Positions 1 to 64,000 of a stretch of 64,000 nucleotides of DNA are shown here, piece by piece. Positions within the stretch are counted from its first letter, which is position 1. Every line of letters starts with the position of its first letter. The DNA lies in NCBI RefSeq assembly GCF_014205215.1, contig NZ_JACHNC010000001.1, positions 4,159,001 through 4,223,000 of the forward strand, written 5' to 3'. This stretch comes from Actinoplanes lobatus (lineage in GTDB: Bacteria; Actinomycetota; Actinomycetes; Mycobacteriales; Micromonosporaceae). A program made the position numbers and the translations under genes. Below the pieces are notes generated by a model. The model saw only the letters and a list, made by a program, of their open reading frames with translations, had not been told where the DNA came from and made no database searches.

Positions 1-826
1 CCACCCCGCCGGGCGCCACCGCGTTGGTCCGGATGCCCTGCTGCCCGTACATGAACGCGGTGTTCTTGGTGATGCCGACGACCGCGTGCTTGGACGCCGT
101 GTAGGCGATGCCCGCGGCGTTGCCCCGCAGCGCCGCCTCGGAGGCGACGTTGACGATCGCGCCGCGCCCGGCGGAGAGCATGGCCGGCAGGACCGCGCGG
201 GTGAGGCGGAAGACGCCGTCCACGTTGACCGCGAAGACCTTCTCCCAGACGGCGTCGGACGCCTCGTGGGCCGGGCTGAAGTCGTCGACCACACCGGCGA
301 TGTTGGCCAGGCCGTCGATGCGGTCGCCGGCGGCGGCGACGATCCGTTCGATGTCGTCCGACCGGGTGATGTCGCCGGCGACCGCGACGAACGACTCACC
401 CAGCTCGGCCTCGGCCTCCTTGAGCTTCTCGGCGGTGATGTCGACGCCGATGACCCGGCCGCCCTCGCGGACGATGCGGGACGCGGTGGCCCGCCCGATG
501 CCGGAGGCGGCGCCGGTCACGATGACCGTCCGGCCGTCGAACCGGCCGGCGGTGATCCGCTCCTGCCAGCCGGCGCCCGCACCGGACTCGACCGGGGCGA
601 CGCCGCCGTTGACCTGGAGCACCAGGTCGTCGATCACCGACTGCGGCATCTTGCCCTGGCTGAGGGCGACCAGTTGCTGGAGCGGGAGTCCGCGGACCGG
701 CGCGAGCGAGGAGGCGTCGGCGCCGCCCGCCGCGAGCAGCTCGCCCAGAGCCGGGCCGCCCACCGGGTGGTCGAGCCATTCACCGACGGTGTTCGCCGCG
801 GTCAGGGGCTTCGGCGCGGTCGTCAT
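1..826 (-). CDS. SDR family oxidoreductase, partial (C-terminus off the left edge)
   Basis: NAD(P)-dependent short-chain dehydrogenase/reductase, probably cytosolic, substrate unknown. Only the N-terminal 275 codons lie in the window. The Rossmann part starts near residue 97: cofactor loop VTGAASGIG at about 103-111, NIAG (the family's NNAG), a catalytic Ser in NVASEAA, and YTASK as the YxxxK pair, followed by TNAVAPGG. The ATG at 826 is preceded by AAGGGA at good spacing. Odd point: about 95 residues precede the SDR fold, whereas classical SDRs begin almost directly with the cofactor loop. The extension is acidic and helical-looking without a recognised domain. The gene diverges from the DUF1444-like gene at 945. 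SDR family is certain; the reaction is not. Confidence 0.9.
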   Translation of the reverse strand, partial: MTTAPKPLTAANTVGEWLDHPVGGPALGELLAAGGADASSLAPVRGLPLQQLVALSQGKMPQSVIDDLVLQVNGGVAPVESGAGAGWQERITAGRFDGRTVIVTGAASGIGRATASRIVREGGRVIGVDITAEKLKEAEAELGESFVAVAGDITRSDDIERIVAAAGDRIDGLANIAGVVDDFSPAHEASDAVWEKVFAVNVDGVFRLTRAVLPAMLSAGRGAIVNVASEAALRGNAAGIAYTASKHAVVGITKNTAFMYGQQGIRTNAVAPGGV

Positions 827-860
827 AGGGTGTTCCCTTCGGTCAAGGGGAGCGGGAGCG

Positions 861-881
861 GAAGTCAACTTAGTTTACTTC
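861..881. promoter_or_regulatory. A+T-rich dyad in the SDR/DUF1444 divergent promoter
   Basis: An A+T-rich 21-nt stretch in an otherwise very GC-rich divergent promoter, beginning GAAGT and ending ACTTC (5-bp outer arms, with AAGTcaACTT nested inside). Size and place, about 35 nt before the SDR start, suit a TetR-type operator or a promoter core. No regulator gene is adjacent, so the role is inferred. Confidence 0.3.
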
Positions 882-932
882 GGCTCTCCCGGCGAGCCCC
901 GGCCAGGAGCGGATCGATCCGGCGAAACACGC

Positions 933-938
933 TACGGT
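933..938 (+). promoter_or_regulatory. -10 box (TACGGT), leaderless start of the 945 gene
   Basis: TACGGT lies 6 nt before the ATG at 945 and no Shine-Dalgarno sequence is visible, the arrangement typical of leaderless actinobacterial transcripts. Confidence 0.4.
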
Positions 939-944
939 CCACCA

Positions 945-2147
945 ATGGGACTGCTGGACAGGTTCGCCGGTTCGCCGCGGCGCCGTTTCGCCCAGCTCGC
1001 TCTCCGGGTGGCCCGGCGTACCCCCGGCGTGGAGCGTGCGGTCTACCAGCCGGACGACTTCGCCATCGCGATTCACCGGACCGGTGTGGCCGGTCCGGCC
1101 CATCTCTACCTCTCCAACGTCTTCCGGGAGACCGCGGACGCCTCGCCGGCGGAACGCCGGCAACAGCTCGAGCGCCTCATCCGGCTGATCGCGCCGCTCC
1201 CGGAAGAGGACTGGGACGCGGTACGCGCGAAGCTGCGCCCGGTGCTGCGCCCGGTGACGTTCGGCGCGGCCGGGCCGACCGGGATGCGCCCGCCGCTGTC
1301 CCGCCCGGCCATGCCGCACCTGCGCGAGCTCGTCGTGATCGACACCCCGGAGGCGATGGCGTACGTGTCGCCGGACCGCCTGGAGACGTGGGGCGTACCG
1401 GTCGACGAGGTGTTCGCGGTGGCCCGGCAGAACCTGGCCGTCATCGCCCGCGGCGCCCTGGACCGGCCGTGGCGCGACAGCACGGCGATCAGCATCCTCG
1501 ACGACGGCGACGGCTACTTCACCTCGCTGCTGCTGTCGCCGGGCTGGCTGTCCGAGGTGGGGGAGCGGATGGGCGGCCCGGCCCTGGCGTTCGTGCCGGA
1601 CAGCAACACCCTGCTGGTCACCCCGCTGCCGGACACCGGCGCGGAGCAGATCTACGCCGCCGTGGAGCACTCCTTCGGCGAGGCGGTCCGCTACCTGTCC
1701 CCGGTCGGCTACGTGGCCGGGCCGGACGGCCGGTCGGTGCCGTACGCTCCCCCGCCGGGGCACCCGCACCACCGGCCGGCCCGCCGAGCCGACGCGGTGC
1801 TGGCGCTCACCGAGTACTCGAACCAGACCGAATGGCTCTCCGACCAGTACGCCAAAGCCGGCGTCGACGTGCACGTGGGCAGCCTGATCGCGGTCGAGCC
1901 GTCCGGCGGCGGCCCGGTCGAGACCATCGCCACCTGGACCGACGGCGTCTGCACACTGCTGCCCCGCGCCGACTCGGTGGCGTTCGCCCGGGCCGGCGAC
2001 GGCATCGACTTCCGGGTGCCGTGGCGGATCGCCGAACAGGAGGCCGGCCTGTGCCCGGAGCCGCTGCTCGCCCCGGCCCGCTACCGGGTCGAGACGTGGC
2101 CGTCCGCCGACGTGCTGGACGGGATGCGGCAGCACCGTCTCGACTGA
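945..2147 (+). CDS. DUF1444-like protein of unknown function
   Basis: A 400-residue protein without signal peptide or membrane segment. The central part (ELVVIDTPEAMAYVSPDRL, then WGVPVDEVFAVARQNL, then LLLSPGWL and NTLLVTPL) has the layout of DUF1444/YtpQ proteins of Firmicutes, whose function is unknown. It is longer than YtpQ (about 270 residues): it carries a basic N-terminal helix and an extra C-terminal domain of about 130 residues starting around residue 285. The ATG at 945 fits the leaderless -10 box; upstream reading in the same frame is antisense to the SDR gene and was discarded. The family assignment is by pattern only. Its natural downstream neighbour may have been separated from it by the IscB element. 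Confidence 0.75.
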   Translation: MGLLDRFAGSPRRRFAQLALRVARRTPGVERAVYQPDDFAIAIHRTGVAGPAHLYLSNVFRETADASPAERRQQLERLIRLIAPLPEEDWDAVRAKLRPVLRPVTFGAAGPTGMRPPLSRPAMPHLRELVVIDTPEAMAYVSPDRLETWGVPVDEVFAVARQNLAVIARGALDRPWRDSTAISILDDGDGYFTSLLLSPGWLSEVGERMGGPALAFVPDSNTLLVTPLPDTGAEQIYAAVEHSFGEAVRYLSPVGYVAGPDGRSVPYAPPPGHPHHRPARRADAVLALTEYSNQTEWLSDQYAKAGVDVHVGSLIAVEPSGGGPVETIATWTDGVCTLLPRADSVAFARAGDGIDFRVPWRIAEQEAGLCPEPLLAPARYRVETWPSADVLDGMRQHRLD

Positions 2148-2261
2148 GAATGCTGAGGTTGCCGATCCCGCACGGCGAGGCGCACGGTGGGCGAGAGAGA
2201 CTGCACGTGGGAACGTGTGCCGCAATGGGGAGGGTCCGGTCACCAACCCGGCCGTGAACGA

Positions 2262-2595
2262 CCGGGCTTGCTGGTTAAGCCGGTGAGCCCGGTCGGTCGC
2301 GGTGTGTGTGACCAGCCCGAGTAAACCCTTTGAAAGGGGTGAAACTACGTTGAACATAGGTGCGCAGACCTACGGTCGGGTGCTTCCTCAGCCCGGCCCT
2401 CTGGAATCGCGGTCAGTAGACAACCCGTCGGGTCGGGACGAAACAGGGCCACGACACCACTCCCACCCGGGGTGGCAAGCCGGTGTTCAACATGGGCGAG
2501 GGGAGACCCCTACCGTGGTTGTTCCGCGGCAGGGGCGTCACCCCGGCGCGGCTGCGGCCGAGCCGGGAGCGGGCGGTAACGCCCACCAGCAGCAA
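2262..2595 (+). ncRNA. Putative omega RNA (HEARO RNA) of the IscB system
   Basis: The 448 nt between the 2147 stop and iscB hold no convincing gene but many short hairpins in the iscB sense: CCGGGCT/AGCCCGG (2262-2268 with 2286-2292); CCCTT-tga-AAGGG near 2326; TAGGT/ACCTA around a 6-nt loop near 2357; ACCC-gtc-GGGT near 2423; CCACC-cgg-GGTGG near 2464; a long bulged stem CAAC.TGG with CCGTGGTTG capped by GGGG-aga-CCCC (about 2485-2523); and GGGG-cgtca-CCCC near 2533. A dense run of hairpins ending at the start of an IscB gene is the hallmark of HEARO RNA, now known as the omega RNA that guides IscB. The exact 5' end and guide cannot be fixed by eye; the guide should lie just 5' of the first stem. 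Confidence 0.7.
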
Positions 2596-3945
2596 GTGAC
2601 AGAACCGCGGGTGTTCGTCCTCGACCGCAACGGCCTCCCACTACAACCCTGCACCCCCGCACGAGCCCGGCAATTGCTACGCACAGGCCGAGCCGTCGTA
2701 CACCGCCGTACCCCATTCGTCATCCGCCTCCGCGACCGTAACCGGCAGGAATCAGTCGTCCAAGGCGTGCAAATCGGAGTCGATCCCGGGTCGCGGTACA
2801 CCGGCATCAGTTTGTTCACCGGCTCTGATGCCGTCTCACCGAAGCCGGTGGCGGAACCGGCGGTGGTGCGGGCTGGGGTGTTCAGCATCGAAGTCCAGCA
2901 CCGCGGCAACCAGATCCGGGAGAAACTCACGGCGCGTGCTGCGTTGCGTCGGGGCCGGCGCTCCCGGAATCTGCGTTACCGGCAGCCGCGGTTCGACAAC
3001 CGCACCCGCTCAGTGGGCTGGTTGGCTCCCTCGCTGCGGCATCGGGTCGAGACGACGATGTCGTGGATCAGCCGACTCCAAAGGTGGGCTCCCGTCGCCG
3101 CGCTGCATGTGGAGCGGGTTGCGTTCGACACCCAGTTGCTGCAGGACCCCGAGATCGCGGGTCGCGGCTACCAGCAGGGCACCCTGCATGGCTACGAACT
3201 CCGCGAGTATCTCCTCGAAAAGTGGCAGCGGAAATGCGCGTACTGCGGCGTTTCGGGAGTGCCGTTGAACCTCGATCACATCCGGCCGCGGTCGCGTGGC
3301 GGCTCGGACCGGGCATCGAATCTGACGCTCGCGTGTATCTCTTGCAACCAGACGAAGGGTAACCAACCGGTGGAGGTGTTTCTCGCCGGCCGGCCCGAGA
3401 TGTTGGCTCGGATTCTCGCGCAGGTAAGGAAGCCGCTCCGCGATGCGGCGGCTGTGTCTTCGACCCGGTGGGCGCTCTGGAAGTCGCTCACCGTCACGGG
3501 CCTGCCCGTGCATGTTGCGTCTGGTGGCCGCACCAAGTACAACCGGCACCGCACCAACACGCCGAAGTCTCACACCCTCGACGCCCTGCACGTCGGCGTT
3601 GTGGATGAGGTGACGGGCTGGCCCGTCCGGGTGCTGGTCGCCACGGCGACAGGCCGCGGCACCTACACCCGCACCCGGACGGACAGGTACGGGTTCCCCC
3701 GGCTCCGGCTACCGCGGACGAAACTGCATCACGGGTTCCAGACCGGTGATCTGGTCCGCGCTGTCGTGCGCACCGGTGCGAATCAGGGCACGCACGTGGG
3801 TCGCGTCGCGGTCCGCTCGACCGGCCGGTTCAACATCCGCACCGCTACTGGCCTGGTTCAAGGAATCGGTCACCGGTATGTCCGGCTGTTGCAGCGCGGC
3901 GACGGCTGGACCTACTCCCGCCAGCCCGAACAACAGCCTGCGTGA
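2596..3945 (+). CDS. iscB: IscB RNA-guided endonuclease (RuvC plus HNH)
   Basis: A 449-residue IscB, the family ancestral to Cas9 that is found with IS200/IS605-type elements and cleaves DNA guided by an omega RNA. Domains in order: N-terminal RRXRR/PLMP region (VFVLDRNGLPLQPC, about 6-19); RuvC-I GVDPGSRYTG with Asp63; arginine-rich bridge helix about 108-130; RuvC-II LHVERVAF with Glu173; HNH about 212-256 with CAYCG, LDH (Asp227-His228) and CISC; RuvC-III SHTLDALHVG with His326 and Asp329; then a basic C-terminal domain to 449. All catalytic residues are present, so it should be active. The GTG at 2596 gives the usual family length; the frame is open further upstream but that stretch is the structured RNA. 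No TnpA transposase lies nearby. It reads toward the oxidoreductase gene 39 bp downstream. Confidence 0.93.
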   Translation: MTEPRVFVLDRNGLPLQPCTPARARQLLRTGRAVVHRRTPFVIRLRDRNRQESVVQGVQIGVDPGSRYTGISLFTGSDAVSPKPVAEPAVVRAGVFSIEVQHRGNQIREKLTARAALRRGRRSRNLRYRQPRFDNRTRSVGWLAPSLRHRVETTMSWISRLQRWAPVAALHVERVAFDTQLLQDPEIAGRGYQQGTLHGYELREYLLEKWQRKCAYCGVSGVPLNLDHIRPRSRGGSDRASNLTLACISCNQTKGNQPVEVFLAGRPEMLARILAQVRKPLRDAAAVSSTRWALWKSLTVTGLPVHVASGGRTKYNRHRTNTPKSHTLDALHVGVVDEVTGWPVRVLVATATGRGTYTRTRTDRYGFPRLRLPRTKLHHGFQTGDLVRAVVRTGANQGTHVGRVAVRSTGRFNIRTATGLVQGIGHRYVRLLQRGDGWTYSRQPEQQPA

Positions 3946-3984
3946 GCTCGTTACGGCGCCGGAGTATCCACGGAAGGAAATCTG

Positions 3985-6239
<2,255 letters not shown>

Positions 6240-6243
<4 letters not shown>

Positions 6244-7208
6244 ACGGAGACGTTGTCGGTGGGGGCCGGGCCGCTCTCGAAGAGCCCGGCCAGGGTCTCC
6301 ACCCCGCCACCCCAGGCGGCCGCGAGGACGGCGGCGACCACGGCCATCGCCTGGAGCGCGTGCGCGGCCCCGCGGCCGGTCATCGCCCGCGTCAGGTTGC
6401 GGCCCACGGCGCGCGGCAGCGTACGCCGCAGGTAGTCCTTCTCCGCGCCGAGTTCCTGGTCCTTCGGCATCAGACCGGCCATCTGCACCTTGCCGCGGCC
6501 CTCGGCGTAGCAGCGCCGCATCAGGAACCCGAACGTCGACCGGTCGGCCGGCACCTCGTGGTCGATGGTGGCGTGCGGCACGTACATCCACCGGCCGCCG
6601 GCCGCCGCGCTCATCCGCAGGCACAGCTCGGTGTCCTCGGGCCGGTTCTGGTCGCCCAGCTTGCCGAACCCGGTCCGGAAGCCGCCGACCGCCAGGAACG
6701 CGTCCCGTCGCACGATCATGTTCGCGGACCAGACGTTACGGATCGGCGCGGTCCTCGTCGGCATCCCGGTGTAGGAGACCCCCACCGCCCAGAGCAGCTC
6801 GTCCGGCATCCACGCCGGGCGCGGTCCGGCCCAGGCCGGGATGATGCCCCCGCCGGTGCCGACCACCGACGGGTCGGCGAACGGCGTCAACTGGTACGCC
6901 AGCCACTCGGGGCTCGCCACGGTGTCGTCGTCGAGGAACGCGATGAACGGCGTACGGGTGTGGAAGGCCCCGGTGTTGCGGTTGCCGGATGCGCCCCGCG
7001 CGTACGCGTTCTCCAGCACGGTCACCCCGGGGAACGTGAGCTTCACCCGGTGCGCCATCTCCGGGTTGTGGTCGACGACCACCACGATCTCGGCCGCCGG
7101 GTACGTCTGCGCCTGAGCGGAGGTGATCGTACGGGTGAGCGAGGCCCACCGCTTCTCACTGTGCGTCGGTATGACGATGCTGACGTCGGAACTGCTGTTG
7201 TGCTCCAA
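6240..7208 (-). CDS. Glycosyltransferase family 2
   Basis: GT-A fold inverting glycosyltransferase of about 322 residues. DVSIVIPTH opens the nucleotide-binding half, FLDDDTVASPEWL carries the DxD metal-binding motif, and RPEDTELCLRM is the ED acceptor motif. The C-terminal third ends in an Ala-rich hydrophobic stretch that may bind the membrane. Donor and acceptor sugars are unknown. Start choice: the TTG at 7208 has GGAG 8 nt upstream, whereas an in-frame ATG 27 nt earlier (7235) has no Shine-Dalgarno; the protein would be nine residues longer from there. The stop forms a CTAG overlap with the convergent molybdoenzyme gene. Confidence 0.9.
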
Positions 7209-7506
7209 GCCGTTTGCTCCTGGGCGACGGCGCATGACGCGGTGGGGGGCGCGATTTGCGTACGGGTGCGGACGAGGGGGAAAGGGGATCCGGAATGCAG
7301 CATCCTACGGGTAAAAGGCGAACCAATTACACGTAGGTGACGAGGGTGGTCGAGGGTGATGTCCGGAGCCGCGCAGGCCGGTGGCCAGAGCTTTCCCGAG
7401 AATCCTGTGGTAGGGCTGTGGATTCTGGGGACCTCGGTGAACGGCGATGTGAGCCCGGTCGCTTTCCCGTCCCGGGCGGGTCCGGAACGAAATAGGATGA
7501 TCGCCC
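7209..7506. other. Divergent intergenic region
   Basis: 298 bp between the GT2 and P-loop kinase genes, without a convincing gene. It is somewhat less GC-rich than its surroundings around 7300-7330 and contains one inverted repeat (AGAATCC near 7398 with GGATTCT near 7421). It must hold the promoters of both genes. Confidence 0.6.
7493..7498 (+). promoter_or_regulatory. -10 box (TAGGAT) for the P-loop kinase gene
   Basis: TAGGAT ends 8 nt before the ATG at 7507 and no Shine-Dalgarno is present, which points to a leaderless or very short-leader transcript. Confidence 0.4.
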
Positions 7507-8061
7507 ATGGTGGTGGCGAAAACGGGTGCCGTTGAGCGCATAGTCGCTTGGGCGGCGGCCCGGCACCCACCGATCGAAGGCCGACGGGTCCTCGCGATAG
7601 AAGGCCGTTCCGGCTCAGGCAAGACGACCCTCGCGGCGGCCCTCGCCGACCGAACGGGGTCGCCGACCATCCACATGGATGATCTCTACACCGGGTGGGA
7701 CGGGCTCCTCCCCGGTGTCACGGCCCTGCGCGAGTGGATCCTCGAGCCGCTCGCCGCCGGGGAGCCGGCCGTGTGGCGGCGCTGGGACTGGACCGCCGGC
7801 GCCTACGCGGAGGAGCACCGGGTGCCGCCGGGCGGGTGGCTGATCGTCGAAGGGGTCGGCACGGGGGCGCGGGTGCTCACCCCGTACCTCATCGGTCTGG
7901 TCTGGCTGGTGTGCCCCACCGCGGAGCGCAAGCGGCGCGCGCTCGCCCGGGACGGCGCCACCTATGCCCCGCACTGGGACCGGTGGGCCGGGCAGGAGGC
8001 CGCCTTCCACACGGCCGAGCAGGTCCGCGACCGGGCGGACCTGCTCATCGAGACGTGCTGA
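7507..8061 (+). CDS. Uridine kinase-like P-loop NTPase
   Basis: A small (184 aa) cytosolic phosphotransferase of the uridine kinase/nucleoside kinase superfamily. The Walker A loop is IEGRSGSGKTTL (about residues 31-42), followed by IHMDDLYTGWDGL, the DD(F/L)Y motif of uridine kinase-like enzymes, and a Walker B-like WLIVEGVG near 111-118. The C-terminal RKRRALARDG supplies lid arginines. It is shorter than true uridine kinases, so the natural substrate is open. The gene is convergent with the membrane protein gene at 8063, one base apart. Confidence 0.85.
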   Translation: MVVAKTGAVERIVAWAAARHPPIEGRRVLAIEGRSGSGKTTLAAALADRTGSPTIHMDDLYTGWDGLLPGVTALREWILEPLAAGEPAVWRRWDWTAGAYAEEHRVPPGGWLIVEGVGTGARVLTPYLIGLVWLVCPTAERKRRALARDGATYAPHWDRWAGQEAAFHTAEQVRDRADLLIETC

Positions 8062-8062
8062 A

Positions 8063-9157
8063 TCACTCCTTCATGGCGTATTCGTCGAGGCGGGGGTCGT
8101 CGGCGGGGAGGTGGCGCAGGCCGGCCAGCAGGGCGCGGACGGCGGCCGGGTCGCCGCGGACCTCGGTGTCGGCCCAGCTGCCCGGTTGTGCCTCGTAGGA
8201 GAGGCCCGACTTCCCCTCGATCAGGGTGTGGCCGTCCAGGGACTCCAGCCGCAGCCCGGTCCTCAGGTCGGCGGCGAGCGGCTCCAACCGGCCGCTGCGG
8301 ACGTTGACGATCCAGTCTCCGTGGCCGTCGGTGAGGCGGATGTACCAGTCCTCGGTGGGGGTCTCCGCCGGGTAGCGCGGGCCGGTCCGCTGGTGCAGCA
8401 CCCGCATCTGAGGGACCTGCTCGCCGGACCAGACGACCTGGTCACCGTCGGTGCGGGCGGCGGCCATGATCTTGCGGGCCTGGTCCAAGGGGTAGCCGGA
8501 GACCGTCGCCTGCCAGTACTTGCCGCGCTCGTCGGACCACACCCAGGAGATCGAGTCCTGCCAGTCGTAGCGCACCGCCGGGCGGCCGTTGAGGGTGTCG
8601 TCGGTGCGGACCGGCTTCGGGTTCATCCCGGCGCCGTCCTCCTCGTAGGAGATCCGGTCGACCGGGCCGTTCACCCACACGCCGCCCCGCATCACGGCCC
8701 CGTCGTCGAGGTCGGCGGCCATCAGCGACGGAACGGTGCACGCCGCCGGCCAGGTGGAGGAGCGGGCGAAGACGTTCACCAGCCGCCAGCCGTCGGGGAT
8801 CACGGTGGGGAACAGCCGGACGGACGCCTTGTCGGGGCGGATCGGCTCGGCGTACCCCTCGATTCCGGCTCCGCAGCTCAGCGAGCCGTCCATGGCGATG
8901 GCCGCGGAGATCAGCGGGTCCGGCTCGGGTGACCACAGGCGGGTTCCGGCGACCGTCACCACCACCGCGGCCGTGGTCAGCCCGGCCAGTACCGCCAGAC
9001 GGCGCCCGTGCCGGCGTGGCGCGGAGCTGATGGCGACCGAGTGCCGCCGGTGGTCGACGGCGGCGCGGATCGCGGCGAGCCGCTCGGCGTCACCGGGTTC
9101 GGCATCGGGCGCCGGGTTCGCCGCGAGCAGGGCGGACGGCAGATCGTTGCGGTTCAT
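8063..9157 (-). CDS. Single-pass membrane protein, putative sigma-factor partner (CU044_5270-like)
   Basis: A 364-residue protein with a cytosolic N-terminus of about 50 residues, one membrane helix at about 53-71 (LAVLAGLTTAAVVVTVAG) and a large extracytoplasmic domain with no recognised enzyme motif. The start ATG overlaps the sigma factor stop (ATGA), so the two are translationally coupled. That placement and topology are those of membrane anti-sigma factors or sensors that accompany ECF sigma factors; actinobacterial proteins of this shape are often called CU044_5270 family. No zinc-binding anti-sigma motif (HxxxCxxC) is present, so anti-sigma activity is an inference from context. Confidence 0.75.
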   Translation of the reverse strand: MNRNDLPSALLAANPAPDAEPGDAERLAAIRAAVDHRRHSVAISSAPRRHGRRLAVLAGLTTAAVVVTVAGTRLWSPEPDPLISAAIAMDGSLSCGAGIEGYAEPIRPDKASVRLFPTVIPDGWRLVNVFARSSTWPAACTVPSLMAADLDDGAVMRGGVWVNGPVDRISYEEDGAGMNPKPVRTDDTLNGRPAVRYDWQDSISWVWSDERGKYWQATVSGYPLDQARKIMAAARTDGDQVVWSGEQVPQMRVLHQRTGPRYPAETPTEDWYIRLTDGHGDWIVNVRSGRLEPLAADLRTGLRLESLDGHTLIEGKSGLSYEAQPGSWADTEVRGDPAAVRALLAGLRHLPADDPRLDEYAMKE

Positions 9158-9684
9158 CGCAGGACTCCCGGAACGGTGGCGGGCAGAACGGCCGGCCCGG
9201 ACTCTCCGGCCAGGTCGGTCATGACGGTCCTCAGACGGCGGCGGGCACGATGCAGGCGTACGGCCAGCGTGCCCCGGGAACATCCCAGCGCGGCCGCCGC
9301 CTCGGGCCGGGTCAGCCCGTCCCAGGCCAGCAGCATCAACAGTTCGCGGTCGTCGGCGGGCAGCCGGTCCAGGGCCCGGCCGACCAGGCCGGACGGGCCG
9401 CTGGTGGCGTGCGCGGGCTGGGCGGCGAGCCGGTCGTGCAGGGCCTCGCGCCGCTGCTCGGACCGGCGCACGTTGGCGCTCACCCGCCGGGCCACCCCGA
9501 ACAGCCACGGCCGGGCCGCCTCCGGGATCTCGCGGAGCCGCCGCCACGCCACCACGAACGTCTCGGCGACCACCTCGTCGGCCTGGTCGCCGTCGACCCG
9601 GCGGCGCGCGTAGGCCAGCACGGCCGCGGCGTGTTCGCGCCACAGCCGGTCGAATCTCTCCTCGTCGGGCGCGTCGTCGCCCAC
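9154..9684 (-). CDS. ECF RNA polymerase sigma factor (SigE-like)
   Basis: A 176-residue group 4 sigma factor. Region 2 spans about 8-75: FDRLWREHAAAVLAYARRR, DEVVAETFVVAWRRL and ARPWLFGVARRV. Region 4 is LPADDRELLMLLAWDGLTRPE followed by the helix-turn-helix AAAALGCSRGTLAVRLHRAR. It should recruit RNA polymerase to a small stress or envelope regulon. The GTG start has GGAGG five bases upstream, a near-ideal ribosome-binding site; earlier in-frame codons run into the neighbouring gene. It overlaps the membrane partner by four bases, so one transcript makes both. Its promoter must lie within the 62 bp before 9747. Confidence 0.93.
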   Translation of the reverse strand: MGDDAPDEERFDRLWREHAAAVLAYARRRVDGDQADEVVAETFVVAWRRLREIPEAARPWLFGVARRVSANVRRSEQRREALHDRLAAQPAHATSGPSGLVGRALDRLPADDRELLMLLAWDGLTRPEAAAALGCSRGTLAVRLHRARRRLRTVMTDLAGESGPAVLPATVPGVLR

Positions 9685-9746
9685 TCCTGCCTCCCCGGTC
9701 GTCGATGGCTCTCCACCACCGAAGGTGTCCGGCAGGTGGCGGGAGA

Positions 9747-11123
9747 TTACCGGCGTTCCATCAGGGTGATGCCGAGCAGTGGGTAACTCCATCGCCGGGC
9801 GATCCGGTAGCCGTCGCCGATCCGGTCCCGTTTGGCGGCCGTCATGTCCTGCAACGGGTCGGCCGGGCTGTCCACCCGGATCACCCAGATCCGGTCGGGT
9901 GCGCCGAGGCAGGCGGCGTCCGGGCACTCCCGGGCCTGGAGCCGCCCGGTCAGCCGCTGGCCGGTGGTGGCGAGCACGTCCGGCGGGCGCGGGGCGGGCA
10001 GATAGCGCTGGTAGAGGTCGCGGGGCGCCCAGGCGATGCTGTAGTGCGAGTCGGGGAAGACGGCCACGTCGCCGGGCCGGTAGAGGGGGCGGATCACCGC
10101 GGCGATGCGGGCGGAGTCCTGACCGTGGCCGGCCGGTTCGCGGATGTCGAGCTGGGCCGGGTAGCCGAGGAAGGCGGCGAGCGCGACGACGGCGGTCAGG
10201 TGGGTTCGGCCGGCCTGAACGGCGGCCCACGCCGCGAGCACCACCAGGGCGGGGACGGTGATCAGCACGTACCGGGCCACCCACACCGGGGTGAACAGTC
10301 CGGCGGCGAGGAGGAGCGCGATCGGGACGAGACCGGCGCCGACCAGGGCGCGCTGAGACCACGGGCCGAGGATCGCGAGTCCCAGGATCAGGCCGCCCAC
10401 GACGGCCGAGACGAACAACTGCTGCGGGAGGTTGCGCACGGTCTGCGGGCCGACCAGGGCGATCCAGGAGATCTGCGCGGATTGTCCGGCGGCCGACAGG
10501 CAGAGGGCCAGCGCCGGAAGGCTCCCGGCCAGCGCGGCGGGCAGCCACCGCCGTGGCAGACGCCATCCGGCCAGGGCGTGCCCGGCGATCATGAGCAGGC
10601 CGCTGAGCGGATGGCACAGGCCGGTCGCTGTGACCGCCGCCGCGTAGACCGCGGCCCGCGCGACCGTCGGCCGCTCCAGCAGGCGGACCAGCGCCAGCAG
10701 GGCGAGCGCCGCGCCGAGCATGACCAGCGCGTAGGGGCGGGCCTCCTGCGCGTACCGGGAGGTCACCGGCAGGACCGCGAAGAGCAGCCCGGCGCCGAGC
10801 CCGGCCGCGTCCCCGCCGGCCCGGCGGCCGAGCGCCACCACCACGAGGGCGGTCAGGATCATGGCGAGCAGCGAGGGGAGGCGCAGGGCCGTCGTGCCGG
10901 TTCCGGCAATCGCGGCAAAAGCCTTCAAACCCGCATAGTACGGCGTGAGCACCACGTCAACCGCATCGGCGAGCCGCCACAGCCGCTCCCAGCTCAGCCG
11001 GACCGCTCCCCAGGTGGCCAGCTCGTCCGCCCAGAGCGCCGCCCCGGTCAGCCGCCACCCGCCGAGCATCGCCGTGACCACCGCCGGAAGGGCCCACACC
11101 AGCGGGGTCGTCACGCGTTTCAC
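9747..11123 (-). CDS. Polytopic membrane glycosyltransferase (GT39/ArnT-like)
   Basis: A 458-residue integral membrane protein with roughly ten hydrophobic helices. The first extracytoplasmic loop carries ADELATWG after the first helix (WADE, residues about 32-35), the acidic motif expected of GT-C transferases that use polyprenyl-phosphate sugars; TSRYAQEARPYALVML matches the RYAQEARPYAL motif common in actinobacterial mannosyltransferase-like proteins. The C-terminal 120 residues form a soluble outer domain with four cysteines or fewer (ARECPDAACLG). It likely transfers a sugar onto a wall or surface acceptor. The ATG is followed by a short basic stretch and then the first helix. Confidence 0.85.
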   Translation of the reverse strand: MKRVTTPLVWALPAVVTAMLGGWRLTGAALWADELATWGAVRLSWERLWRLADAVDVVLTPYYAGLKAFAAIAGTGTTALRLPSLLAMILTALVVVALGRRAGGDAAGLGAGLLFAVLPVTSRYAQEARPYALVMLGAALALLALVRLLERPTVARAAVYAAAVTATGLCHPLSGLLMIAGHALAGWRLPRRWLPAALAGSLPALALCLSAAGQSAQISWIALVGPQTVRNLPQQLFVSAVVGGLILGLAILGPWSQRALVGAGLVPIALLLAAGLFTPVWVARYVLITVPALVVLAAWAAVQAGRTHLTAVVALAAFLGYPAQLDIREPAGHGQDSARIAAVIRPLYRPGDVAVFPDSHYSIAWAPRDLYQRYLPAPRPPDVLATTGQRLTGRLQARECPDAACLGAPDRIWVIRVDSPADPLQDMTAAKRDRIGDGYRIARRWSYPLLGITLMERR

Positions 11124-11212
11124 CGGACGACCCTAGGAGCGGCCGCCCCGCGGCACGACGATCGCCACCCGAACAGTCCGTGAACGTCAGGTGGGCGCCG
11201 GGGCCGTGCCGG

Positions 11213-12013
11213 TCAGCCCTTGACCGCGCCCGCGGTGATGCCGGCGACGAAGTGGCGCTGGAGGAAGGCGTACGCCAGCACCATCGGCAGCGAGGCGACG
11301 ACCACACCGGTGAACAGCAGCGGGTAGTCGGTGAGGTATTCGCCCTGGAAGCCGAGCAGTGCCAGGGGGAGGGTGCGTTTGCCCGGCTCGTCGATGAACA
11401 GCAGCGGGTAGAGCAGATCGTTCCAGTGCATCACCAGCAGGAAGATCGCGGTGGCGGCGAGGCTCGGCGCGGAGACCGGTACCGCGATCCGCCAGAACGT
11501 CGCCCACGGCCCGGCCCCGTCGATCTCGGCCGCCTCGTACAGCTCGCCCGGCAGCGTCCGCATGAACCCGGCCAGGATGAACACCGCCACCGGCAGGGTC
11601 ACCACCACGTTCACCAGGATCAGGCCGGTCAGGCTGTTGCGCAGGCCGAGCCGCTCGAACTGCACGTACTGCGGGATCATCACGGCCTGTGCCGGGACCG
11701 CCAGGCCGATCGCGAAGATCCCGAACAGCAGCCGGGACGGCCACCGGGGCAGCCGGGCCACCGCGTACGCGGCCAGGCTCCCCAGCAGCAGGGTGAGCGG
11801 CACCGACACCGACACCACGAGCACGCTGTTGCCGAGCACGCCGAGCAGGTCCTGTTCGGCCAGCACGGTGGCGTAGTTGTCCAGGGTCGGGTCAGTGGGC
11901 GGCCCGAACGGCGCGGCGAACAGGTCCGGGGTGGTCTTGAGACTGCCGCCGACGATCACCAGCAGCGGCACCACGATGAGCGTCGCGTAGACGCCGAGGA
12001 TCAGCCGTCTCAT
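11213..12013 (-). CDS. Carbohydrate ABC transporter permease (MalG-like)
   Basis: A 266-residue inner-membrane permease of the CUT1 sugar-importer family with six predicted helices. The cytoplasmic EAA loop is visible as ELYEAAEIDGAGPWATFWRI, the docking site for the ATPase. It is the last gene of a four-gene operon; its start overlaps the stop of the preceding permease by four bases (ATGA). No ATP-binding subunit is encoded here, as usual for actinobacterial CUT1 systems served by a shared MsiK-type ATPase. See the monooxygenase entry for the likely substrate class. Confidence 0.93.
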   Translation of the reverse strand: MRRLILGVYATLIVVPLLVIVGGSLKTTPDLFAAPFGPPTDPTLDNYATVLAEQDLLGVLGNSVLVVSVSVPLTLLLGSLAAYAVARLPRWPSRLLFGIFAIGLAVPAQAVMIPQYVQFERLGLRNSLTGLILVNVVVTLPVAVFILAGFMRTLPGELYEAAEIDGAGPWATFWRIAVPVSAPSLAATAIFLLVMHWNDLLYPLLFIDEPGKRTLPLALLGFQGEYLTDYPLLFTGVVVASLPMVLAYAFLQRHFVAGITAGAVKG

Positions 12014-12870
12014 CCGTGCACCATCCGTCCGGCCCGGTTCTGCAGCCAGGTGACCAGGGCGATCGCCACCATGAACACGATCGACTCGGCGGCCGCGTAG
12101 CCGAGCTGCGAGTTGGCGAAAGTGGTGTAGATCCGGGTGGACAGGATGTCCAGCGCGGACCGTGGCGGATTGCCGGCCAGGCCCAGGATCAGGTCGAACG
12201 CCTTGAACGACTGCACCGTGGTGTAGGCGATCACCAGGGTCGTCGCGGGCGCCACCATCGGCCAGGTGACGTGCCGGAACTGTTGCCAGCGCCCGGCCCC
12301 GTCGGTCTTCGCGGCGTCGTACAGCTCCGCCGGGATCTGGTTGATCCCGGCGATGTAGACGATCATCATCTGCCCGGCGTGGAACCAGATCTGGGCGACC
12401 GCCACCCAGAGGATCGCGGTCTCCTCGTCGCCCAGGTAGGCGCTCTGCAACGCGTCCAGCCCCACCGTGTCCAGGACGGCGTTGGCCAGCCCGAAGTTCG
12501 GGTCGTAGACGAATTTCCAGATGAACGCGACCGACACCGAGGACAGCACGGTCGGCAGGAAGAACAGTGCCCGCAGCACGGTCGACCCGCGGGTGCGGGC
12601 GGCCAGCAGCACCGCGAGCAGCAGTGCCAGGGCGGTCTGCCCGAGCACCACCACCAACAGGAACTTGAGATTGTTGGTGAGCGCGTTACGGAACAGGTCG
12701 TCGTTCGACACCACCTCGGTCAGGTTGGACAGCCCCACGTCGGCGAAGGTGGGGCTGTAACCGTCCCAGTCGGTGGTGGCGTACCGCAGACCCTGTACGG
12801 CGGGGAGCAGGAAGAACCCGCCGTACAGGGCCAGCGCGGGGACCGCGAAGAGCAGGAGACGGAACTTCAT
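12010..12870 (-). CDS. Carbohydrate ABC transporter permease (MalF-like)
   Basis: A 286-residue CUT1 permease, partner of the MalG-like subunit. Six hydrophobic segments, with the EAA loop ELYDAAKTDGAGRWQQFRHV near residues 190-210. It starts with an ATG overlapping the stop of the substrate-binding protein gene (12867-12870) and ends overlapping the next permease, so the operon is translationally coupled throughout. Confidence 0.93.
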   Translation of the reverse strand: MKFRLLLFAVPALALYGGFFLLPAVQGLRYATTDWDGYSPTFADVGLSNLTEVVSNDDLFRNALTNNLKFLLVVVLGQTALALLLAVLLAARTRGSTVLRALFFLPTVLSSVSVAFIWKFVYDPNFGLANAVLDTVGLDALQSAYLGDEETAILWVAVAQIWFHAGQMMIVYIAGINQIPAELYDAAKTDGAGRWQQFRHVTWPMVAPATTLVIAYTTVQSFKAFDLILGLAGNPPRSALDILSTRIYTTFANSQLGYAAAESIVFMVAIALVTWLQNRAGRMVHG

Positions 12871-14126
12871 TTCTTCTTCTGGTCGATGACCTTCTGGGCC
12901 GCCTCGGCGGCCTCCTCCGGGCTCTTGCCGCCGGCCACCTGTACGGTCGCGTTCTCCACGGCGCCGCGGATGTCCAGGTTGGTGAACTGGAAACGCGGTG
13001 CCAGGGCGGTCTTCCTGGTGAGCCAGGGGGCGAGCGCCTTCAGGTCGGCGTTGGTGTACTCGACGCCCTTGACCGTGACGTGCTGGGCCGTGCCGTTGGC
13101 GTACACCCCGGCGACCGCCGGGTCGGACAGGTGCTCGATCCAGGCCAGCGCGTCGTCCTGCCGGGCCGACCGGGTGTTCACGCCGAGGATGAAGGTGGCG
13201 TTGAAGACACCCTCGTACTTCGCCTTGTCGGCGGTCGTGGTGATCGGCGCGAGCAGGTCGATCGGGAAGGTGGCGCCCAGCTTGCGGACCCCGGCGATCT
13301 GGAACGAGCCGGTGGCCAGCAGGGCGGCCTTGCCCTGGGCGAACAGTGCGAGCGCCGCGTCGCTGCTGGTGCCGGTGGCGTTGTCCGGGAAGTAGGGGCG
13401 CAGCTCGGCGTACTGCTTCAGGACGGTCAGGAACCAGTCGTCGGTGACCTTGTGCTCGCCGGTCTCGATCTTGCCGAGCGCGTCGTCGGTGGGCGCGTTG
13501 TTGACCACCAGCACGTTGAGCAGCTGGCCGGCGTTGGCCGCGTCGCCGCCCGGCCAGGCGATCGGGGTGACACCCTGGCTCTTCAGCCTGTCGGCCAGCG
13601 CCAGGAAGCCCTGCCAGTCCTTCGGGGCCTCGCCGATCCCGGCCTTGCTGAGCAGGTCGGTGTTGGCCAGCGGGGTGTTGAACACCAGCTGATACGGGAT
13701 GCCGAGCTGCTTGCCCCCGGTGGCGCCCGCGGTGATCAGGGACGGCTCGTACCCGGCGAGCACCGCCTTGCCGGTCAGGTCGGCGGAGACCCCGGCCTTG
13801 GCGATGTCCAGGAACTGCGCGCCGCGGAAGGCGGTGAAGGCGTCCCCGATCGAGCCGCCCCGCAGCTTCTGGAGAGCGGTGCTCTGGTAGTCGTTGGACG
13901 GCGAGATGTCCTGACGTACACCGAAATTCTTTGATTTTTTGAACTCAGCGATGATCTGCTCGAAGACCTCCTTGTCCTCGGCACGCCAGTGGGCGAAGGA
14001 CAGGTCGCCGCCGCTCCCGGTCGTGGGCGCGGGGTCGCCGCCCGGCCCGGCGCAGGCGGCCAGCAGCGAGGCGGCCCCGGCTCCGGCGGCGATGCGGAAC
14101 AGGTCCCGGCGATTCATGATTGTCAC
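12867..14126 (-). CDS. Sugar ABC transporter substrate-binding lipoprotein
   Basis: A 419-residue extracytoplasmic binding protein of the CUT1 family. The N-terminus has a twin-arginine-like MNRRDLF, a hydrophobic stretch and the lipobox LLAAC (Cys near residue 25), so it is anchored on the outer face by a lipid. The mature part has the bilobal binding-protein layout (LSFAHWRAEDKEVFEQII, then ALFAQGKAALLATGSFQI). The start is the GTG at 14126, which overlaps the monooxygenase stop as GTGA and has GGAG ten bases upstream; an internal ATG lies three codons later. The binding site cannot be read by eye, so the ligand is inferred from the operon. Confidence 0.93.
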   Translation of the reverse strand: MTIMNRRDLFRIAAGAGAASLLAACAGPGGDPAPTTGSGGDLSFAHWRAEDKEVFEQIIAEFKKSKNFGVRQDISPSNDYQSTALQKLRGGSIGDAFTAFRGAQFLDIAKAGVSADLTGKAVLAGYEPSLITAGATGGKQLGIPYQLVFNTPLANTDLLSKAGIGEAPKDWQGFLALADRLKSQGVTPIAWPGGDAANAGQLLNVLVVNNAPTDDALGKIETGEHKVTDDWFLTVLKQYAELRPYFPDNATGTSSDAALALFAQGKAALLATGSFQIAGVRKLGATFPIDLLAPITTTADKAKYEGVFNATFILGVNTRSARQDDALAWIEHLSDPAVAGVYANGTAQHVTVKGVEYTNADLKALAPWLTRKTALAPRFQFTNLDIRGAVENATVQVAGGKSPEEAAEAAQKVIDQKKK

Positions 14127-15220
14127 TTCTGTTCAGCTCCTGTCAGGAGGCCGCGTCGGCGCAGTTCGGGCAGCAGGCCCTCACCGGCGTGGTAGGCCTC
14201 CTCGAGGTGGGGGTATCCGGAGAGGATGAATTCGTCGATGCCGAGGTCGTGGTACTCGGCGATCCGGTCGGCGACCTCGGTGTGGCTGCCGACCAGGGCG
14301 GTCCCGGCGCCGGGACGGACGAGTCCGACCCCGGCCCAGAGATTGGGGTAGATCTCCAATTCGTCGCGGGTGCCGCCATGGAGGGCGAGCATCCGCTGCT
14401 GGCCGACCGAGTCGGCCTGGCGCAGGGATGCCTGCGCCGTCGCGATCTGTTCCGGGGTCAGGGCGTCGAGCAGCGCGTTCGCCTCGGCCCAGGCCTGCTT
14501 CGACGTGTCGCGGGTGATCACGTGCAGCCGGATGCCGAATCGTCCGGGGTAGCCGAGTTCCCGCAGCGCGGCGATCTTGGCGGCCACCGCCGCGGGCGGT
14601 TCGCCCCAGGTCAGGTAGACATCGGCGTGGTTGGTGGCGACATCCAGGGCGGCCCTCGACGAGCCGCCGAAGTAGATCGGCGGGGCGTCGAAGCCGCGTG
14701 GCGCGTGCGCGCCGGCCACATGGAAGTGCTCACCGTCGAAGTCGAACGGGCCGTTCCAGGCGCCGCGCAGCACGGTCAGGAACTCGCCGGTCCGGGCGTA
14801 CCGCTCGTCCTTGCCCAGCCAGTCACCGAAACGTCGCTGCTCGGCGGAGTCGCTCCCGGTGACGATGTTGAGCATCAGCCGGCCGCCGGAGATCCGCTGG
14901 AAGGTCGCGGCCATCTGGGCGGCCAGGGTGGGCGACAGCGAGCCGGGGCGGAAGGCCACCAGGAACTTGAGCCTCGTGGTCTCGCGGGAGATCGCCGCGG
15001 TGGTCAGCCAGGCGTCCTCGCACCAGGTGCCGGTGGGGGTGAGCACACCGGTGAAACCGTTGCGCTCGGCGGCACGTGCGACGTCGATCAGGTAGTCGAT
15101 ACCGGGCTCGCGCAGCGAGGCGCCGTCGGTGTGCGTGCTGCGGCCGCCACGGTCGTCGACGCCCACGATGGACCGGCTGTCGCCGGTCGTGGGCAGGAAC
15201 CAGTGCAGGACAACGGGCAT
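14123..15220 (-). CDS. LLM-class flavin-dependent monooxygenase (SsuD-like)
   Basis: A 365-residue FMN-dependent monooxygenase of the alkanesulfonate monooxygenase (SsuD) group of the bacterial luciferase-like superfamily. Family signs: HWFLPTTGDSR at the N-terminus, FLVAFRPGSLSPTLAAQMAA, LMLNIVTGSD, DERYARTGEFL, FDFDGEHFHV and PPIYFGGSS. SsuD-type enzymes use reduced flavin from a separate reductase to split C-S bonds and release sulfite; no reductase gene is in this operon. It is first in an operon with a complete sugar-type import system less the ATPase, a pairing also known from the Agrobacterium sulfoquinovose monooxygenase (Smo) pathway. That role here is an inference. The ATG at 15220 matches the family N-terminus; an in-frame TTG 36 nt earlier adds a non-homologous tail. 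Confidence 0.88.
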   Translation of the reverse strand: MPVVLHWFLPTTGDSRSIVGVDDRGGRSTHTDGASLREPGIDYLIDVARAAERNGFTGVLTPTGTWCEDAWLTTAAISRETTRLKFLVAFRPGSLSPTLAAQMAATFQRISGGRLMLNIVTGSDSAEQRRFGDWLGKDERYARTGEFLTVLRGAWNGPFDFDGEHFHVAGAHAPRGFDAPPIYFGGSSRAALDVATNHADVYLTWGEPPAAVAAKIAALRELGYPGRFGIRLHVITRDTSKQAWAEANALLDALTPEQIATAQASLRQADSVGQQRMLALHGGTRDELEIYPNLWAGVGLVRPGAGTALVGSHTEVADRIAEYHDLGIDEFILSGYPHLEEAYHAGEGLLPELRRRGLLTGAEQK

Positions 15221-15223
15221 GCC

Positions 15224-15243
15224 GGAGATATTTTCACATCTCC
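15224..15243 (-). promoter_or_regulatory. Hairpin covering the GGAG upstream of the monooxygenase start
   Basis: On the minus strand GGAGAT, an 8-nt A/T-rich loop and ATCTCC form a perfect 6-bp inverted repeat ending three bases before the ATG at 15220. The 5' arm contains the only GGAG near this start. The pairing could hide the ribosome-binding site, or the dyad could be an operator. Confidence 0.35.
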
Positions 15244-15311
15244 TATGGGACAACAAGGTGATCTAGATTATGTGCACGTTCTCATACAAGCGGTCGGCGG
15301 ACCGGATTTCG

Positions 15312-15345
15312 CGAACGGCGGGGGACGGGCGTCCCCCGCCGTTCG
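15312..15345 (-). terminator. Strong hairpin terminator after the subtilase gene
   Basis: Perfect inverted repeat with 15-bp arms (CGAACGGCGGGGGAC / GTCCCCCGCCGTTCG) and a 4-nt loop, six bases downstream of the subtilase stop. No T-tract follows, as is common in actinomycetes. It also separates the subtilase from the promoter region of the monooxygenase operon. Confidence 0.75.
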
Positions 15346-15351
15346 ACCGCC

Positions 15352-16521
<1,170 letters not shown>

Positions 16522-16616
16522 GATCTTCCTCTCTCGCGCGCGCCGGCGGCGAGCAACCGAGGGATCGATGCCCATCGCTCGACTTCTTCGGTGAGCGTAC
16601 GGGCGTCAGGCGTTCA

Positions 16617-16647
16617 CACCTAGATATTGAAATGTATATATTCTGTT
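16617..16647 (-). promoter_or_regulatory. A+T-rich promoter island before the subtilase gene
   Basis: About 31 bases of markedly low GC (ACCTAGATATTGAAATG, then TATATATTC) in a region otherwise above 70 percent GC, roughly 100 bp before the subtilase start. Several TATA-like boxes are possible, so no single -10 can be named. Most likely the protease promoter with a leader of up to 100 nt. Confidence 0.35.
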
Positions 16648-16676
16648 GTCGCCTGGCCGCGGTGCCCTCAGGCGAC
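16648..16676 (-). terminator. Hairpin across the GAF histidine kinase stop codon
   Basis: GTCGCCTG and CAGGCGAC form an 8-bp stem around a 13-nt loop; the stem includes the stop codon of the kinase gene (16668-16670). It is followed in the minus direction by A/T-rich sequence. Probable terminator of the kinase gene. Confidence 0.4.
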
Positions 16677-17870
16677 GGCGGGCAGCACGATCCGGGCGAC
16701 CGTGCCGGACGGCGTGCCGGTGACGGTCAGCCTGCCGCGATGCGACTCGATGATGTTGCGGGCGATCGTCAGACCCAGACCCACCCCGGGTACGGCGTGA
16801 TCGCGGGCGTGGCGGCCGCGGTAGAAGCGGTCGAAGACGTACGGCAGCTCGTGCTCCGGGATGCCGACGCCGGTGTCCACGACCTCGACCCAGGGCTGCG
16901 GCGTGGTGCCGGTCCGGACCGTGATCGCCCGGTCCATCGGGGTGAACAGCAGCGCGTTGCGCAGCACCTGGGTGATCGCGTCGGCCAGCCGGGGCAGGTC
17001 CGCCCGGACCGGTACGGCCGCGCCGGTGTGCAACCGCGGCTGCTCGGCGCGCAGCGCGATCAGGGACCCGCAGGACTGGAACGCGGCCTGCACCACGGCG
17101 TCCAGCTCGACCCGCCCGGTCGGCGGCGGCAGCGGCGCCTCCCCCGGCCGGGTGCCGGCCAGCAGGTGGTCGACCATGCGCATCAGGCGCTCGCCGTTGC
17201 GGTGGATCGGGTCGATCAACTTGCGATAGGCGGCCAGCTCCTCCTGGTCGCCGAGGATCTCCAGATAGCCCTGGATGGAGGCGACCGGCGTACGCAGCTC
17301 GTGGCTGATCGCCGACACCAGGTCGTCCTCGCGCTGCACGGCCCGGGACAGCTCGTCGCCCAGGTCCGCCATTCGCATCCGGTCCCGTATCGAGGTCAGG
17401 TGGACCGCCGCCTGCCCGGCGAGGGTGACCAGGTTCTCCACCTGGCGGTCGTGGAGCACACGCGGCCTGTCGTCGATGACGCACATGGCGCCGAGCGTGT
17501 GCCCGTCCGGGTCGATGATCGGCGCGCCCGCGTAGAACCGGATTTTCGGCGTCCCGGTCACGTTCGGCGCGGCCGCGAAGCGGGGGTCGAGGGTGGTGTT
17601 CGGCACGATCAGCGGGGTGCGGGCCGGGATCACGTGCTTGCAGAACGACAGGTCCAGCGACGTCTGCTCGTCGGCCAGGCCGGTGCTGCCGGCGAACCAC
17701 TGCCGGTCCCGGTCGATCAGCGAGACGGCGGCCATCGGGGTGTCGAACATCGATGCGGCCAGCCGGGTGAGGTCGTCGAGCACGGCGGAGCGGGGCCGCC
17801 CCAGCACGCCGTACGAGTACAGCGTGGCCAGCCTGGCCTTTTCGTCCTCGGCGGGGGATTCGTGGCGCAC
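16668..17870 (-). CDS. GAF-domain sensor histidine kinase
   Basis: A cytosolic two-component sensor of about 400 residues. A GAF domain spans about 15-170 (FCKHVIPARTPLIV, FYAGAPIIDPDGHTLGAMCV). The phosphoacceptor helix is AISHELRTPVASIQGY, and the ATPase domain shows the N box (LRNALLFTP), VDTGVGIP and GVGLGLTIARNI. No membrane segment, so the signal is probably an intracellular ligand or light/redox cue. No response regulator gene is adjacent (orphan). The start is uncertain: the GTG at 17870 puts SPAEDEKARLATLYSYGVL at the N-terminus as in relatives, but a longer frame reaches back into the aminotransferase gene. No clear ribosome-binding site for any choice. Confidence 0.88.
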   Translation of the reverse strand: MRHESPAEDEKARLATLYSYGVLGRPRSAVLDDLTRLAASMFDTPMAAVSLIDRDRQWFAGSTGLADEQTSLDLSFCKHVIPARTPLIVPNTTLDPRFAAAPNVTGTPKIRFYAGAPIIDPDGHTLGAMCVIDDRPRVLHDRQVENLVTLAGQAAVHLTSIRDRMRMADLGDELSRAVQREDDLVSAISHELRTPVASIQGYLEILGDQEELAAYRKLIDPIHRNGERLMRMVDHLLAGTRPGEAPLPPPTGRVELDAVVQAAFQSCGSLIALRAEQPRLHTGAAVPVRADLPRLADAITQVLRNALLFTPMDRAITVRTGTTPQPWVEVVDTGVGIPEHELPYVFDRFYRGRHARDHAVPGVGLGLTIARNIIESHRGRLTVTGTPSGTVARIVLPAVA

Positions 17871-17973
17871 GCCTGTACTTCGGCGGTGGGCCGATGGAGC
17901 TGAGCTTTCGGGGGTCCGTGCCGCCGTGTTCACCACGAGGGTGATCACGGCGGCGCGACGTCCGTTGCGGGCC

Positions 17974-19245
17974 TCAGCCGACGGCGGCCCGGCGTGCCGT
18001 GTAGTCGCCGCCGCCACCGCGGTGGCCCGGGTACGGGATCAGGTTGTCCGGCTGCTCCTCGTACGCCGGCTCGGCCCAGCGGCGGCCGGCGCTCTCCAGC
18101 GGGTCGCTGTCGTAGGCGGACCGGCTGTGGAAGCGCTGCGCGTACTCCATCATGCCGTCGACCAGGCGGTCCACGTCGGCGGCCGGGCGCACCACGAGGC
18201 GCATGAACTGGCTGGTCATGCCGAGCTTGTTGCCGCACTCGCGGGTCATGATGCCGTGGTTGGCGACCAGGTAGTCGCGCAGCGCCACGCCGGACCACTC
18301 GTTCGGCAGCTTGACCAGGAAGAAGTTGCCCTGCGAGGGGAACACCGTCATGCCCTGGATGCGCTGGAGCTCGCGGCCCATCGAGCGGCGGTCCCGGCTG
18401 AGCAGGCGCAGGCTCTCCTCGTACTCCATCTCGTGTTCCTGGATCATGTGGACGACCTTCTCCGCGAGGGAGTTGAGGTTCCACTTCGGCAGCATCTTCG
18501 CGATCTTCCCGGAGATCGCCGGGTTGGCCAGCATGTAGCCGAAGCGGATGCCGTGCAGGCCGAAGTTCTTGCCGAGGCTCTTGAGCACCACCGCGTTGGG
18601 GCGGATCACCGCGTCCGGGCCGACCGAGGGGTAACGCTCGGCGTCGGAGAAGTCGATGAACGACTCGTCGACCACGACCAGGTCCAGGTCGCTGAGCGCG
18701 TCCATGAAGCGGATCACGTCGCGCCGCGGGATGTAGTGGCCGTCCGGGTTGTTCACGTTGCAGACCACCGCGACCCGCGACTTGCGCTCCCGGATGAACT
18801 CGACGTACTCCTCCAGGTCGAGCCGGAAGCCGTCGCGCTCCTGGAGCGGGAACATGTCCACCCGCTTGCCGGTCTCCATCGGCTGGTCGGTCCACCGGCC
18901 GAAGGTGGGGATCGGGATCGCCACGCTCTCCTTGATCATCAGGTGGTCGATCCAGGTGATCAGCTCGGTCGAGCCGTTCGCCATGGCCACCGTCTGCGGG
19001 TGCAGGCCGAGCACGCTGGCCAGCTTCTTGGTGATGGTGGCCGAGTCGCTCGGGTAGTACTTGAGGATGCTCTTGAGGTCCCGGGTGAGCTCGTCGAACA
19101 TCTCCGGTGTGGGGAAGTAGGGGTTGCACGGGATGCAGAAGTCGACGATCTCCACGCCTTCACCGGCGGCCCGTGTCACGTCGAAGTACGACGCGCTGTG
19201 TGAGCCCTTGTGCAGCATCGACGTATCGATTCCGGTCCGTGCCAC
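17974..19245 (-). CDS. PLP-dependent aminotransferase class I/II (HisC/CobD-like)
   Basis: A 423-residue fold-type I PLP enzyme related to histidinol-phosphate aminotransferase and threonine-phosphate decarboxylase. Visible signs: GSTELITWI binding PLP phosphate, CNVNNPDGHY (the NPDG segment), VVVDESFIDF with the PLP-ring Asp, SLGKNFGLHGIRFGYM with the Schiff-base Lys, and RLVVRP near the C-terminus with the carboxylate-binding Arg. The last 50 residues are an extra proline/glycine-rich tail. The GTG at 19245 has GGGAGG six bases upstream and is preferred over an in-frame GTG 69 nt earlier. Substrate unknown; no biosynthetic partner genes are adjacent. Confidence 0.9.
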   Translation of the reverse strand: MARTGIDTSMLHKGSHSASYFDVTRAAGEGVEIVDFCIPCNPYFPTPEMFDELTRDLKSILKYYPSDSATITKKLASVLGLHPQTVAMANGSTELITWIDHLMIKESVAIPIPTFGRWTDQPMETGKRVDMFPLQERDGFRLDLEEYVEFIRERKSRVAVVCNVNNPDGHYIPRRDVIRFMDALSDLDLVVVDESFIDFSDAERYPSVGPDAVIRPNAVVLKSLGKNFGLHGIRFGYMLANPAISGKIAKMLPKWNLNSLAEKVVHMIQEHEMEYEESLRLLSRDRRSMGRELQRIQGMTVFPSQGNFFLVKLPNEWSGVALRDYLVANHGIMTRECGNKLGMTSQFMRLVVRPAADVDRLVDGMMEYAQRFHSRSAYDSDPLESAGRRWAEPAYEEQPDNLIPYPGHRGGGGDYTARRAAVG

Positions 19246-19440
19246 AGTGATCCTCCCGAACCCCTCGGTGATGGTGCCGCCACCGAGTACGGGGGAGCCC
19301 TCCGGATCGTTCACAAAATCATCAATGCGCTGTGAGGCTTAACCCTCAGGTAAGGAAACACAGGAAAGGAGACCGCCCGCCACCGATGATCAACTTGCTC
19401 GTTCTCCCTCCAGGTGGCTGTCGTGACAAGGGTGGTGGAA

Positions 19441-19869
19441 ATGCGCGGTTTGATCAGGATCTGCCTGGGCGGTGTCGTCGTGCTCGGGGCGGTGATGACC
19501 GCGAGCCCGGCGTACGCCACACCGGGGCACGGGGTGACCGTCAAGGTGATCGGGCAGTGGACCGTGAAGGACACCGGCTACGAGCTGCGCGAGATCACCA
19601 TCCGGCCCGGCGGCGCCACCGGCTGGCACCGGCACCCCGGCCTGGTCTTCGCGAACGTGCGCGCCGGCACCCTCACCCACCGGATGTCCGACTGCGTCAC
19701 GGTGCACCGGTACCGGGCCGGGGAGGATCTCATGGAGGCCCCGGAGGAGCCGCGCGCCCACCTGGGTGAGAACCGGGGCAGCGAGCCGCTGGTCCTGGAC
19801 GTCGTCTACGTCTCCCCGAAGGGTGTCCCGCTCTCCGTCGACGCCCCGGACCCCGGCTGCGCGCGATAG
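19441..19869 (+). CDS. Secreted cupin-domain protein
   Basis: A 142-residue protein with an export signal (MRGLIRICLGGVVVLGAVM to AYATPG, about 1-30) and one small cupin barrel. The metal site motif is GGATGWHRHPG (G-x-T-x-W-H-x-H), followed by NVRAGTLTHR; a glutamate is missing from the usual first cupin motif. Likely an extracytoplasmic metal-binding cupin of unknown activity. The ATG at 19441 follows a GGTGG-rich stretch; an in-frame GTG 27 nt earlier is possible but would put charged residues before the signal. Confidence 0.85.
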   Translation: MRGLIRICLGGVVVLGAVMTASPAYATPGHGVTVKVIGQWTVKDTGYELREITIRPGGATGWHRHPGLVFANVRAGTLTHRMSDCVTVHRYRAGEDLMEAPEEPRAHLGENRGSEPLVLDVVYVSPKGVPLSVDAPDPGCAR

Positions 19870-19958
19870 CCCCCGAACCACCCGTTCGCCCTCTCCACCG
19901 ACCCGGGAGCCCAGGTCGGCCTGCTCGACCAGGGCGTCGGCCACCACCCCCGGCAGGG

Positions 19959-22481
19959 TCACGCGGCCGGGTCCTGGCGGGGCAGCGTCACGGTGAACCG
20001 GGTGCCGCCCGCCGGCCCCGGTTCGGCGGCGATCGTGCCGCCGTGCGCCTCCACGATCGCCTTGGTGACCGCCAGGCCCAGCCCGGTGCCCTTGATCTTG
20101 TGATCGATCGCGGTGCTGGCCCGGAAGAAGCGGGTGAACAGCTTCGGGTACTGCTCGGGCGGGATCCCGATGCCGGTGTCGGTGATCGTCACCGTCACGG
20201 TGTCGGCGTCCTCCCGGGCGCCGACCGTGACCGTGCCGCCCAGCGGCGTGTACTTGATCGCGTTGGACAGCAGGTTGTCCAGCACCTGCCGGAGCCGGGC
20301 GGAGTCCCCGGCCACCATCGGCAGGCTGTCGACCTCGGTGACCAGGTCCACCGGCGCACTGAGCCGGTGTTCCTCGACGGCCTGGCGCAGCAGCCGGTCC
20401 AGGCGCAGCGGCCGCGGGTCCAGCACGGTCGGCCCGCTCTCGAAACGGGCCAGGTCGAGCAGGTCCTCGACCAGGCGCATCAGGCGGGCGCTGGTCCGCT
20501 CGATGGAGACCAGCTCGGTGCGGCCGGCGAACTCCGGCTCGTCCAGCAGCGATTCGGTCCGGGCCGCGATGATCGCGATCGGGTTGCGCATCTCGTGGCT
20601 GACCACGGCGACCAGTTCGTCCTTCATCCGGTCCAGCTCGCGCAGCCGGCGGACCTGCTCCTGCTCCTTCGCCAGCAGCAGCTCACGCTGATCGGCCAGC
20701 TCCCGCCGTTCGGTGACGTTGGTGCTGATCCCGTCGACGTACAGGTGGCCGTCCTCGTGCCGGGTGACGCCCCGGGTCCACACCCAGCGCGTCCGGCCGT
20801 CGTACCCGATGATCCGGCATTCGAACTCGGCCGGCTCGCCGGTGCCGATCCGCTCGTGGTAGGCGAGGAACGCCACCCTGTCGTCGGGGTGGATCCGTTC
20901 GGCCAGGGTGTCGGCCATGTCGGCGTCGGTGGGCAGGGCGCCGCCGAAGACGCCGGTGGCCCCGGGACTGGAGTAGACCGACCGGACCGAGCCGTCCGGC
21001 ATCATCTCGACCGTCCAGAAGCAGTCGTTGACCTGCTCGATCACCCGGTTGAAATCCCGCCGCGCGGCGGCCAGGGCGAGGGTCAGGTCCTCGGTGCGGC
21101 GACGTTCCACGAACCGGCCGATCTGAGCCGCGACGTCGCGCAGCATGGCCAGGATGTCGTCGTCGCGGGCGCCGTCGATGTCGGTGAAGAACGCCAGGAC
21201 CCCGGTCACCCGGGCGCCGCTGTGCACCGGCATGCCGATCGTGGCCCGCAGCCCCAGTCGGTACGCGATCGGCAGCCGCCCCGCCTCGGGGAGATCGTGG
21301 AGCAGGTCGCTGCTCCAGATGTCGGCTCCGGTCGCCCACACCGCCCCGGGCAGTCCCTGCCCGATGCCGAACGCCAGCGGGGCGTCGCCGGTGAAATCGG
21401 CCAGGTCGGCTCCGGGCCGGACCCACGAGCTGACCCGGTCGATGCGGTGCCGCTCCTCGTCGACCTCCCAGTACTCGCCGCAGGCCCAGTCCAGTTCGGC
21501 GGCGATCGCGGCGGCGGCGGCGATCGCGGCGTCCCGGGCCGAGGTGGCCTCGGACAGCGCGCGGGCCACCGCGTACCGGCAGCGGTGCAGCACTTCGGCC
21601 CGGTGCGCGTCGGTGATGTCGTGCATCGCCACCACCGCTCCGAGCCGGTGACCGTCGGGGGAGTCGATCGGCCGGGCGTTGGTGAGGAACCAGCGCGGCG
21701 GCCGGCCCGGGGCCATGACCGTCATCTCCTCGTGCGAGACGATCTCGCCCGCGAAGGCGCGGGCCAGCGGCACCTCCTCCGGATCCATCGGGGTACGGCC
21801 GTCGGCCCGGAAGAGGTGGTAGGTGCCCGCCCACGACTCCGGGCCGATCGGCTGGTGCCCGAGCCCGTGGATCTCGCGCATCGCGGAGTTGAACTGGGCC
21901 AGCGTGCCGTCGCTGTCACAGGCCGCCACCCCGGTGTCCAGGCTGTTCAGCAGCGCCTGGAGATAGGCGCGCTCCCGCTTGAGCTCGACCCCCGCGGTGG
22001 TACGGGCGGTGATGTCGTGCAGGAAGGCGTGGTGGACCGGCTTGCCCCGCTCGTACTGCGTCTGAAGGGTCATCTCGACCGGGAACTCGCGGCCGGACCG
22101 GTCGACGACGGTGAACTCGAGGCGCCGCCCGGCGAAATGGGAGGTCCGGGACCGGCGGGCCCGCTCCAGGCCCCGTTCGTGGGCCTCCCGCATCGGCGGC
22201 GGGATCATCAGCTCGGTGGCCGGGTGGCCCACCGCCTCGGCGGCGGTCCAGCCGAAGAGCTGCTCGGCGGCCGGATTCCAGGCGATGATCACGCCGTCCG
22301 CGTTCATCGACACGAAGGCGTCGTGTGCGTTGTCCAGGACGGCCCGCAGGCGGCCCGCGGCGCGCAGGGCCTCGTCCCGTTCGGCGCGGAGGGCGGCCAT
22401 CTCCCGGGCGTACGGGTCGGCGCGCGCCGGGCCGTCGGTCCGGCCCGGTGCGGCGACCGGCTTGTTGTCACGCCCCATCAC
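19959..22481 (-). CDS. Multi-PAS/GAF sensor histidine kinase
   Basis: An 840-residue soluble sensor kinase. In order: a coiled N-terminus; PAS-1 about 40-155 (NAHDAFVSMNADGVIIAWN); PAS-2 about 170-290; GAF about 295-450 (GLRATIGMPVHSGARVTGVL); PAS-3 with PAC about 465-590; HisKA (ELVAVVSHEMRNPIAIIAAR, phosphoacceptor His); HATPase with DNLLSNAIKYTP, TDTGIGIPPEQ and KGTGLGLAVTKAI. The three PAS sensors and GAF suggest integration of redox, small-molecule or light cues. No transmembrane helix and no adjacent response regulator. The GTG at 22481 is directly followed by an in-frame ATG; neither has a strong ribosome-binding site. Confidence 0.92.
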   Translation of the reverse strand: MMGRDNKPVAAPGRTDGPARADPYAREMAALRAERDEALRAAGRLRAVLDNAHDAFVSMNADGVIIAWNPAAEQLFGWTAAEAVGHPATELMIPPPMREAHERGLERARRSRTSHFAGRRLEFTVVDRSGREFPVEMTLQTQYERGKPVHHAFLHDITARTTAGVELKRERAYLQALLNSLDTGVAACDSDGTLAQFNSAMREIHGLGHQPIGPESWAGTYHLFRADGRTPMDPEEVPLARAFAGEIVSHEEMTVMAPGRPPRWFLTNARPIDSPDGHRLGAVVAMHDITDAHRAEVLHRCRYAVARALSEATSARDAAIAAAAAIAAELDWACGEYWEVDEERHRIDRVSSWVRPGADLADFTGDAPLAFGIGQGLPGAVWATGADIWSSDLLHDLPEAGRLPIAYRLGLRATIGMPVHSGARVTGVLAFFTDIDGARDDDILAMLRDVAAQIGRFVERRRTEDLTLALAAARRDFNRVIEQVNDCFWTVEMMPDGSVRSVYSSPGATGVFGGALPTDADMADTLAERIHPDDRVAFLAYHERIGTGEPAEFECRIIGYDGRTRWVWTRGVTRHEDGHLYVDGISTNVTERRELADQRELLLAKEQEQVRRLRELDRMKDELVAVVSHEMRNPIAIIAARTESLLDEPEFAGRTELVSIERTSARLMRLVEDLLDLARFESGPTVLDPRPLRLDRLLRQAVEEHRLSAPVDLVTEVDSLPMVAGDSARLRQVLDNLLSNAIKYTPLGGTVTVGAREDADTVTVTITDTGIGIPPEQYPKLFTRFFRASTAIDHKIKGTGLGLAVTKAIVEAHGGTIAAEPGPAGGTRFTVTLPRQDPAA

Positions 22482-22636
22482 AGAAACCGATCGGCAACCC
22501 GGCGCGACCGCTGAGGGAGATGGGGATCGGACGTGACGACGGTCTCCATCGATCGGGAATTATCGATCCCTGAGTGCGGTTGAGCGGGTCACGAGAGGCC
22601 GACCGGGCCCTCAGGGAAGCGGAGAGAGTGATCAAA

Positions 22637-23584
22637 ATGGGTCAGCAGAAGATCATCGCGGTCGTCGGCGCCACCGGTGCCCAGGGCGGTGGACTGGTCA
22701 AGGCGATCCTGGCCGACCCCAGCGGTGAGTACGCGGTCCGGGCCCTCACCCGGGATACCACCTCGCCCCGCGCGCAGGAGCTGGTCAAGCTCGGCGCCGA
22801 GGTGGTCCAGGCGGACAACTACGACGAGCAGAGCCTGGTACGGGCGTTCACCGGGGCGTACGGCGCCTATCTGGTGACGAACTTCTGGGCGCACATGTCC
22901 GCCGACCGGGAGCTCGAAGAGGCCGCCAACCTCGCGAACGCCGCGAAGCAGGCGGGTCTCCGGCACGTGATCTGGTCGACGCTGGAGGACACCCGCGACC
23001 ACATCCCGGTCCACGACGACCGGATGCCGACCCTCCAGGAGAAGTACAAGGTCCCGCACTTCGACGCCAAGGCGGAGGCCGACGGCCTGTTCCGCGCGGC
23101 TGGGGTGCCGGCCACCTTCCTGCGCACCACCTTCTACTGGGAGAACCTGGCCAACGGCTGGGGCGCCACCCGCGACGCCGACGGCGTTCTCACCCTGAGC
23201 CTGCCGATGGGCGACAGCCGGCTGGCCGGCATCGCGGTCGAGGATATCGGCGAGACGGCCTACCGGATCTTCAAGGCCGGTGACGAGTACGTGGGCCGGA
23301 CCGTGCACATCGCCGGCGAGCACCTGACCGGCGAGCAGATCGCGGCCGGACTGTCCCGGGCCGTCGGCGAGCGGGTCGTCTACCGCCCGCTGACCCACGA
23401 CGCCTACCGTGGCCTCGGCTTCCCGGGCGGCGACGAGGCGGGCAACATGCTCCAGTACTACACCGAGTTCGAGGACTACTTCACCGGCGTCCGCGACCTC
23501 GACGAGGTCCGCCGCCTCAACCCCGGCCTACGGACCTTCGACCAGTGGCTCGCCGAGAACGGTCACACCATCCCCACCGCATGA
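22637..23584 (+). CDS. NmrA-like NAD(P)-binding protein
   Basis: A 315-residue atypical SDR of the NmrA/HSCARG group, which bind NAD(P) and act as redox sensors or reductases. The dinucleotide loop is VVGATGAQGGGLVKAIL (about 7-23). ALTRDTTSPRAQEL supplies the NADP-selecting arginine, and YLVTNFWAH and HVIWSTLEDTRDHIP follow. No catalytic YxxxK is evident, which favours a sensor role. The ATG at 22637 lies 10 nt after GGAGAG. Divergent from the large PAS kinase across 155 bp. Confidence 0.9.
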   Translation: MGQQKIIAVVGATGAQGGGLVKAILADPSGEYAVRALTRDTTSPRAQELVKLGAEVVQADNYDEQSLVRAFTGAYGAYLVTNFWAHMSADRELEEAANLANAAKQAGLRHVIWSTLEDTRDHIPVHDDRMPTLQEKYKVPHFDAKAEADGLFRAAGVPATFLRTTFYWENLANGWGATRDADGVLTLSLPMGDSRLAGIAVEDIGETAYRIFKAGDEYVGRTVHIAGEHLTGEQIAAGLSRAVGERVVYRPLTHDAYRGLGFPGGDEAGNMLQYYTEFEDYFTGVRDLDEVRRLNPGLRTFDQWLAENGHTIPTA

Positions 23585-23606
23585 CATAGCGGTACGAACC
23601 ACCGCA

Positions 23607-23612
23607 TAAGAT
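23607..23612 (+). promoter_or_regulatory. -10 box (TAAGAT) for the ion channel gene
   Basis: TAAGAT ends six bases before the GTG at 23619 and sits in the loop and arm of a 6-bp dyad (CCGCAT-aag-ATGCGG). Leaderless transcription is likely; the dyad may let a repressor cover the -10 box. Confidence 0.45.
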
Positions 23613-23618
23613 GCGGGC

Positions 23619-24479
23619 GTGCTGATTCGGGACCTTGCCCCACGTTGTCTCGCCGTGGTCGGCGCGCCCTGGTTCAGCATCGCCGGATTCACGGTCATCG
23701 TGCTCAACGCGGCGTGCCTCGGCCTGGAGACCTACTCCGGGATCGAGGCCGCCGCGGGCCCGCTTCTGCGGCTGATCGAACACCTCTGCGTCGCGGGTTT
23801 CCTGGTCGAGCTGCTGATCCGTTTCGGCGCCTGCCTGGACCGGCCGTCCGCGTTCTTCCGCGACCGGTGGAACCTCTTCGACATGCTCATCCTGGCCGCC
23901 CCGCTGCTGCCCGGCGTCCGGGAGAACGTGACCCTGCTGCGCCTGCTCCGGCTGGCCCGGATCGTCCGCGCCTTCCGGCTCTTCCCCAGCCTGCGGGTCA
24001 TCCTGGTCGGCATCCGGCGCAGCCTCCCCGGCCTCGGCAGCTTCCTGCTGATCACCGGTTTGGTCCTGTACGCCTACGCCATGCTCGGCTGGATGCTGTT
24101 CGGCACGGCCCAGCCCGACCGCTACGGCACCGTCGGCCAGGCCATGCTCAGCCTCTTCCTGCTGCTGTCCCTGGACGACATCACCAACATCCTCCAGTCC
24201 GGCCGCGAGATCACCGGCTGGGCGGTGCCGTACTACGTCTCCTTCATGGTCACCGCCTGCTACCTGCTCACCAACCTGCTGGTCGGCCTCGTCCTGACCG
24301 CCCTCCAGGAGGCTCACGAGGCGGAACGCGCCGCCGCCGACGGCAAACACCGAGGCGCCCCCATCCCGGCCGACGACTCTCCCCAGCGCCAGATAGCCGT
24401 CCTCCGCGAGGCCCTCGACACCCTGGAACGCCAGCTCGAACGAGCACCCGAGGTGCCATCACCCCGCAGTTTTCGTTGA
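23619..24479 (+). CDS. Voltage-gated-type ion channel (Ion_trans family)
   Basis: A 286-residue six-helix cation channel subunit of the NaChBac-like type, expected to form tetramers. The S4 voltage sensor is clear: LLRLLRLARIVRAFRLFP with arginines at every third position. A pore loop lies between S5 and S6, but its filter reads LLLSLDDITN, not the TLESW of characterised bacterial sodium channels, so ion selectivity cannot be assumed; two adjacent aspartates might favour divalent ions. After S6 there is a cytosolic tail ending in a short coiled coil (AVLREALDTLERQLE), as in bacterial sodium channels. Starts with GTG from a probable leaderless transcript. Confidence 0.88.
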   Translation: MLIRDLAPRCLAVVGAPWFSIAGFTVIVLNAACLGLETYSGIEAAAGPLLRLIEHLCVAGFLVELLIRFGACLDRPSAFFRDRWNLFDMLILAAPLLPGVRENVTLLRLLRLARIVRAFRLFPSLRVILVGIRRSLPGLGSFLLITGLVLYAYAMLGWMLFGTAQPDRYGTVGQAMLSLFLLLSLDDITNILQSGREITGWAVPYYVSFMVTACYLLTNLLVGLVLTALQEAHEAERAAADGKHRGAPIPADDSPQRQIAVLREALDTLERQLERAPEVPSPRSFR

Positions 24480-24521
24480 GAATTCGCGAAAACAGGTCTC
24501 TATCCGCATCATAGACGCGGG

Positions 24522-24527
24522 TAAGCT
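24522..24527 (+). promoter_or_regulatory. -10 box (TAAGCT) for the AAA/RloB operon
   Basis: TAAGCT ends six bases before the GTG at 24534; no ribosome-binding site is visible, consistent with leaderless transcription of the defence pair. Confidence 0.4.
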
Positions 24528-24533
24528 GGCACT

Positions 24534-25793
24534 GTGCTGATCCGCTTCGAGGTGTCCAACTTCCGTTCGATCGCCGAGCCGGTCGAGCTGTCGATGGTCG
24601 CCATCGATCGGGACCGGGACGCGGCCCGTGACCAGCCACGCCTTGGCGAGAGCCTGCTGACCCGAGCCGCCGTCTACGGGCCGAACGCCTCCGGAAAGTC
24701 CAACCTGCTCGCCGCGATCACCTGGCTCCGTGATGCGGTCGAGCTGTCCCTCCGTGAATGGGGCGACGACATCCCGGTCGAGCCGTTCCGGCTCGGGGCG
24801 GAACAGTCGGGCTCCAGTGAGTTCGTGCTGGAAGCGATGATCGACGGAGTTCGATTCGAGTACGCATTGGAGATCGGCCCTCAAGCGGTCATCTATGAGG
24901 CGCTGTTCCACTATCCGGAGCGGAAACGCCGCCGGATCTTCGAACGTGAGGGTCTTCGCCTCACCTTGCAAAGGGGTCTTGGAGCTCTCTCCGGCACCAG
25001 GGAGTTGCTTACCGATCGGACCTTGGCGCTTTCCGTGGCCAGACGCTTCGACGAGCCCTCGGTCACCCGCTTCTCCGACGAAGTGATCCGGATCCGTTCC
25101 CAAGGAGTCCGCTCGAACTCGCATGGGTCGCTCTTGGCAAAGCTTCGGGGATGGGTCGATGGGCAATTCGACATCTGGCATGTGGGCCGCTACGGGCCGG
25201 TCGACGACGCTTCACTCGCAGAACGTGAAAAGGCCGTGGCCATGTTGCGCCTCGCTGATCTGGGTATCGAAGATGTCGAGGTTGTCGACGGCCCGTTTCG
25301 TTTGCCCGATTCGATTGCTTCTTCGACTGCTTCCCTGAGGTTGTTGCACAAGAGCGCGGTGGGCCGCACGGCATTCGAGCTGCGCGAAGAGTCGGAGGGG
25401 ACGAGGACCTGGTTCGGGTTGATCCCCTCCGTGCTGACCGCGCTTCGGCACGGCTCGCTCATGGTCTTCGACGAGCTGGACGCCAGCCTCCACCCGACCC
25501 TGTCGGCCGAGCTGCTCAGACTCTTCGCGGATCCCACGATCAACCCGCACGGTGCGCAGCTCGTCTTCACCTCGCACGACACCAGCCTGCTGAATCACCT
25601 CAACCGTGACGAGGTGTGGCTGACCGAGAAGCGCCCCGACGGCAGCACGCGACTGGGGGCCCTCGCCGACTTCGCGGGTGAACGGGTCCGTAGGTCGCAG
25701 AACCTGGAGAACGCCTATCTCCACGGCCGTTTCGGCGCCCTACCGCAACTGGATCAGACCGAGCTCCTGCGCGCGCTCGGGCTGATCGGTTGA
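24534..25793 (+). CDS. AAA-family (AAA_15/OLD-like) ATPase, AbiLi-like
   Basis: A 419-residue ABC/SMC-type ATPase of the kind found in phage-defence systems. It opens with MLIRFEVSNFRSI (the LxxxNFRS start), has Walker A YGPNASGKSN at about 48-57, a long variable insertion, Walker B LMVFDELDASLHP near 308-320 and the switch motif FTSHDTSLLNHL near 346. No nuclease domain is fused. Its stop overlaps the start of the RloB-like gene (TTGA). ATPase plus RloB-domain protein is the composition of AbiL-type abortive infection systems. Codon use and base composition are visibly less GC-biased than in neighbouring genes, suggesting recent acquisition. Confidence 0.87.
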   Translation: MLIRFEVSNFRSIAEPVELSMVAIDRDRDAARDQPRLGESLLTRAAVYGPNASGKSNLLAAITWLRDAVELSLREWGDDIPVEPFRLGAEQSGSSEFVLEAMIDGVRFEYALEIGPQAVIYEALFHYPERKRRRIFEREGLRLTLQRGLGALSGTRELLTDRTLALSVARRFDEPSVTRFSDEVIRIRSQGVRSNSHGSLLAKLRGWVDGQFDIWHVGRYGPVDDASLAEREKAVAMLRLADLGIEDVEVVDGPFRLPDSIASSTASLRLLHKSAVGRTAFELREESEGTRTWFGLIPSVLTALRHGSLMVFDELDASLHPTLSAELLRLFADPTINPHGAQLVFTSHDTSLLNHLNRDEVWLTEKRPDGSTRLGALADFAGERVRRSQNLENAYLHGRFGALPQLDQTELLRALGLIG

Positions 25794-26422
25794 ACGCCCG
25801 GCGAAGAGGCGGCAAACCTCTCGGCCGGACCGCCGGCAAACGCCCCGAACTGCGTACGGTGGTCGTCTTCTGTGAGGGCAGGAATTCCGAGCCCGACTAC
25901 GTGAACGGGCTGAAACGCCTGCCGCACGTCATTCGCAACACCGCTCTGAACATCGAGATCCACCCGAAGCAGGGCACCCCGTTGACCCTGGTGAGGATGG
26001 CGGCCGAAAGGTTCAAGGATCCCGAGGTCGATGAGTGCTGGTGCCTCTTCGACGTGGAATGGCCGAAGCACCATCCACATCTGGCGGAGGCCATCGACCT
26101 GGCGAAGCGCGCCGGGGTCAGGTTCGCGGTCTCGAATCCCTGTTTCGAGCTCTGGTTGATGCTCCACCACGCCGATCACACGCAGTTCCTCGACACCGCC
26201 AGAGCCGAGAGCGAGAGCCGGAGGCTGGACGGGCGCAAGGGCAAGAGCATCGACGCCGCCGCGTACATGCCGTTGCGGAAGGCGGCGGCCGAGCGGGCCG
26301 CGCGATTGGAGAAGCGGCATCTGAGAGATCGAACGACGTTCCCCGGCGACAACCCGTCGTCGGGGATGTTCCGTTTTCTGGACGCCGTCGAAGGGGACGG
26401 AGCCATCCCGGCAGATGGCTAG
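25790..26422 (+). CDS. RloB-like protein (AbiLii-like effector)
   Basis: A 210-residue basic protein of the RloB family. The N-terminus is GGKPLGRTAGKRPELRTV, then VVFCEGRNSEPDYVNGL (conserved Glu near residue 29) and CWCLFDVEWPKHH with a DxE pair near 87-89, spaced as in Toprim-like nuclease folds; VSNPCFELWLMLH is a hallmark RloB segment. It is the probable toxic or nucleolytic partner of the ATPase encoded just upstream; the two overlap by four bases and the start is a TTG within that overlap, so translation is coupled. Nuclease activity is inferred from the motif spacing and family, not shown. Confidence 0.85.
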   Translation: MNARRRGGKPLGRTAGKRPELRTVVVFCEGRNSEPDYVNGLKRLPHVIRNTALNIEIHPKQGTPLTLVRMAAERFKDPEVDECWCLFDVEWPKHHPHLAEAIDLAKRAGVRFAVSNPCFELWLMLHHADHTQFLDTARAESESRRLDGRKGKSIDAAAYMPLRKAAAERAARLEKRHLRDRTTFPGDNPSSGMFRFLDAVEGDGAIPADG

Positions 26423-26449
26423 CCTCCTAGGATGCCGTTGCGCGAGCGG

Positions 26450-26455
26450 TAGGAT
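26450..26455 (+). promoter_or_regulatory. -10 box (TAGGAT) for the GNAT gene
   Basis: TAGGAT ends eight bases before the GTG at 26464; a second TAGGAT copy lies at 26429-26434. No Shine-Dalgarno is seen. Confidence 0.35.
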
Positions 26456-26463
26456 GTCGCTCC

Positions 26464-27015
26464 GTGACTGAGGAGATCTCCATCGCCCGGGCCGCTGATC
26501 GGGAGCGGGTTGTCGCATCGCTGGTGGCGGCGTTTGCCGAGGATCCCGTACTGCGGTTCATCTGCCCGGATCCGGAGGACTATCCCGCTCAGGCGGCGGT
26601 CTTCTTCGGCCACCTCTTCGACAAGCGGGTGGGCCGGGGGACGATCTGGACGATCGGCGGCGGGGCGTCGGTGGCGATCTGGGAGCCGCCCTCCGGCGGT
26701 GACGTCCCGGCCGCGGAGATGGATCTGCCCGCCGATGCGCTGGCGCGGGTGAAGGAGTACGACGAGGCGGTTCACCTCGCGCTTCCCGGGGAGCCGTTCT
26801 GGTACCTGGGTGTGCTCGGCACCCACCCGGCGAGCGCCGGCCGCGGTTGGGGCCGGGCGGTGATGGCCGCCGGTCTGCGCCGGGCCGCTGAGGACGGACT
26901 TCCGGCGGTGCTGGAGACCAGTAAGCCCGCCAACGTCGACCTCTACCGCCGGGCGGGCTGGCGGGTCCTGAGCGAGTTCAGTTCCCCGTTCCCCACCTGG
27001 ATCATGACCCGGTAG
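26464..27015 (+). CDS. GNAT-family N-acetyltransferase
   Basis: A 183-residue acetyltransferase. The acetyl-CoA binding motif A is FWYLGVLGTHPASAGRGWG (Q/R-x-x-G-x-G/A as AGRGWGRAV), and the C-terminal NVDLYRRAGWRVL is the typical motif B end. The central loop ADALARVKEYDEAV probably shapes the substrate pocket. Substrate unknown. It has its own promoter and need not belong to the defence pair. Confidence 0.9.
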   Translation: MTEEISIARAADRERVVASLVAAFAEDPVLRFICPDPEDYPAQAAVFFGHLFDKRVGRGTIWTIGGGASVAIWEPPSGGDVPAAEMDLPADALARVKEYDEAVHLALPGEPFWYLGVLGTHPASAGRGWGRAVMAAGLRRAAEDGLPAVLETSKPANVDLYRRAGWRVLSEFSSPFPTWIMTR

Positions 27016-27042
27016 AGCTCCTTCGTGGTCGAGGTCCGGCTC

Positions 27043-27726
27043 TCAGTGCTGTTTGGAGGGGCCTGATGCGGCGCTGACAGCCGGCTGGGGGTTCATGCGC
27101 CGGGTGGCGGTGAACCAGATGGTCAGGATCAGGATGAGTTCGCCTACGTTGCCGATCCAGAAGCCGGCTACCGCGGCCGCGGCGGCCGCGAACATGGCGA
27201 TCGATCCGATCAGGAGCCAGGGCCAGCGGGTGCGGGCCAGCAGGAGGGCGCCGATGGCGATCAGGATGAGGATGGTGGCCACCGCCGGGATCGGGGGGCC
27301 GTGGGCGGCGGCGTTGGTGTAGCGGAGAGTGCCGGCGTAGCGGGTGGGCTCCAGGTCGAGGGTGACGATGTCGAGCCAGATGCCGATGGTGATCAGCAGG
27401 ACGGTCACCGCGCCGAAGGCGGCCGGTGCGGTCGCGCCGGTGAAGAAGCGGACGTCGTAGCGGCGGGCCAGGCCCACGCCGACCATGATCAGCAGCGGTA
27501 CGAGGACGCCGTGTGCCGCGTACCGGGGGAACGAGAGGGCCTCCAGGGTGTCGCCCTCGCCGACCGTGGCGCCTATCGCGATCACCGCGTTGTCCCAGAC
27601 CAGGCCGAGAAGGACCAGGGCCAGGAGGGCGAGCGCCCAGTCCGGCTGCCGGCGGCGCAACGCGATCACCATGCCGAGCATGACCGTCTCCGCCACGGTG
27701 ATCAGGCCGAAGAGCGTACTGAGCAT
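27043..27726 (-). CDS. Seven-helix membrane protein of unknown function
   Basis: About 227 residues with seven hydrophobic helices and short loops, from LSTLFGLITVAETVMLG to LILILTIWFTATRRM. The second helix region holds WDNAVIAIG. Not recognised as a transporter or enzyme. The ATG at 27726 follows AGGGG at six bases; two upstream in-frame ATGs (27744 and 27810) have no ribosome-binding site and would add non-hydrophobic residues. Divergent from the VTC operon across about 215 bp. Confidence 0.7.
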   Translation of the reverse strand: MLSTLFGLITVAETVMLGMVIALRRRQPDWALALLALVLLGLVWDNAVIAIGATVGEGDTLEALSFPRYAAHGVLVPLLIMVGVGLARRYDVRFFTGATAPAAFGAVTVLLITIGIWLDIVTLDLEPTRYAGTLRYTNAAAHGPPIPAVATILILIAIGALLLARTRWPWLLIGSIAMFAAAAAAVAGFWIGNVGELILILTIWFTATRRMNPQPAVSAASGPSKQH

Positions 27727-27929
27727 CCGTGGCCCCTGTTCCATTGAGGGAAACGATGTTCCGTCAACGTAGACGGCGTGCCGCGCAGAGGCAAGCCGGT
27801 CGATGATCATAATCAGAGCCCGGCGTGGTAGCGGCTCCTACCGCCGGGGGAGTATGTCCATCGGGGGTTCATCCGCCGTTCCCATGAACTTCACAGGAGT
27901 CATCGAGCTTGCTCTGTCGTTGCTCCTCG

Positions 27930-27935
27930 TAGATA
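27930..27935 (+). promoter_or_regulatory. -10 box (TAGATA) for the VTC-DUF4956-CotH operon
   Basis: TAGATA ends six bases before the ATG at 27942, preceded 15 bases upstream by TTGCTC. The spacing suggests a leaderless operon start. Confidence 0.35.
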
Positions 27936-27941
27936 ACAGGC

Positions 27942-28754
27942 ATGAATCGACTGCTCGGTGACGATCACGCCGGTCACGCCCTGCGGGCTCCCAGTAGCCT
28001 GCACTCGTTCAACCGGTACGAGATCAAGTACCTGGTGCCGAGTGAGCAGCTGCCCGGGCTACGGGCGGAGCTGGCCGGGCGGATGGACTCCGACAGCCAC
28101 GGCGCCGACGGCGGGTACGGGGTGTGGAGCACCTACTACGACACCCGTGACCTGCGGTTCTACTGGGAGAAGATCGAGGGCCTGAGGTTCCGGCGGAAGC
28201 TGCGGGTGCGTCACTACGGCGACCGTACGAACGTCGGCGACGACACGACGGTGCACGTCGAGATCAAGCAGCGGGTCAACCGGGTCACCCAGAAACGGCG
28301 GGTGGCCATGCCGTACCACCTGGCCCGCGACCTGTGCGACGGCCGGCGGATGGTCGAGCACGACCCGCCGCAGACCGCCTTCCTCGAAGAGGTCCTCGAA
28401 CTGATCTCGCTGCTGGACCTGCGGCCGGTCGCGATGACCGGCTACCAGCGGGAGGCGTACGTCGGCCGGGACGCCGACGTGGGCCTGCGCGTCACCGTCG
28501 ACTCCCGGATCCGTGGCCGGGACCGGGACTTCGACTTCGCCGCGGACGCGGAGAACCGGCTGATCGTGCCGGCCCGGCTGTCGGTGGTCGAGTTCAAGGC
28601 CAACGAGCGGGTCCCGTACTGGCTCACCGACCTGGCCGCGCGGCTGAACATGTCGGTGGTCCGGGTCTCCAAGTACTGCCAGAGCGTCGAGGCGTTCGGC
28701 CGTGCCCCGCGGTCGATCTTCCACATCCCTGATTCCGAAACCGTTGAGGTCTGA
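27942..28754 (+). CDS. VTC-domain protein (polyphosphate polymerase-like)
   Basis: A 270-residue protein with the tunnel-fold VTC domain known from yeast Vtc4, which makes polyphosphate from ATP. Visible tunnel motifs: RYEIKYLV at the start, STYYDTRDLRFYWEKIEG, FRRKLRVRHYG, VHVEIKQR, VEFKANERVPYWL and VRVSKYCQSVE, giving the expected Arg/Lys/Glu lining. Cytosolic. It is the first of three tightly linked genes (VTC, DUF4956, CotH); in eukaryotes VTC domains also act with membrane partners, and here the DUF4956 protein is the likely one. Whether it makes polyphosphate or another polymer is not shown. Confidence 0.9.
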   Translation: MNRLLGDDHAGHALRAPSSLHSFNRYEIKYLVPSEQLPGLRAELAGRMDSDSHGADGGYGVWSTYYDTRDLRFYWEKIEGLRFRRKLRVRHYGDRTNVGDDTTVHVEIKQRVNRVTQKRRVAMPYHLARDLCDGRRMVEHDPPQTAFLEEVLELISLLDLRPVAMTGYQREAYVGRDADVGLRVTVDSRIRGRDRDFDFAADAENRLIVPARLSVVEFKANERVPYWLTDLAARLNMSVVRVSKYCQSVEAFGRAPRSIFHIPDSETVEV

Positions 28755-28757
28755 CCC

Positions 28758-29435
28758 ATGCCATTCGAAGTACAGGATCTGTCCGGCACGTTCAGCGTCG
28801 GTGACATCGCGATCGCGCTGTCGCTGTCGTTCCTGCTCAGCGCGTTCATCGCCTGGGTCTACCGGTTCACCCACCGCAACGTGTCGTACTCCCAGTCGTA
28901 CGTGCAGACGCTGGTCATCCTCGGCATGCTGATCGCACTGATCATGCTGGTCGTCGGCTCCAACATCGCCCGGGCGTTCGCGCTGGTCGGCGCGCTGTCG
29001 GTGGTCCGGTTCCGCAACGCCATCAAGGAGACCCGCGACGTCGGGTTCATCTTCCTGGTGATGGGCGTCGGCATGGCCGCCGGCACCCGCTTCTACACGC
29101 TGGCGATCGTGGCCGCGGTCGCGATCAGCCTGATCATCCTGGTGATGTACCGGTTCAACTGGTTCGCCGCCAACGTGCAGCGCCAGGTGGTCAAGGTGCA
29201 GGTCCCGCCGGACGGCAACTACACCAACAACATCCAGGACGTGCTGATCGGCCTGACCAGCGAGTTCGAGCTGGTCAGCATCGAGTCGATCCGGGGTGGC
29301 GCGCTCACCGAGCTGATGTACACGGTCCGGTTGAAGAAGGGCACCGAGCCGGGCGAGCTGATCACCAAGCTGGGCGAGCGGACCGGCGGGCAGCGGGTCA
29401 CCGTCCTGACCGGGTACGACCAGACGGACCTGTAG
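28758..29435 (+). CDS. DUF4956 membrane protein
   Basis: A 225-residue protein with three or four membrane helices in the first 135 residues (VGDIAIALSLSFLLSAFIAW; LVILGMLIALIMLVVGS; VGFIFLVMGVGMAAGTRF; LAIVAAVAISLIILVMY) and a small cytosolic alpha/beta domain after it. Between helices is VGALSVVRFRNAIKETRDV, the conserved DUF4956 loop. Function unknown; the family nearly always travels with VTC and CotH genes. It follows the VTC stop by three bases and precedes CotH with no gap. Confidence 0.88.
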   Translation: MPFEVQDLSGTFSVGDIAIALSLSFLLSAFIAWVYRFTHRNVSYSQSYVQTLVILGMLIALIMLVVGSNIARAFALVGALSVVRFRNAIKETRDVGFIFLVMGVGMAAGTRFYTLAIVAAVAISLIILVMYRFNWFAANVQRQVVKVQVPPDGNYTNNIQDVLIGLTSEFELVSIESIRGGALTELMYTVRLKKGTEPGELITKLGERTGGQRVTVLTGYDQTDL

Positions 29436-30989
29436 ATGCTGCCCCGGCGGATCGCCCACCGGATCCCGGTACGGGTCCGGCACTACTGGAAACTGCTGGC
29501 CACCTGTGCTGCCACGCTGCTCGCGTTCGCCGTGGTGTTCAGCACGGTCCGGGTCGCGCCGCTGGTCACGAGCGCCAGCGACGAGAGCGGCGACGAGGTG
29601 TCGGTGAACATCGCCGGCACCACCGACCTGTTCGACGCGACCAGGGCGCACACCATCAAGATCACATACCGGACCGAGGCGTACGAGGAGCTGCTCGACT
29701 CGTTCTGGAAGGACGGCGAGAAGGAGTACCTGGAGGCCGACCTCACCATCGACGGCACCACCGTCCCGAGCGTCGGCATCCGGCTGAAGGGCAACTCGAC
29801 GTTGCAGGGGATCACCCGCGACGGCGAGGCCCGGCAGGGCGGGTTCGGCGGCGGCCGGGGTGCGATGCCCCAGGGTGCGATGCCCCAGGGCGGGCTCCCG
29901 GAGGGCGGCGGCGGCTTCCGCATGGGCGGAGGTGGCGGGCGTACCTCGCTCAAGACCGAGGAGCCGGAAACCCTGCCGTGGCTGATCCGCTTCGACGAGT
30001 TCGTCGAGGGCCGCCGCTACCAGGGCCACCGCGAGATCGCGGTGCGGGTCGGCGGCATGGGCGGCGGCGCGGCGGTCCTCAACGAGGCCGTCTCGCTCAA
30101 CGTGCTGGCCGCGGCCGGTGAGGTGACCCAGCGGTACGCCTACACCAGCTTCACCGTCAACGACCGCCCGGCCACGGCCCGGCTCATCGTCGAGCACCCG
30201 GACGAGAACTTCGCCGACGCGATCGGCGGCAACGGGGTGCTCTACAAGAGCATGGCGTCCAGCCAGTTCACCGACCAGGGCGACGACCCGACCGAGTACG
30301 CCGACGACTTCAAGCAGATCAACAAGAAGGGCAGCCAGGACCTCCAGCCGGTCATCGACCTGATCCGCTGGGTCAACACGGCCGGCGACGCCGAGTTCGA
30401 CGAGCACCTGGACGAGCACGTCGACGTGGCGTCGTTCGCCCGGTACGCGGCCATCCAGAACCTGCTGGTCAACTTCGACGACATGGCCGGTCCGGGCCGC
30501 AACTACTACCTCTGGTACGACCTGGACGCCAAGAGGTTCTCGGTGGTCGGCTGGGACTACAACCTGACCCTGTCCGGTTCCGCCACCCAGGATCCGGCCG
30601 AGTCGGTGAGCATGGGCGGCGGCGGCATGCGCGGTGGTGGCGGTGACTTCCAGCCGCCCGAGGGCATGGAGCTGCCGCAGGGCGGTCAGATGCCACAGGG
30701 TGGGCAGATGCCGGGCGGTGGGCGCGGTGGGTTCGGCGGTCACAAGCTCAAGGAGCGCTTCCTCGCCAGTGCCGCCTACAAGGACACCTATCGGAAGGCC
30801 TACAAGGAACTGTTCAACAAGATCTACGGGAACGCGTCGGCGCTCAACGCCCTCGACGCGATCACCGAGGTGATCGGCACGGTCGACGGGGCGAACGCGG
30901 AGTCCACCGCCACCGACGCGGAGAACCTGCGCACGCTCATCCGGGAGCGCACGCAGTTCCTGGTCACCAACGAGATCATCACCGGCTGA
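29436..30989 (+). CDS. CotH-family secreted protein kinase
   Basis: A 517-residue protein with an N-terminal membrane anchor (LLATCAATLLAFAVVFSTV, about 16-36) and an outer CotH domain. CotH proteins are atypical kinases that phosphorylate spore-coat or surface proteins. Kinase-like motifs: GIRLKGNST, NFDDMAGPGRNYYLWYD (catalytic/metal region) and WDYNLTLSG. Two Gly/Met/Gln/Pro-rich inserts interrupt the domain: about 135-169 with MPQG repeats, and about 394-435 with MPQGGQ repeats. These are atypical of the fold and probably surface loops or phosphorylation targets. It starts directly after the DUF4956 stop. Confidence 0.9.
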   Translation: MLPRRIAHRIPVRVRHYWKLLATCAATLLAFAVVFSTVRVAPLVTSASDESGDEVSVNIAGTTDLFDATRAHTIKITYRTEAYEELLDSFWKDGEKEYLEADLTIDGTTVPSVGIRLKGNSTLQGITRDGEARQGGFGGGRGAMPQGAMPQGGLPEGGGGFRMGGGGGRTSLKTEEPETLPWLIRFDEFVEGRRYQGHREIAVRVGGMGGGAAVLNEAVSLNVLAAAGEVTQRYAYTSFTVNDRPATARLIVEHPDENFADAIGGNGVLYKSMASSQFTDQGDDPTEYADDFKQINKKGSQDLQPVIDLIRWVNTAGDAEFDEHLDEHVDVASFARYAAIQNLLVNFDDMAGPGRNYYLWYDLDAKRFSVVGWDYNLTLSGSATQDPAESVSMGGGGMRGGGGDFQPPEGMELPQGGQMPQGGQMPGGGRGGFGGHKLKERFLASAAYKDTYRKAYKELFNKIYGNASALNALDAITEVIGTVDGANAESTATDAENLRTLIRERTQFLVTNEIITG

Positions 30990-30995
30990 CAGGAG

Positions 30996-31024
30996 GCGCT
31001 CGGGTCCATCGTGGGCCCGAGCGC
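30996..31024. terminator. Bidirectional hairpin between cotH and the P-type ATPase gene
   Basis: GCGCTCGGG and CCCGAGCGC form a 9-bp stem with an 11-nt loop between the two convergent stops, so it can end transcription from both sides. Confidence 0.65.
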
Positions 31025-31048
31025 GCTTTCGGCGTACAAAATCCGCTC

Positions 31049-33553
31049 TCAAACGGGGTTTTCGAGGCCGAGCAGGCGGTCGAACAGGCGGAGCCGGAAC
31101 ACCACGGTCAACGTCAGGTACCAGAGGACCAGCGTCGGCAGCACCACGAAGAAGACCGCCTTCGACGGCCCCATCAGGCCGAAATACTGCCACAGCAACG
31201 GTACGCAGAGGACCGCGCCGAACGCCACCATCAGGCCCAGCACCAGCCACGACGGCCGTTTGTCGCCGGTCGGCTCGGTCCACGCCGCGAACACCCGGGA
31301 CCGCGGCGCCAGGAACAGGATCAGCAGAAACGACGCGAAGCAGAAGAACGTCGACAGCCCGGTCTGCGCCAGGATGGTGGCGGAGGCCTCGGTGAAGTCG
31401 GCGTCGACGCCGTACGTCAGGCCGGTCGTCCGCTCGAACTCGTGAATGATCCGCTCCGGGGCCCGCCCGGAGCCGAAACCGTGCGTGACAAGCGTGTAGA
31501 ACACGGCGTAGATGGCCGTGCCGAAGGTGGCGGTGACCACCGCGGCCGGCGCCACGAACCGCACCAGGTTGCGCAGCAGATGCGGGTCCGGCTTGGTGGG
31601 TTCCGCCCAGAAGGTGAGGAACACCGTCGGGATGCCCACCGTGAACAGGGTCAGGCCCACCTGCGTCGGCGAGTACGGGAAGCTCAGCCCCAGCATCGTC
31701 ACCGACAGGATGACCAGCCCCTGACTGGCGACCCGGGACAGGAAGACGTAGAGCGAGATCCCGATCCCGTTGATGATCCGCCGGCCCTCGTACTGCGCCG
31801 GGGACAGCGCCGAGAAGTCGTCCTCGACCAGCACGATGTCGGCAACGTCCCGGGTCACCGTGCTGCCGCTGCGCATCGCCACGCCGACCTGCGCCTGTTT
31901 GAGGGCGCGGGCGTCGTTCACCCCGTCGCCGACCATCGCGACGTACCGGCCCTGCCGCCGCAGCGAGCGCACGATCCGCTCCTTGTGCTCCGGCGCGACC
32001 CGGCCGAACACGCTGGTGCCGGCCACCAGCCGGTCCAGCGCCGGGTCGTCGAGGTCGTCCAGGGCGGCGCCCGTGACCGGCTCGTCCCCGGTGATCCCGG
32101 CCCGGGCGGCGATCGCGGCGACGGTACGCGGATCGTCGCCGGACAGCACTTTCAGCTCCACCCCGTCGGACCGGAAACGGGCCACCGCCGCGGCCACCTC
32201 GGGACGCAGCTCGTCGGCGAGCACGGCCAGCGCGACCGGCTCCAGCACCGGCAGGCCGGGCCGCCCCGCCGCGTCGCGCAGCCCACCCTCCGGATCCTCG
32301 GCACGTGCCAGCAGCAGCACCCGCAGCCCCTGCCCGGTACGGTCGGTGATCTCGCCGGCCGGCACCGGGCGCAGCAGCCGCCCGGCCAGCGCGTCCGGCG
32401 CGCCGAGCACCCACGCGCCCTCCTCGGCGACCAGGCCCGACCAGCGCAGCGACGACGAGAACGGCACCTCGTCGCGGACCTCCCAGACCGGCCCGCTCAG
32501 CGCCCCGGAGAGCGCCATGGCCGTCAGGTTCGGGGTGGTGGCGTTGTGGGCCAGCCCGCCCAGCGCCCCGGCGGCCATGGCGTACTCGTGATCGCCCAGC
32601 GGGACGATCTCCGCCAGCGCCAGCTGCCCGGTGGTCAGCGTGCCGGTCTTGTCGGTGCAGATCACGTCCACGCTGGTCATCGACTCGACCGCGTTGACCT
32701 GCTGCGCCAGGGCGCCGGTGCGGGCGATCCGGACCGCGCCGGCGGTGTAGGCGAGCGCGATCAGGAAGAACAGCCCGTACGGCACCAGCCCGGACAGCAC
32801 CGCGGTGATCTGCACGACCCGCAGAACGCTGAACCCCTCCAGCGCCGCCTGCGCCAGGATGGCCCCGCTCATCAGCACGGCCAGCGCCATCACCAGCCGC
32901 ACGATGAACTCGATGCTGCGCTGCAACGGCGTCTTGTCGGTGGTGGCCCGCCGCGCCTCGGCGGTGAGCCGGCCCGCGTAGCTGTGCACGCCCACGTCCC
33001 GGGCCAGCTGGTGACCGTCGCCGGCCACGCACAGGCTGCCCGAGCGCAGGTCGTCGCCCGGATGCTTGACCACCGGGTCGGATTCACCGGTCAGCAGCGA
33101 CTCGTCGGCCTCCAGGCGGCCGCCGTCGAGCAGCGGGCCGTCGACCACGATCTGGTCGCCGGGGCGGACCCGCAGCACGTCGCCGCGAACCACCTGGTCC
33201 GGGGCGACCTCGGTCTCCCGGCCGTCGCGGATCACCAGCACCCCGGCCCGGTCCAGCAGTTGCAGCCGGTCCAGCTTGCGTTTGGCCCGGATCTCCTGGG
33301 CCGCGCTGAGCACCGCGTTGATCAGGCCCAGGCCGACGCTGATCAGCGCGTCGCTGTAGCGGCCCAGCACCAGCAGCGCGGCGCCGATCACGAACAGGAT
33401 CAGATTGAAGAACGAGAAGACATTGGTACGCAGGATCTCGGCGTAACCGCGCGATCCGCCCTGTACGGCGGTGTTCGCCTCGCCCCGCCGGCGCCGTGCC
33501 TCGGCCTCCGCCCCGGTCAGCCCTTCGGCCGGAGCGAGCATCAGCTGTTCCAT
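31049..33553 (-). CDS. P-type cation ATPase (CtpE-like)
   Basis: An 834-residue cation pump. Actuator TGES at 155-158; phosphorylation site DKTGT with Asp301; hinge MVGDGVNDARALKQA in the P domain; ten membrane helices in the 2-2-6 pattern. Overall order and motifs resemble mycobacterial CtpE, a calcium-transporting ATPase (GLTGAEAEARRRRG start, ANVF/TNVF loop, VQEIRAK/AQEIRAK helix). Oddity: the helix-4 ion motif PEGL reads VPYGL, so the ligand Glu is replaced by Tyr; ion specificity may differ. Start ATG at 33553 chosen because it matches the family N-terminus; the ribosome-binding site is weak. Confidence 0.9.
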   Translation of the reverse strand: MEQLMLAPAEGLTGAEAEARRRRGEANTAVQGGSRGYAEILRTNVFSFFNLILFVIGAALLVLGRYSDALISVGLGLINAVLSAAQEIRAKRKLDRLQLLDRAGVLVIRDGRETEVAPDQVVRGDVLRVRPGDQIVVDGPLLDGGRLEADESLLTGESDPVVKHPGDDLRSGSLCVAGDGHQLARDVGVHSYAGRLTAEARRATTDKTPLQRSIEFIVRLVMALAVLMSGAILAQAALEGFSVLRVVQITAVLSGLVPYGLFFLIALAYTAGAVRIARTGALAQQVNAVESMTSVDVICTDKTGTLTTGQLALAEIVPLGDHEYAMAAGALGGLAHNATTPNLTAMALSGALSGPVWEVRDEVPFSSSLRWSGLVAEEGAWVLGAPDALAGRLLRPVPAGEITDRTGQGLRVLLLARAEDPEGGLRDAAGRPGLPVLEPVALAVLADELRPEVAAAVARFRSDGVELKVLSGDDPRTVAAIAARAGITGDEPVTGAALDDLDDPALDRLVAGTSVFGRVAPEHKERIVRSLRRQGRYVAMVGDGVNDARALKQAQVGVAMRSGSTVTRDVADIVLVEDDFSALSPAQYEGRRIINGIGISLYVFLSRVASQGLVILSVTMLGLSFPYSPTQVGLTLFTVGIPTVFLTFWAEPTKPDPHLLRNLVRFVAPAAVVTATFGTAIYAVFYTLVTHGFGSGRAPERIIHEFERTTGLTYGVDADFTEASATILAQTGLSTFFCFASFLLILFLAPRSRVFAAWTEPTGDKRPSWLVLGLMVAFGAVLCVPLLWQYFGLMGPSKAVFFVVLPTLVLWYLTLTVVFRLRLFDRLLGLENPV

Positions 33554-33618
33554 TCGATCGCAGTCCCCGCGCCTGACCGTACATTTCGGCAGGCCGGCGG
33601 CGATCGGTTTCGCCGGGA

Positions 33619-36600
33619 TCAGTCCGGTTCCGGCAGTTCCGCGAGCTGTGCCGCGATCCGCTGCGCCTCGCTGTCGTTGCCGACCTCCCGGAACCGCTGC
33701 TCCGCCTCCACCCAGGCGGTCCGGGCCCGCGCGTGGTCGCCGGCGAGCTGATGGGCGGCGCCGAGCGCGGACAGGCACAGCGCCACACCCCAGGGCTCGT
33801 GCAGGATCCGCAACATCCGCAGCGAGGCGAGCAGGTGGGTGACCGCGTCGGTGGGCCGGTCCTCGGCCAGGCGCAGCTCGCCGAGTGCCCGCAGCGCGAT
33901 CGCGTGCTGCGCCGACAGCCCACCACGCTCGAAGATCGCCAGAGCGCGCCGCAGCGCGGACCCGGCCCGCGGATCGCCGCGCCGGGTGTGCAGCTGCCCG
34001 AGATCCAGCAGCGCCCACGCCTGCCCGGAGTCCTGGCCCAGCCGCCGGTACCGTTCCAGCGCCTCCTCGAACGCCGTCTGGCTCGCGGCGAAGTCACCCG
34101 ACTCGCGGTGCACCACACCCAGACCCCGGTAGGCGAACGCCTCCACATCGGGCAGCCCGTGCCGCTGGGCCAGCTCGAGAGCCGCGGTGAAACAGTCCCG
34201 TGCCTGCTCGATGCGGTTCTGCTCGCGGTGCATCACACCCAGCGAGCGCCACGCCGCCGCCTCGGCCGCCGCATTGCCGGCCCGCGCGGCCCGGACCGCG
34301 GACTCCTCCAGCATCTCCCGTGCGACCACATGATCACCGAGCCGCCGCCGCAGCGTCGCGACGAGCACCATCGTGTCCACCTCGGCGCGCGGATGACCGA
34401 ACGCGGTGAAGACGGCCCGCGCCGACCCGGCCAGGCGCAGTGCCCGGTCCAGGGTGATCTCCTCGTCGGCGAGGGCGCGGCAGGCCAGGCCGTACCGGAT
34501 CACCGCCGTCCCGAGCCGGTCGTCCTCGCGCTCGCAGACCGCCAGCGCCGCCCGGTGTGCCGCCAGGTACTCGTCGTTGTGGTCACGCTGGTCGAAAAGG
34601 TCCCGTGACACCGACGTGAGCCGCCACGCCACGCCGCTCAGCCCGGCCGCGGCCGCCTGCCGGACCGCGGCGACCAGGGCCGCCCGTTCGCCGGCCAGCC
34701 AGGCGAACGGGTCGCCGGTCAGCTCCTCCACCTCGGCCGGCGACAGCGCGACACCGCCCTTGCCCTCGGTCTCCGCCATCGGGCTCAGCAGCCGGTACGG
34801 CAGGCGCGCGGCCGCCGCCCCGGCCAGCGTGAGCCACTCCCGCAGGGCCCGTTCGACGCTGTCCTGCCGCTCCCGCGGCTCGTCCTCCTCGTCGGCGTGC
34901 GCCCGTGCGAACAGCCGGATCAGGTCGTGGAACCGATACCGGAAGGCGCCCACGGTCTCCAGCAGGTGGGTGTCCACCAGTTCGTCGACCAGATCCTCGG
35001 CCCGGTCGTACGGCACGTCCAGCAGCGGGGCGGCGACCCAGGCCGCGAAGTCCGGGGCGTCGAGCAGAGCCAGCCGGCGCAGCGCCCGCCGGCCCTCGGC
35101 GCTGAGGTCGCGGTAGCTGGCCGCGAAACTGGCCCGGACCGCGAGGTCGTCGACGGCCAGCTCGTCGAGCCGCAGCTGTTCGTCCGACAGCCGCTGGGCC
35201 AGCCGGCGCAGCGGCCAGTGCGCCCGGACGGCGAGCCGGGCGCCGGCCACCCGGATCGCCAGCGGCAGGAACCCGCACCGGCCGGCGATCTCCGCGGCGA
35301 TCGCGGGTTCCGCGTCGACCCGGGCGGCGCCGCAGATCCGGCCGAGCATCCGGACCGCGTCGTCCGGGCCGAGGACGGTGAGCGTCACCCGGGCGGCGAC
35401 GGCCAGGCCGCCCAGCCGGCGCCGGCTGGTGACCAGCACCGCGCAGGTCGCCGAGCCGGGCATCAGCGGGCGCAGCTGGGCCAGGTCCCGGGCATCGTCG
35501 AGCACCACCAGCACCCGGCGGCCGGCGAGCAGGCTGCGGTACAGGTCGACCCGCTCGTCCAGACCGGACGGAACGGTCCCGCCGGTCACCCCCAGCGCGT
35601 TCAGGAAGCGCCCGAGCACCTCGGCCGGCTCGGCCGGCGCCGGATGCACGCCGCCCAGCCCCGCATGGAGCACGCCGTCGGGGAAGAGGCTGTCCAGCAG
35701 GTGCGCGACGTACAGGCCGAGGGTGCTCTTGCCGACCCCGCCGGGCCCGGTGATCAGCGCGACCGGGAGCGCGCCGCCGGGCGCCGGAGCGGACAGCGCC
35801 GACCGGAGCCGCTCCACCTCGGCGCCACGCCCGGTGAAGTCGGCGACCACCGGCGGCAGCAGCGCGGGCCGGGCCATCGGCAGCGGCGACTCACCGGCCG
35901 CGGCCGGGTCGGGACGCAGCTCCGGAGCGTGCCGCAGGATCGCCGTGTTGAGACGCCGCAACTCGGTGCCGGGGTCGGCGCCGAGGGCGGCGGCCAGCCG
36001 GTCACTGAACGTCTGGAAGAACTGGAGCGCGTCGGCGTGCCGGCCCGACCGGTACAGGGCCAGCATCAGCTGCGCGGCCAGCCGCTCCCGGGTCGGATGC
36101 TCGGCGGTCAGGATGATCAGTTCGCCGGTGATCTCCGCGTGCCGGCCACGATCCAGTTCGGCGTCGACCATCAGCTCGGTCGCGGTGAGCCGCAGCTCGT
36201 GCAACTGGCCGCCGACCCGGTCGCGTAGCCGGTCGGAGGCGTCCCCGGCCAGGATCGGGCCGCGCCACAGGGCGAGCGCCTCCCGCAGCACGCCGGCCCG
36301 GCCGACCGGATCACGCTCGGCCCGGCCCCGCTCCACCAGGGCCCGGAACCGGAACGCGTCGACCAGCTCCGGATCCACCTCGGCCAGGTAGCCGTTCGAC
36401 GTCCGGACCAGGCGCAGCGCGGGGACGGCCGGCGTACCGAGGGCGGTCCGCAGCCGGGCGACGTGACTGTGCAGGGCGGCCCGCGCCGACGGCGGCGGAT
36501 CGTCGTCCCACAGCAGGGAGAGCAGCCGGTCGACGGGAACCGCGGTGCCGGCCTCCAGCAGCAGGACACCCAGCAGGCAGCGCTCGCGGCGGCGGCCCGG

Positions 36601-36669
36601 AACCACCGGTTCGGGATGCTCCGCCACCAGCGGGCCGAGCACCGCGAACCGTGCGGTCAGCGCCGGCAA
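33619..36669 (-). CDS. AfsR/SARP-family regulator (BTAD, NB-ARC, TPR)
   Basis: A large transcriptional activator of about 1016 residues. Order: winged-helix DNA-binding domain (RFAVLGPL to RLRTALG); BTAD domain (DAFRFRALVERG, HPTRERLAAQLMLALYRSGRHADALQFF); NB-ARC ATPase with P-loop ITGPGGVGKSTL, VLVVLDDARD, and FLPLAIRVAG; then about ten TPR-type repeats (for example AWRSLGVMHREQNRIEQA). AfsR-like proteins switch on secondary-metabolite operons. It is divergent from the cysteine-rich peptide operon across a perfect palindrome, making it the likely pathway regulator. The start is uncertain: three TTG codons occur in a 12-bp tandem repeat (36669, 36681, 36693), and a GTG at 36789 would place the palindrome inside the gene. 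36669 gives the usual family N-terminus. Confidence 0.9.
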   Translation of the reverse strand: MPALTARFAVLGPLVAEHPEPVVPGRRRERCLLGVLLLEAGTAVPVDRLLSLLWDDDPPPSARAALHSHVARLRTALGTPAVPALRLVRTSNGYLAEVDPELVDAFRFRALVERGRAERDPVGRAGVLREALALWRGPILAGDASDRLRDRVGGQLHELRLTATELMVDAELDRGRHAEITGELIILTAEHPTRERLAAQLMLALYRSGRHADALQFFQTFSDRLAAALGADPGTELRRLNTAILRHAPELRPDPAAAGESPLPMARPALLPPVVADFTGRGAEVERLRSALSAPAPGGALPVALITGPGGVGKSTLGLYVAHLLDSLFPDGVLHAGLGGVHPAPAEPAEVLGRFLNALGVTGGTVPSGLDERVDLYRSLLAGRRVLVVLDDARDLAQLRPLMPGSATCAVLVTSRRRLGGLAVAARVTLTVLGPDDAVRMLGRICGAARVDAEPAIAAEIAGRCGFLPLAIRVAGARLAVRAHWPLRRLAQRLSDEQLRLDELAVDDLAVRASFAASYRDLSAEGRRALRRLALLDAPDFAAWVAAPLLDVPYDRAEDLVDELVDTHLLETVGAFRYRFHDLIRLFARAHADEEDEPRERQDSVERALREWLTLAGAAAARLPYRLLSPMAETEGKGGVALSPAEVEELTGDPFAWLAGERAALVAAVRQAAAAGLSGVAWRLTSVSRDLFDQRDHNDEYLAAHRAALAVCEREDDRLGTAVIRYGLACRALADEEITLDRALRLAGSARAVFTAFGHPRAEVDTMVLVATLRRRLGDHVVAREMLEESAVRAARAGNAAAEAAAWRSLGVMHREQNRIEQARDCFTAALELAQRHGLPDVEAFAYRGLGVVHRESGDFAASQTAFEEALERYRRLGQDSGQAWALLDLGQLHTRRGDPRAGSALRRALAIFERGGLSAQHAIALRALGELRLAEDRPTDAVTHLLASLRMLRILHEPWGVALCLSALGAAHQLAGDHARARTAWVEAEQRFREVGNDSEAQRIAAQLAELPEPD

Positions 36670-36695
36670 GGCGTTTGGCAAGGCGTTTGGCAAGA
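36667..36695. repeat. Tandem 12-bp repeat at the SARP gene start
   Basis: GGCAAGGCGTTT occurs twice in tandem and a third partial copy begins (GGCAAG). Each copy supplies an in-frame TTG on the minus strand, so the repeat number changes the N-terminus by four residues (LPNA) without shifting frame. Confidence 0.7.
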
Positions 36696-36716
36696 CATGG
36701 TCCGCATCGTACAAAC

Positions 36717-36740
36717 CACGGACATCGACCGATGTCCGTG
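36717..36740. promoter_or_regulatory. Palindromic operator candidate between SARP gene and peptide operon
   Basis: CACGGACATCG and CGATGTCCGTG, 11-bp perfect arms separated by AC. It lies 52 bp before the peptide start and 48 bp or more before the SARP start, in the only divergent promoter of the cluster. Suitable as a dimeric regulator site controlling both directions. Confidence 0.55.
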
Positions 36741-36791
36741 TGTTTTCGGGGGCGCTCTGTCGCCCGCGACCAGGAACGAGAGGAGACACCC

Positions 36792-37010
36792 GTGCGCGCG
36801 ATGCGAACCGTTGCCGACCGGATGCTCACCATGTTCGTGCCGAAGGCGACCGCGCAGGCGGCCTGTTCCGGTAGCTACCAGTTCTGCCACACCGCCAGGG
36901 ACGCGAACTGCAGCTACCAGTACGGCCAGGACATGCGGGCCATCTGGAAGTGCACCTACAAGCCCAACTGCACGGACACCTGCTCCAAGACGAGCCTCTG
37001 CTGCGGCTGA
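36792..37010 (+). CDS. Cysteine-rich peptide precursor (putative disulfide-bonded secreted peptide)
   Basis: A 72-residue peptide without recognised family. GTG start with AGGAG seven bases upstream. The first 23 residues (MRTVADRMLTMFVPKATAQA within them) are basic and amphipathic and end in AQA, an A-x-A site as cut by S26 signal peptidases; there is no long hydrophobic core, so this looks like a leader for a dedicated exporter, not a Sec signal. The remaining 49 residues hold eight cysteines (residues 25 to 71, ending in SLCCG), eight being compatible with four disulfides, plus many Tyr, Asn, Thr and Lys. Neighbours are a MauE-like protein, a CPPC thioredoxin-like protein, an ABC exporter and an S26 peptidase. 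The mature product is inferred; activity (bacteriocin, signal, metal binding) is unknown. Confidence 0.75.
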   Translation: MRAMRTVADRMLTMFVPKATAQAACSGSYQFCHTARDANCSYQYGQDMRAIWKCTYKPNCTDTCSKTSLCCG

Positions 37011-37082
37011 TCCGAGAAGACGCGTGCCACCGCCGCACGGGGGCGGTGGCACGCGCTCCAGCGACATCTACCGGGGGTGCCG

Positions 37083-37613
37083 ATGAGCCTTCAACTCTTC
37101 TGCCAGATCGTTCTCGGCCTGACCTTCGCGGCGGCGGTGGCCGGCAAGGTGCGCTCCCGGGCCGCGTGGCGAGCCTTCGCAGGTTCGGTCGGTGACCTGG
37201 GGCTCGTCCCGGCCGCCGCGGTCCGGCCGCTGGCGGTGCTGACCGTGGCCGCCGAATCGGGCGTGGTGGCCGCCATGGCCGTGCCCGGCCTGGCCCGGCC
37301 CGGGTTCCTGCTGGCGCTGGCCCTGCTGGCCGCGCTGACCGGTGGCATCGTCGCGGTGCTGCGGGCCGGCCGGCGGGCGGACTGCCACTGCTTCGGCGGG
37401 ACCCCCGAGGCGTACGGCCCGCTGCACGTGGTCCGGAACCTGCTGCTGCTGACCGTCGCCGGGCTCGGCGCGGTCAGCGCGACCCCGGAGACCCTCCGGC
37501 TCGCCGAGGTGCTCCCGACCGTGCTGGCCGCCGTGCCGGCCGCGATGGTCGCCGTCCGCTTCACCGAGATCTTCGCCGTCTTCGACACCCCTCAACCCAC
37601 ATCCCGGAGTTGA
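37083..37613 (+). CDS. MauE/DoxX-like redox membrane protein
   Basis: A 176-residue inner-membrane protein with four helices, of the MauE/DoxX type. MauE is required for the six disulfides of methylamine dehydrogenase small subunit. After the third helix it carries ADCHCFGGTPE, a CxCFG motif typical of MauE-like proteins and the probable redox centre. No methylamine dehydrogenase gene is here; the cysteine-rich peptide 72 bp upstream is the obvious substrate. ATG chosen because GGGGG lies five bases upstream; an in-frame GTG six bases earlier is possible. Confidence 0.85.
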   Translation: MSLQLFCQIVLGLTFAAAVAGKVRSRAAWRAFAGSVGDLGLVPAAAVRPLAVLTVAAESGVVAAMAVPGLARPGFLLALALLAALTGGIVAVLRAGRRADCHCFGGTPEAYGPLHVVRNLLLLTVAGLGAVSATPETLRLAEVLPTVLAAVPAAMVAVRFTEIFAVFDTPQPTSRS

Positions 37614-37617
37614 AACC

Positions 37618-38151
37618 ATGGCAGCACAGCTGAGCGTCACCGTCGTCGTCGGCGTGGTCGCCGTTTTGAACCTCATCCTGACGGTCGGCGTGATCCGCCG
37701 GCTGAAGGATCACGAGCAGCGTTTCACCGAGTTGTCCGCCGACGACGGGGCCTCGAACGCGCAGCCGTCGGTGGGCACCGCGGTTCCCGAGTTCACCGCG
37801 GCCACCACGACCGGTGGCAAGGTCACCGCCGCCGACCTGCGCGACGGCGGTCTCATCGGCTTCTTCTCGGTGGGCTGCCCGCCCTGCGCCGAGCAGCTTC
37901 CGGATTTCACGCGCTTCCTGCGCGCCATGGACGACACGCCCGCACTGATCGTCATCGAGGCGCCCTCGCCCGCGGACGCCGCCGCGTTCCTGGAGGTCAC
38001 CGGAGATCTGCCGGTGGTCCTGGACGGTGGTGACGGGCTGTGCAAGACGTTCGAGGTGAACCGGTTCCCGTCCATGGCGCAGCTGAGCGGGGGAGCGGTG
38101 GCCGCCAACGCGCACACCGTCGCCCGGCTGCTGACCCAGGTTTCCGGGTGA
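37618..38151 (+). CDS. Membrane-anchored thioredoxin-like (TlpA/MauD-type) protein
   Basis: A 177-residue protein with an N-terminal membrane helix (about 6-26, VTVVVGVVAVLNLILTVGV) and an outward-facing thioredoxin-like domain. Active site FFSVGCPPCAEQLPDF: a CPPC dithiol, near residues 87-95. The cis-Pro segment is FEVNRFPSMA. TlpA/MauD proteins oxidise, reduce or isomerise disulfides outside the membrane. It starts four bases after the MauE-like stop with GGAG upstream, and its own stop overlaps the exporter start (GTGA). Likely electron partner of the MauE-like protein in folding the peptide. Confidence 0.88.
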   Translation: MAAQLSVTVVVGVVAVLNLILTVGVIRRLKDHEQRFTELSADDGASNAQPSVGTAVPEFTAATTTGGKVTAADLRDGGLIGFFSVGCPPCAEQLPDFTRFLRAMDDTPALIVIEAPSPADAAAFLEVTGDLPVVLDGGDGLCKTFEVNRFPSMAQLSGGAVAANAHTVARLLTQVSG

Positions 38152-39989
38152 CCGCCCCGGCGCCGCGCGAGAGCCTGTGGCGTGATCTGACGCTCGCGAC
38201 CCGGCTCGCCTGGGCCGCGTCACGGGCCGGGCTTCTCGCCTACCTGGTAGTGCTCGTGCCGCAGGGACTCGCGCCGGTGGCCGTCGCCTGGCTGACGAAG
38301 ACGCTGCTGGACGGCATGGCCGCCGGCCGGGGGCTCGCCGTGCCGCTGCTGGCCGCCCTGGCGGTGGCGCTGCTGGCCACGACGGTCGCCGGCGACGTCG
38401 GCCACTACTTCGCCAGCCGTCTGCGCCGGGAGGTCGACCTGCTGGCACAGCGCAACCTGTTCCTGGCCGCCGGGCGCCTGCCGGGGCTGGCCCCGTTCGA
38501 GGACCCGGCCCTGCACGACCGGCTGGACCTCGGCGAGCAGGCCGCCCAGACCGCGCCGTCGCAGGTGGTCACCGGCGCCGCCGAACTCGGGCAGGCCGCG
38601 ATCACGCTGACCGGCTTCACCGTCGCGCTGATCGCGGTGGACCCGCTGATCACTGCCACCGTCGCGCTGGTCGGGCTGGCCACCCTCCTCGTCGAGGCGC
38701 GGCTGGGCCGGGCCCGGGCCGGGCTGGCCTGGCAGCTCAGCCCGGCCTGGCGGCGGGCGTTCAGCTTCCAGGTGCTCCAGACCGACGTGCGTGCCGCCAA
38801 GGAGATCCGCGTCTACGGTCTCACCGGATATCTGCACGACCGGATGGCCGCGCTGCTGCGGTCGGCCACCGACGCCGAGAACCGGCTCGACAGCCGGGTG
38901 CTGCGCGGCCAGGCCCTGCTCGCCGTCTGCGCCACCGGCTCGATCGCCTTCGGCCTGGTGATGGTGGCCCGGCAGGCGTCGGCCGGCGCGGTCGGCGTGG
39001 GTGGGGTGTCGTTCGCCCTGGCCGCGCTGCTCGGCGTGCAGACGATGATCGCGGTCATGGTCCGGGTCGCGGCGGGCGCGTACGCCGGACTGCTGCTCCT
39101 GCGCCACTACCGGGACGTGGCCACCGACGCCGGGATCGCCGACCCGGTGCGGATTCCGCAGCCGGATGCCGTGGAGAGACCGGCCCCCCGCCTCTCTGAC
39201 GGCATCCGGCTGCGGGACGTGTGGTTCCGCTACGACGAGCAGCACCCGTGGGCCCTGCGCGGGGTGGACCTCACCATCCCGCGGGGGCGGACCGTCGCGA
39301 TCGTCGGCCTCAACGGCGCCGGCAAGAGCACCCTGATCAAACTGCTCTGCCGGTTCTACGAGCCGACCCGCGGCACGATCCGCTGGGACGACACCGACCT
39401 GGCCGGCCTGCCCCCGGAGGCCCTGCGCCGCCGGATGACCGTGGTCTTCCAGGACTTCATGGAGTACGACCTGACCGCGGCCGAGAACATCGGCGTCGGC
39501 GACCTGTCCCGGATGGACGACCTGCCGGCGCTGCGGGCCGCGGCCGCCCGGGCCGGGGTCGACGACCGGCTGACGGCGCTGCCCCGCGGCTACCGGACCC
39601 TGCTCACCCGGATCCACGCGGACTCGGCCGACCCGGACAGCACCGGCGTGACCATGTCCGGCGGCGGCTGGCAGCGGATCGCGATCGCCCGGGCGCTGCT
39701 GCGCGACGACTCCGACCTGCTGATCCTCGACGAGCCCAGCAGTGGGCTCGACCCGGAGGCGGAGGCGGAGTTGCAGCGGCAGCTGCGCGCCCGGCGCGAC
39801 GGTCGGACCATCGTGATCATCTCGCACCGGCTGAGCGCGGTCCGCGAGGCCGACACCATCGTGGTCCTGGCCGACGGGCGGATCACCGAGTCCGGCGCCC
39901 ACGACGAGCTGATCGCCGCCGGCGGCCGGTACGCCGAGCTGTTCGCCCAGCAGGCCAGCGGGTACGCGCCGGTACCGCAGGGGGCGTGA
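38148..39989 (+). CDS. ABC exporter (fused permease and ATPase)
   Basis: A 613-residue ABC half-transporter, acting as a homodimer. A six-helix membrane domain spans about 20-330; the ATPase follows with Walker A IVGLNGAGKSTLIKLL, Q-loop VVFQDFMEYD, signature TMSGGGWQRIAIARAL, Walker B LLILDEPSSGLDPEAE and H-loop IISHRLSAV. The signature reads SGGGW instead of the usual SGGQ. There is no N-terminal C39 peptidase domain, so leader removal must fall to another protein, presumably the S26 peptidase encoded next. GTG start overlapping the thioredoxin-like stop; the end overlaps the peptidase start (TGATG). Confidence 0.92.
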   Translation: MTAPAPRESLWRDLTLATRLAWAASRAGLLAYLVVLVPQGLAPVAVAWLTKTLLDGMAAGRGLAVPLLAALAVALLATTVAGDVGHYFASRLRREVDLLAQRNLFLAAGRLPGLAPFEDPALHDRLDLGEQAAQTAPSQVVTGAAELGQAAITLTGFTVALIAVDPLITATVALVGLATLLVEARLGRARAGLAWQLSPAWRRAFSFQVLQTDVRAAKEIRVYGLTGYLHDRMAALLRSATDAENRLDSRVLRGQALLAVCATGSIAFGLVMVARQASAGAVGVGGVSFALAALLGVQTMIAVMVRVAAGAYAGLLLLRHYRDVATDAGIADPVRIPQPDAVERPAPRLSDGIRLRDVWFRYDEQHPWALRGVDLTIPRGRTVAIVGLNGAGKSTLIKLLCRFYEPTRGTIRWDDTDLAGLPPEALRRRMTVVFQDFMEYDLTAAENIGVGDLSRMDDLPALRAAAARAGVDDRLTALPRGYRTLLTRIHADSADPDSTGVTMSGGGWQRIAIARALLRDDSDLLILDEPSSGLDPEAEAELQRQLRARRDGRTIVIISHRLSAVREADTIVVLADGRITESGAHDELIAAGGRYAELFAQQASGYAPVPQGA

Positions 39990-40384
39990 TGGTGTTCGCC
40001 CTGGCCCTGACCGCCGCCGTGCTGCTGGCCGCCGTCCTGGCGGCGCGCCGGTTCCTGGTGGTGACCGTGGAGGGCATCAGCATGACGCCGACGCTGCGAC
40101 CCGGCGACCGGCTGCTGGCCCGCCGGATCAGCGGCGCCGCCGTCGAACGTGGCGCCATCGTGGTGATGCGGCCGGACGGCCACCCCGGCTACTACCTGAA
40201 ACGGGTGGCCGCGGTGGCCGGCGACCCGGTGCCCGAGGGCATTCCGGCGGACGCGGCCACGGTGCCGCCGCGAACCGTGGTGCTGCGCGGCGACAACGCC
40301 CACCACAGCCTCGACTCACGGGTCTGGGGCTGCGTGCCGGTCGAGCGGATCGTCGCCGTCACGGTGCGCCCGATCGATCGCTGA
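39989..40384 (+). CDS. S26-family signal peptidase (leader peptidase)
   Basis: A 131-residue type I signal peptidase-like enzyme. One N-terminal membrane helix (FALALTAAVLLAAVLAARRF, written as residues 3-22 approximately), then the catalytic Ser motif GISMTPTLRPGDRL and the Lys motif YYLKRVAAVAGD, followed by LRGDNAHHSLDSR. This is a minimal, single-domain member, shorter than the housekeeping enzyme. It starts at the overlap with the exporter stop and is the last gene of the operon. It is the natural candidate to cut the AQA site of the cysteine-rich peptide precursor outside the membrane. Confidence 0.92.
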   Translation: MVFALALTAAVLLAAVLAARRFLVVTVEGISMTPTLRPGDRLLARRISGAAVERGAIVVMRPDGHPGYYLKRVAAVAGDPVPEGIPADAATVPPRTVVLRGDNAHHSLDSRVWGCVPVERIVAVTVRPIDR

Positions 40385-40394
40385 CACCACTGGT

Positions 40395-40417
40395 GGCGGG
40401 CCGTTACGCGGCCCGCC
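40395..40417 (+). terminator. Terminator of the peptide operon
   Basis: GGCGGGCCG and CGGCCCGCC form a 9-bp stem with a 5-nt loop (TTACG), eleven bases after the peptidase stop. It closes the five-gene unit before the glycosyltransferase genes. Confidence 0.65.
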
Positions 40418-40497
40418 GCCCGGCATTAACTGTCCGGTCTCCCAGCGCTCATAGCGTCGGCTCGAATACGCCCGGCCCCCTGCGTAAGCGAGTCGAC

Positions 40498-41478
40498 ATG
40501 CCTGCTGAACCGGACGTCAGCGTCGTCATCCCGACCTGTGACCGGCCGCTGCTCGCCACCCGGGCGGTCCACGGCGCCCTCGGCCAGACCCACGGCGACC
40601 TCGAGGTCATCGCGGTGGTCGACGGCCCCGACCAGGCCACCGTCGACGCCCTCGCCGAGATCGGCGACCCCCGGCTGCGGGTGGTCGTCGTCCCGGAGCG
40701 CCGCCGCGCCCCGAACGCCCGCAACGTCGGCGCCGCCGAGGCCCGCGGCCGCTGGACCGCGCTGCTCGACGACGACGACGAATGGCTGCCCGACAAGATC
40801 GAGGTGCAGCTCGCGCTGGCCGCCGGTTCGGCCGCCCGCTACCCGGTGGTCGCCAGCCGGCTGATCAACCGCACCCCGCGCGCCGACTCGGTCATGCCCC
40901 GCCGCCTGCCCGCCGCCGGGGAGCCGCTCAGCGAGTACTTCTGCGTCCGGCGCGGCCTGTTCTACGGCGACGGCTTCATCCAGACGTCGACGATCATGGC
41001 GCCCACCGAGCTGCTGCGCCGGGTGCCGTTCACCGTCGGGCTGCGCCGCCAGCAGGAACTCGACTGGGCGCTGCGGGCGGTCCGCGAGGACGGTGTGGAA
41101 CTGCTCTACGCCGAACAGCCGCTCGTGCTCTGGCACCAGGACGAGGACCGCGACCGGATCAGCCTGCACAACCCGTACGAGCAGCAGCTCGCCTGGCTGC
41201 GCGCCAACCGGCACCTGTTCACGCCCCGGGCGTACGCCGCCTTCACGCTCAGCGTGATCAGCTCGATGGCCGCGCCGTCGCGCGAAGGCCGGCACTTCCG
41301 TGAACTGCTCGCCGAAGCCCGCGAACACGGCGACCCGCGCGCCCTCGACTACCTCACCCACCTCCAGATCTGGGCCCTGCCGCCGGCCCTGCGCCACCGG
41401 CTGCGCGACCTGATCGTCGGCCGCCGTGACCCGGCCCCCGCCCCGGCCACCACCGCCGAGCCGGTCGATGTCGGCTGA
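40498..41478 (+). CDS. GT-A glycosyltransferase (family 2)
   Basis: A 326-residue cytosolic glycosyltransferase. DVSVVIPTCDRP opens the fold, LDDDDEWLPDK carries the DxD motif and RQQELDWALR is the acceptor-side acidic motif. C-terminal helices with LWHQDEDRDR. The ATG at 40498 immediately precedes the GT-A fold; an in-frame ORF extension upstream crosses the terminator. Its stop is inside the next gene (11-bp overlap), so the two transferases are made together, likely for one surface glycan. Confidence 0.9.
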   Translation: MPAEPDVSVVIPTCDRPLLATRAVHGALGQTHGDLEVIAVVDGPDQATVDALAEIGDPRLRVVVVPERRRAPNARNVGAAEARGRWTALLDDDDEWLPDKIEVQLALAAGSAARYPVVASRLINRTPRADSVMPRRLPAAGEPLSEYFCVRRGLFYGDGFIQTSTIMAPTELLRRVPFTVGLRRQQELDWALRAVREDGVELLYAEQPLVLWHQDEDRDRISLHNPYEQQLAWLRANRHLFTPRAYAAFTLSVISSMAAPSREGRHFRELLAEAREHGDPRALDYLTHLQIWALPPALRHRLRDLIVGRRDPAPAPATTAEPVDVG

Positions 41479-42598
41479 CGGCCGCCGGGTCGCGATCTGG
41501 CGCAGCGCCATGCTCCCCGGCTCGGAGACGTTCATCCGGGCCCAGGGCGACGCGCTCACCCGCTGGCAGCCCACCTACATCGGCGCCGTCCGCGCCGGGT
41601 CCGCGCTGTCCCGCCCGGACGACGTGATCACCTTCCCGGACGGCGGCGGCGACTTCCTGCGGCTGCGGCTCACCGGCGCCTCACCCCGGCTGCGCGCCGT
41701 CCTCGCCGAGGCCCGCCCCGACCTGGTGCACGCCCACTTCGGCGGCGACGGCTGGCTGGTCAGCCACAGCGCCCGCCAGCTCGGCACACCGCTGGTCGTC
41801 ACGGTGCACGGCCACGACGTCACCAGGCAGCCGCAGGCCCCCGGACTGCACGGGCTGCGCTACCGGCGCAACCTGCGAACCGTCTTCGACCGCGCCGCCC
41901 TCGTCATCGCCGTCTCCGACGTGATCCGCACCCGCGCCGAACAGTGCGGCGCCGACCCGGCCCGGATCCGCGTCCACCACACCGGCGTACCGGTTCCGCC
42001 CACCCCGCCGATCGTCCCGAAACGCTGGGACGTCGTCCTCGTCGGCCGGTTCGTCGCCAAGAAAGGCGTGGACGACCTGCTCACCGCCCTGTCCACGCTC
42101 ACCGCGCCACGCCCGCGCGCCCTGCTCATCGGCGACGGCCCGCTGCTGCCCGAGATGCGCGCCCTCGCCGAACGCCTCGGCGTCGACGCCACCTTCGTCG
42201 GCACCCGGCCACCCGCATCGGTCCAGCAGCACCTCGCCGAGTCCCGGATGCTGGCCGCGCCCTCCAAGACCGCGCCCGACGGCGACACCGAAGGCCTGCC
42301 CACCACCATCCTGGAAGCCGGCGCGCTCGGCCTGCCGGTGGTGGCGACCCGGCACAGCGGCATCCCCGAGGCCGTCATCGACGGCGAGACCGGCCTGCTG
42401 GTCCCGGAAGCCGACCCCCGATCGCTCGCCGCCGCCCTGGCCCGCCTGCTCGGCGACGCCGGCCTGCGCCGCGGCCTCGGCGCCCGGGCCCGCTCCCACG
42501 TGGCCACGAACTTCGACCTCAATGTCCAGACGGCCCGCCTGGAAGACCTCTACGACCAGGCCGTCCACACGTCACCCTCGCTGCCGGGTCGTCCTTAG
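41468..42598 (+). CDS. GT-B glycosyltransferase (family 4)
   Basis: A 376-residue GT4 enzyme. The N-terminal domain has WRSAMLPGSETFIRAQ and LVHAHFGGDGW; the C-terminal nucleotide-sugar domain has VVLVGRFVAKKGVDDLLTAL, LIGDGPLLPEM and GLPTTILEAGALGLPVVAT, the E-x7-E region. Resembles exopolysaccharide/colanic-type transferases (WcaL-like). It overlaps the GT2 gene before it, and is followed by the long palindrome at 42723. Confidence 0.92.
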   Translation: MSADGRRVAIWRSAMLPGSETFIRAQGDALTRWQPTYIGAVRAGSALSRPDDVITFPDGGGDFLRLRLTGASPRLRAVLAEARPDLVHAHFGGDGWLVSHSARQLGTPLVVTVHGHDVTRQPQAPGLHGLRYRRNLRTVFDRAALVIAVSDVIRTRAEQCGADPARIRVHHTGVPVPPTPPIVPKRWDVVLVGRFVAKKGVDDLLTALSTLTAPRPRALLIGDGPLLPEMRALAERLGVDATFVGTRPPASVQQHLAESRMLAAPSKTAPDGDTEGLPTTILEAGALGLPVVATRHSGIPEAVIDGETGLLVPEADPRSLAAALARLLGDAGLRRGLGARARSHVATNFDLNVQTARLEDLYDQAVHTSPSLPGRP

Positions 42599-42722
42599 AC
42601 GCGGTTTCGGTACGGCCTGCGCCGCCCCGCCGAACCATGACCGTCCCGCGGCGCACCCGCGAGCCCGCCGCGCCCGCACGGCCGTGCCGCGCGCTCCGGG
42701 CGTGAGCGTCACCTCACGCTCA

Positions 42723-42804
42723 GCACGCCGCTGTCGTGCGATCTTGAACGATTTGCCACCGCCTCGGGTGGCAAATCGTTCAAGGTCGCACGACAGCGGC
42801 GTGC
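42723..42804. repeat. Very long intergenic palindrome (38-bp arms, 6-nt loop)
   Basis: Arms 42723-42760 and 42767-42804 are complementary at 37 of 38 positions (one T/C difference, still a G-U pair in RNA one way) around GCCTCG. The arm core reads TTGAACGATTTGCCACC. It sits between the convergent GT4 and methyltransferase-like genes and can terminate both, but the arm length far exceeds an ordinary terminator; a palindromic mobile unit (REP/MITE-like) is the alternative. Confidence 0.8.
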
Positions 42805-42837
42805 AAAGCGGGTGAAACGGGCGCCTGTTTCCGGCGT

Positions 42838-44391
42838 TCAGCTGTTCGGCCGCAGTCGGGTGAGGACGGTGCGGGCCAGGCGCTTTCCGCCGCGCATGCC
42901 GCCGAGGACGGCGGTCGCGGCGCGGCCCGGAGTGGTCGCCCGGAGCACGGCGATGATCCGATGGGCACGGGACAGTTCGGCGCGCATGGTCGCGGCGCTC
43001 TGTTCGTACCACTCGATCTGCGCCCTGGCCTCGGAAAGCTCCCGCGCCAGACGGTCGTGCGCCGCACTCAGCCCGCGGAAGGTCGCCGGCACAGGCCGGG
43101 GCGCCGGATCCGGATCGCGGCCGGTCATGGCGGCCAGCAGGCCGGCGGGCCAGCGGTCGGCCAGGTTCTCGTCGTGCAGCGCGCCGGCGAACCGGCTCAG
43201 CGCGGCCTCCGGGCCGGTGGGCGCGGCCAGCGGATGCAGGCCGCCGTCCGCGGTCACCAGGATCGCGTCGGCGGCCACCCCCGCGGCGTCGCCGGACTGC
43301 CAGGCGGTCAGCAGCGCCCGCAGCTCGGGCAGGTCGCCGCGGCGGGCCACGGTCAGCAGGACGTCATGCAGGCAGCGGCCGGTGGGCAGCGGCTCGTCCG
43401 CCCCCTCCGGAAGCCAGCCGCGCGCCGTCCGCCGCAACGCCAGCAGCGTCCCCGGTTCGCCGCCGGTCGGGGCCGACGGCGTCTCCGGCTTGTTGCGGGG
43501 CTCGGCCGACGGCGTTTGCGGCTTGTCGCCGGGCTCGGCCGGCGGCGTCTCCGGCTTGTCGCCGACAGGGGCCAGCAGAACGTCCGGCAGGGGAGTGGGA
43601 TGGTGGCCGGGCCGGGCGGCGGCCACGAACCAGGCCGGGGCCAGCGCGGATGCCAGGCGGTGACGCAGCAGGGCGGCCGCGAGTGGGCGCGGATCGGCCA
43701 GCAGCGGCCCGGACGGACGGCCGGACCGGCGCAGCGCCGAGGTGAGCAGGCCCGCCAGTTCCGGGTCGGCGAGGGCGGCGTCACTCACCAGCACGGCTGG
43801 GTTCCGCGGGGACGGGTGTGCGGCGTACCCCTGCGCCGGAGTGAGCCCCGCGGCCCGCAGCCGCTCCCGCAGGTCGTCGAGTCCCACCGGCCGCGTCGGG
43901 TCGTCGTCGGCCGGAGAGGCCCAGTCGGCGTCGCCCGGTTCCGTCGCGGCCGCGTAGAGGCGGTGCAGGCCGGCCGGGTTGGCGCAGCCCAGCAGCAGCC
44001 GTCCGCCGGGACGCAGCACCGCGAGCAGCAGTGCCAGGCCGGCGGCCCACGTCAGGTCCCCGGTCTCGGTCGAGCCGGCCCGGTCCAGGCCGTCCAGGGC
44101 GATCACCGTGTCGTACGCCGGAACCGCCGCCAGCTTCGGCAGGCTCCCGCAGCACACCTCGACGCCGGGGCGGTCGGCGTACCGGGTGGCCAGCGCCTCG
44201 GCGTCCGGCACCCCGCGTACCAGCACGGTGATCTGCCGGGCCGGGACCGCGTCGATCAGCTCCGGCTCGTGCGGCCCGACGATCAGCGTGTGACCCCGCG
44301 CCGACGCGGCGAGCCGGCGCAGCACCGGCCCGCCGGCGGGGTCGCGATCGGACCAGTGCGGCATCTCGCCGCCGAGCAGAAGGGCGGTCAT
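42838..44391 (-). CDS. Methyltransferase-like protein with repeat linker and coiled tail
   Basis: A 517-residue protein. The first 190 residues look like a degenerate Rossmann methyltransferase: LIVGPHEPELIDAV, VCCGSLPKLAAVPAYDTVIALDGLDR, LLAVLRPGGRLLLGCAN. A low-complexity linker near 290-330 holds three imperfect GDKPETP-type repeats. The C-terminal part ends with a coiled region (AHDRLARELSEARAQIEWYE) and a basic tail. The glycine-rich SAM loop is not clear, so catalysis is uncertain. It starts by overlapping the upstream gene (ATGA), with which it forms a pair in the glycan region. Confidence 0.7.
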   Translation of the reverse strand: MTALLLGGEMPHWSDRDPAGGPVLRRLAASARGHTLIVGPHEPELIDAVPARQITVLVRGVPDAEALATRYADRPGVEVCCGSLPKLAAVPAYDTVIALDGLDRAGSTETGDLTWAAGLALLLAVLRPGGRLLLGCANPAGLHRLYAAATEPGDADWASPADDDPTRPVGLDDLRERLRAAGLTPAQGYAAHPSPRNPAVLVSDAALADPELAGLLTSALRRSGRPSGPLLADPRPLAAALLRHRLASALAPAWFVAAARPGHHPTPLPDVLLAPVGDKPETPPAEPGDKPQTPSAEPRNKPETPSAPTGGEPGTLLALRRTARGWLPEGADEPLPTGRCLHDVLLTVARRGDLPELRALLTAWQSGDAAGVAADAILVTADGGLHPLAAPTGPEAALSRFAGALHDENLADRWPAGLLAAMTGRDPDPAPRPVPATFRGLSAAHDRLARELSEARAQIEWYEQSAATMRAELSRAHRIIAVLRATTPGRAATAVLGGMRGGKRLARTVLTRLRPNS

Positions 44392-45224
44392 GCGGCGGCC
44401 TCCCGGCCCTCGGACGTCCAGCGGAACAGCAGGCGCAGCTCGGCGGGGGAGAGCAGCCGGTCCGCGCCGAGCTCGTCGACGGCGGCCGCCCGCGCGGCGT
44501 CCGGGTCGATCGAGGCGCCGTGCAGCCCGGCCCACTGGCGGCGGATGCGGGGCCGGCCGCCGAACAGGTCGCGTTCGTCGCGCAGCTGCATCGGGTCGCC
44601 GTAGACGGCGGGTTCGCAGCCGGCCAGGATGCCGTAGAAGATCGCGCTGCACAGCCGGTTCGACGCCACCCGGCGGTGCCGGCGCTGTTCGGCGAGCTGC
44701 CGGTCGAGGAAACCCGGGTCCAGGTTCTTCCACCAGCCGCCCCGGTAGCCGTGACAGATCACCCGGAACCCGGCCCGCTCGTAGCGGCGGCGCACCCCGG
44801 CGGTCCGGTACTCCTGCCAGTACAGGCAGACGGTGACCGGGCCGGCCTCGGTGTCGCGGATCTCGGCGATCAGGCGGTCGTGGTCACCCTGGACGTGCTG
44901 ACCCTCCCAGCCGTGGAACGGGTACCAGATCGTCCCCTCGCGCGCGGTGTCCGGCGCGGGCGTCATCTCCACCAGGTACGCCCACGGGGCGCCGGTCACA
45001 TGCACCGGACGGCGCCCCATCGACCAGGCCCGCCGCCGGGTGCGCTCACTCCACACGAACGACGGCACGCCGGGCGTGAACTCGTGGTCGGGCGCCATGC
45101 CGTCCCCGATGTTCCAGCCGTGCTGGAGGTACCCGCGGATGCGCGGAGGATCGGGCGACTCCGGCAGGCCGCAGTACCGGGCCATCACCGCGGAGTGCCC
45201 GTAGTAGTGGTTCGCGTGGTGCAC
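44388..45224 (-). CDS. Glycan-region protein of unknown function
   Basis: About 278 residues, cytosolic, not matched to a named family by eye. Recognisable segments: VHHANHYYGHSAVMARYCGL, YLQHGWNIGDGM, FVWSERTRRRAW and SNRLCSAIFYGILAGCEPAVYGD, a layout seen in polysaccharide-locus proteins that resemble glycosyl- or glycerophosphotransferases of the GT-B type. The start is uncertain: the GTG at 45224 has GGGA upstream and gives VHHANHYYGH at the N-terminus, while a TTG at 45236 or a longer frame would run through an inverted repeat. The end overlaps the methyltransferase-like gene. Confidence 0.7.
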   Translation of the reverse strand: MHHANHYYGHSAVMARYCGLPESPDPPRIRGYLQHGWNIGDGMAPDHEFTPGVPSFVWSERTRRRAWSMGRRPVHVTGAPWAYLVEMTPAPDTAREGTIWYPFHGWEGQHVQGDHDRLIAEIRDTEAGPVTVCLYWQEYRTAGVRRRYERAGFRVICHGYRGGWWKNLDPGFLDRQLAEQRRHRRVASNRLCSAIFYGILAGCEPAVYGDPMQLRDERDLFGGRPRIRRQWAGLHGASIDPDAARAAAVDELGADRLLSPAELRLLFRWTSEGREAAA

Positions 45225-45262
45225 GTCCCATCCCAACCCGGACAGGTGTGCACCACGCGAAC
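45210..45262. repeat. Inverted repeat at the start of the 44388 gene
   Basis: GTTCGCGTGGTGCAC (45210-45224) and its perfect complement GTGCACCACGCGAAC (45248-45262), 15-bp arms with a 23-nt spacer, between the SGNH gene stop and the next start. It overlaps the first codons of the downstream gene. It could be an attenuator, a terminator of the SGNH gene or a trace of a local inverted duplication. Confidence 0.75.
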
Positions 45263-45271
45263 ACCAGGCGA

Positions 45272-46105
45272 TCAGCCGGTGACGGCGACCAGTTCCTTGA
45301 GGTACGCCTGGTAGCCGTCGGCGGTCGGGTGGTACGACTCGGACAGGTCGTCGCGGACCGAGTGGATCCACGGCTCCTTGGTGCACGCCTCGTGACCCTT
45401 GAACGCCTCGCGCACGTCGACGAAGGTGAAGCCCTGGTGGGCCGCGACCCGCGCCTTGATCAGCTCGTCGAGGGTGTCCGCGCCGGCGTTCAGCGCCTTA
45501 CGGTGCGCGTCGGTCAGCGAGTCACAGGACACGCCGGTCCTCCCCGGGTCGGCGACCAGGTGCGGGTAGCCGGCCACGTACACCTTCGCGTTCGGTGCCC
45601 GGGTGCGGATCGCCTGGTAGAGGGTGTCCAGCCGGTCCGGCATGGTGGTCTCGAACGAGGCGGCCGCCTTGTCCACCGACGTCTGGCAGGTGGCGCCGTC
45701 ACCGAACATGCACTGCTGGAGGACGGAGAACCAGTTCGCGTCGTTGCCGCCGACCGTGAGGGTCACCCAGCCGGTGCTCTCGTCGAGCTCGGTGAGCTGG
45801 TTGAACTGGACGTCGTCGATGACGGCGCCGCCGCACGTGGCGTCGGTGACCGCGCCGAACGGGGTGGCCGCGCGGGCCTTCACCCACAGCTGCGGGTAGC
45901 CGCCGTCCTTGCTCTGCTTGCATTCGCTGTCGCCGTAGTTGCCGGCGCCGACACCGGCCGCGTACGAGTCACCGAGCGCCACGTAGTCACCGGCCTCCAC
46001 GGCCTTCTCGGTGGCGGCGCCCTCCGCGCCGGAACAGGCCGAGACGGTGACGGCCACCAGTAGCGCCAGCCCACCGGCGGCGGCCGCGGTCCAACGTCGG
46101 TTCAA
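45272..46105 (-). CDS. SGNH/GDSL-family lipoprotein hydrolase
   Basis: A 277-residue outer-surface esterase/lipase. Lipoprotein signal with lipobox VSAC (Cys24). SGNH motifs: Ser in ALGDSYAAGVG, the oxyanion Gly in GGAV, Asn in TVGGNDANW, and Asp/His in ESYHPTADGY. Five or six further cysteines (SECKQ, TCGG, QQCMFGDGATCQ, VSCDS, EACTKEP) suggest disulfides, as in the Streptomyces SCO-type and mycobacterial secreted SGNH enzymes. Substrate unknown: ester of a lipid or of acetylated polysaccharide would fit the glycan neighbourhood. Confidence 0.93.
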   Translation of the reverse strand: MNRRWTAAAAGGLALLVAVTVSACSGAEGAATEKAVEAGDYVALGDSYAAGVGAGNYGDSECKQSKDGGYPQLWVKARAATPFGAVTDATCGGAVIDDVQFNQLTELDESTGWVTLTVGGNDANWFSVLQQCMFGDGATCQTSVDKAAASFETTMPDRLDTLYQAIRTRAPNAKVYVAGYPHLVADPGRTGVSCDSLTDAHRKALNAGADTLDELIKARVAAHQGFTFVDVREAFKGHEACTKEPWIHSVRDDLSESYHPTADGYQAYLKELVAVTG

Positions 46106-46140
46106 TGCGACTCCTTAAGATGGTTGATCCCCGCGATCAT

Positions 46141-46152
46141 GCCTGATCAGGC
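46141..46152. promoter_or_regulatory. Palindrome GCCTGATCAGGC in a divergent promoter
   Basis: A perfect 12-bp palindrome between the SGNH lipoprotein gene and the SelW-like gene, about 23 bp before the latter. Placement suits an operator or nucleoid site; nothing in the window identifies its binder. Confidence 0.3.
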
Positions 46153-46174
46153 CGATCCGGCATACTGCGGAGCT

Positions 46175-46471
46175 GTGACGCAGCCGCGAGAACCCCGCCT
46201 GGAGATCGAGTACTGCACCCAGTGCCGCTGGCTGATGCGCGCCGCATGGACGGCCCAGGAACTGCTGACCACCTTCGCCACGGAGCTGGGTGAGGTCGCC
46301 CTGGTGCCGGGTGTCGGCGGCGTCTTCGAGGTCCGGCTGGGCTCCGAGACCCTGTGGTCGCGCAAGGGCGAGGGCGGTTTCCCCGAGTTGCCGCATCTCA
46401 AGCGGCTGGTCCGGGACCGGATCGCTCCGGAGCGGAGTCTGGGCCACTCCGAGGGTCACAAGGCCGATTAA
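46175..46471 (+). CDS. SelT/SelW/SelH-family thioredoxin-like protein
   Basis: A 98-residue Rdx-type redox protein. The N-terminus IEYCTQCRWLMRAAWTAQELL carries the CxxC motif of SelW-like proteins in its all-cysteine form. GVFEVRLGSETLWSRK and GGFPELPHLKRLVRD are the characteristic second half. Such small cytosolic proteins bind glutathione or other thiols; precise role unknown. The GTG at 46175 yields the usual length; an ATG at 46139 would add a tail not seen in relatives. Confidence 0.9.
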   Translation: MTQPREPRLEIEYCTQCRWLMRAAWTAQELLTTFATELGEVALVPGVGGVFEVRLGSETLWSRKGEGGFPELPHLKRLVRDRIAPERSLGHSEGHKAD

Positions 46472-46487
46472 CCGTCACAGTTGTGGG

Positions 46488-47573
46488 GTGAAGATCCTCT
46501 CGCGCTGGGCTCTCTACGTCCCGATCCTCGCCTTCGTGACGCTGGTCCTGACCTGGGGCCGTGACCTCCCGCCACCAGGCGTGATCATCGTCGCCCAGTT
46601 GCTGGCCGGCGCCGTCCTGGCCGCGGTGCACCATGCCGAGGTGGTCGCGCACCGGGTCGGCGAGCCGCTCGGCTCCCTGATCCTGGCCGTCGCCGTCACC
46701 ATCATCGAGGTGGCCCTGATCGTCACGCTGATGATCGGCGGCGGCGACAAGGCGCAGTCGCTGGCCCGGGACACCGTCTTCGCCGCCGTGATGATCACCT
46801 GTAACGGCATCCTCGGGATCTCGCTGCTGGTCGGCGCGATCCGCCGCCGGATAGCGGTCTTCAACCCGGAGGGCACCGGTTCCGCCTTCGCCACGGTCGC
46901 CGCGATCGCCGTGCTCGGCCTGGTCCTGCCGACGTTCACCACGAGCCGGCCGGGACCGCAGTTCTCGCCCGCCCAGCTCGGCTTCGCGGCCGTCGTCTCG
47001 CTCGCCCTCTACCTGCTGTTCGTCATGGTGCAGACCCGCCGGCACCGCTACTACTTCCTGCCGATCACCACCGAGGGGGAGGTCATCGACAGCGAGGAGC
47101 ACGTCGCGCCGCCGACCAACCGGACCGCCCTGGCCAGCCTCGGCCTGCTGCTGGTCGCCCTGATCGCGGTCGTCGGCCTGGCCAAGGGGGTCTCGCCCAC
47201 GATCGAATCGGTGGTGGCCGGCAACGGCCTGCCACAGGCCCTCGTCGGTGTGGTGATCGCCCTGCTCGTGCTGTTGCCGGAGACCATCGCGGCAGTCCGC
47301 GCGGCGGTCCGCGACCGGATACAGACCAGCCTCAACCTGGCGCTCGGCTCGGCGATGGCCAGCATCGGCCTGACCATCCCGGCGATCGCCGTCGCGATGA
47401 TCTGGCTGGAGGGCCCGCTGCTGCTGGGCCTCGGCGGCACCCAGCTCGTGCTGCTCGCGCTCACCTTCGTGGTCGGCACCCTGACCATCGTGCCCGGGCG
47501 GGCCAACATCCTCCAGGGCGGGCTTCACCTGGGCATGCTGGCGGTGTACCTGTTCCTGGCGGCGAGTCCGTGA
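46488..47573 (+). CDS. Ca2+/H+ antiporter (ChaA/CAX family)
   Basis: A 361-residue integral membrane exchanger with eleven hydrophobic segments. Two inverted alpha-repeat motifs with acidic residues are visible: VAHRVGEPLGSLILAVAVTIIEVALI and LLPETIAAVRAAVRDR with NLALGSAMASIGLTIPA; the N in ITCNGILG between them is also typical. (Segments quoted in part.) Function: exchanges Ca2+ (or Na+/K+) for protons. GTG at 46488 places the first helix at the N-terminus; upstream in-frame sequence is antisense-like to the SelW frame. Confidence 0.9.
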   Translation: MKILSRWALYVPILAFVTLVLTWGRDLPPPGVIIVAQLLAGAVLAAVHHAEVVAHRVGEPLGSLILAVAVTIIEVALIVTLMIGGGDKAQSLARDTVFAAVMITCNGILGISLLVGAIRRRIAVFNPEGTGSAFATVAAIAVLGLVLPTFTTSRPGPQFSPAQLGFAAVVSLALYLLFVMVQTRRHRYYFLPITTEGEVIDSEEHVAPPTNRTALASLGLLLVALIAVVGLAKGVSPTIESVVAGNGLPQALVGVVIALLVLLPETIAAVRAAVRDRIQTSLNLALGSAMASIGLTIPAIAVAMIWLEGPLLLGLGGTQLVLLALTFVVGTLTIVPGRANILQGGLHLGMLAVYLFLAASP

Positions 47574-47587
47574 TCAACCGGAAAAGG

Positions 47588-47593
47588 TAGATT
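47588..47593 (+). promoter_or_regulatory. -10 box (TAGATT) for the UPF0718/TIGR03943 operon
   Basis: TAGATT ends six bases before the GTG at 47600 and no ribosome-binding site is visible, so a leaderless transcript is likely. Confidence 0.4.
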
Positions 47594-47599
47594 CCCCCG

Positions 47600-48604
47600 G
47601 TGACCGAAACGCAGGAGCGCGAAAGAACAGCCGACGCCCCGGCCGGTGAACGGCGAAGCCGGGGAATCAGTTCGGTGGAAGCGCTCGCCGCGGTTCTGGT
47701 CCTGCTGGTGATCTTCCGGGGCCGGCTGTCCGGCCTGGTCTCCGGCGAGCGCCTGCAAACGTGGACCACGGTGTTCGTCTCGGTCCTGGTGCAGGCCGTC
47801 CCGTTCCTGGTCTTCGGGGTGCTGCTGTCGGCGGTCATCGCGGTGTTCGTGCCCCGCTCGTTCTGGGCGACGGCGCTGCCCCGGCACCCGGCGCTCGCGG
47901 TCCCGGCGGCGAGCGTGGCCGGGGTGGTGCTGCCCGGCTGCGAGTGCGGAGCCGTACCCATCGCGGGGTCCCTGATCCGCCGTGGGGTGACGCCGGCCGC
48001 CGCGCTCGCGTTCCTCCTGGCCGCCCCGGCGATCAACCCGATCGTGCTGACCGCGACCGCGGTCGCCTTCCCCGGCAACCCGGAGATGGTGGTGGCCCGC
48101 GGCCTGGCCGGCCTGGCCGTCGCGGTGCTGATGGGCTGGCTGTGGCTGCGGCTCGGGAAGACCGACTGGATCCGGCTGCCGCACCGGCCCGACCTGGACG
48201 GCTCCAGGGGCCGGGCGTTCTGGGCCGCCTGCCGGCACGACGTGGTGCACGCCGGCGGGTTCCTGGTGCTCGGCGCCGCGGCCGCCGCCACGATCAACGT
48301 GATCGTCCCGGAGGCCTGGCTCCAGACGCTGGCCAGTCACCCGGTGCTGTCCGTGCTGGCGCTGGCCGTCCTCGCCGTACTGTTGTCGATCTGCAGCGAG
48401 GCGGACGCGTTCGTCGCCGCTTCGCTGTCGCAGTTCTCGCTCACCTCGCGGCTGGTGTTCCTGGTGGTCGGCCCGATGGTGGACCTGAAGCTGATCTCGA
48501 TGCAGGCCGGGGTGTTCGGGCGCGGGTTCGCGCTGCGGTTCGCGCCGGCCACCTTCGCGGTGGCGGTGCCGGCCGCGGTCGTGGCGGGAGCGGTGCTGCT
48601 GTGA
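47600..48604 (+). CDS. UPF0718 permease (YraQ/YcgR-like)
   Basis: A 334-residue membrane protein of the YraQ family with eight helices. The hallmark is VVLPGCECGAVPIAGSLIRRGV with a CxC motif in the first half, and SICSEADAFVAASL in the second, forming a two-fold repeat (each quoted piece is conserved). Related to predicted permeases for metal or sulfur compounds; transport substrate not established. It overlaps its partner gene (GTGA), the standard pairing YcgR/YcgQ. Confidence 0.9.
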   Translation: MTETQERERTADAPAGERRSRGISSVEALAAVLVLLVIFRGRLSGLVSGERLQTWTTVFVSVLVQAVPFLVFGVLLSAVIAVFVPRSFWATALPRHPALAVPAASVAGVVLPGCECGAVPIAGSLIRRGVTPAAALAFLLAAPAINPIVLTATAVAFPGNPEMVVARGLAGLAVAVLMGWLWLRLGKTDWIRLPHRPDLDGSRGRAFWAACRHDVVHAGGFLVLGAAAAATINVIVPEAWLQTLASHPVLSVLALAVLAVLLSICSEADAFVAASLSQFSLTSRLVFLVVGPMVDLKLISMQAGVFGRGFALRFAPATFAVAVPAAVVAGAVLL

Positions 48605-49308
48605 ACCGGCAGGCGCAGGCGGTCGTCCTCTTCCTCTTCGGCGGCGCGATCCTCAAGGCGTCGTTCACCGACCTCTATCTGCGGTACGTGAAAGAGGGCC
48701 TGCGACCGTTCCTGATCGCGTCCGGCGTGGCCCTGGTGGCGGCCGCGATCATGACCCTCCGGTACGAGTTCCGCGGCCCCCGCCCGTCCCCGGAGGACGA
48801 CCACGGGCACCATCACGAGCCGCGGGTGGGCTGGCTCCTGGTCCTCCCGGTACTCGCCCTGCTCCTGGTCGCCCCACCGGCCCTCGGGTCGTACACCGCG
48901 GTCCGGTCCGGCACGGTCCAGCTCAACGCCGAGTCCGACTTCCCGCCACTGCCCGACGCGGACCCGGCCCCGGTCGCGCTGATCGACTACGCCTCCCGGG
49001 TGATCTACGAGGACGGCCGCAGCCTGGCCGGCCGCCGCGTCCAACTGACCGGTTTCGTCGCCCGCGGCGAGGACGGCTCACCGATGCTGGCCCGGATCGT
49101 GGTGAGCTGCTGCGCCGCCGACGGCCGCCCGATCAAGGTGGGCCTCACCGGCGGCCCGATCATCGACGTCCCCTCCGGCACCTGGCTCCAGATCACCGGG
49201 AAACACAGCGGCAAGCGGGCCAAGGACCCCGTCAACCAGGCCGACGTCGCGTTCCTCGAGGTGGAGCAGTGGCAACCGGTCGACCCACCGAAGCAGCAGT
49301 ACGAGTGA
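48601..49308 (+). CDS. TIGR03943-family membrane protein (YcgQ-like)
   Basis: A 235-residue partner of the UPF0718 permease. Two or three helices in the first 100 residues are separated by a His-rich loop (DDHGHHHEP) that could bind metal; the outer C-terminal domain has an OB-like fold with VQLTGFVARGEDG and VVSCCAADGRPIKV, where the double cysteine is conserved. Role unknown; the His loop and co-occurrence support metal handling. The start overlaps the permease stop and the end overlaps the next gene, both as GTGA. Confidence 0.88.
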   Translation: MNRQAQAVVLFLFGGAILKASFTDLYLRYVKEGLRPFLIASGVALVAAAIMTLRYEFRGPRPSPEDDHGHHHEPRVGWLLVLPVLALLLVAPPALGSYTAVRSGTVQLNAESDFPPLPDADPAPVALIDYASRVIYEDGRSLAGRRVQLTGFVARGEDGSPMLARIVVSCCAADGRPIKVGLTGGPIIDVPSGTWLQITGKHSGKRAKDPVNQADVAFLEVEQWQPVDPPKQQYE

Positions 49309-50348
49309 GGTCCGCGATCAGCCTGGGCGTGGCCCTGCTCGCGGCCGGGGCGCTGCTGGCCGGAACCCTGCCGGAGCCGCTGCCCGCCAACCCGGACGCG
49401 GTCGGTCGGCCCTCGCTGGCCCAGGCCTGGCCCGATGCCGCCCGCGCCGACCTGCCCGGGCTCACCGTCGAGCCGCTGCTGTTCCTGGACGCCACCACGG
49501 TCGTCGGCACGCGGGCGAGTGCGGACGCCGTACACCTCGTGGTGGTGAAGGACGACGTCGAGCGCGAGTTGCGCCGCCTGCCGGCCGCCGACGAACCTCG
49601 CTTCGAAGGCCTGACCGTCGCCGGTGACGAGATGCTCTGGACCGAGGCGGCCGGTGACCGGCCGGTCGAGGTGTGGGCGGTCCGCCGTGAGGGCGGCGTG
49701 CCCCGCCGGCTGACCGCGGACACCGGCAACACCCTGTTCTACGGCAACCAGTACGACCTGGTGGTGGCCGACGGCCGGGTGCACTGGGCGGCCGGCGAGG
49801 GCAGCGCGGCCACTGAGATCCGGTCCGTCCCGCTGACCGGCGGCACGGTCGAGATCCGCGAGGAGAAGGGCCAGTGGGCGCTGTCCGCCTGGCCCTGGCT
49901 CACCGACGACACCGGCAGCCAGTCCGGGACCGTCCGGATGCGGAACATGACCACCGGCCGGGAGGTGCGGGCGCCGGTCTCCGGAGCCGAATGGGCCATG
50001 TGCAGCCCGGTCTGGTGCCGGGTCATGGTGATGAACGGCGACGGCCTGGCCCGGATGGACGCGATGCGCCCGGACGGCGCCGGCCGCCGCCGGATGGCCG
50101 GCCCGGAGGCCCAGGCCGCGGTGGGCGACGTGGCCGTGCTGGACCGGTTCGAGATCCTCTCCGAACCCGGCCCGGAGTCCGACCTCACCGGCGTGGCCGG
50201 CCTCGTCGTGCACGACCTGACGACCGGGCGGACGGTGACCCTGGCGGCCGCCGCCGACCTGGCCGCCACCAAGGACGGGATGCTCTGGTGGTCGACCGGT
50301 CAGCAGGAGGCCGCCGTCTGGCACACGCTGGACCTGCGAACGGTCTAG
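49305..50348 (+). CDS. Secreted or anchored beta-propeller-like protein
   Basis: A 347-residue protein with an N-terminal hydrophobic segment (SAISLGVALLAAGALLAGTL, residues 3-22) and repeated strand units (LLFLDATTVVG, EMLWTEAAGDRPVEVW, RVHWAAGEGSAATEIRSV, DGMLWWSTGQQEAAVWH) as in TolB-type beta-propellers. No catalytic motif. Function unknown. The GTG start overlaps the stop of the TIGR03943 gene, so it belongs to the same operon. Its stop shares CTAG with the convergent PepSY gene. Confidence 0.75.
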   Translation: MRSAISLGVALLAAGALLAGTLPEPLPANPDAVGRPSLAQAWPDAARADLPGLTVEPLLFLDATTVVGTRASADAVHLVVVKDDVERELRRLPAADEPRFEGLTVAGDEMLWTEAAGDRPVEVWAVRREGGVPRRLTADTGNTLFYGNQYDLVVADGRVHWAAGEGSAATEIRSVPLTGGTVEIREEKGQWALSAWPWLTDDTGSQSGTVRMRNMTTGREVRAPVSGAEWAMCSPVWCRVMVMNGDGLARMDAMRPDGAGRRRMAGPEAQAAVGDVAVLDRFEILSEPGPESDLTGVAGLVVHDLTTGRTVTLAAAADLAATKDGMLWWSTGQQEAAVWHTLDLRTV

Positions 50349-51733
50349 GCGCGCTCGCGCAGGCTCAGCAGCGCGTCGGCCAGCAGGAACGCCGCCAGCG
50401 GGATGCCGAACCAGGGCAGCGCCCAGCCGATCGCGAAGACCACCGGCACGCCGGCCACGATGGCCCACGCCGGCAGGCCCAGCCACGCGCCGCGGGCCGG
50501 TGCGGAGCCGACCAGGGCGGGACGGTCGGCCCGGGTCGGGCGGCGCTGCCACCACATCCGGTAACCCCACAGGATCACGCAGAGCAGCCCGATCGCCAGC
50601 GCCGCCAGCAGGATCTGGTTGACCGGCCCGAACAGGATCCCCATGTGCGCCTGCACGCCCAGCTTGGACAGTTGCGCCAGCAGCGGCCAGTCGGCGAAGT
50701 CGCTGCGCGCCACCACGGTCGAGGTGGCCGGGTCGACGGCGATCCGGTCCAGCTGAACCGGCCAGGTGTTGTCGATCCCGGCGACGGTCCAGGCGGCGCC
50801 GCCGGTCTCCGGCAGGCTCAGCTCGACCGGGCCGGTGAGACCGCTGTCCCGGGCCACCTTCAGCACGGTGTCGGCCTGCGCCGGGTCGACCGCGACCGGG
50901 GCCTCGCTGCCGGCGCCGTGGTGACCACCGGCCGAGGCGGAGACGCCCGGCACCTCCAGGCCGGGCCGCTGGGCGTCGAAGGCGGTCTGCACCGTGTCGA
51001 ACGAGGCGCCCGCATAGCGTGACCAGGTGAGACCGGTCGCCGAGAGGATCAGCAGGCCGAGGCTCAGCCACAGCCCGGTGGCCGCGTGCCAGCCCCGGGT
51101 CCGGCGGACGCCCTTCTTCGCCGACAGCTCCGGGGCCAGCATCTTGCGGACGCTGCGGCGGCGCCGCCACCACAGCACGATGCCGCCGAGGGTGAGCACC
51201 CACAGCCAGCTCGCGGCGATCTCCGAGTAGTGCCGGCCCAGGTCGCCGAGGTGCAGGTTGCGGTGCAGGTCGTCCAGCCAGGTGGTCATCGGGGTGGAGC
51301 CCCACCAGGTGGTCAGCTGTCCCTGGACCTTTCCGGTGTGCGGGTCGACGTAGACGGTGTGCTGGTTCTCGCCGAGATCCGGCTGGGAGAACACCACCCG
51401 GGTGCTCTGATCATCCTCGGCCGGCTGGACCGCCGCGATCGTGCCGTCCGGGTGACTCGCCCGCGCCGCGGCGATCTGCTCGGCCAGCGGGAGGGTGGGG
51501 CCGGTCGTCGTTGCGGCGGTCAGCTTGTCGCCGTACAGGATGGTGTCGATCTGTGGGGTTGCCGTGTAGAGCAGGCCGGTCAGGGCCGCCACCACCAGGA
51601 ACGGGGCGACCAGCACCCCGGCGTAGAAGTGCAGGCGCAGCAGCAGCGCGCCGAACGCGGACGGCCGGCGGGCCTCGCGGGGAGGTGCCGGCGGGGTCAC
51701 CGGCTGTTCGGTCAGTTCGGGGGTCACGGCCAT
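50345..51733 (-). CDS. PepSY-domain transmembrane protein (PiuB-like)
   Basis: A 462-residue membrane protein with four main helices and outer PepSY domains. First helix LHFYAGVLVAPFLVVAALTG with a conserved His near residue 36; DDLHRNLHLGDLGRHYSEIAASW and GWHAATGLWLSLGLLILS hold further histidines typical of PepSY-TM proteins, which are linked to iron or heme handling and reductive uptake. His-rich AGGHHGAGSEAP lies in the outer loop. Divergent from the CopC/YcnI genes, with palindromes between them, so the three may be coregulated by metal. Confidence 0.9.
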   Translation of the reverse strand: MAVTPELTEQPVTPPAPPREARRPSAFGALLLRLHFYAGVLVAPFLVVAALTGLLYTATPQIDTILYGDKLTAATTTGPTLPLAEQIAAARASHPDGTIAAVQPAEDDQSTRVVFSQPDLGENQHTVYVDPHTGKVQGQLTTWWGSTPMTTWLDDLHRNLHLGDLGRHYSEIAASWLWVLTLGGIVLWWRRRRSVRKMLAPELSAKKGVRRTRGWHAATGLWLSLGLLILSATGLTWSRYAGASFDTVQTAFDAQRPGLEVPGVSASAGGHHGAGSEAPVAVDPAQADTVLKVARDSGLTGPVELSLPETGGAAWTVAGIDNTWPVQLDRIAVDPATSTVVARSDFADWPLLAQLSKLGVQAHMGILFGPVNQILLAALAIGLLCVILWGYRMWWQRRPTRADRPALVGSAPARGAWLGLPAWAIVAGVPVVFAIGWALPWFGIPLAAFLLADALLSLRERA

Positions 51734-51785
51734 ACGGCTGTCCTCGGCATTCGGTGAAGGGGTGGGGCAGCGTCGCCGGTTGGTC

Positions 51786-51809
51786 GCCCCCGGGGGCCGG
51801 GAAGTTCCC
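51786..51809. promoter_or_regulatory. Two adjacent palindromes between PepSY and copC genes
   Basis: GCCCCCGGGGGC (51786-51797) and GGGAAGTTCCC (51799-51809) lie side by side in the divergent promoter of the metal locus. Candidate operators; the second recurs partly at GGGAACC nearby. No regulator gene is adjacent. Confidence 0.35.
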
Positions 51810-51855
51810 AGGAAATCTTCGGGAACCAGGCCGCGGCATCCGGCGACTAACGGGC

Positions 51856-52437
51856 ATGTCGACTGTCACCACCCGGGCTCGCCTGAGGCCGTTGCTCGTC
51901 CTCGCCGCACTGCTGCTGGTGCTCGTGCCCGGCACTCCGGCGTGGGCGCACAACGCGCTGGCCGAGGCCAGCCCGGCCAAGGGCGCCACGCTGAAGAAGT
52001 CGCCGGCCGAGGTGAAGCTGCGGTTCCTGCAGAAGCTGGACCCGGAGCACACCACGATCACGGTGAGCGACGCCGGCGGGGCGAAGATGGCCACCTCGGC
52101 GCCGAAGGTGAACGGCGCCACCGGCACCGTCACCATCGGCGAACCCCTGGCCGACGGGGTCTACACGGTCGCCTACCAGGTGGTCTCCACGGACGGGCAC
52201 CCGGTGAAGGGGTCGTACGAGTTCACCGTCGACGACCCGGCGCCGCCGATCAGCGCCGCACCCTCCGCGGCGGCACCCGCCCCCGTTGCCAGCACCACCA
52301 CGACCAGCGCCGTGAGCCCGCCGCTGGTGGCCGCCGAGGAGTCCTCGAACACCGCTACCTATGGTCTTGTCGCCGGCGTCGCGGTCGCTCTTGCCGCGAT
52401 CGCCGCCTTCCTGTTCATCCGTCGCCGCAAGGCATGA
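51856..52437 (+). CDS. copC: CopC-domain copper-binding protein
   Basis: A 193-residue exported protein. Signal peptide LRPLLVLAALLLVLVPGTPA, cut before AHNALAEASPAKG, where the N-terminal His of mature CopC is a copper ligand. A cupredoxin-like domain follows (VKLRFLQKLDP to YQVVSTDGHPVKGSYEF, with the second His). An Ala/Pro/Thr-rich linker and a C-terminal helix plus RRRK anchor it to the membrane. It lacks a fused CopD. Twelve bases downstream lies the YcnI gene, a common partner. Confidence 0.93.
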   Translation: MSTVTTRARLRPLLVLAALLLVLVPGTPAWAHNALAEASPAKGATLKKSPAEVKLRFLQKLDPEHTTITVSDAGGAKMATSAPKVNGATGTVTIGEPLADGVYTVAYQVVSTDGHPVKGSYEFTVDDPAPPISAAPSAAAPAPVASTTTTSAVSPPLVAAEESSNTATYGLVAGVAVALAAIAAFLFIRRRKA

Positions 52438-52448
52438 GAGGTTCCCCG

Positions 52449-53165
52449 ATGAAGCAGACCGCATTGCGGCGCGCCGCCACCGTCACCGCCGTCGCGGCCG
52501 CGTTCGTGTTCGGCCTGGCCGGCCCCGCGGCCGCCCACGTGACGGTCAACCCGAGCACCGCGACCCAGGGCGGGTACGCGAAGGTGTCGTTCCGCGTGCC
52601 GAACGAGAGCGACACCGCCTCCACCACCAAGCTGGAGGTCAACCTGCCGGTGGACAGCCCGGTCGGTTCGGTGTCGCTCAAGCCGGTGCCGGGCTGGACC
52701 GCGGTCGCCGAGAAGTCGAAGCTGGCCACCCCGCTGAAGGTGCACGACCACGAGATCAGCGAGGCCGTCACCAAGATCACCTGGACCGCGGCGTCCGGCT
52801 CGGAGATCAAGCCGGGCACCTTCCAGGAGTTCGACGTCTCGCTCGGGCCGCTGCCCGAGACCGAGCAGATGGTCTTCAAGACGCTCCAGACCTACTCCGA
52901 CGGCACCATCGTCCGCTGGATCGACGAGCCCGCCACCGACGGCACCGAGCCGGAGAGCCCGGCGCCGGTCCTCAAGCTGACCGCCGCCTCAGCCGCACCG
53001 TCCGCCGCCGCCCCGGCGCCCGCCCCCGAGGCGGCCGCCCCCGCCGAGGACGACGGCAACGCCATGGCCTGGGGGATCGCCGGCCTGGTCGCGGGTCTCG
53101 CCGGCCTGGTGATCGGGCTGCTCGCCTACCGCAAGGCCGCTCAGGCCACGACCCCGGCGCCCTGA
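52449..53165 (+). CDS. ycnI: YcnI-family copper-binding protein
   Basis: A 238-residue exported protein. After the signal (AAFVFGLAGPAAA) the mature start is HVTVNPSTATQGGYAKVSF; this N-terminal His with a conserved Trp (PGWTAV) and Glu forms the DUF1775 copper site. LKVHDHEISEAVTKITWTA is another family segment. An Ala/Pro linker and a C-terminal membrane helix (GIAGLVAGLAGLVIGLLAY) follow. Acts outside the membrane with CopC in copper handling. ATG chosen for AGAGG seven bases upstream; an ATG at 52434 overlapping the copC stop is possible. Confidence 0.92.
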   Translation: MKQTALRRAATVTAVAAAFVFGLAGPAAAHVTVNPSTATQGGYAKVSFRVPNESDTASTTKLEVNLPVDSPVGSVSLKPVPGWTAVAEKSKLATPLKVHDHEISEAVTKITWTAASGSEIKPGTFQEFDVSLGPLPETEQMVFKTLQTYSDGTIVRWIDEPATDGTEPESPAPVLKLTAASAAPSAAAPAPAPEAAAPAEDDGNAMAWGIAGLVAGLAGLVIGLLAYRKAAQATTPAP

Positions 53166-53181
53166 ATCCGGGTGTAGATCG

Positions 53182-53224
53182 ACAGCGGGTGGTGCGGCTC
53201 ACGCCGTAGCCCCGCTGTTTTCTT
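53182..53224 (+). terminator. Terminator of the copC-ycnI operon
   Basis: ACAGCGGG pairs with CCCGCTGT around an inner GCGGC/GCCG stem, followed by TTTTCTT. One of the few hairpins here with a T-tract. Confidence 0.75.
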
Positions 53225-53283
53225 GGAGAGGGCTTCTTCCAGCCGGCCGAGCCGGGCGAACCATCACGATGCGGCAAGCGGCT

Positions 53284-53661
53284 CTAGCCCGCCCGGTAGG
53301 CCGCCTCGACGTCCTCGGGCGCGCGCATCCGCCAGGCGTCGGTCACCAGTTCGCTCAGCCGTTCGGGTGACACCCGCTCCAGCCGGACCATGACGAGCGG
53401 CAGGCCGTCGTAACCCGGCGTGGTGAAGAACATGGTCGGCTCGCCGAGCACCAGCGCCTGCTTCTCGGCCTCGTCCCCGACGTAGAGCACCGCGATGTCG
53501 GTACGGATCACCCGCGGTTTTCCGGGTAGACGTTCCGGATATGACCAGACGAAACCCTTGCCGGCGACCCGGAAGTCGAAGCCGTCACTGTCGATCTCCT
53601 CGACCTGCGGGAGAGCGAGAGCCAGCCGCCGTACGTCATCCGCGTCACTCACGGTGGCCAT
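53284..53661 (-). CDS. MmcQ/YjbR-family protein
   Basis: A 125-residue protein of the MmcQ/YjbR family (double-wing DNA-binding-like fold of unclear role). Motifs: RRLALALPQVEE, GFDFRVAGKGFVWSYPE, and YDGLPLVMVRLERV with SERLSELVTDAW near the end. Cytosolic. ATG at 53661; GGGGGC lies ten bases upstream. Divergent from the TauE/SafE exporter. Confidence 0.9.
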   Translation of the reverse strand: MATVSDADDVRRLALALPQVEEIDSDGFDFRVAGKGFVWSYPERLPGKPRVIRTDIAVLYVGDEAEKQALVLGEPTMFFTTPGYDGLPLVMVRLERVSPERLSELVTDAWRMRAPEDVEAAYRAG

Positions 53662-53691
53662 TCTGCAACATCGCCCCCAAGGGATGCCTTG

Positions 53692-53740
53692 CCTACGGGC
53701 TAGGTAGGCTCCTATTATCCGATCCAAGAAGTAGGAATTG
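53692..53740 (+). promoter_or_regulatory. Promoter region of the TauE/SafE gene
   Basis: A less GC-rich stretch with a CCTAC/GTAGG dyad (53692-53708), TATTAT at about 53714 and GTAGGAATTGACC at its end. The TATTAT would serve as a -10 box, giving a leader of about 45 nt. The GGAATT element is reminiscent of Rrf2-type sulfur regulator sites, which would suit a sulfite exporter, but this is a weak guess. Confidence 0.3.
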
Positions 53741-53766
53741 ACCCTCCCTCCCCTGGCGGTCGGCAC

Positions 53767-54723
53767 ATGCAGAAGCTCATCCTCCTCGCCCTGGTCGGGC
53801 TCGGCGCCCAGCTGGTCGACGGCAGCCTGGGCATGGCCTACGGCGTCACCTCGACCACCCTCCTCCTCGCGATCGGCACCAACCCGGCGGCCGCGTCCGC
53901 CACGGTGCACCTCGCCGAGATCGGCACCACGCTGGTCTCCGGCCTCTCGCACTGGCGGTTCGGCAACGTCGACTGGAAAGTCGTCCTCAAGATCGGTGTC
54001 CCGGGCGCGGTCGGCGCCTTCGCCGGCGCGGTCGTCCTCTCCGGCATCTCCACCGAGGTCGCGGCGCCACTCATGGCGGTCATCCTGCTGGCACTGGGCC
54101 TGTACGTCTTCCTGCGCTTCACCTTCCAGGGCCTGCCCAAGGGCCAGCTCGGCAAGCCGCTGCGCAAGCGGTTCCTCACCCCGCTCGGCCTGGTCGGCGG
54201 CTTCGTCGACGCCACCGGCGGCGGTGGCTGGGGCCCGGTCGGCACCCCCGCGATCCTGGCCAGCGGCCGGCTCGAACCGCGCAAGACGATCGGCTCGATC
54301 GACACCAGCGAGTTCCTCGTCGCCGTCGCCGCCAGCATCGGCTTCATCTACGGCATCGGCAGCGAGAACATCGACTACGGCTGGGCCTTCGCCCTGCTCA
54401 TCGGCGGCGTCATCGCCGCACCCATCGCCGCCTGGCTGGTCCGCCACATCCCGCCGCGGGTGCTCGGCGCCGCGGTCGGCGGCGTCATCATCCTCACCAA
54501 CACCCGCTCCCTGCTGCGCAGCGACTGGATCGACGCCCCCGACAACGTCCGCTACGCCGTGTACGGCGTGATCTACGTGGTCTGGGCGGCGGCGATCGTC
54601 TACTCGGTGCTGCAGTACCGCAAGCACTCCTCCGAGGACGCGCAGATCATCGCCGAGGCGGAGGCCATCGCCGCGGCCGGCGACACCCCGGACGAAAAGG
54701 ACAAGGCGCCCGCCAACGTCTGA
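53767..54723 (+). CDS. TauE/SafE-family sulfite/sulfonate exporter (TSUP)
   Basis: A 318-residue membrane protein with eight to nine helices. TSUP signature in both halves: LVDGSLGMAYGVTSTTLLLA and VGGFVDATGGGGWGPVGTPA, a clear internal repeat. SHWRFGNVDW lies in the loop. The C-terminal 35 residues are acidic and cytosolic (EDAQIIAEAEAIAAAGD). Exports sulfite, sulfoacetate or similar anions. A functional link to the SsuD-like operon at 14 kb, which would release sulfite, is possible but speculative. Confidence 0.92.
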   Translation: MQKLILLALVGLGAQLVDGSLGMAYGVTSTTLLLAIGTNPAAASATVHLAEIGTTLVSGLSHWRFGNVDWKVVLKIGVPGAVGAFAGAVVLSGISTEVAAPLMAVILLALGLYVFLRFTFQGLPKGQLGKPLRKRFLTPLGLVGGFVDATGGGGWGPVGTPAILASGRLEPRKTIGSIDTSEFLVAVAASIGFIYGIGSENIDYGWAFALLIGGVIAAPIAAWLVRHIPPRVLGAAVGGVIILTNTRSLLRSDWIDAPDNVRYAVYGVIYVVWAAAIVYSVLQYRKHSSEDAQIIAEAEAIAAAGDTPDEKDKAPANV

Positions 54724-54740
54724 CCATCGATCGTACGAAG

Positions 54741-54772
54741 AACGGGTCCCGCCACCAGGCGGGACCCGTTTT
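54741..54772 (+). terminator. Terminator of the TauE/SafE gene
   Basis: AACGGGTCCCGCC and GGCGGGACCCGTT, perfect 13-bp arms with loop ACCA, followed by TT; it also lies just beyond the stop of the convergent WXG100-like gene and can serve both. Confidence 0.85.
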
Positions 54773-54782
54773 CGTGTGCGGC

Positions 54783-55571
54783 TCAGTCGGTGGCCACCTG
54801 CCACGGCCTCCGGGGGTTGATGACCGATTCGCCGACCTTCGGCCACTGGTTCCCAGGCATGCCCTCCGAGTCGGCCAACTCGGATTTGAAGGTGTTAATG
54901 GCGATCTCGAACTGGGAATACGCGTCGTAGATGATCGGCGCGGCTCCCGCCAACATGGTGATCGCCCCGGCCGCCGCGGCGACGACGATGGGCGGCGCTG
55001 CGGGAGCGCCGACCACGCTCCCCGCGGAGACCGCGGCCGCCACGATCCCCACGACGACCGTCACCAGCGCCGCGCCGATGGCGAGAAGGAACACGATCTG
55101 ACTGTGGGCGAGTTCGTGAAGCTGACCCTTCACCGAGGTCGAGAGAGGCATGAATGATTGGGTGGCCAGGCGCTGCGCCTCGGCCGACCGCTCGTAGGCC
55201 CGTGCCGCGGATCCGGAGAAACTGTCGACAGCGGCGCGCTCGCTCGGCGCCATCTTCGCGGCCAGCTCGCTCAACTTCTGACCCACGTCGGTCTCCCACA
55301 TGTCCCCGATGCGGAACAATGCGGGCGGATATCCGGGTTCGGTCAGAAATCTTTGAAGCAGGTCCATGAAGTCGTTGGTGAGGTCGGCCGCTTGGCGGAA
55401 GCCGGCGATGATGGCCTCGGAGACCCCAGGGATGTAGATGAACTTGAGCGCTCGATTGAGTCGCTCCTCCAGTAGCTTGAAGTTGCTCTGGACGTCCTCG
55501 ATGCCGCGTGAGATCGCCTGGTTGGCATCGTGGAATGCCTGTTCGAACGTGCCCGCACCGGCTGCGGTCAT
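54783..55571 (-). CDS. WXG100-like protein with membrane hairpin (ESX-type substrate)
   Basis: A 262-residue protein. Helical N-terminus with FEQAFHDANQAISRGIEDV; centre MWETDVGQKLSELAAKMAPSE (a W-x-T/D-x-G turn) between two long helices, as in WXG100/LXG proteins; then two hydrophobic segments (FLLAIGAALVTVVVGIVAA and an Ala-rich one) and a cytosolic-like end. Likely secreted or membrane-inserting product of an ESX/type VII-like system, or a toxin-like member. The ribosome-binding site is GGGAGG with AGGAAG. It follows the 55576 gene by four bases. Confidence 0.75.
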   Translation of the reverse strand: MTAAGAGTFEQAFHDANQAISRGIEDVQSNFKLLEERLNRALKFIYIPGVSEAIIAGFRQAADLTNDFMDLLQRFLTEPGYPPALFRIGDMWETDVGQKLSELAAKMAPSERAAVDSFSGSAARAYERSAEAQRLATQSFMPLSTSVKGQLHELAHSQIVFLLAIGAALVTVVVGIVAAAVSAGSVVGAPAAPPIVVAAAAGAITMLAGAAPIIYDAYSQFEIAINTFKSELADSEGMPGNQWPKVGESVINPRRPWQVATD

Positions 55572-55575
55572 CTTC

Positions 55576-55944
55576 CTACCTCCCTGGTGGGTCGTTGGTG
55601 ATCGGGCCGATCGCCTCGCCCAGGACGGCTCCGAGACCGGTTGCCGCTTCCCGGTCGGTCTCGTCGATCTGGTCTCTCGCGTTACGCAGGGCCAGTGAGA
55701 GTTCCTCCATCTCGAGGTACCCGTCGTTGAGGCTGGTGGCCACGAACGCTCGGAGTTCCTTATACGTGGCGAGAACGCCCAGTTCGACGCCGACGATGCC
55801 GAACTCGAAACCGCTGAGGCCGAGGCTCTCCGCGGACCGGGCGGCGTCGCCGACGGTCCGGGCGGCGGCGAACCAGAACTGGGAATCACTGTCGAGATCC
55901 TCGAGCGCGGCCCGCACCTCGCCGGGACCGGGTAGATCTCCCAT
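55576..55944 (-). CDS. Small helical protein of the WXG100/YbaB cassette
   Basis: A 122-residue acidic, mainly helical protein: LEDLDSDSQFWFAAARTVGDAARSAESL, a turn FEFGIVGVELGV, then a long helix to RNARDQIDETDREAA (quoted in part). Its size and helix-turn-helix shape resemble WXG100/EspC-like partners, with FW near residue 24. No signal peptide. GGAGG lies seven bases upstream of the ATG. Middle gene of three; function inferred from position only. Confidence 0.7.
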   Translation of the reverse strand: MGDLPGPGEVRAALEDLDSDSQFWFAAARTVGDAARSAESLGLSGFEFGIVGVELGVLATYKELRAFVATSLNDGYLEMEELSLALRNARDQIDETDREAATGLGAVLGEAIGPITNDPPGR

Positions 55945-55964
55945 CCCGACACCTCCTCGTTTCG

Positions 55965-56654
55965 TCAGTCACCGGTTACACGGCGGATGAAGTTCTCTGG
56001 ATCGCGGGCCAGTCTCCGCACCTCGTCGAGATGCGGTGTGCGGGTGGACGTGGCCTCGTCGTCCGCCGCGATCGCCCGGTAGGCCTGCCGGCAGGCCGCC
56101 TCGATCTCGTCCGCCACCTGCCGGCCACTGGCCTCCGACCGCAGCCAGCGTTCGTCGATCTCCACCGTGGTGAGGTGGCTTCCGGTCAGGGTGATGGTGA
56201 CCCGGCCGGAGTGGCTCCGGCCGGTCGTCGTGCGTTGGGCGGAGGCCTGCACATGCTCGGCATAGGCGCCGATTTCGGCGAAGGCTTCGGTGACCGTCCG
56301 CAGGAGGTCGTGCAGCCGGGGATCCGGAGCGCCATCGAACCGCGGCCGGACCGCTGGTCCGGTCGGTCCGGCCGCCGGCCGGGCCGGGGGAGGAGGCCTG
56401 CGCACGTCCTCGGCCCAGGCCGCCGCCTGCTTCGCGAGAGCGTCTCCGGCGGCAGCCAGGACGGCCGGCGCCACAGCCTCGGGAGAGAACCGACGGCGCC
56501 AGTCACGGTGGATCTCCACAGCGTCCAGCCGCCCGGTCTCGTCGACCCGCACCTCCACCGTGCCGGTCTCGTCCATGCCGATCGCGGACCGTGGCTCGCG
56601 AACGAAGGACTGGGCCGCGCTCTGCAATCGCCGTAGATCGTCCAAGCCGCTCAT
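55965..56654 (-). CDS. YbaB/EbfC-family DNA-binding protein
   Basis: A 229-residue protein with two YbaB-like halves: TGTVEVRVDETGRLDAVEIH with DWRRRFSPEAVAPAVLAA, and SGRVTITLTGSHLTTVEID with ERWLRSEASGRQVADEIEAA (each quoted in part), joined by a proline-rich linker. In actinobacteria YbaB-like proteins often precede WXG100 genes, as EspG or nucleoid-like chaperones or regulators. It is the first gene of this three-gene unit and probably helps control or chaperone the two helical proteins. Confidence 0.82.
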   Translation of the reverse strand: MSGLDDLRRLQSAAQSFVREPRSAIGMDETGTVEVRVDETGRLDAVEIHRDWRRRFSPEAVAPAVLAAAGDALAKQAAAWAEDVRRPPPPARPAAGPTGPAVRPRFDGAPDPRLHDLLRTVTEAFAEIGAYAEHVQASAQRTTTGRSHSGRVTITLTGSHLTTVEIDERWLRSEASGRQVADEIEAACRQAYRAIAADDEATSTRTPHLDEVRRLARDPENFIRRVTGD

Positions 56655-56777
56655 AGGCCCCACCCCCCGAATGACGTCCAACGCGGAAATTACCACGGCA
56701 GACCTATTACGTATTGACATACGCTTTTGATCTTTCTCCGGCTCACGGGTGCTGTGCCGTTCTGATTCAATGTCGGG

Positions 56778-57371
56778 ATGCAACCGCGATCCGGCTCCGT
56801 GTCCCAGAGCTTGCCTCTCTTCATCATCGTGATTTCACTCATGCCGCTATTCCTGATTTGTGGTGGCTTCTTGGCTTGGTTTCTTGTCCTGCCCAGCTTG
56901 CAGGGCGGCGCACGATGGGAAGCGGCAAACCCGAGTTGCCCGGTTCTGGACACAGCGATTGCCGCCCGTCTGGGTGTCGCCACTCAGGCGGAGAAACCGG
57001 TGTTCGATCCGGACGCGACAACGCCCTTCGCCTCGTGCGGCTATGGGGCTGCTGGGACGGCGGACGTGACCCTGGCTGTGGCAGTAGAGGTCACGACGCC
57101 CGGAGCGCTGCAGGACGCGCACGACAAGGCCTTGGACGAGTTGGAGGAGAGCGCGAGGCGGCTGAACCCGATCGGGGCGCAGCAGGCGGATCAGATATTC
57201 GGTGAGCCTGACGTAGTTGAGAGGCTGGAAATGGTCAGTGTGGTCGACAATGCGGTGATCGAGATCAAATTCGATTATCCCGACGATCAGCCTCTCGACG
57301 CTGCCGCGAAAGCGGCTCTTCGTGATCCATTGCAGTCCGTTACTGATCAGGCTGTTGCTAATCTTGGTTGA
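56778..57371 (+). CDS. Single-pass membrane protein of unknown function
   Basis: A 197-residue protein: short N-terminus, one membrane helix (LFIIVISLMPLFLICGGFLA, about 14-33), then an outer domain with two cysteines (NPSCPVLD and FASCGYG) that may pair. No recognised family; the shape resembles lipoprotein-like DUF3558-type proteins. Base composition is lower in GC than the neighbours. The ATG lacks a clear Shine-Dalgarno. Transcribed away from the WXG100/YbaB unit. Confidence 0.75.
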   Translation: MQPRSGSVSQSLPLFIIVISLMPLFLICGGFLAWFLVLPSLQGGARWEAANPSCPVLDTAIAARLGVATQAEKPVFDPDATTPFASCGYGAAGTADVTLAVAVEVTTPGALQDAHDKALDELEESARRLNPIGAQQADQIFGEPDVVERLEMVSVVDNAVIEIKFDYPDDQPLDAAAKAALRDPLQSVTDQAVANLG

Positions 57372-57385
57372 TCAATTCCCGGGGG

Positions 57386-58315
57386 TCAGAGATCGGGGGA
57401 ATCCGCCGGCGCCATGATTCGCAGCGCGTTCGGGTCGACCGCCACCCGCAGCGGCGTCTCCCCGCACGGCTCCCCGTCCACCTCCACCTGCGCCGGCCGG
57501 TCGGTCTCCAGCCACAACTCGCCGACCGCCAGGAACGGCTGCTCCCGCAGCGTCCGCCGGTGCCCGGTCAGGGCGTTGCGCGCCGTCTCCCGCAGCAGGT
57601 GGAACTTGCCCGACCCGCCGACCGGATAGGCGACCAGCAGGCGGTCGTCGGCGTGGGCGTCGGCGGTGATGGGGCGCCCGGCGTGGAAGCCGCCGTTCGC
57701 AACGTACACCTGATGGGTCTTGAAAATGATCTCCCGGCCGTCGGCGCGGACCGTGGCCCGTAGCGGGCGATGCTTGGTGAGCAGGCCGAGTGCCGTGATC
57801 GGGTAGGCGATCCGGCCGATCGCCCGCTTCAGCCGGCTGGGCACGTTGATCATGATTTCGGCGGAGAGGCCGACGCCGACGTGGTTGGTGAACGGCATGT
57901 CGCCGGCGATGCCCAGGTCCACGTCGATGACCTTGCCGTCGACGAGAGTGGCGATCGCCTGGTCCAGGCCCGGCTCGATCCGGACCGTACGCGCGAAGTT
58001 GTTCGTGGTCCCCAACGGCAGCAGGCCGAGCGCCACATCCCGGTGCGCCAGCATCCGGCCGGCCGTGCTCATGGTGCCGTCCCCACCGCCGGCGACCAGC
58101 AGATCCGGCTTGTGGGCGAGCGCGGCGGCCAGCGAGTTCTCCAGTTCGCCGGGCCGGTCCACGGCGTACGCCCCGAGCAACTCGAACCCGGCGGCCAGCA
58201 GGCGGGCGTGCGCGTCGGCGTACAGTTGCCGGCCACGACGCGACCGGGCGTTGACCACGAGGGCCGCCCGCCGCTCGCGCCGGATGTCCTCGGTCAGCTG
58301 CTGCTTCGTCCGCAC
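57386..58315 (-). CDS. Diacylglycerol kinase-family lipid kinase
   Basis: A 309-residue cytosolic or membrane-associated kinase that phosphorylates diacylglycerol, sphingosine-like or related lipids. ALVVNARSRRGRQ at the start, VAGGGDGTMSTAGRML carries the GGGDGT ATP loop, and LLPLGTTNNFARTV and FHAGRPITADAHADD are further family motifs; the C-terminal domain has VEVDGEPCGETPLRV. GTG start, no clear ribosome-binding site. It starts 23 bases after the P450 stop and is probably its co-transcribed neighbour. Confidence 0.93.
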   Translation of the reverse strand: MRTKQQLTEDIRRERRAALVVNARSRRGRQLYADAHARLLAAGFELLGAYAVDRPGELENSLAAALAHKPDLLVAGGGDGTMSTAGRMLAHRDVALGLLPLGTTNNFARTVRIEPGLDQAIATLVDGKVIDVDLGIAGDMPFTNHVGVGLSAEIMINVPSRLKRAIGRIAYPITALGLLTKHRPLRATVRADGREIIFKTHQVYVANGGFHAGRPITADAHADDRLLVAYPVGGSGKFHLLRETARNALTGHRRTLREQPFLAVGELWLETDRPAQVEVDGEPCGETPLRVAVDPNALRIMAPADSPDL

Positions 58316-58338
58316 CGGCCGACCCTACCGTTACGAGA

Positions 58339-59514
58339 TCACGAGCGGCTCACATGGACGGCCGCATATCCGCGCAGCACGAACGTCCGCGGTGGCTTCG
58401 GTGGCGCCGCCAAGCGCAGCCCCGGCGCATGGTCGAGCAGGGCGGCGAGCGCGGCCCGCAACTCGATCCGGGCGAGCGGCGCGCCGAGACAGAAATGCAG
58501 CCCGGCGCCGAACGTCATGTGCGGGTTCGGGTCGCGGCCGGCGTCGAACCGGTCCGGCTCCGCGAACACCGCCGGATCCCGGTTGGCCGCCCCGAGCAGC
58601 GCCGCCACCTCGGCCCCCGCCGGCACGGTCACCCCGCAGATCTCCACATCGGCCGCCGCGGTCCGTACGAACAGCTGCGACGGGGAGTCGTACCGCAGCA
58701 TCTCCTCCACAGCGCGCGGGATCAGCGCCCGGTCCGCCCGTACCCGCGCCAGCTCACCCGGATTCCCGAGCAGCGCTACCACACCGTTGCCCAGCCCGTT
58801 GACGGACGCCTCGTGCCCGGCGTTGAGCAGCAGGATCGCCGAAGCCACCAGTTCCTCCCCGGTCAGCCGGTCCGACCCGTCCCGGATCGCCACCAGGTGA
58901 CTGACCAGGTCGTCCTCGGGTTCGGCGGCGCGTACCCCGGCGAGATGCTCCAGATATCCGGCGAACTCCCGGCAGGCCTCCAGCGCGTCGGCCTCCACCT
59001 GCGGGGTGCGGCTGACCTCGTACATCCGCACCATCGCCGCCGACCACGGCCGCAACCGATGCCGATCAGCGGCCGGAACCCCGAGCAGCGCCGCGATCAC
59101 ACTCACGGCGAGCGGCTCCGCGAAGTCCGCCAGCAGGTCGAACTCCCGCCCCACAGCCCCGAGCAGCCGCTCCGCCTCCCCGGCGACCGCCGCCCCGAGC
59201 CGCTCCACATGCCCCCGCGCGAACGCCTTGGCCACCAGCGCCCGCAGCCGCGTGTGCACGGGCGGCTCGTTCTCCATCATCTGGTTGCGGTGCAGCGTGT
59301 TGAACGGCTCGAACACCCCCGCCGGCTCCAGATCCACCCAGAACCGCCCCAACCGCCGATCCCGCAACACCGCATCCACGGCCGCATGCCCGGCCGCCAG
59401 CCACCGCCCACTCCGCTGCCGCCCGATCGGCGCCGCCTCCCGAAGCCGCGCCAGCACCGGATACGGATCACCCACAAACGCCGAATCCCCGAAGTCGACC
59501 TCCACGCCATCCAC
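58339..59514 (-). CDS. Cytochrome P450 (bacterial CYP)
   Basis: A 391-residue soluble P450. I-helix LLLNAGHEASVNG (usual AGxET, here Glu-Ala, so the proton-relay Thr is replaced by Ala or Ser); K-helix ExxR as EEMLR; heme loop FGAGLHFCLGAPLAR with the Cys ligand. VHTRLRALVAKAFA is the C-helix. It requires ferredoxin and reductase supplied elsewhere. GTG start with GAGAG just upstream. Substrate unknown; a secondary-metabolite or fatty-acid hydroxylase is plausible. Confidence 0.95.
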   Translation of the reverse strand: MDGVEVDFGDSAFVGDPYPVLARLREAAPIGRQRSGRWLAAGHAAVDAVLRDRRLGRFWVDLEPAGVFEPFNTLHRNQMMENEPPVHTRLRALVAKAFARGHVERLGAAVAGEAERLLGAVGREFDLLADFAEPLAVSVIAALLGVPAADRHRLRPWSAAMVRMYEVSRTPQVEADALEACREFAGYLEHLAGVRAAEPEDDLVSHLVAIRDGSDRLTGEELVASAILLLNAGHEASVNGLGNGVVALLGNPGELARVRADRALIPRAVEEMLRYDSPSQLFVRTAAADVEICGVTVPAGAEVAALLGAANRDPAVFAEPDRFDAGRDPNPHMTFGAGLHFCLGAPLARIELRAALAALLDHAPGLRLAAPPKPPRTFVLRGYAAVHVSRS

Positions 59515-59836
59515 TTTCTCTCACCCTTCGTTTCCGGGACGCACGTGCCTTTTCCGGTACGCACGTGCCCGCCCCCGAAAACAGCGACCGCCCCGCCCGC
59601 TCCAGGCGGCCTGCCTGCAACTCCAGCCCGTGCCGCCCGCGCCGGGCGATGCTGCCCACTCACCCTCCCTCAATACCGGCTCCCCGGACATCCCTGCCCG
59701 GGGAGCCGGCCCCGGCCCTTCCCCGGCCTTCGTCTGCCGGCCTTCGCCGCCACCCGGCCGCCACCCGGGCCGCCGCCAGCCCTCGCCTGGCCTCTCCGCC
59801 CACCTGTCGTCCGCGCCGGCGCCCGCTCGACCTGCC

Positions 59837-60139
59837 CGCCCGGCCCTTGCCCGGCCGCCGCCCGCAAGCCTTTGCCTGTCGGCCTTGGCCGCCACCCGGC
59901 CTCCCAGCTCGGCTGTTGCCTCCCTGCCCGGCCCGGCCCTGCCCGGCCCTGCCCGGCCCTGCCCGGCCCTGCCCGGCCCTGCCCGGCCCTGCCCGGCCCT
60001 GCCCGGCCCTGCCCGGCCCTGCCCGGCCCTGCCCGGCCCTGCCCTGCCCGGCCTCCCAGCTCGGCTGTTGCCTCCCCGCCCGGCCCTTGCCCGGCCGCCG
60101 CCCGCAAGCCCTTTGCCTGTCGGCCTTGGCCGCCACCCG
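59837..60139. repeat. Nested direct repeats A-B-[array]-B-A
   Basis: Unit A (62-63 bp, beginning CGCCCGGCCCTTGCC) occurs at 59837-59898 and 60077-60139 with one inserted base; unit B (about 28 bp, CGGCCTCCCAGCTCGGCTG) at 59897-59924 and 60049-60076. They flank the 10-bp tandem array, so the whole block is A-B-array-B-A in direct orientation. Confidence 0.85.
59931..60040. repeat. Tandem array of 11 copies of GCCCGGCCCT
   Basis: Eleven perfect 10-bp units in a row with imperfect copies at the edges. A 10-bp period is not a multiple of three, which argues against a protein-coding role, and is close to one helical turn. Likely to vary in number between strains. Confidence 0.95.
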
Positions 60140-60156
60140 ACCCCCGCCCGGCCGCG

Positions 60157-60393
60157 GCGCATCTGCACGACGTGCCCCGTCGCGAGGCCGATGTGTCGGA
60201 TGCGGCGTGGATCGCCGACCTTGTCGAGCACGGCCCCGCCCTGTCGGTGACCGTGTCGAGGCCCGGCCGGCAGCGCAGGCCGCACCCTCGTTCCGCAGCC
60301 GAGGATCCCTTGGCTTGCGGGCCTTCGACCCGTGCCGCCGCGCGCTCGGTGGCCGAGCGAACTCGCGAGAAGCAGCGGTGCGCTACGAGGTGA
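60157..60393 (+). pseudogene. IS110-family transposase remnant
   Basis: The reading HLHDVPRREADVSDAAWIAD with LVEHG (60157-60236) matches the second DEDD segment of IS110/IS1111 transposases (usually GRKTDVSDAAWL). After a scrambled stretch, SVAERTREKQR (60349-60381) matches the following family segment VAERTREVQRL, then a stop. Start, remaining catalytic domain and the Tnp_20 domain are missing, so this is a dead fragment. It links the repeat-rich tract to past IS activity. Confidence 0.65.
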
Positions 60394-60633
60394 GTCCTGA
60401 GCCGCCCGGTAGCCACCCAAGAGGGTTCCGTTCGCGGCCCCGTACAAGCGGAGGCGATCACCATCATCAAGTTCCTTGACCGCGGGATCGGTCCGAGCCG
60501 GGGTGCCGGCGGGCGGTGTTGAAACAGAGGATTTCGGCGCGCATTGGAAGGAGGCTCATCGCGGGCGAATTTGGCATGATCGTCTTCCTGGTGGGGCTTA
60601 CACTTCCTCGCGTCGGCGCAGGAGAATTGAGGT

Positions 60634-62190
60634 ATGCCGCAGCTCCAGTTGTTCACCAAGGAAGAGATTTCCGAAATGCGTGACAGGAGCGCGCGCCGGA
60701 ACCATTCCCCAGTCGCCGAACAATTCCGTAGCGAACACGATCGTCACCGCGCATGGGGTCTACGCAGGCGTCACGCCGAGCGCCTCCGCCGAATCCGCAC
60801 CCGCGACGAGGCGGCTCAGTCGCCCGACCGCGCGCCGGCCAGCAACAGGGCCACCCGCCCGAACACGACCACCTCGCCGCGCCCGGCCACGACCACCTCG
60901 CCGCGCCCGGCCACTCCATCGCGCCCGGCCGAGACCACTCCGCTGCGTCCGGCCGAGACCACGCCGCTGCGTCCGGCCGCGACCATCCCGCCATGCCCGG
61001 TCGAGGCTCAGCCCATACTGGAACGGAGCGGCACGCACCCGGGTGAACGGTCGGCAGCACGAGGTCGGCCGATCAGTGACGGCATGAACCAGCCCCATGA
61101 CTATCGAGCGGAGCCGCGACTCGAGCGGTCGAAGAACACCTCACCTCCGGGACGCACGGCTGGCAGGCTGGCAAATCAAGTGCCTGAGCTGCCCGAATGC
61201 GCCGAGGGTGTGGGCACTCCGGAGTCCCGCGCCCAGCAGATCCGTACACCGGGCCAGCGGGCGGACATCGCTACCGCCGACGGTCCTTCCGCGGACGAAC
61301 TCGTTGATCAGCTCATTGCCCCCGCTGAACGGAACGGCCGGCGGCTTGGACGTAACCGCCCTCCGGCTACACCCGGCCCACCGCTCAACCCCTCCACCAT
61401 CAAGTTAGGCCAATCGTGCCCGCCTGCGGTCAAGCCCGCCAACCACAACCGCGCGCCCGGTGGAGGTCGCCAACCACAACCGCGCGCCTGGTGGAGGTCG
61501 CCAACCGCGACCGCGCGCCTGGTGGAGGTCGCCAACCGCGACCGCACGCCGGGTGGAGGTCGCCAACCGCGACCGCACGCCGGGTGGAGGTCGCCAACCG
61601 CGACCGCACGCCGGGTGGAAGTCGCCGATCATGGCGGCCCACGAACCGACGTCGCGTGGCCGCGTCAGCCACGTTCGGCTGGCCGGGCCGATCCGGCAAT
61701 CGGTCAACGGGATCGGGAGTCCGCTTTCGGTAGCCTTTCTGAACTGGTGGAGGAGGCGACCAGGAATGGGCAGCTGGAGCCGTTCCGCCCTTCGCCGTCG
61801 TGCCGATACATAGCCGACGCCAAGTCCGGTCCGAATTGTTCGCGGTCATCGACGACTGGCGACCGGGTGCGACTGGAAGGCAGAATTCGTTCCACTTTTC
61901 CGCTGCCGCATGGGAATTCTTCGCCACCGAAACAAACCGCCTCCGAGTCGATTCGGTCTCGTCGACCGCCCGGTTCGCTGAGCCGGCCGGGGGCGCCCAC
62001 GGTCTGGGGCGCGCTGGGCGGCCCGGCCAAGCGGCTGGAACTGTTCGCCGGCGCCGGGTTCAGCGACCCGATCCTGGCCGCCGACACCGGGTTCAACCTG
62101 GTGGTGGGCGCTGTGAAGGGCTTACGCCGGAGTTCTGGTGGTGGGCGCTGTGAAGGGCTTACGCCGGAGTTCTGGTGGTGGGCGCTATGA
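60634..62190 (+). CDS. Hypothetical protein, N-terminus credible, remainder low-complexity
   Basis: AGGAGAATTGAGGT immediately precedes the ATG, the best ribosome-binding site in this area. The first 55 residues (LQLFTKEEISEMRDRSARRN, then SEHDRHRAWGLRRRHAERL) look like a real helical domain. From residue 65 on it is Pro/Thr/Arg-rich and runs through a 31-bp repeat array whose period is out of frame, so this part may not be a functional protein. Near the end, KRLELFAGAGFSDPILAAD resembles the C-terminus of a methyltransferase-like protein, perhaps a fused fragment. The frame ends in the 37-bp repeats, overlapping the hybrid kinase gene by six bases. Translation beyond the array is doubtful. 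Confidence 0.4.
   Translation: MPQLQLFTKEEISEMRDRSARRNHSPVAEQFRSEHDRHRAWGLRRRHAERLRRIRTRDEAAQSPDRAPASNRATRPNTTTSPRPATTTSPRPATPSRPAETTPLRPAETTPLRPAATIPPCPVEAQPILERSGTHPGERSAARGRPISDGMNQPHDYRAEPRLERSKNTSPPGRTAGRLANQVPELPECAEGVGTPESRAQQIRTPGQRADIATADGPSADELVDQLIAPAERNGRRLGRNRPPATPGPPLNPSTIKLGQSCPPAVKPANHNRAPGGGRQPQPRAWWRSPTATARLVEVANRDRTPGGGRQPRPHAGWRSPTATARRVEVADHGGPRTDVAWPRQPRSAGRADPAIGQRDRESAFGSLSELVEEATRNGQLEPFRPSPSCRYIADAKSGPNCSRSSTTGDRVRLEGRIRSTFPLPHGNSSPPKQTASESIRSRRPPGSLSRPGAPTVWGALGGPAKRLELFAGAGFSDPILAADTGFNLVVGAVKGLRRSSGGGRCEGLTPEFWWWAL
61438..61623. repeat. Six tandem copies of a 31-bp unit
   Basis: Units of exactly 31 bp at 61438, 61469, 61500, 61531, 61562 and 61593, each starting GCCAACC and ending GGTGGAGGTC (last AAGTC), with a few substitutions that step along the array. 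No spacers separate the units, so it is not a CRISPR array. Period 31 shifts frame each copy. Confidence 0.95.
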
Positions 62191-62204
62191 AGAGCTGACG
62201 CCGG
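62101..62204. repeat. 37-bp tandem repeat copied from the kinase 3' end
   Basis: Two perfect 37-bp units (62101-62137 and 62138-62174, starting GTGGTGGGCGCTGTGAAG) and a third, diverged partial unit (62175-62204) that is the 3' end of the hybrid kinase gene including its stop codon. The array therefore grew by duplicating the gene end outward. Confidence 0.9.
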
Positions 62205-64000
62205 CGCCCAGGGCGGTGCGTACGGTGTTGACCAGCTTCTCCCGGTCGAATGGCTTGGCCAGGATCGTCGAGCCCGGCTCCAGGTTGTTGCCCTGCTCGT
62301 CGAAGAGCGAGTCGGCGTACCCGGAGACGAAGACGACGCAGAGGCCGGGCCGTCGTCCGGCGGCGATGCGGGCCAGTTGGCGGCCGTTCATGCCGGGCAT
62401 CACCACGTCGGTGACCAGGGCCGCCACCTCGCCGCCGTGCCGTTCCAGCAGGCGCAGTGCCTCGCCGGCGTCGGGCGCGGTGAGCACCCGGTATCCGGCG
62501 CCGCTGAGGATCCGGGCGGTCACCTGGAGCACCGCCTCCTCGTCGTCGACCAGCAGCAGCGTCTCGCCGCCGGCCGGATCCTGCGGTGCGGTCTTCGGCG
62601 GCGGGGCCGCCGGGATCATGCCGGCCATGGCGGGCAGGGTGAAGGTGGCGGTGGTGCCCTGCCCGACCCGGGATTCGATGGTGAGCTGGCCGCCGGCCTG
62701 GCTGACGATGCCGTGCGCCGTGGACAGGCCCAGCCCGACCGTGCCGGTGGTCGACTTGGTGCTGAAGAACGGCTCGCAGCAGCGTTCGAGGACGTCGGAG
62801 TCCATGCCGGTGCCGGTGTCGCGGACCTCGACCGCCGCCCGGTCGTCCTGCGCCGACGTGGTGATCGTGACGGCGCCGCCCTCCGGCATCGCTTCGGCGC
62901 TGTTGCGGACCAGGTTGCGCAGGACCTGGGTGAGCTGTGCCGCGTCGGCTTTGACGGTGGGCAGTCCGGTGCCGAGGTTCAGCCGCAGGACGGTGCCCGG
63001 TCCGGCGGCGGCCCGCAGTGACGTCTCGCATTCGCGCAGCAGCGCGTTCATGTCGAGGGCGGTGGGCTGGTTGACCTCGCGGCGGCCGAAGGCGAGCAGT
63101 TGCTGGGTGAGGCCTTGGGCGCGTTCGCCGCCTTTGACGACCTGGGCCAGGTCGTCGATCAGGCTTTCCGCGGTGTCCGCCGGGATGCGGCCGTCGTCGC
63201 GGCCGTCGTTGATCGACTCGATGGCGAGGTTCACGTAGCCGAGGATCGCGCCGAGGATGTTGTTGAAGTCGTGTGCCGTGCCGCCGGCCATCCGGCGCAG
63301 GGCGTGCAGGCGTTCGGCGTCGCGGGTCCGGGTCTCGTCCTGCCGCCGCTCGGTCTCCTCCCGCAGCCGCTCCTCGGCCTGGGCCACGTCGGTGACGTCG
63401 TCGACCATCAGCACGCCGCCGGTCAGGCCGTCGTCCCCGTCGTGGATCTGCCGCAGGTGCACCCGCAGCGAGAGGATCTCGCCGTCCGGCCGGGTGATCC
63501 GGTGGGTGAACCGCAGTTCGGTGTCGGGACCCGCGCCGTGCAGCAGTTCCAGGGCGGCGTTCTGCGCGGGCCGGTCCAGGCAGGCCAGCCAGCCCTGCCC
63601 GAGGAGACGGTCCATCGGGGTCTGGAGGATTTCGGCGAAACGCGGGTTCACGTAGTCGGCGTGGCCGTGCCGGTCGATGATGCCGATGCCGACGGGGGAG
63701 GCCACCGCCATCGCCTCGAACCGGCGTTCGGTGTCGTGCAGCGCCCGTACCTTCTCGATGAGTTTGGCGTTGACCGCGTGCAGATGGGCCTGGGTGAAGT
63801 CCTCGCCCGTGTCGAGGTCGACGGTGACCGGCCCGGCGGCCAGCGCGGATTCGATCGCGTCGAGCAGGGTGCCCGGTTCTTCGGAGCGCAGCACCACCTG
63901 GCTCACGCCGCAGGCCTCGGCCAGCGGCCGGGTCTCCGGTTCCAGGTAGTTGGCGGTGTAGAAGATGACCGGTGCGGAGGCGGCCTCCCGGTCCGGGTCG
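62185..64000 (-). CDS. Hybrid receiver-PAS-histidine kinase-receiver protein, partial (N-terminus off the right edge)
   Basis: Visible part 605 residues. The frame stays open to base 64000: before the GTG at 63906 it reads APVIFYTANYLEPETRPLAE and ACGVSQVVLR, the end of an N-terminal receiver domain, so the gene extends beyond the window and the GTG is not its start. Then PAS (VASPVGIGIIDRHGHADYVN), HisKA (GGTAHDFNNILGAILGYVN, phosphoacceptor His), HATPase (LRNLVRNSAEAMPEGG, DTGTGM, VGLGLSTAHGIV) and a C-terminal receiver with LLLVDDEEAVL, phosphoacceptor Asp in LVTDVVMPGMNG, and Lys in ILAKPF. Cytosolic. This is the NtrB-like hybrid kinase class; no partner gene is visible. Confidence 0.93.
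   Translation of the reverse strand, partial: DPDREAASAPVIFYTANYLEPETRPLAEACGVSQVVLRSEEPGTLLDAIESALAAGPVTVDLDTGEDFTQAHLHAVNAKLIEKVRALHDTERRFEAMAVASPVGIGIIDRHGHADYVNPRFAEILQTPMDRLLGQGWLACLDRPAQNAALELLHGAGPDTELRFTHRITRPDGEILSLRVHLRQIHDGDDGLTGGVLMVDDVTDVAQAEERLREETERRQDETRTRDAERLHALRRMAGGTAHDFNNILGAILGYVNLAIESINDGRDDGRIPADTAESLIDDLAQVVKGGERAQGLTQQLLAFGRREVNQPTALDMNALLRECETSLRAAAGPGTVLRLNLGTGLPTVKADAAQLTQVLRNLVRNSAEAMPEGGAVTITTSAQDDRAAVEVRDTGTGMDSDVLERCCEPFFSTKSTTGTVGLGLSTAHGIVSQAGGQLTIESRVGQGTTATFTLPAMAGMIPAAPPPKTAPQDPAGGETLLLVDDEEAVLQVTARILSGAGYRVLTAPDAGEALRLLERHGGEVAALVTDVVMPGMNGRQLARIAAGRRPGLCVVFVSGYADSLFDEQGNNLEPGSTILAKPFDREKLVNTVRTALGAGVSSS

Follow-up and report, generated by a model that had tools for sequence, protein, structure and literature searches.

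What does a gene for a small cysteine-rich peptide do ahead of genes for a MauE/DoxX-like membrane protein, a thioredoxin-like protein, an ABC exporter and a signal peptidase-like protein? We examined such a locus of Actinoplanes lobatus, which lies in a 64,000-nucleotide stretch of DNA (the window; Table 1) and had been read in a first-pass annotation as a self-contained, perhaps undescribed system for a disulfide-rich exported peptide. Our sequence comparisons support this interpretation. They make it probable that the locus is one member of a leader-defined superfamily, with a pathway of leader-directed export, oxidation and signal-peptidase cleavage for disulfide-rich, probably antagonistic peptides.

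Table 1. Features of the locus, with positions in the window
Feature	Position	Strand	Basis and remarks
Divergent SARP/BTAD-NB-ARC-TPR regulator ORF	33619..36789	-	start uncertain; 12-bp repeat region has in-frame TTG codons
Inverted repeat of 11 bp with a 2-bp spacer, between regulator and precursor genes	36717..36740	.	sequence; fold z -1.96
Shine-Dalgarno-like GAGGAG	36780..36785	+	sequence, upstream of precursor GTG
Precursor peptide gene, 72 aa	36792..37010	+	GTG start at 36792, stop 37008-37010; translation, close relatives, leader family
Leader, 23 aa, C-terminal end A-Q-A	36792..36860	+	family conserves D9-R10, P17 and A-x-A
Predicted mature core, 49 aa, 8 Cys	36861..37007	+	translation; 8 Cys kept in nearest relative
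Perfect 14-bp hairpin between precursor and MauE genes	37021..37055 (arms 37021-37034/37042-37055)	+	dG -39.4, z -3.6
MauE/DoxX-like membrane protein, 176 aa, CHCFG	37083..37613	+	Pfam PF07291, E 1.4e-22
Membrane-anchored MauD/ResA-like thioredoxin, 177 aa, CPPC	37618..38151	+	AhpC-TSA/Redoxin; N-terminal membrane segment
ABC exporter, 613 aa, no C39 domain	38148..39989	+	ABC_tran matches the ATPase domain; permease region inferred
S26 signal-peptidase-like protein, 131 aa	39989..40384	+	PF10502, E 1.4e-21; TIGR02227
Terminator-like hairpin	40392..40420	+	dG -33.5, z -3.2; no T-run

The precursor gene and its cassette

Translation confirmed the peptide of the first-pass annotation, with all eight cysteines within the final 49 residues. 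Apart from that of the peptide itself, five entries of the protein database are related (83, 61, 63, 56 and 47% identity), and these, together with the large family that shares its leader elsewhere, argue that the gene is more than a chance reading frame. A close homologue was found in only one other of 67 genomes of the genus. When ten of the peptides were compared with Pfam and NCBIfam none scored above cut-off, the only matches being sub-cut-off ones with E of 0.027 or worse. Comparison of the peptide with solved structures found nothing (best E 2.9), and an AlphaFold2 model of the precursor from six sequences was too poor to support structural claims (pLDDT 49, pTM 0.25).

The four downstream genes proved to be as first described. 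The MauE-like CxCFG protein scored 80.8 bits with PF07291, where the cut-off is 27. The profile of the CPPC protein retrieved structures of the thioredoxin family, including ResA/StoA; as it reached 16.5 bits with TIGR02661 (MauD), against a cut-off of 188.6, it is not MauD proper. No peptidase C39 domain was present among 16 Pfam matches of the ABC protein at E≤1. The S26 protein contains GISMTP and YYLKRV, which we take to be its Ser and Lys boxes, and a strict pattern for both boxes was matched in 87 of 117 S26 matches. The reported gene overlaps were located between the thioredoxin and ABC genes (common GTGA, 38148-38151) and between the ABC and S26 genes (common TGATG, 39987-39991); the peptide and MauE genes do not overlap.

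A conserved leader ending in A-x-A

To collect related precursors we used a profile of 25 leaders chosen by eye. Many weak single-sequence matches (E up to 0.1) were noise on inspection, and for this reason only leader-profile matches were counted; two false positives were recognised among leader matches, a class-wide match without cysteines (L168) and one in L366. Across about 175-180 aligned leaders the conserved residues are D (91%), R (88%), P (88%) and the two alanines of A-x-A (98% and 93%), a pattern which the AQA/A cleavage site proposed for the window peptide fits. A-x-A is present in 178 of 182 leader matches, compared with 44% after shuffling, and three of the four matches that lack it are fragments inside a core. 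The median maximum hydropathy over 9 aa was 1.27 in 208 leaders versus 3.06 in the membrane segments of the thioredoxins, a comparator other than true Sec signals. Zero, one or two residues separate A-x-A from the first cysteine in 158 of 208 precursors, where position -3 falls on leader column 21 (98% A), 22 (mainly S, A, Q, R or D) or 23 (93% A). A lipoprotein reading was rejected for these, as columns 21-23 do not supply the L, V or I of a lipobox at -3 to the first cysteine.

Even cysteine numbers in hypervariable cores

The cores consist of cysteine to about 18% and are hypervariable, with 149 cysteine spacings among 208. The even cysteine number looked for in relatives was found in 195 of 206 cores (p=1e-44; odd in 11), a count that covers precursors of up to 110 aa that have A-x-A and at least 4 Cys. 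A recount of 182 matches at E≤1e-4 without the A-x-A and cysteine filters, from which one longer match was left out, gave 169 even, 11 odd (with at least 2 Cys) and 2 without cysteine. Matches fetched later were even in 21 of 21 cases.

The peptide frames are open and under selection, as the first-pass reading expected. In the closest pair of the window peptide, the core showed 18 nonsynonymous changes against 1 synonymous change, and the leader 0 against 1; in a second alignment the core counts were 20 and 1 (core versus cassette, p=0.001). Such fast core change, seen in the window pair, is not general across the family. Of 82 pairs, 21 had a core pN/pS above 1 and 4 a leader value above 1; for the thioredoxin the count was 0 of 59. 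Distant pairs are near saturation, and some pairs lie within one locus. Most close pairs had pN/pS below 0.5, which indicates purifying selection, and positive selection as a family rule was rejected.

Linkage to the cassette and apparent processing in trans

Searching named genomes with the thioredoxin only, we obtained 153 relatives. Among the best 80 of these, 79 loci carry a leader-type cysteine-rich small ORF, as the first-pass annotation would predict for relatives, and 78 carry one that also has A-x-A; the exceptions are L239, without a leader ORF, and L190, whose leader ORF lacks A-x-A. Within 7 kb at the 78 loci we found an ABC gene in 72, an S26 gene in 74 and a MauE gene in 53, the one-sequence search detecting no MauE in the other 25. 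The precursors are frequently linked to a thiol-disulfide oxidoreductase with CxxC. Leader and thioredoxin also co-occur at the level of genomes: of 200 from the same family, 73 have both, 3 the peptide only, 11 the thioredoxin with no leader match and 113 neither (p=2e-38, uncorrected for kinship).

While the system of the window is self-contained, this does not hold generally, since a single cassette in several genomes appears to handle many dispersed precursors. Whole-genome searches, whose counts are lower bounds, gave at least 38 precursor leader matches and at least one ABC gene at E≤1e-80 in Actinorhabdospora filicis, which implies processing in trans; no common neighbour gene was obvious by eye among the flanking ORFs of 17 of its scattered loci. 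The corresponding counts in Virgisporangium aurantiacum were at least 20 ABC genes and at least 20-21 leader matches.

Relation to known systems

Double-glycine/C39 bacteriocins and sublancin-type glycocins couple ABC export to leader cleavage, and the sublancin operon has thiol-disulfide oxidoreductases. The present locus has neither a C39 domain nor a GG site, and an S26 peptidase and MauE instead; with A-x-A at the boundary rather than GG/GA, assignment to the C39/double-glycine bacteriocins was rejected. A lanthipeptide or other enzyme-crosslinked RiPP is disfavoured as well, since the window cassette proteins include no modification enzyme. The PF07291 MauE and the MauD-like thioredoxin with its N-terminal membrane anchor recall the MauE/MauD pair of methylamine dehydrogenase, where, in contrast to the small peptide found here, the neighbour gene encodes an enzyme subunit. 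Actifensins are likewise actinobacterial and disulfide-rich, with a leader and a variable core, sometimes in several copies. As described in the portion of the account consulted, they have six defensin-type cysteines, G-X-E before the core, a subtilisin-like protease, a LuxR regulator and several ABC genes, and its main text has no occurrence of "thioredoxin" or "signal peptid" (PMC6989792). The actifensin/defensin framework given there, C-X5-12-C-X3-C-X9-10-C-X4-5-C-X-C, does not fit the window peptide, whose eight cysteines are otherwise spaced.

In the open-licence PMC literature that we searched, the 2020 genome-mining study decRiPPter is the one account of such clusters (PMC7794033). Its filter required a transporter, a peptidase and a regulator, and the sections consulted list three candidate RiPP families of Streptomyces whose clusters have mauE (in one case mauD too) and whose precursors contain 8 or more Cys. 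The present locus resembles them in its MauE, MauD-like thioredoxin and 8-Cys precursor, and the class is therefore not entirely undescribed, as the first-pass annotation had supposed it might be. The link is by description and species: the study names S. viridosporus T7A, and strain NRRL 2414 of that species (L221) has the present leader family and cassette. Those sections concern Streptomyces only and mention neither a common leader or A-x-A site nor a role for S26, genomes rich in precursors or a broader distribution.

A proposed pathway and its alternatives

From these comparisons we infer a pathway in which the ABC exporter probably recognises the 23-aa leader, which looks unlike a typical Sec signal. 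The S26 peptidase would replace the missing C39 protease and cut after A-x-A (here AQA/A), and the MauE/thioredoxin pair may form or shuffle the disulfides of the 49-aa core, four if all 8 Cys pair. The leader and machinery are conserved and seem to be common to several precursors, with cores that diversify as in conotoxins, and the products would be under secondary-metabolism control. By positive-inside charges the thioredoxin domain lies on the cytoplasmic side in 47 of 51 thioredoxins and, judged by eye, so does the MauE CxC, a poor match to simple post-export oxidation. We more tentatively suggest a bacterial counterpart of the conotoxin superfamilies, with one leader and hundreds of scaffolds, in which a single MauE-thioredoxin/ABC/S26 machine would fold, export and trim up to about 40 different toxins in trans within a genome and might oxidise them at the cytoplasmic face prior to export; on balance we doubt this wider version.

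The products are most likely antagonistic peptides, antimicrobial or anti-eukaryotic, even if the lack of a recognised immunity gene and a median core charge of only +2 count against this. That the same pathway delivers pheromone-like signals instead appears unlikely: extracellular cysteine-rich peptides can act as signals and a SARP gene lies within 7 kb at 44 of the 78 loci, but dozens of distinct cores within a single genome point to an arsenal more than to a signal code, and no sensor or receptor was found among the window cassette proteins tested. These proteins (MauE, thioredoxin, ABC and S26 only) also include no synthetase, YcaO or radical-SAM enzyme, and even cysteine numbers fit disulfides, which makes it very unlikely that the cysteines of a classical RiPP precursor serve as nucleophiles for thioether or other enzymatic cross-links, despite the leader/core layout and the filing of MauE clusters as candidate RiPPs in the decRiPPter lists (PMC7794033).

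Metallothionein-like metal binding, which the cysteine content would suit, is the least likely reading of all, given the strong bias to even numbers, the frequent linkage to a CxxC oxidoreductase and a leader with a terminal A-x-A. A-x-A is the usual site of signal peptidase I, as expected if a small protein secreted in the ordinary way by Sec happened to lie next to unrelated genes; with low leader hydropathy and the peptide at 79 of the best 80 thioredoxin-defined loci, we regard such a coincidence as very unlikely. The proposed pathway for probably antagonistic disulfide-rich peptides is testable and widely distributed; its leader motif and four-gene cassette uncover further such peptides across many actinobacteria. 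A leader with a hypervariable core, and one machine that apparently handles dozens of scaffolds, would offer a useful way to obtain disulfide-rich peptides from bacteria, and poses the question of how the MauE/thioredoxin pair and the ABC exporter cope with so many folds.

Regulator and hairpins

The divergent regulator is AfsR-like, at 572.8 bits far under the NCBIfam cut-off of 1430. Its proposed control of the locus is weakened by the SARP count given above. The inverted repeat upstream of the precursor is a possible operator. As for the terminator said to close the locus, a hairpin is present there, but it is not followed by a T-run. The hairpin between the precursor and MauE genes, absent from the first-pass annotation, is possibly an attenuator or a 3'-end stabiliser; as a trend across the family, 61% of cases are below -35 kcal/mol, compared with 29% of controls.

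A leader family with variable cores

Judged by sequence, the 72-aa precursor of the window (a 23-aa leader ending in A-Q-A and a 49-aa core with eight cysteines) is a member of a family and not a singleton. Besides its own entry, a protein database of 5.8 billion held five relatives with the same leader and the core motif CTDTCS, and 200 genomes of the same taxonomic family encoded further proteins sharing the leader, with differing cysteine-rich cores. A leader profile, built from an alignment of 25 leaders chosen by eye, identified four members in the own genome (next match, E 0.18). The profile matched at least once at E ≤ 0.01 in 76 of the 200 genomes of the taxonomic family, spread over 27 of 44 genera (counts that include the own genome). 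Class-wide, 17 of 394 genomes had matches at E ≤ 1e-4; among these 17 are the own genome itself and a false positive that carries no cysteines. At least one cassette-type gene was present in 26 of the 27 loci fetched class-wide (roughly 3 kb each, some overlapping). Among about 180 aligned leaders conserved positions included D9 (91%), R10 (88%), L12 (82%), P17 (88%), A21 (98%) and A23 (93%), and A-x-A occurred in 178 of 182 leader matches, compared with 44% of shuffled leaders. Of 67 genomes of the genus, just one besides the own genome encodes a close homologue of the window peptide; the window locus is thus an accessory trait.

Association with the cassette

The first-pass annotation had anticipated small cysteine-rich ORFs with an A-x-A leader, and an even number of cysteines, beside the same cassette in relatives. 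In a reciprocal search, with a 14-row thioredoxin alignment as sole query against named genomes, 206 stretches yielded 153 relatives, and the best 80 of these were retained; they include Nonomuraea, Microbispora, Streptosporangium, Micromonospora, Virgisporangium, Dactylosporangium, Actinomadura, Amycolatopsis, Kribbella, Arthrobacter, Thermobifida, Streptomyces and others. Leader matches accompanied 79 of these best 80 at E < 0.5 (78 at E < 0.05), the one exception being an A. filicis locus (L239), and precursors with A-x-A, at least four cysteines and at most 115 aa were found at 78 of the 80; the best precursor had an even cysteine number at 73 loci and an odd one at five. A similar count over 78 loci placed an ABC gene within 7 kb at 72, S26 at 74, MauE at 53 and a SARP gene at 44; at 58 of the 78, the nearest precursor was co-directional and upstream. 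When precursor and thioredoxin searches were run on the identical 200 family genomes, 73 had both, three the precursor only, 11 the thioredoxin only and 113 neither (Fisher p=1.7e-38, uncorrected for kinship). All three precursor-only genomes had weak leader scores (E 0.0016 to 0.009).

Cysteine content and selection

The expected even cysteine number (4 to 12) held in 195 of 206 distinct cores and was odd in 11 (p=1e-44); without the A-x-A and cysteine filters the counts were 169 even and 11 odd, and all 21 precursors fetched later from two genomes were even. Disulfide pairing is the simplest reason for this bias. Cysteine spacing was diverse, with 149 distinct patterns in 208 proteins. By eye, a C-terminal core motif of the type xCTxxC(T/S)xW...C recurs at six loci (L054, L056, L101, L137, L271, L272), and the window core shares part of it, which hints at one common scaffold inside the superfamily. 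Four other loci (L042, L043, L107, L251) each carry two to seven adjacent precursors whose cores differ.

Among 82 pairs, pN/pS exceeded 1 for the core in 21 and for the leader in four, and for the thioredoxin in none of 59; most of the close pairs showed purifying selection. The precursors are thus real genes in which fast change is episodic. Between the window and its nearest relative (L267, presumably A. flavus), the leader differs by no nonsynonymous and one synonymous change and the core by 18 and one, with all eight cysteines retained; dN/dS was 0.75 for MauE, 0.49 for thioredoxin, 0.46 for ABC and 0.84 for S26. The core differed from the cassette (p=0.001) and from the leader (p=0.0018), and its change exceeded synonymous change in the cassette (p=0.017, one-sided). 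A foreign core acquired by recombination is a possible source of this difference.

Precursor and ABC numbers

We distinguish two genome strategies: precursors matched by ABC genes versus many precursors with one or two ABC genes. In the own genome four precursors accompany four ABC genes (L098-L100 and the window), and Virgisporangium aurantiacum (G075; stated contamination 10%) has at least 20-21 leader matches and at least 20 ABC proteins at E ≤ 1e-80. A. filicis (G007) has at least 38 leader matches at E ≤ 0.001 spread over its genome; of its 201 ABC candidates 150 were scored, and a single one reached E ≤ 1e-80. The A. filicis cassette is split, with ABC and an adjoining S26 at one site and thioredoxin and a SARP-like gene elsewhere (L366, L367). 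Three further genomes gave at least 18 leader matches with at least one ABC (G083), at least 12 with at least one (G004) and at least 26 with at least two (G026). Of the 88 precursors fetched first, 55 lay within 6 kb of an ABC gene, and 26, of which 19 are from A. filicis, lacked all five genes in their vicinity. These distributions are consistent with leader-recognising machinery that acts in trans.

Probable processing and predicted redox topology

A Pfam search found no C39 domain on the window ABC protein, and the S26 enzyme is therefore the likely cutter, trimming the precursor after A-x-A. Both catalytic boxes are visible by eye in the window S26, and 87 of 117 family S26 matches had the strict two-box pattern. 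The leaders are weakly hydrophobic, with a median hydropathy of 1.27 versus 3.06 in thioredoxin membrane anchors, which would argue against a usual Sec signal; the aligned family leaders contained no lipobox-like residue.

Both CxxC cysteines and a proline, presumably the cis-Pro, are retained in 14 of 14 aligned thioredoxins, and the profile retrieves thioredoxin-family structures, ResA and StoA among them. Net charge is higher directly past the membrane anchor than in the N-tail for 47 of 51 thioredoxins, and RRAD stands before CHCFG in MauE. By the positive-inside rule both redox sites would therefore lie in the cytoplasm, at odds with the simple picture; oxidation would then occur before export, unless the rule is misleading in this case.

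Relation to known families

The suggestion of an undescribed peptide family stands in part. The decRiPPter paper (PMC7794033) proposes three Streptomyces families with mauE, one of them also with mauD; their precursors have at least eight cysteines, and the families are left uncharacterised there. S. viridosporus NRRL 2414 (L221), which carries the leader family and cassette, provides a species-level tie to them. Searches of the open-licence literature listed no follow-up to these families and no other paper in which the words MauE and RiPP both occur. The class is thus partly known already; as far as could be seen, what is new is its description as a class, covering the leader, S26, the genomes with many precursors and the distribution. 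Actifensins, as described, differ in leader, cysteine framework and genes.

Operon layout and flanking sequence

Features of the window locus
Feature	Position	Strand	Remarks
P-type ATPase-like ORF	31049-34018	-	adjoins SARP gene; DKTGTLT motif
12-bp direct repeats	36665-36688		GGCAAGGCGTTT; at SARP ORF 5′ end
Inverted repeat	36717-36740		perfect, 11 bp, 2-bp spacer; regulator-precursor intergenic region
Precursor gene	36792-37010	+	MRAMRTVADRMLTMFVPKATAQA/ACSGSYQFCHTARDANCSYQYGQDMRAIWKCTYKPNCTDTCSKTSLCCG; GTG start translated as M; slash, predicted cleavage
MauE-like gene	37083-37613	+	RRAD precedes CHCFG
Thioredoxin-like gene	37618-38151	+	CPPC; conserved RRLREH-type charges immediately past membrane anchor
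Two glycosyltransferase-like ORFs	40393-42598	+	3′ of cassette; first, Family 2; second, glycosyltransferase-like by eye

The MauE, thioredoxin, ABC and S26 genes follow the precursor on its strand, and the thioredoxin/ABC and ABC/S26 pairs overlap by a few bases. Fold computation placed a strong hairpin between precursor and MauE and a second at the operon end. When the 75 nt starting at the precursor stop codon were folded for 208 family members, 61% fell below -35 kcal/mol versus 29% of controls 400 nt further downstream, so that a hairpin 3′ of the precursor is a family trend; its role would perhaps be to yield more precursor than machinery.

The SARP/NB-ARC/TPR regulator is oriented divergently from the precursor. 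The repeats at its 5′ end encode LPNA repeats and supply several in-frame TTG starts, and may be coding or operator sequence. We take the DKTGTLT motif of the neighbouring ORF as a P-type ATPase mark. The glycosyltransferase ORFs are probably unrelated to the cassette.
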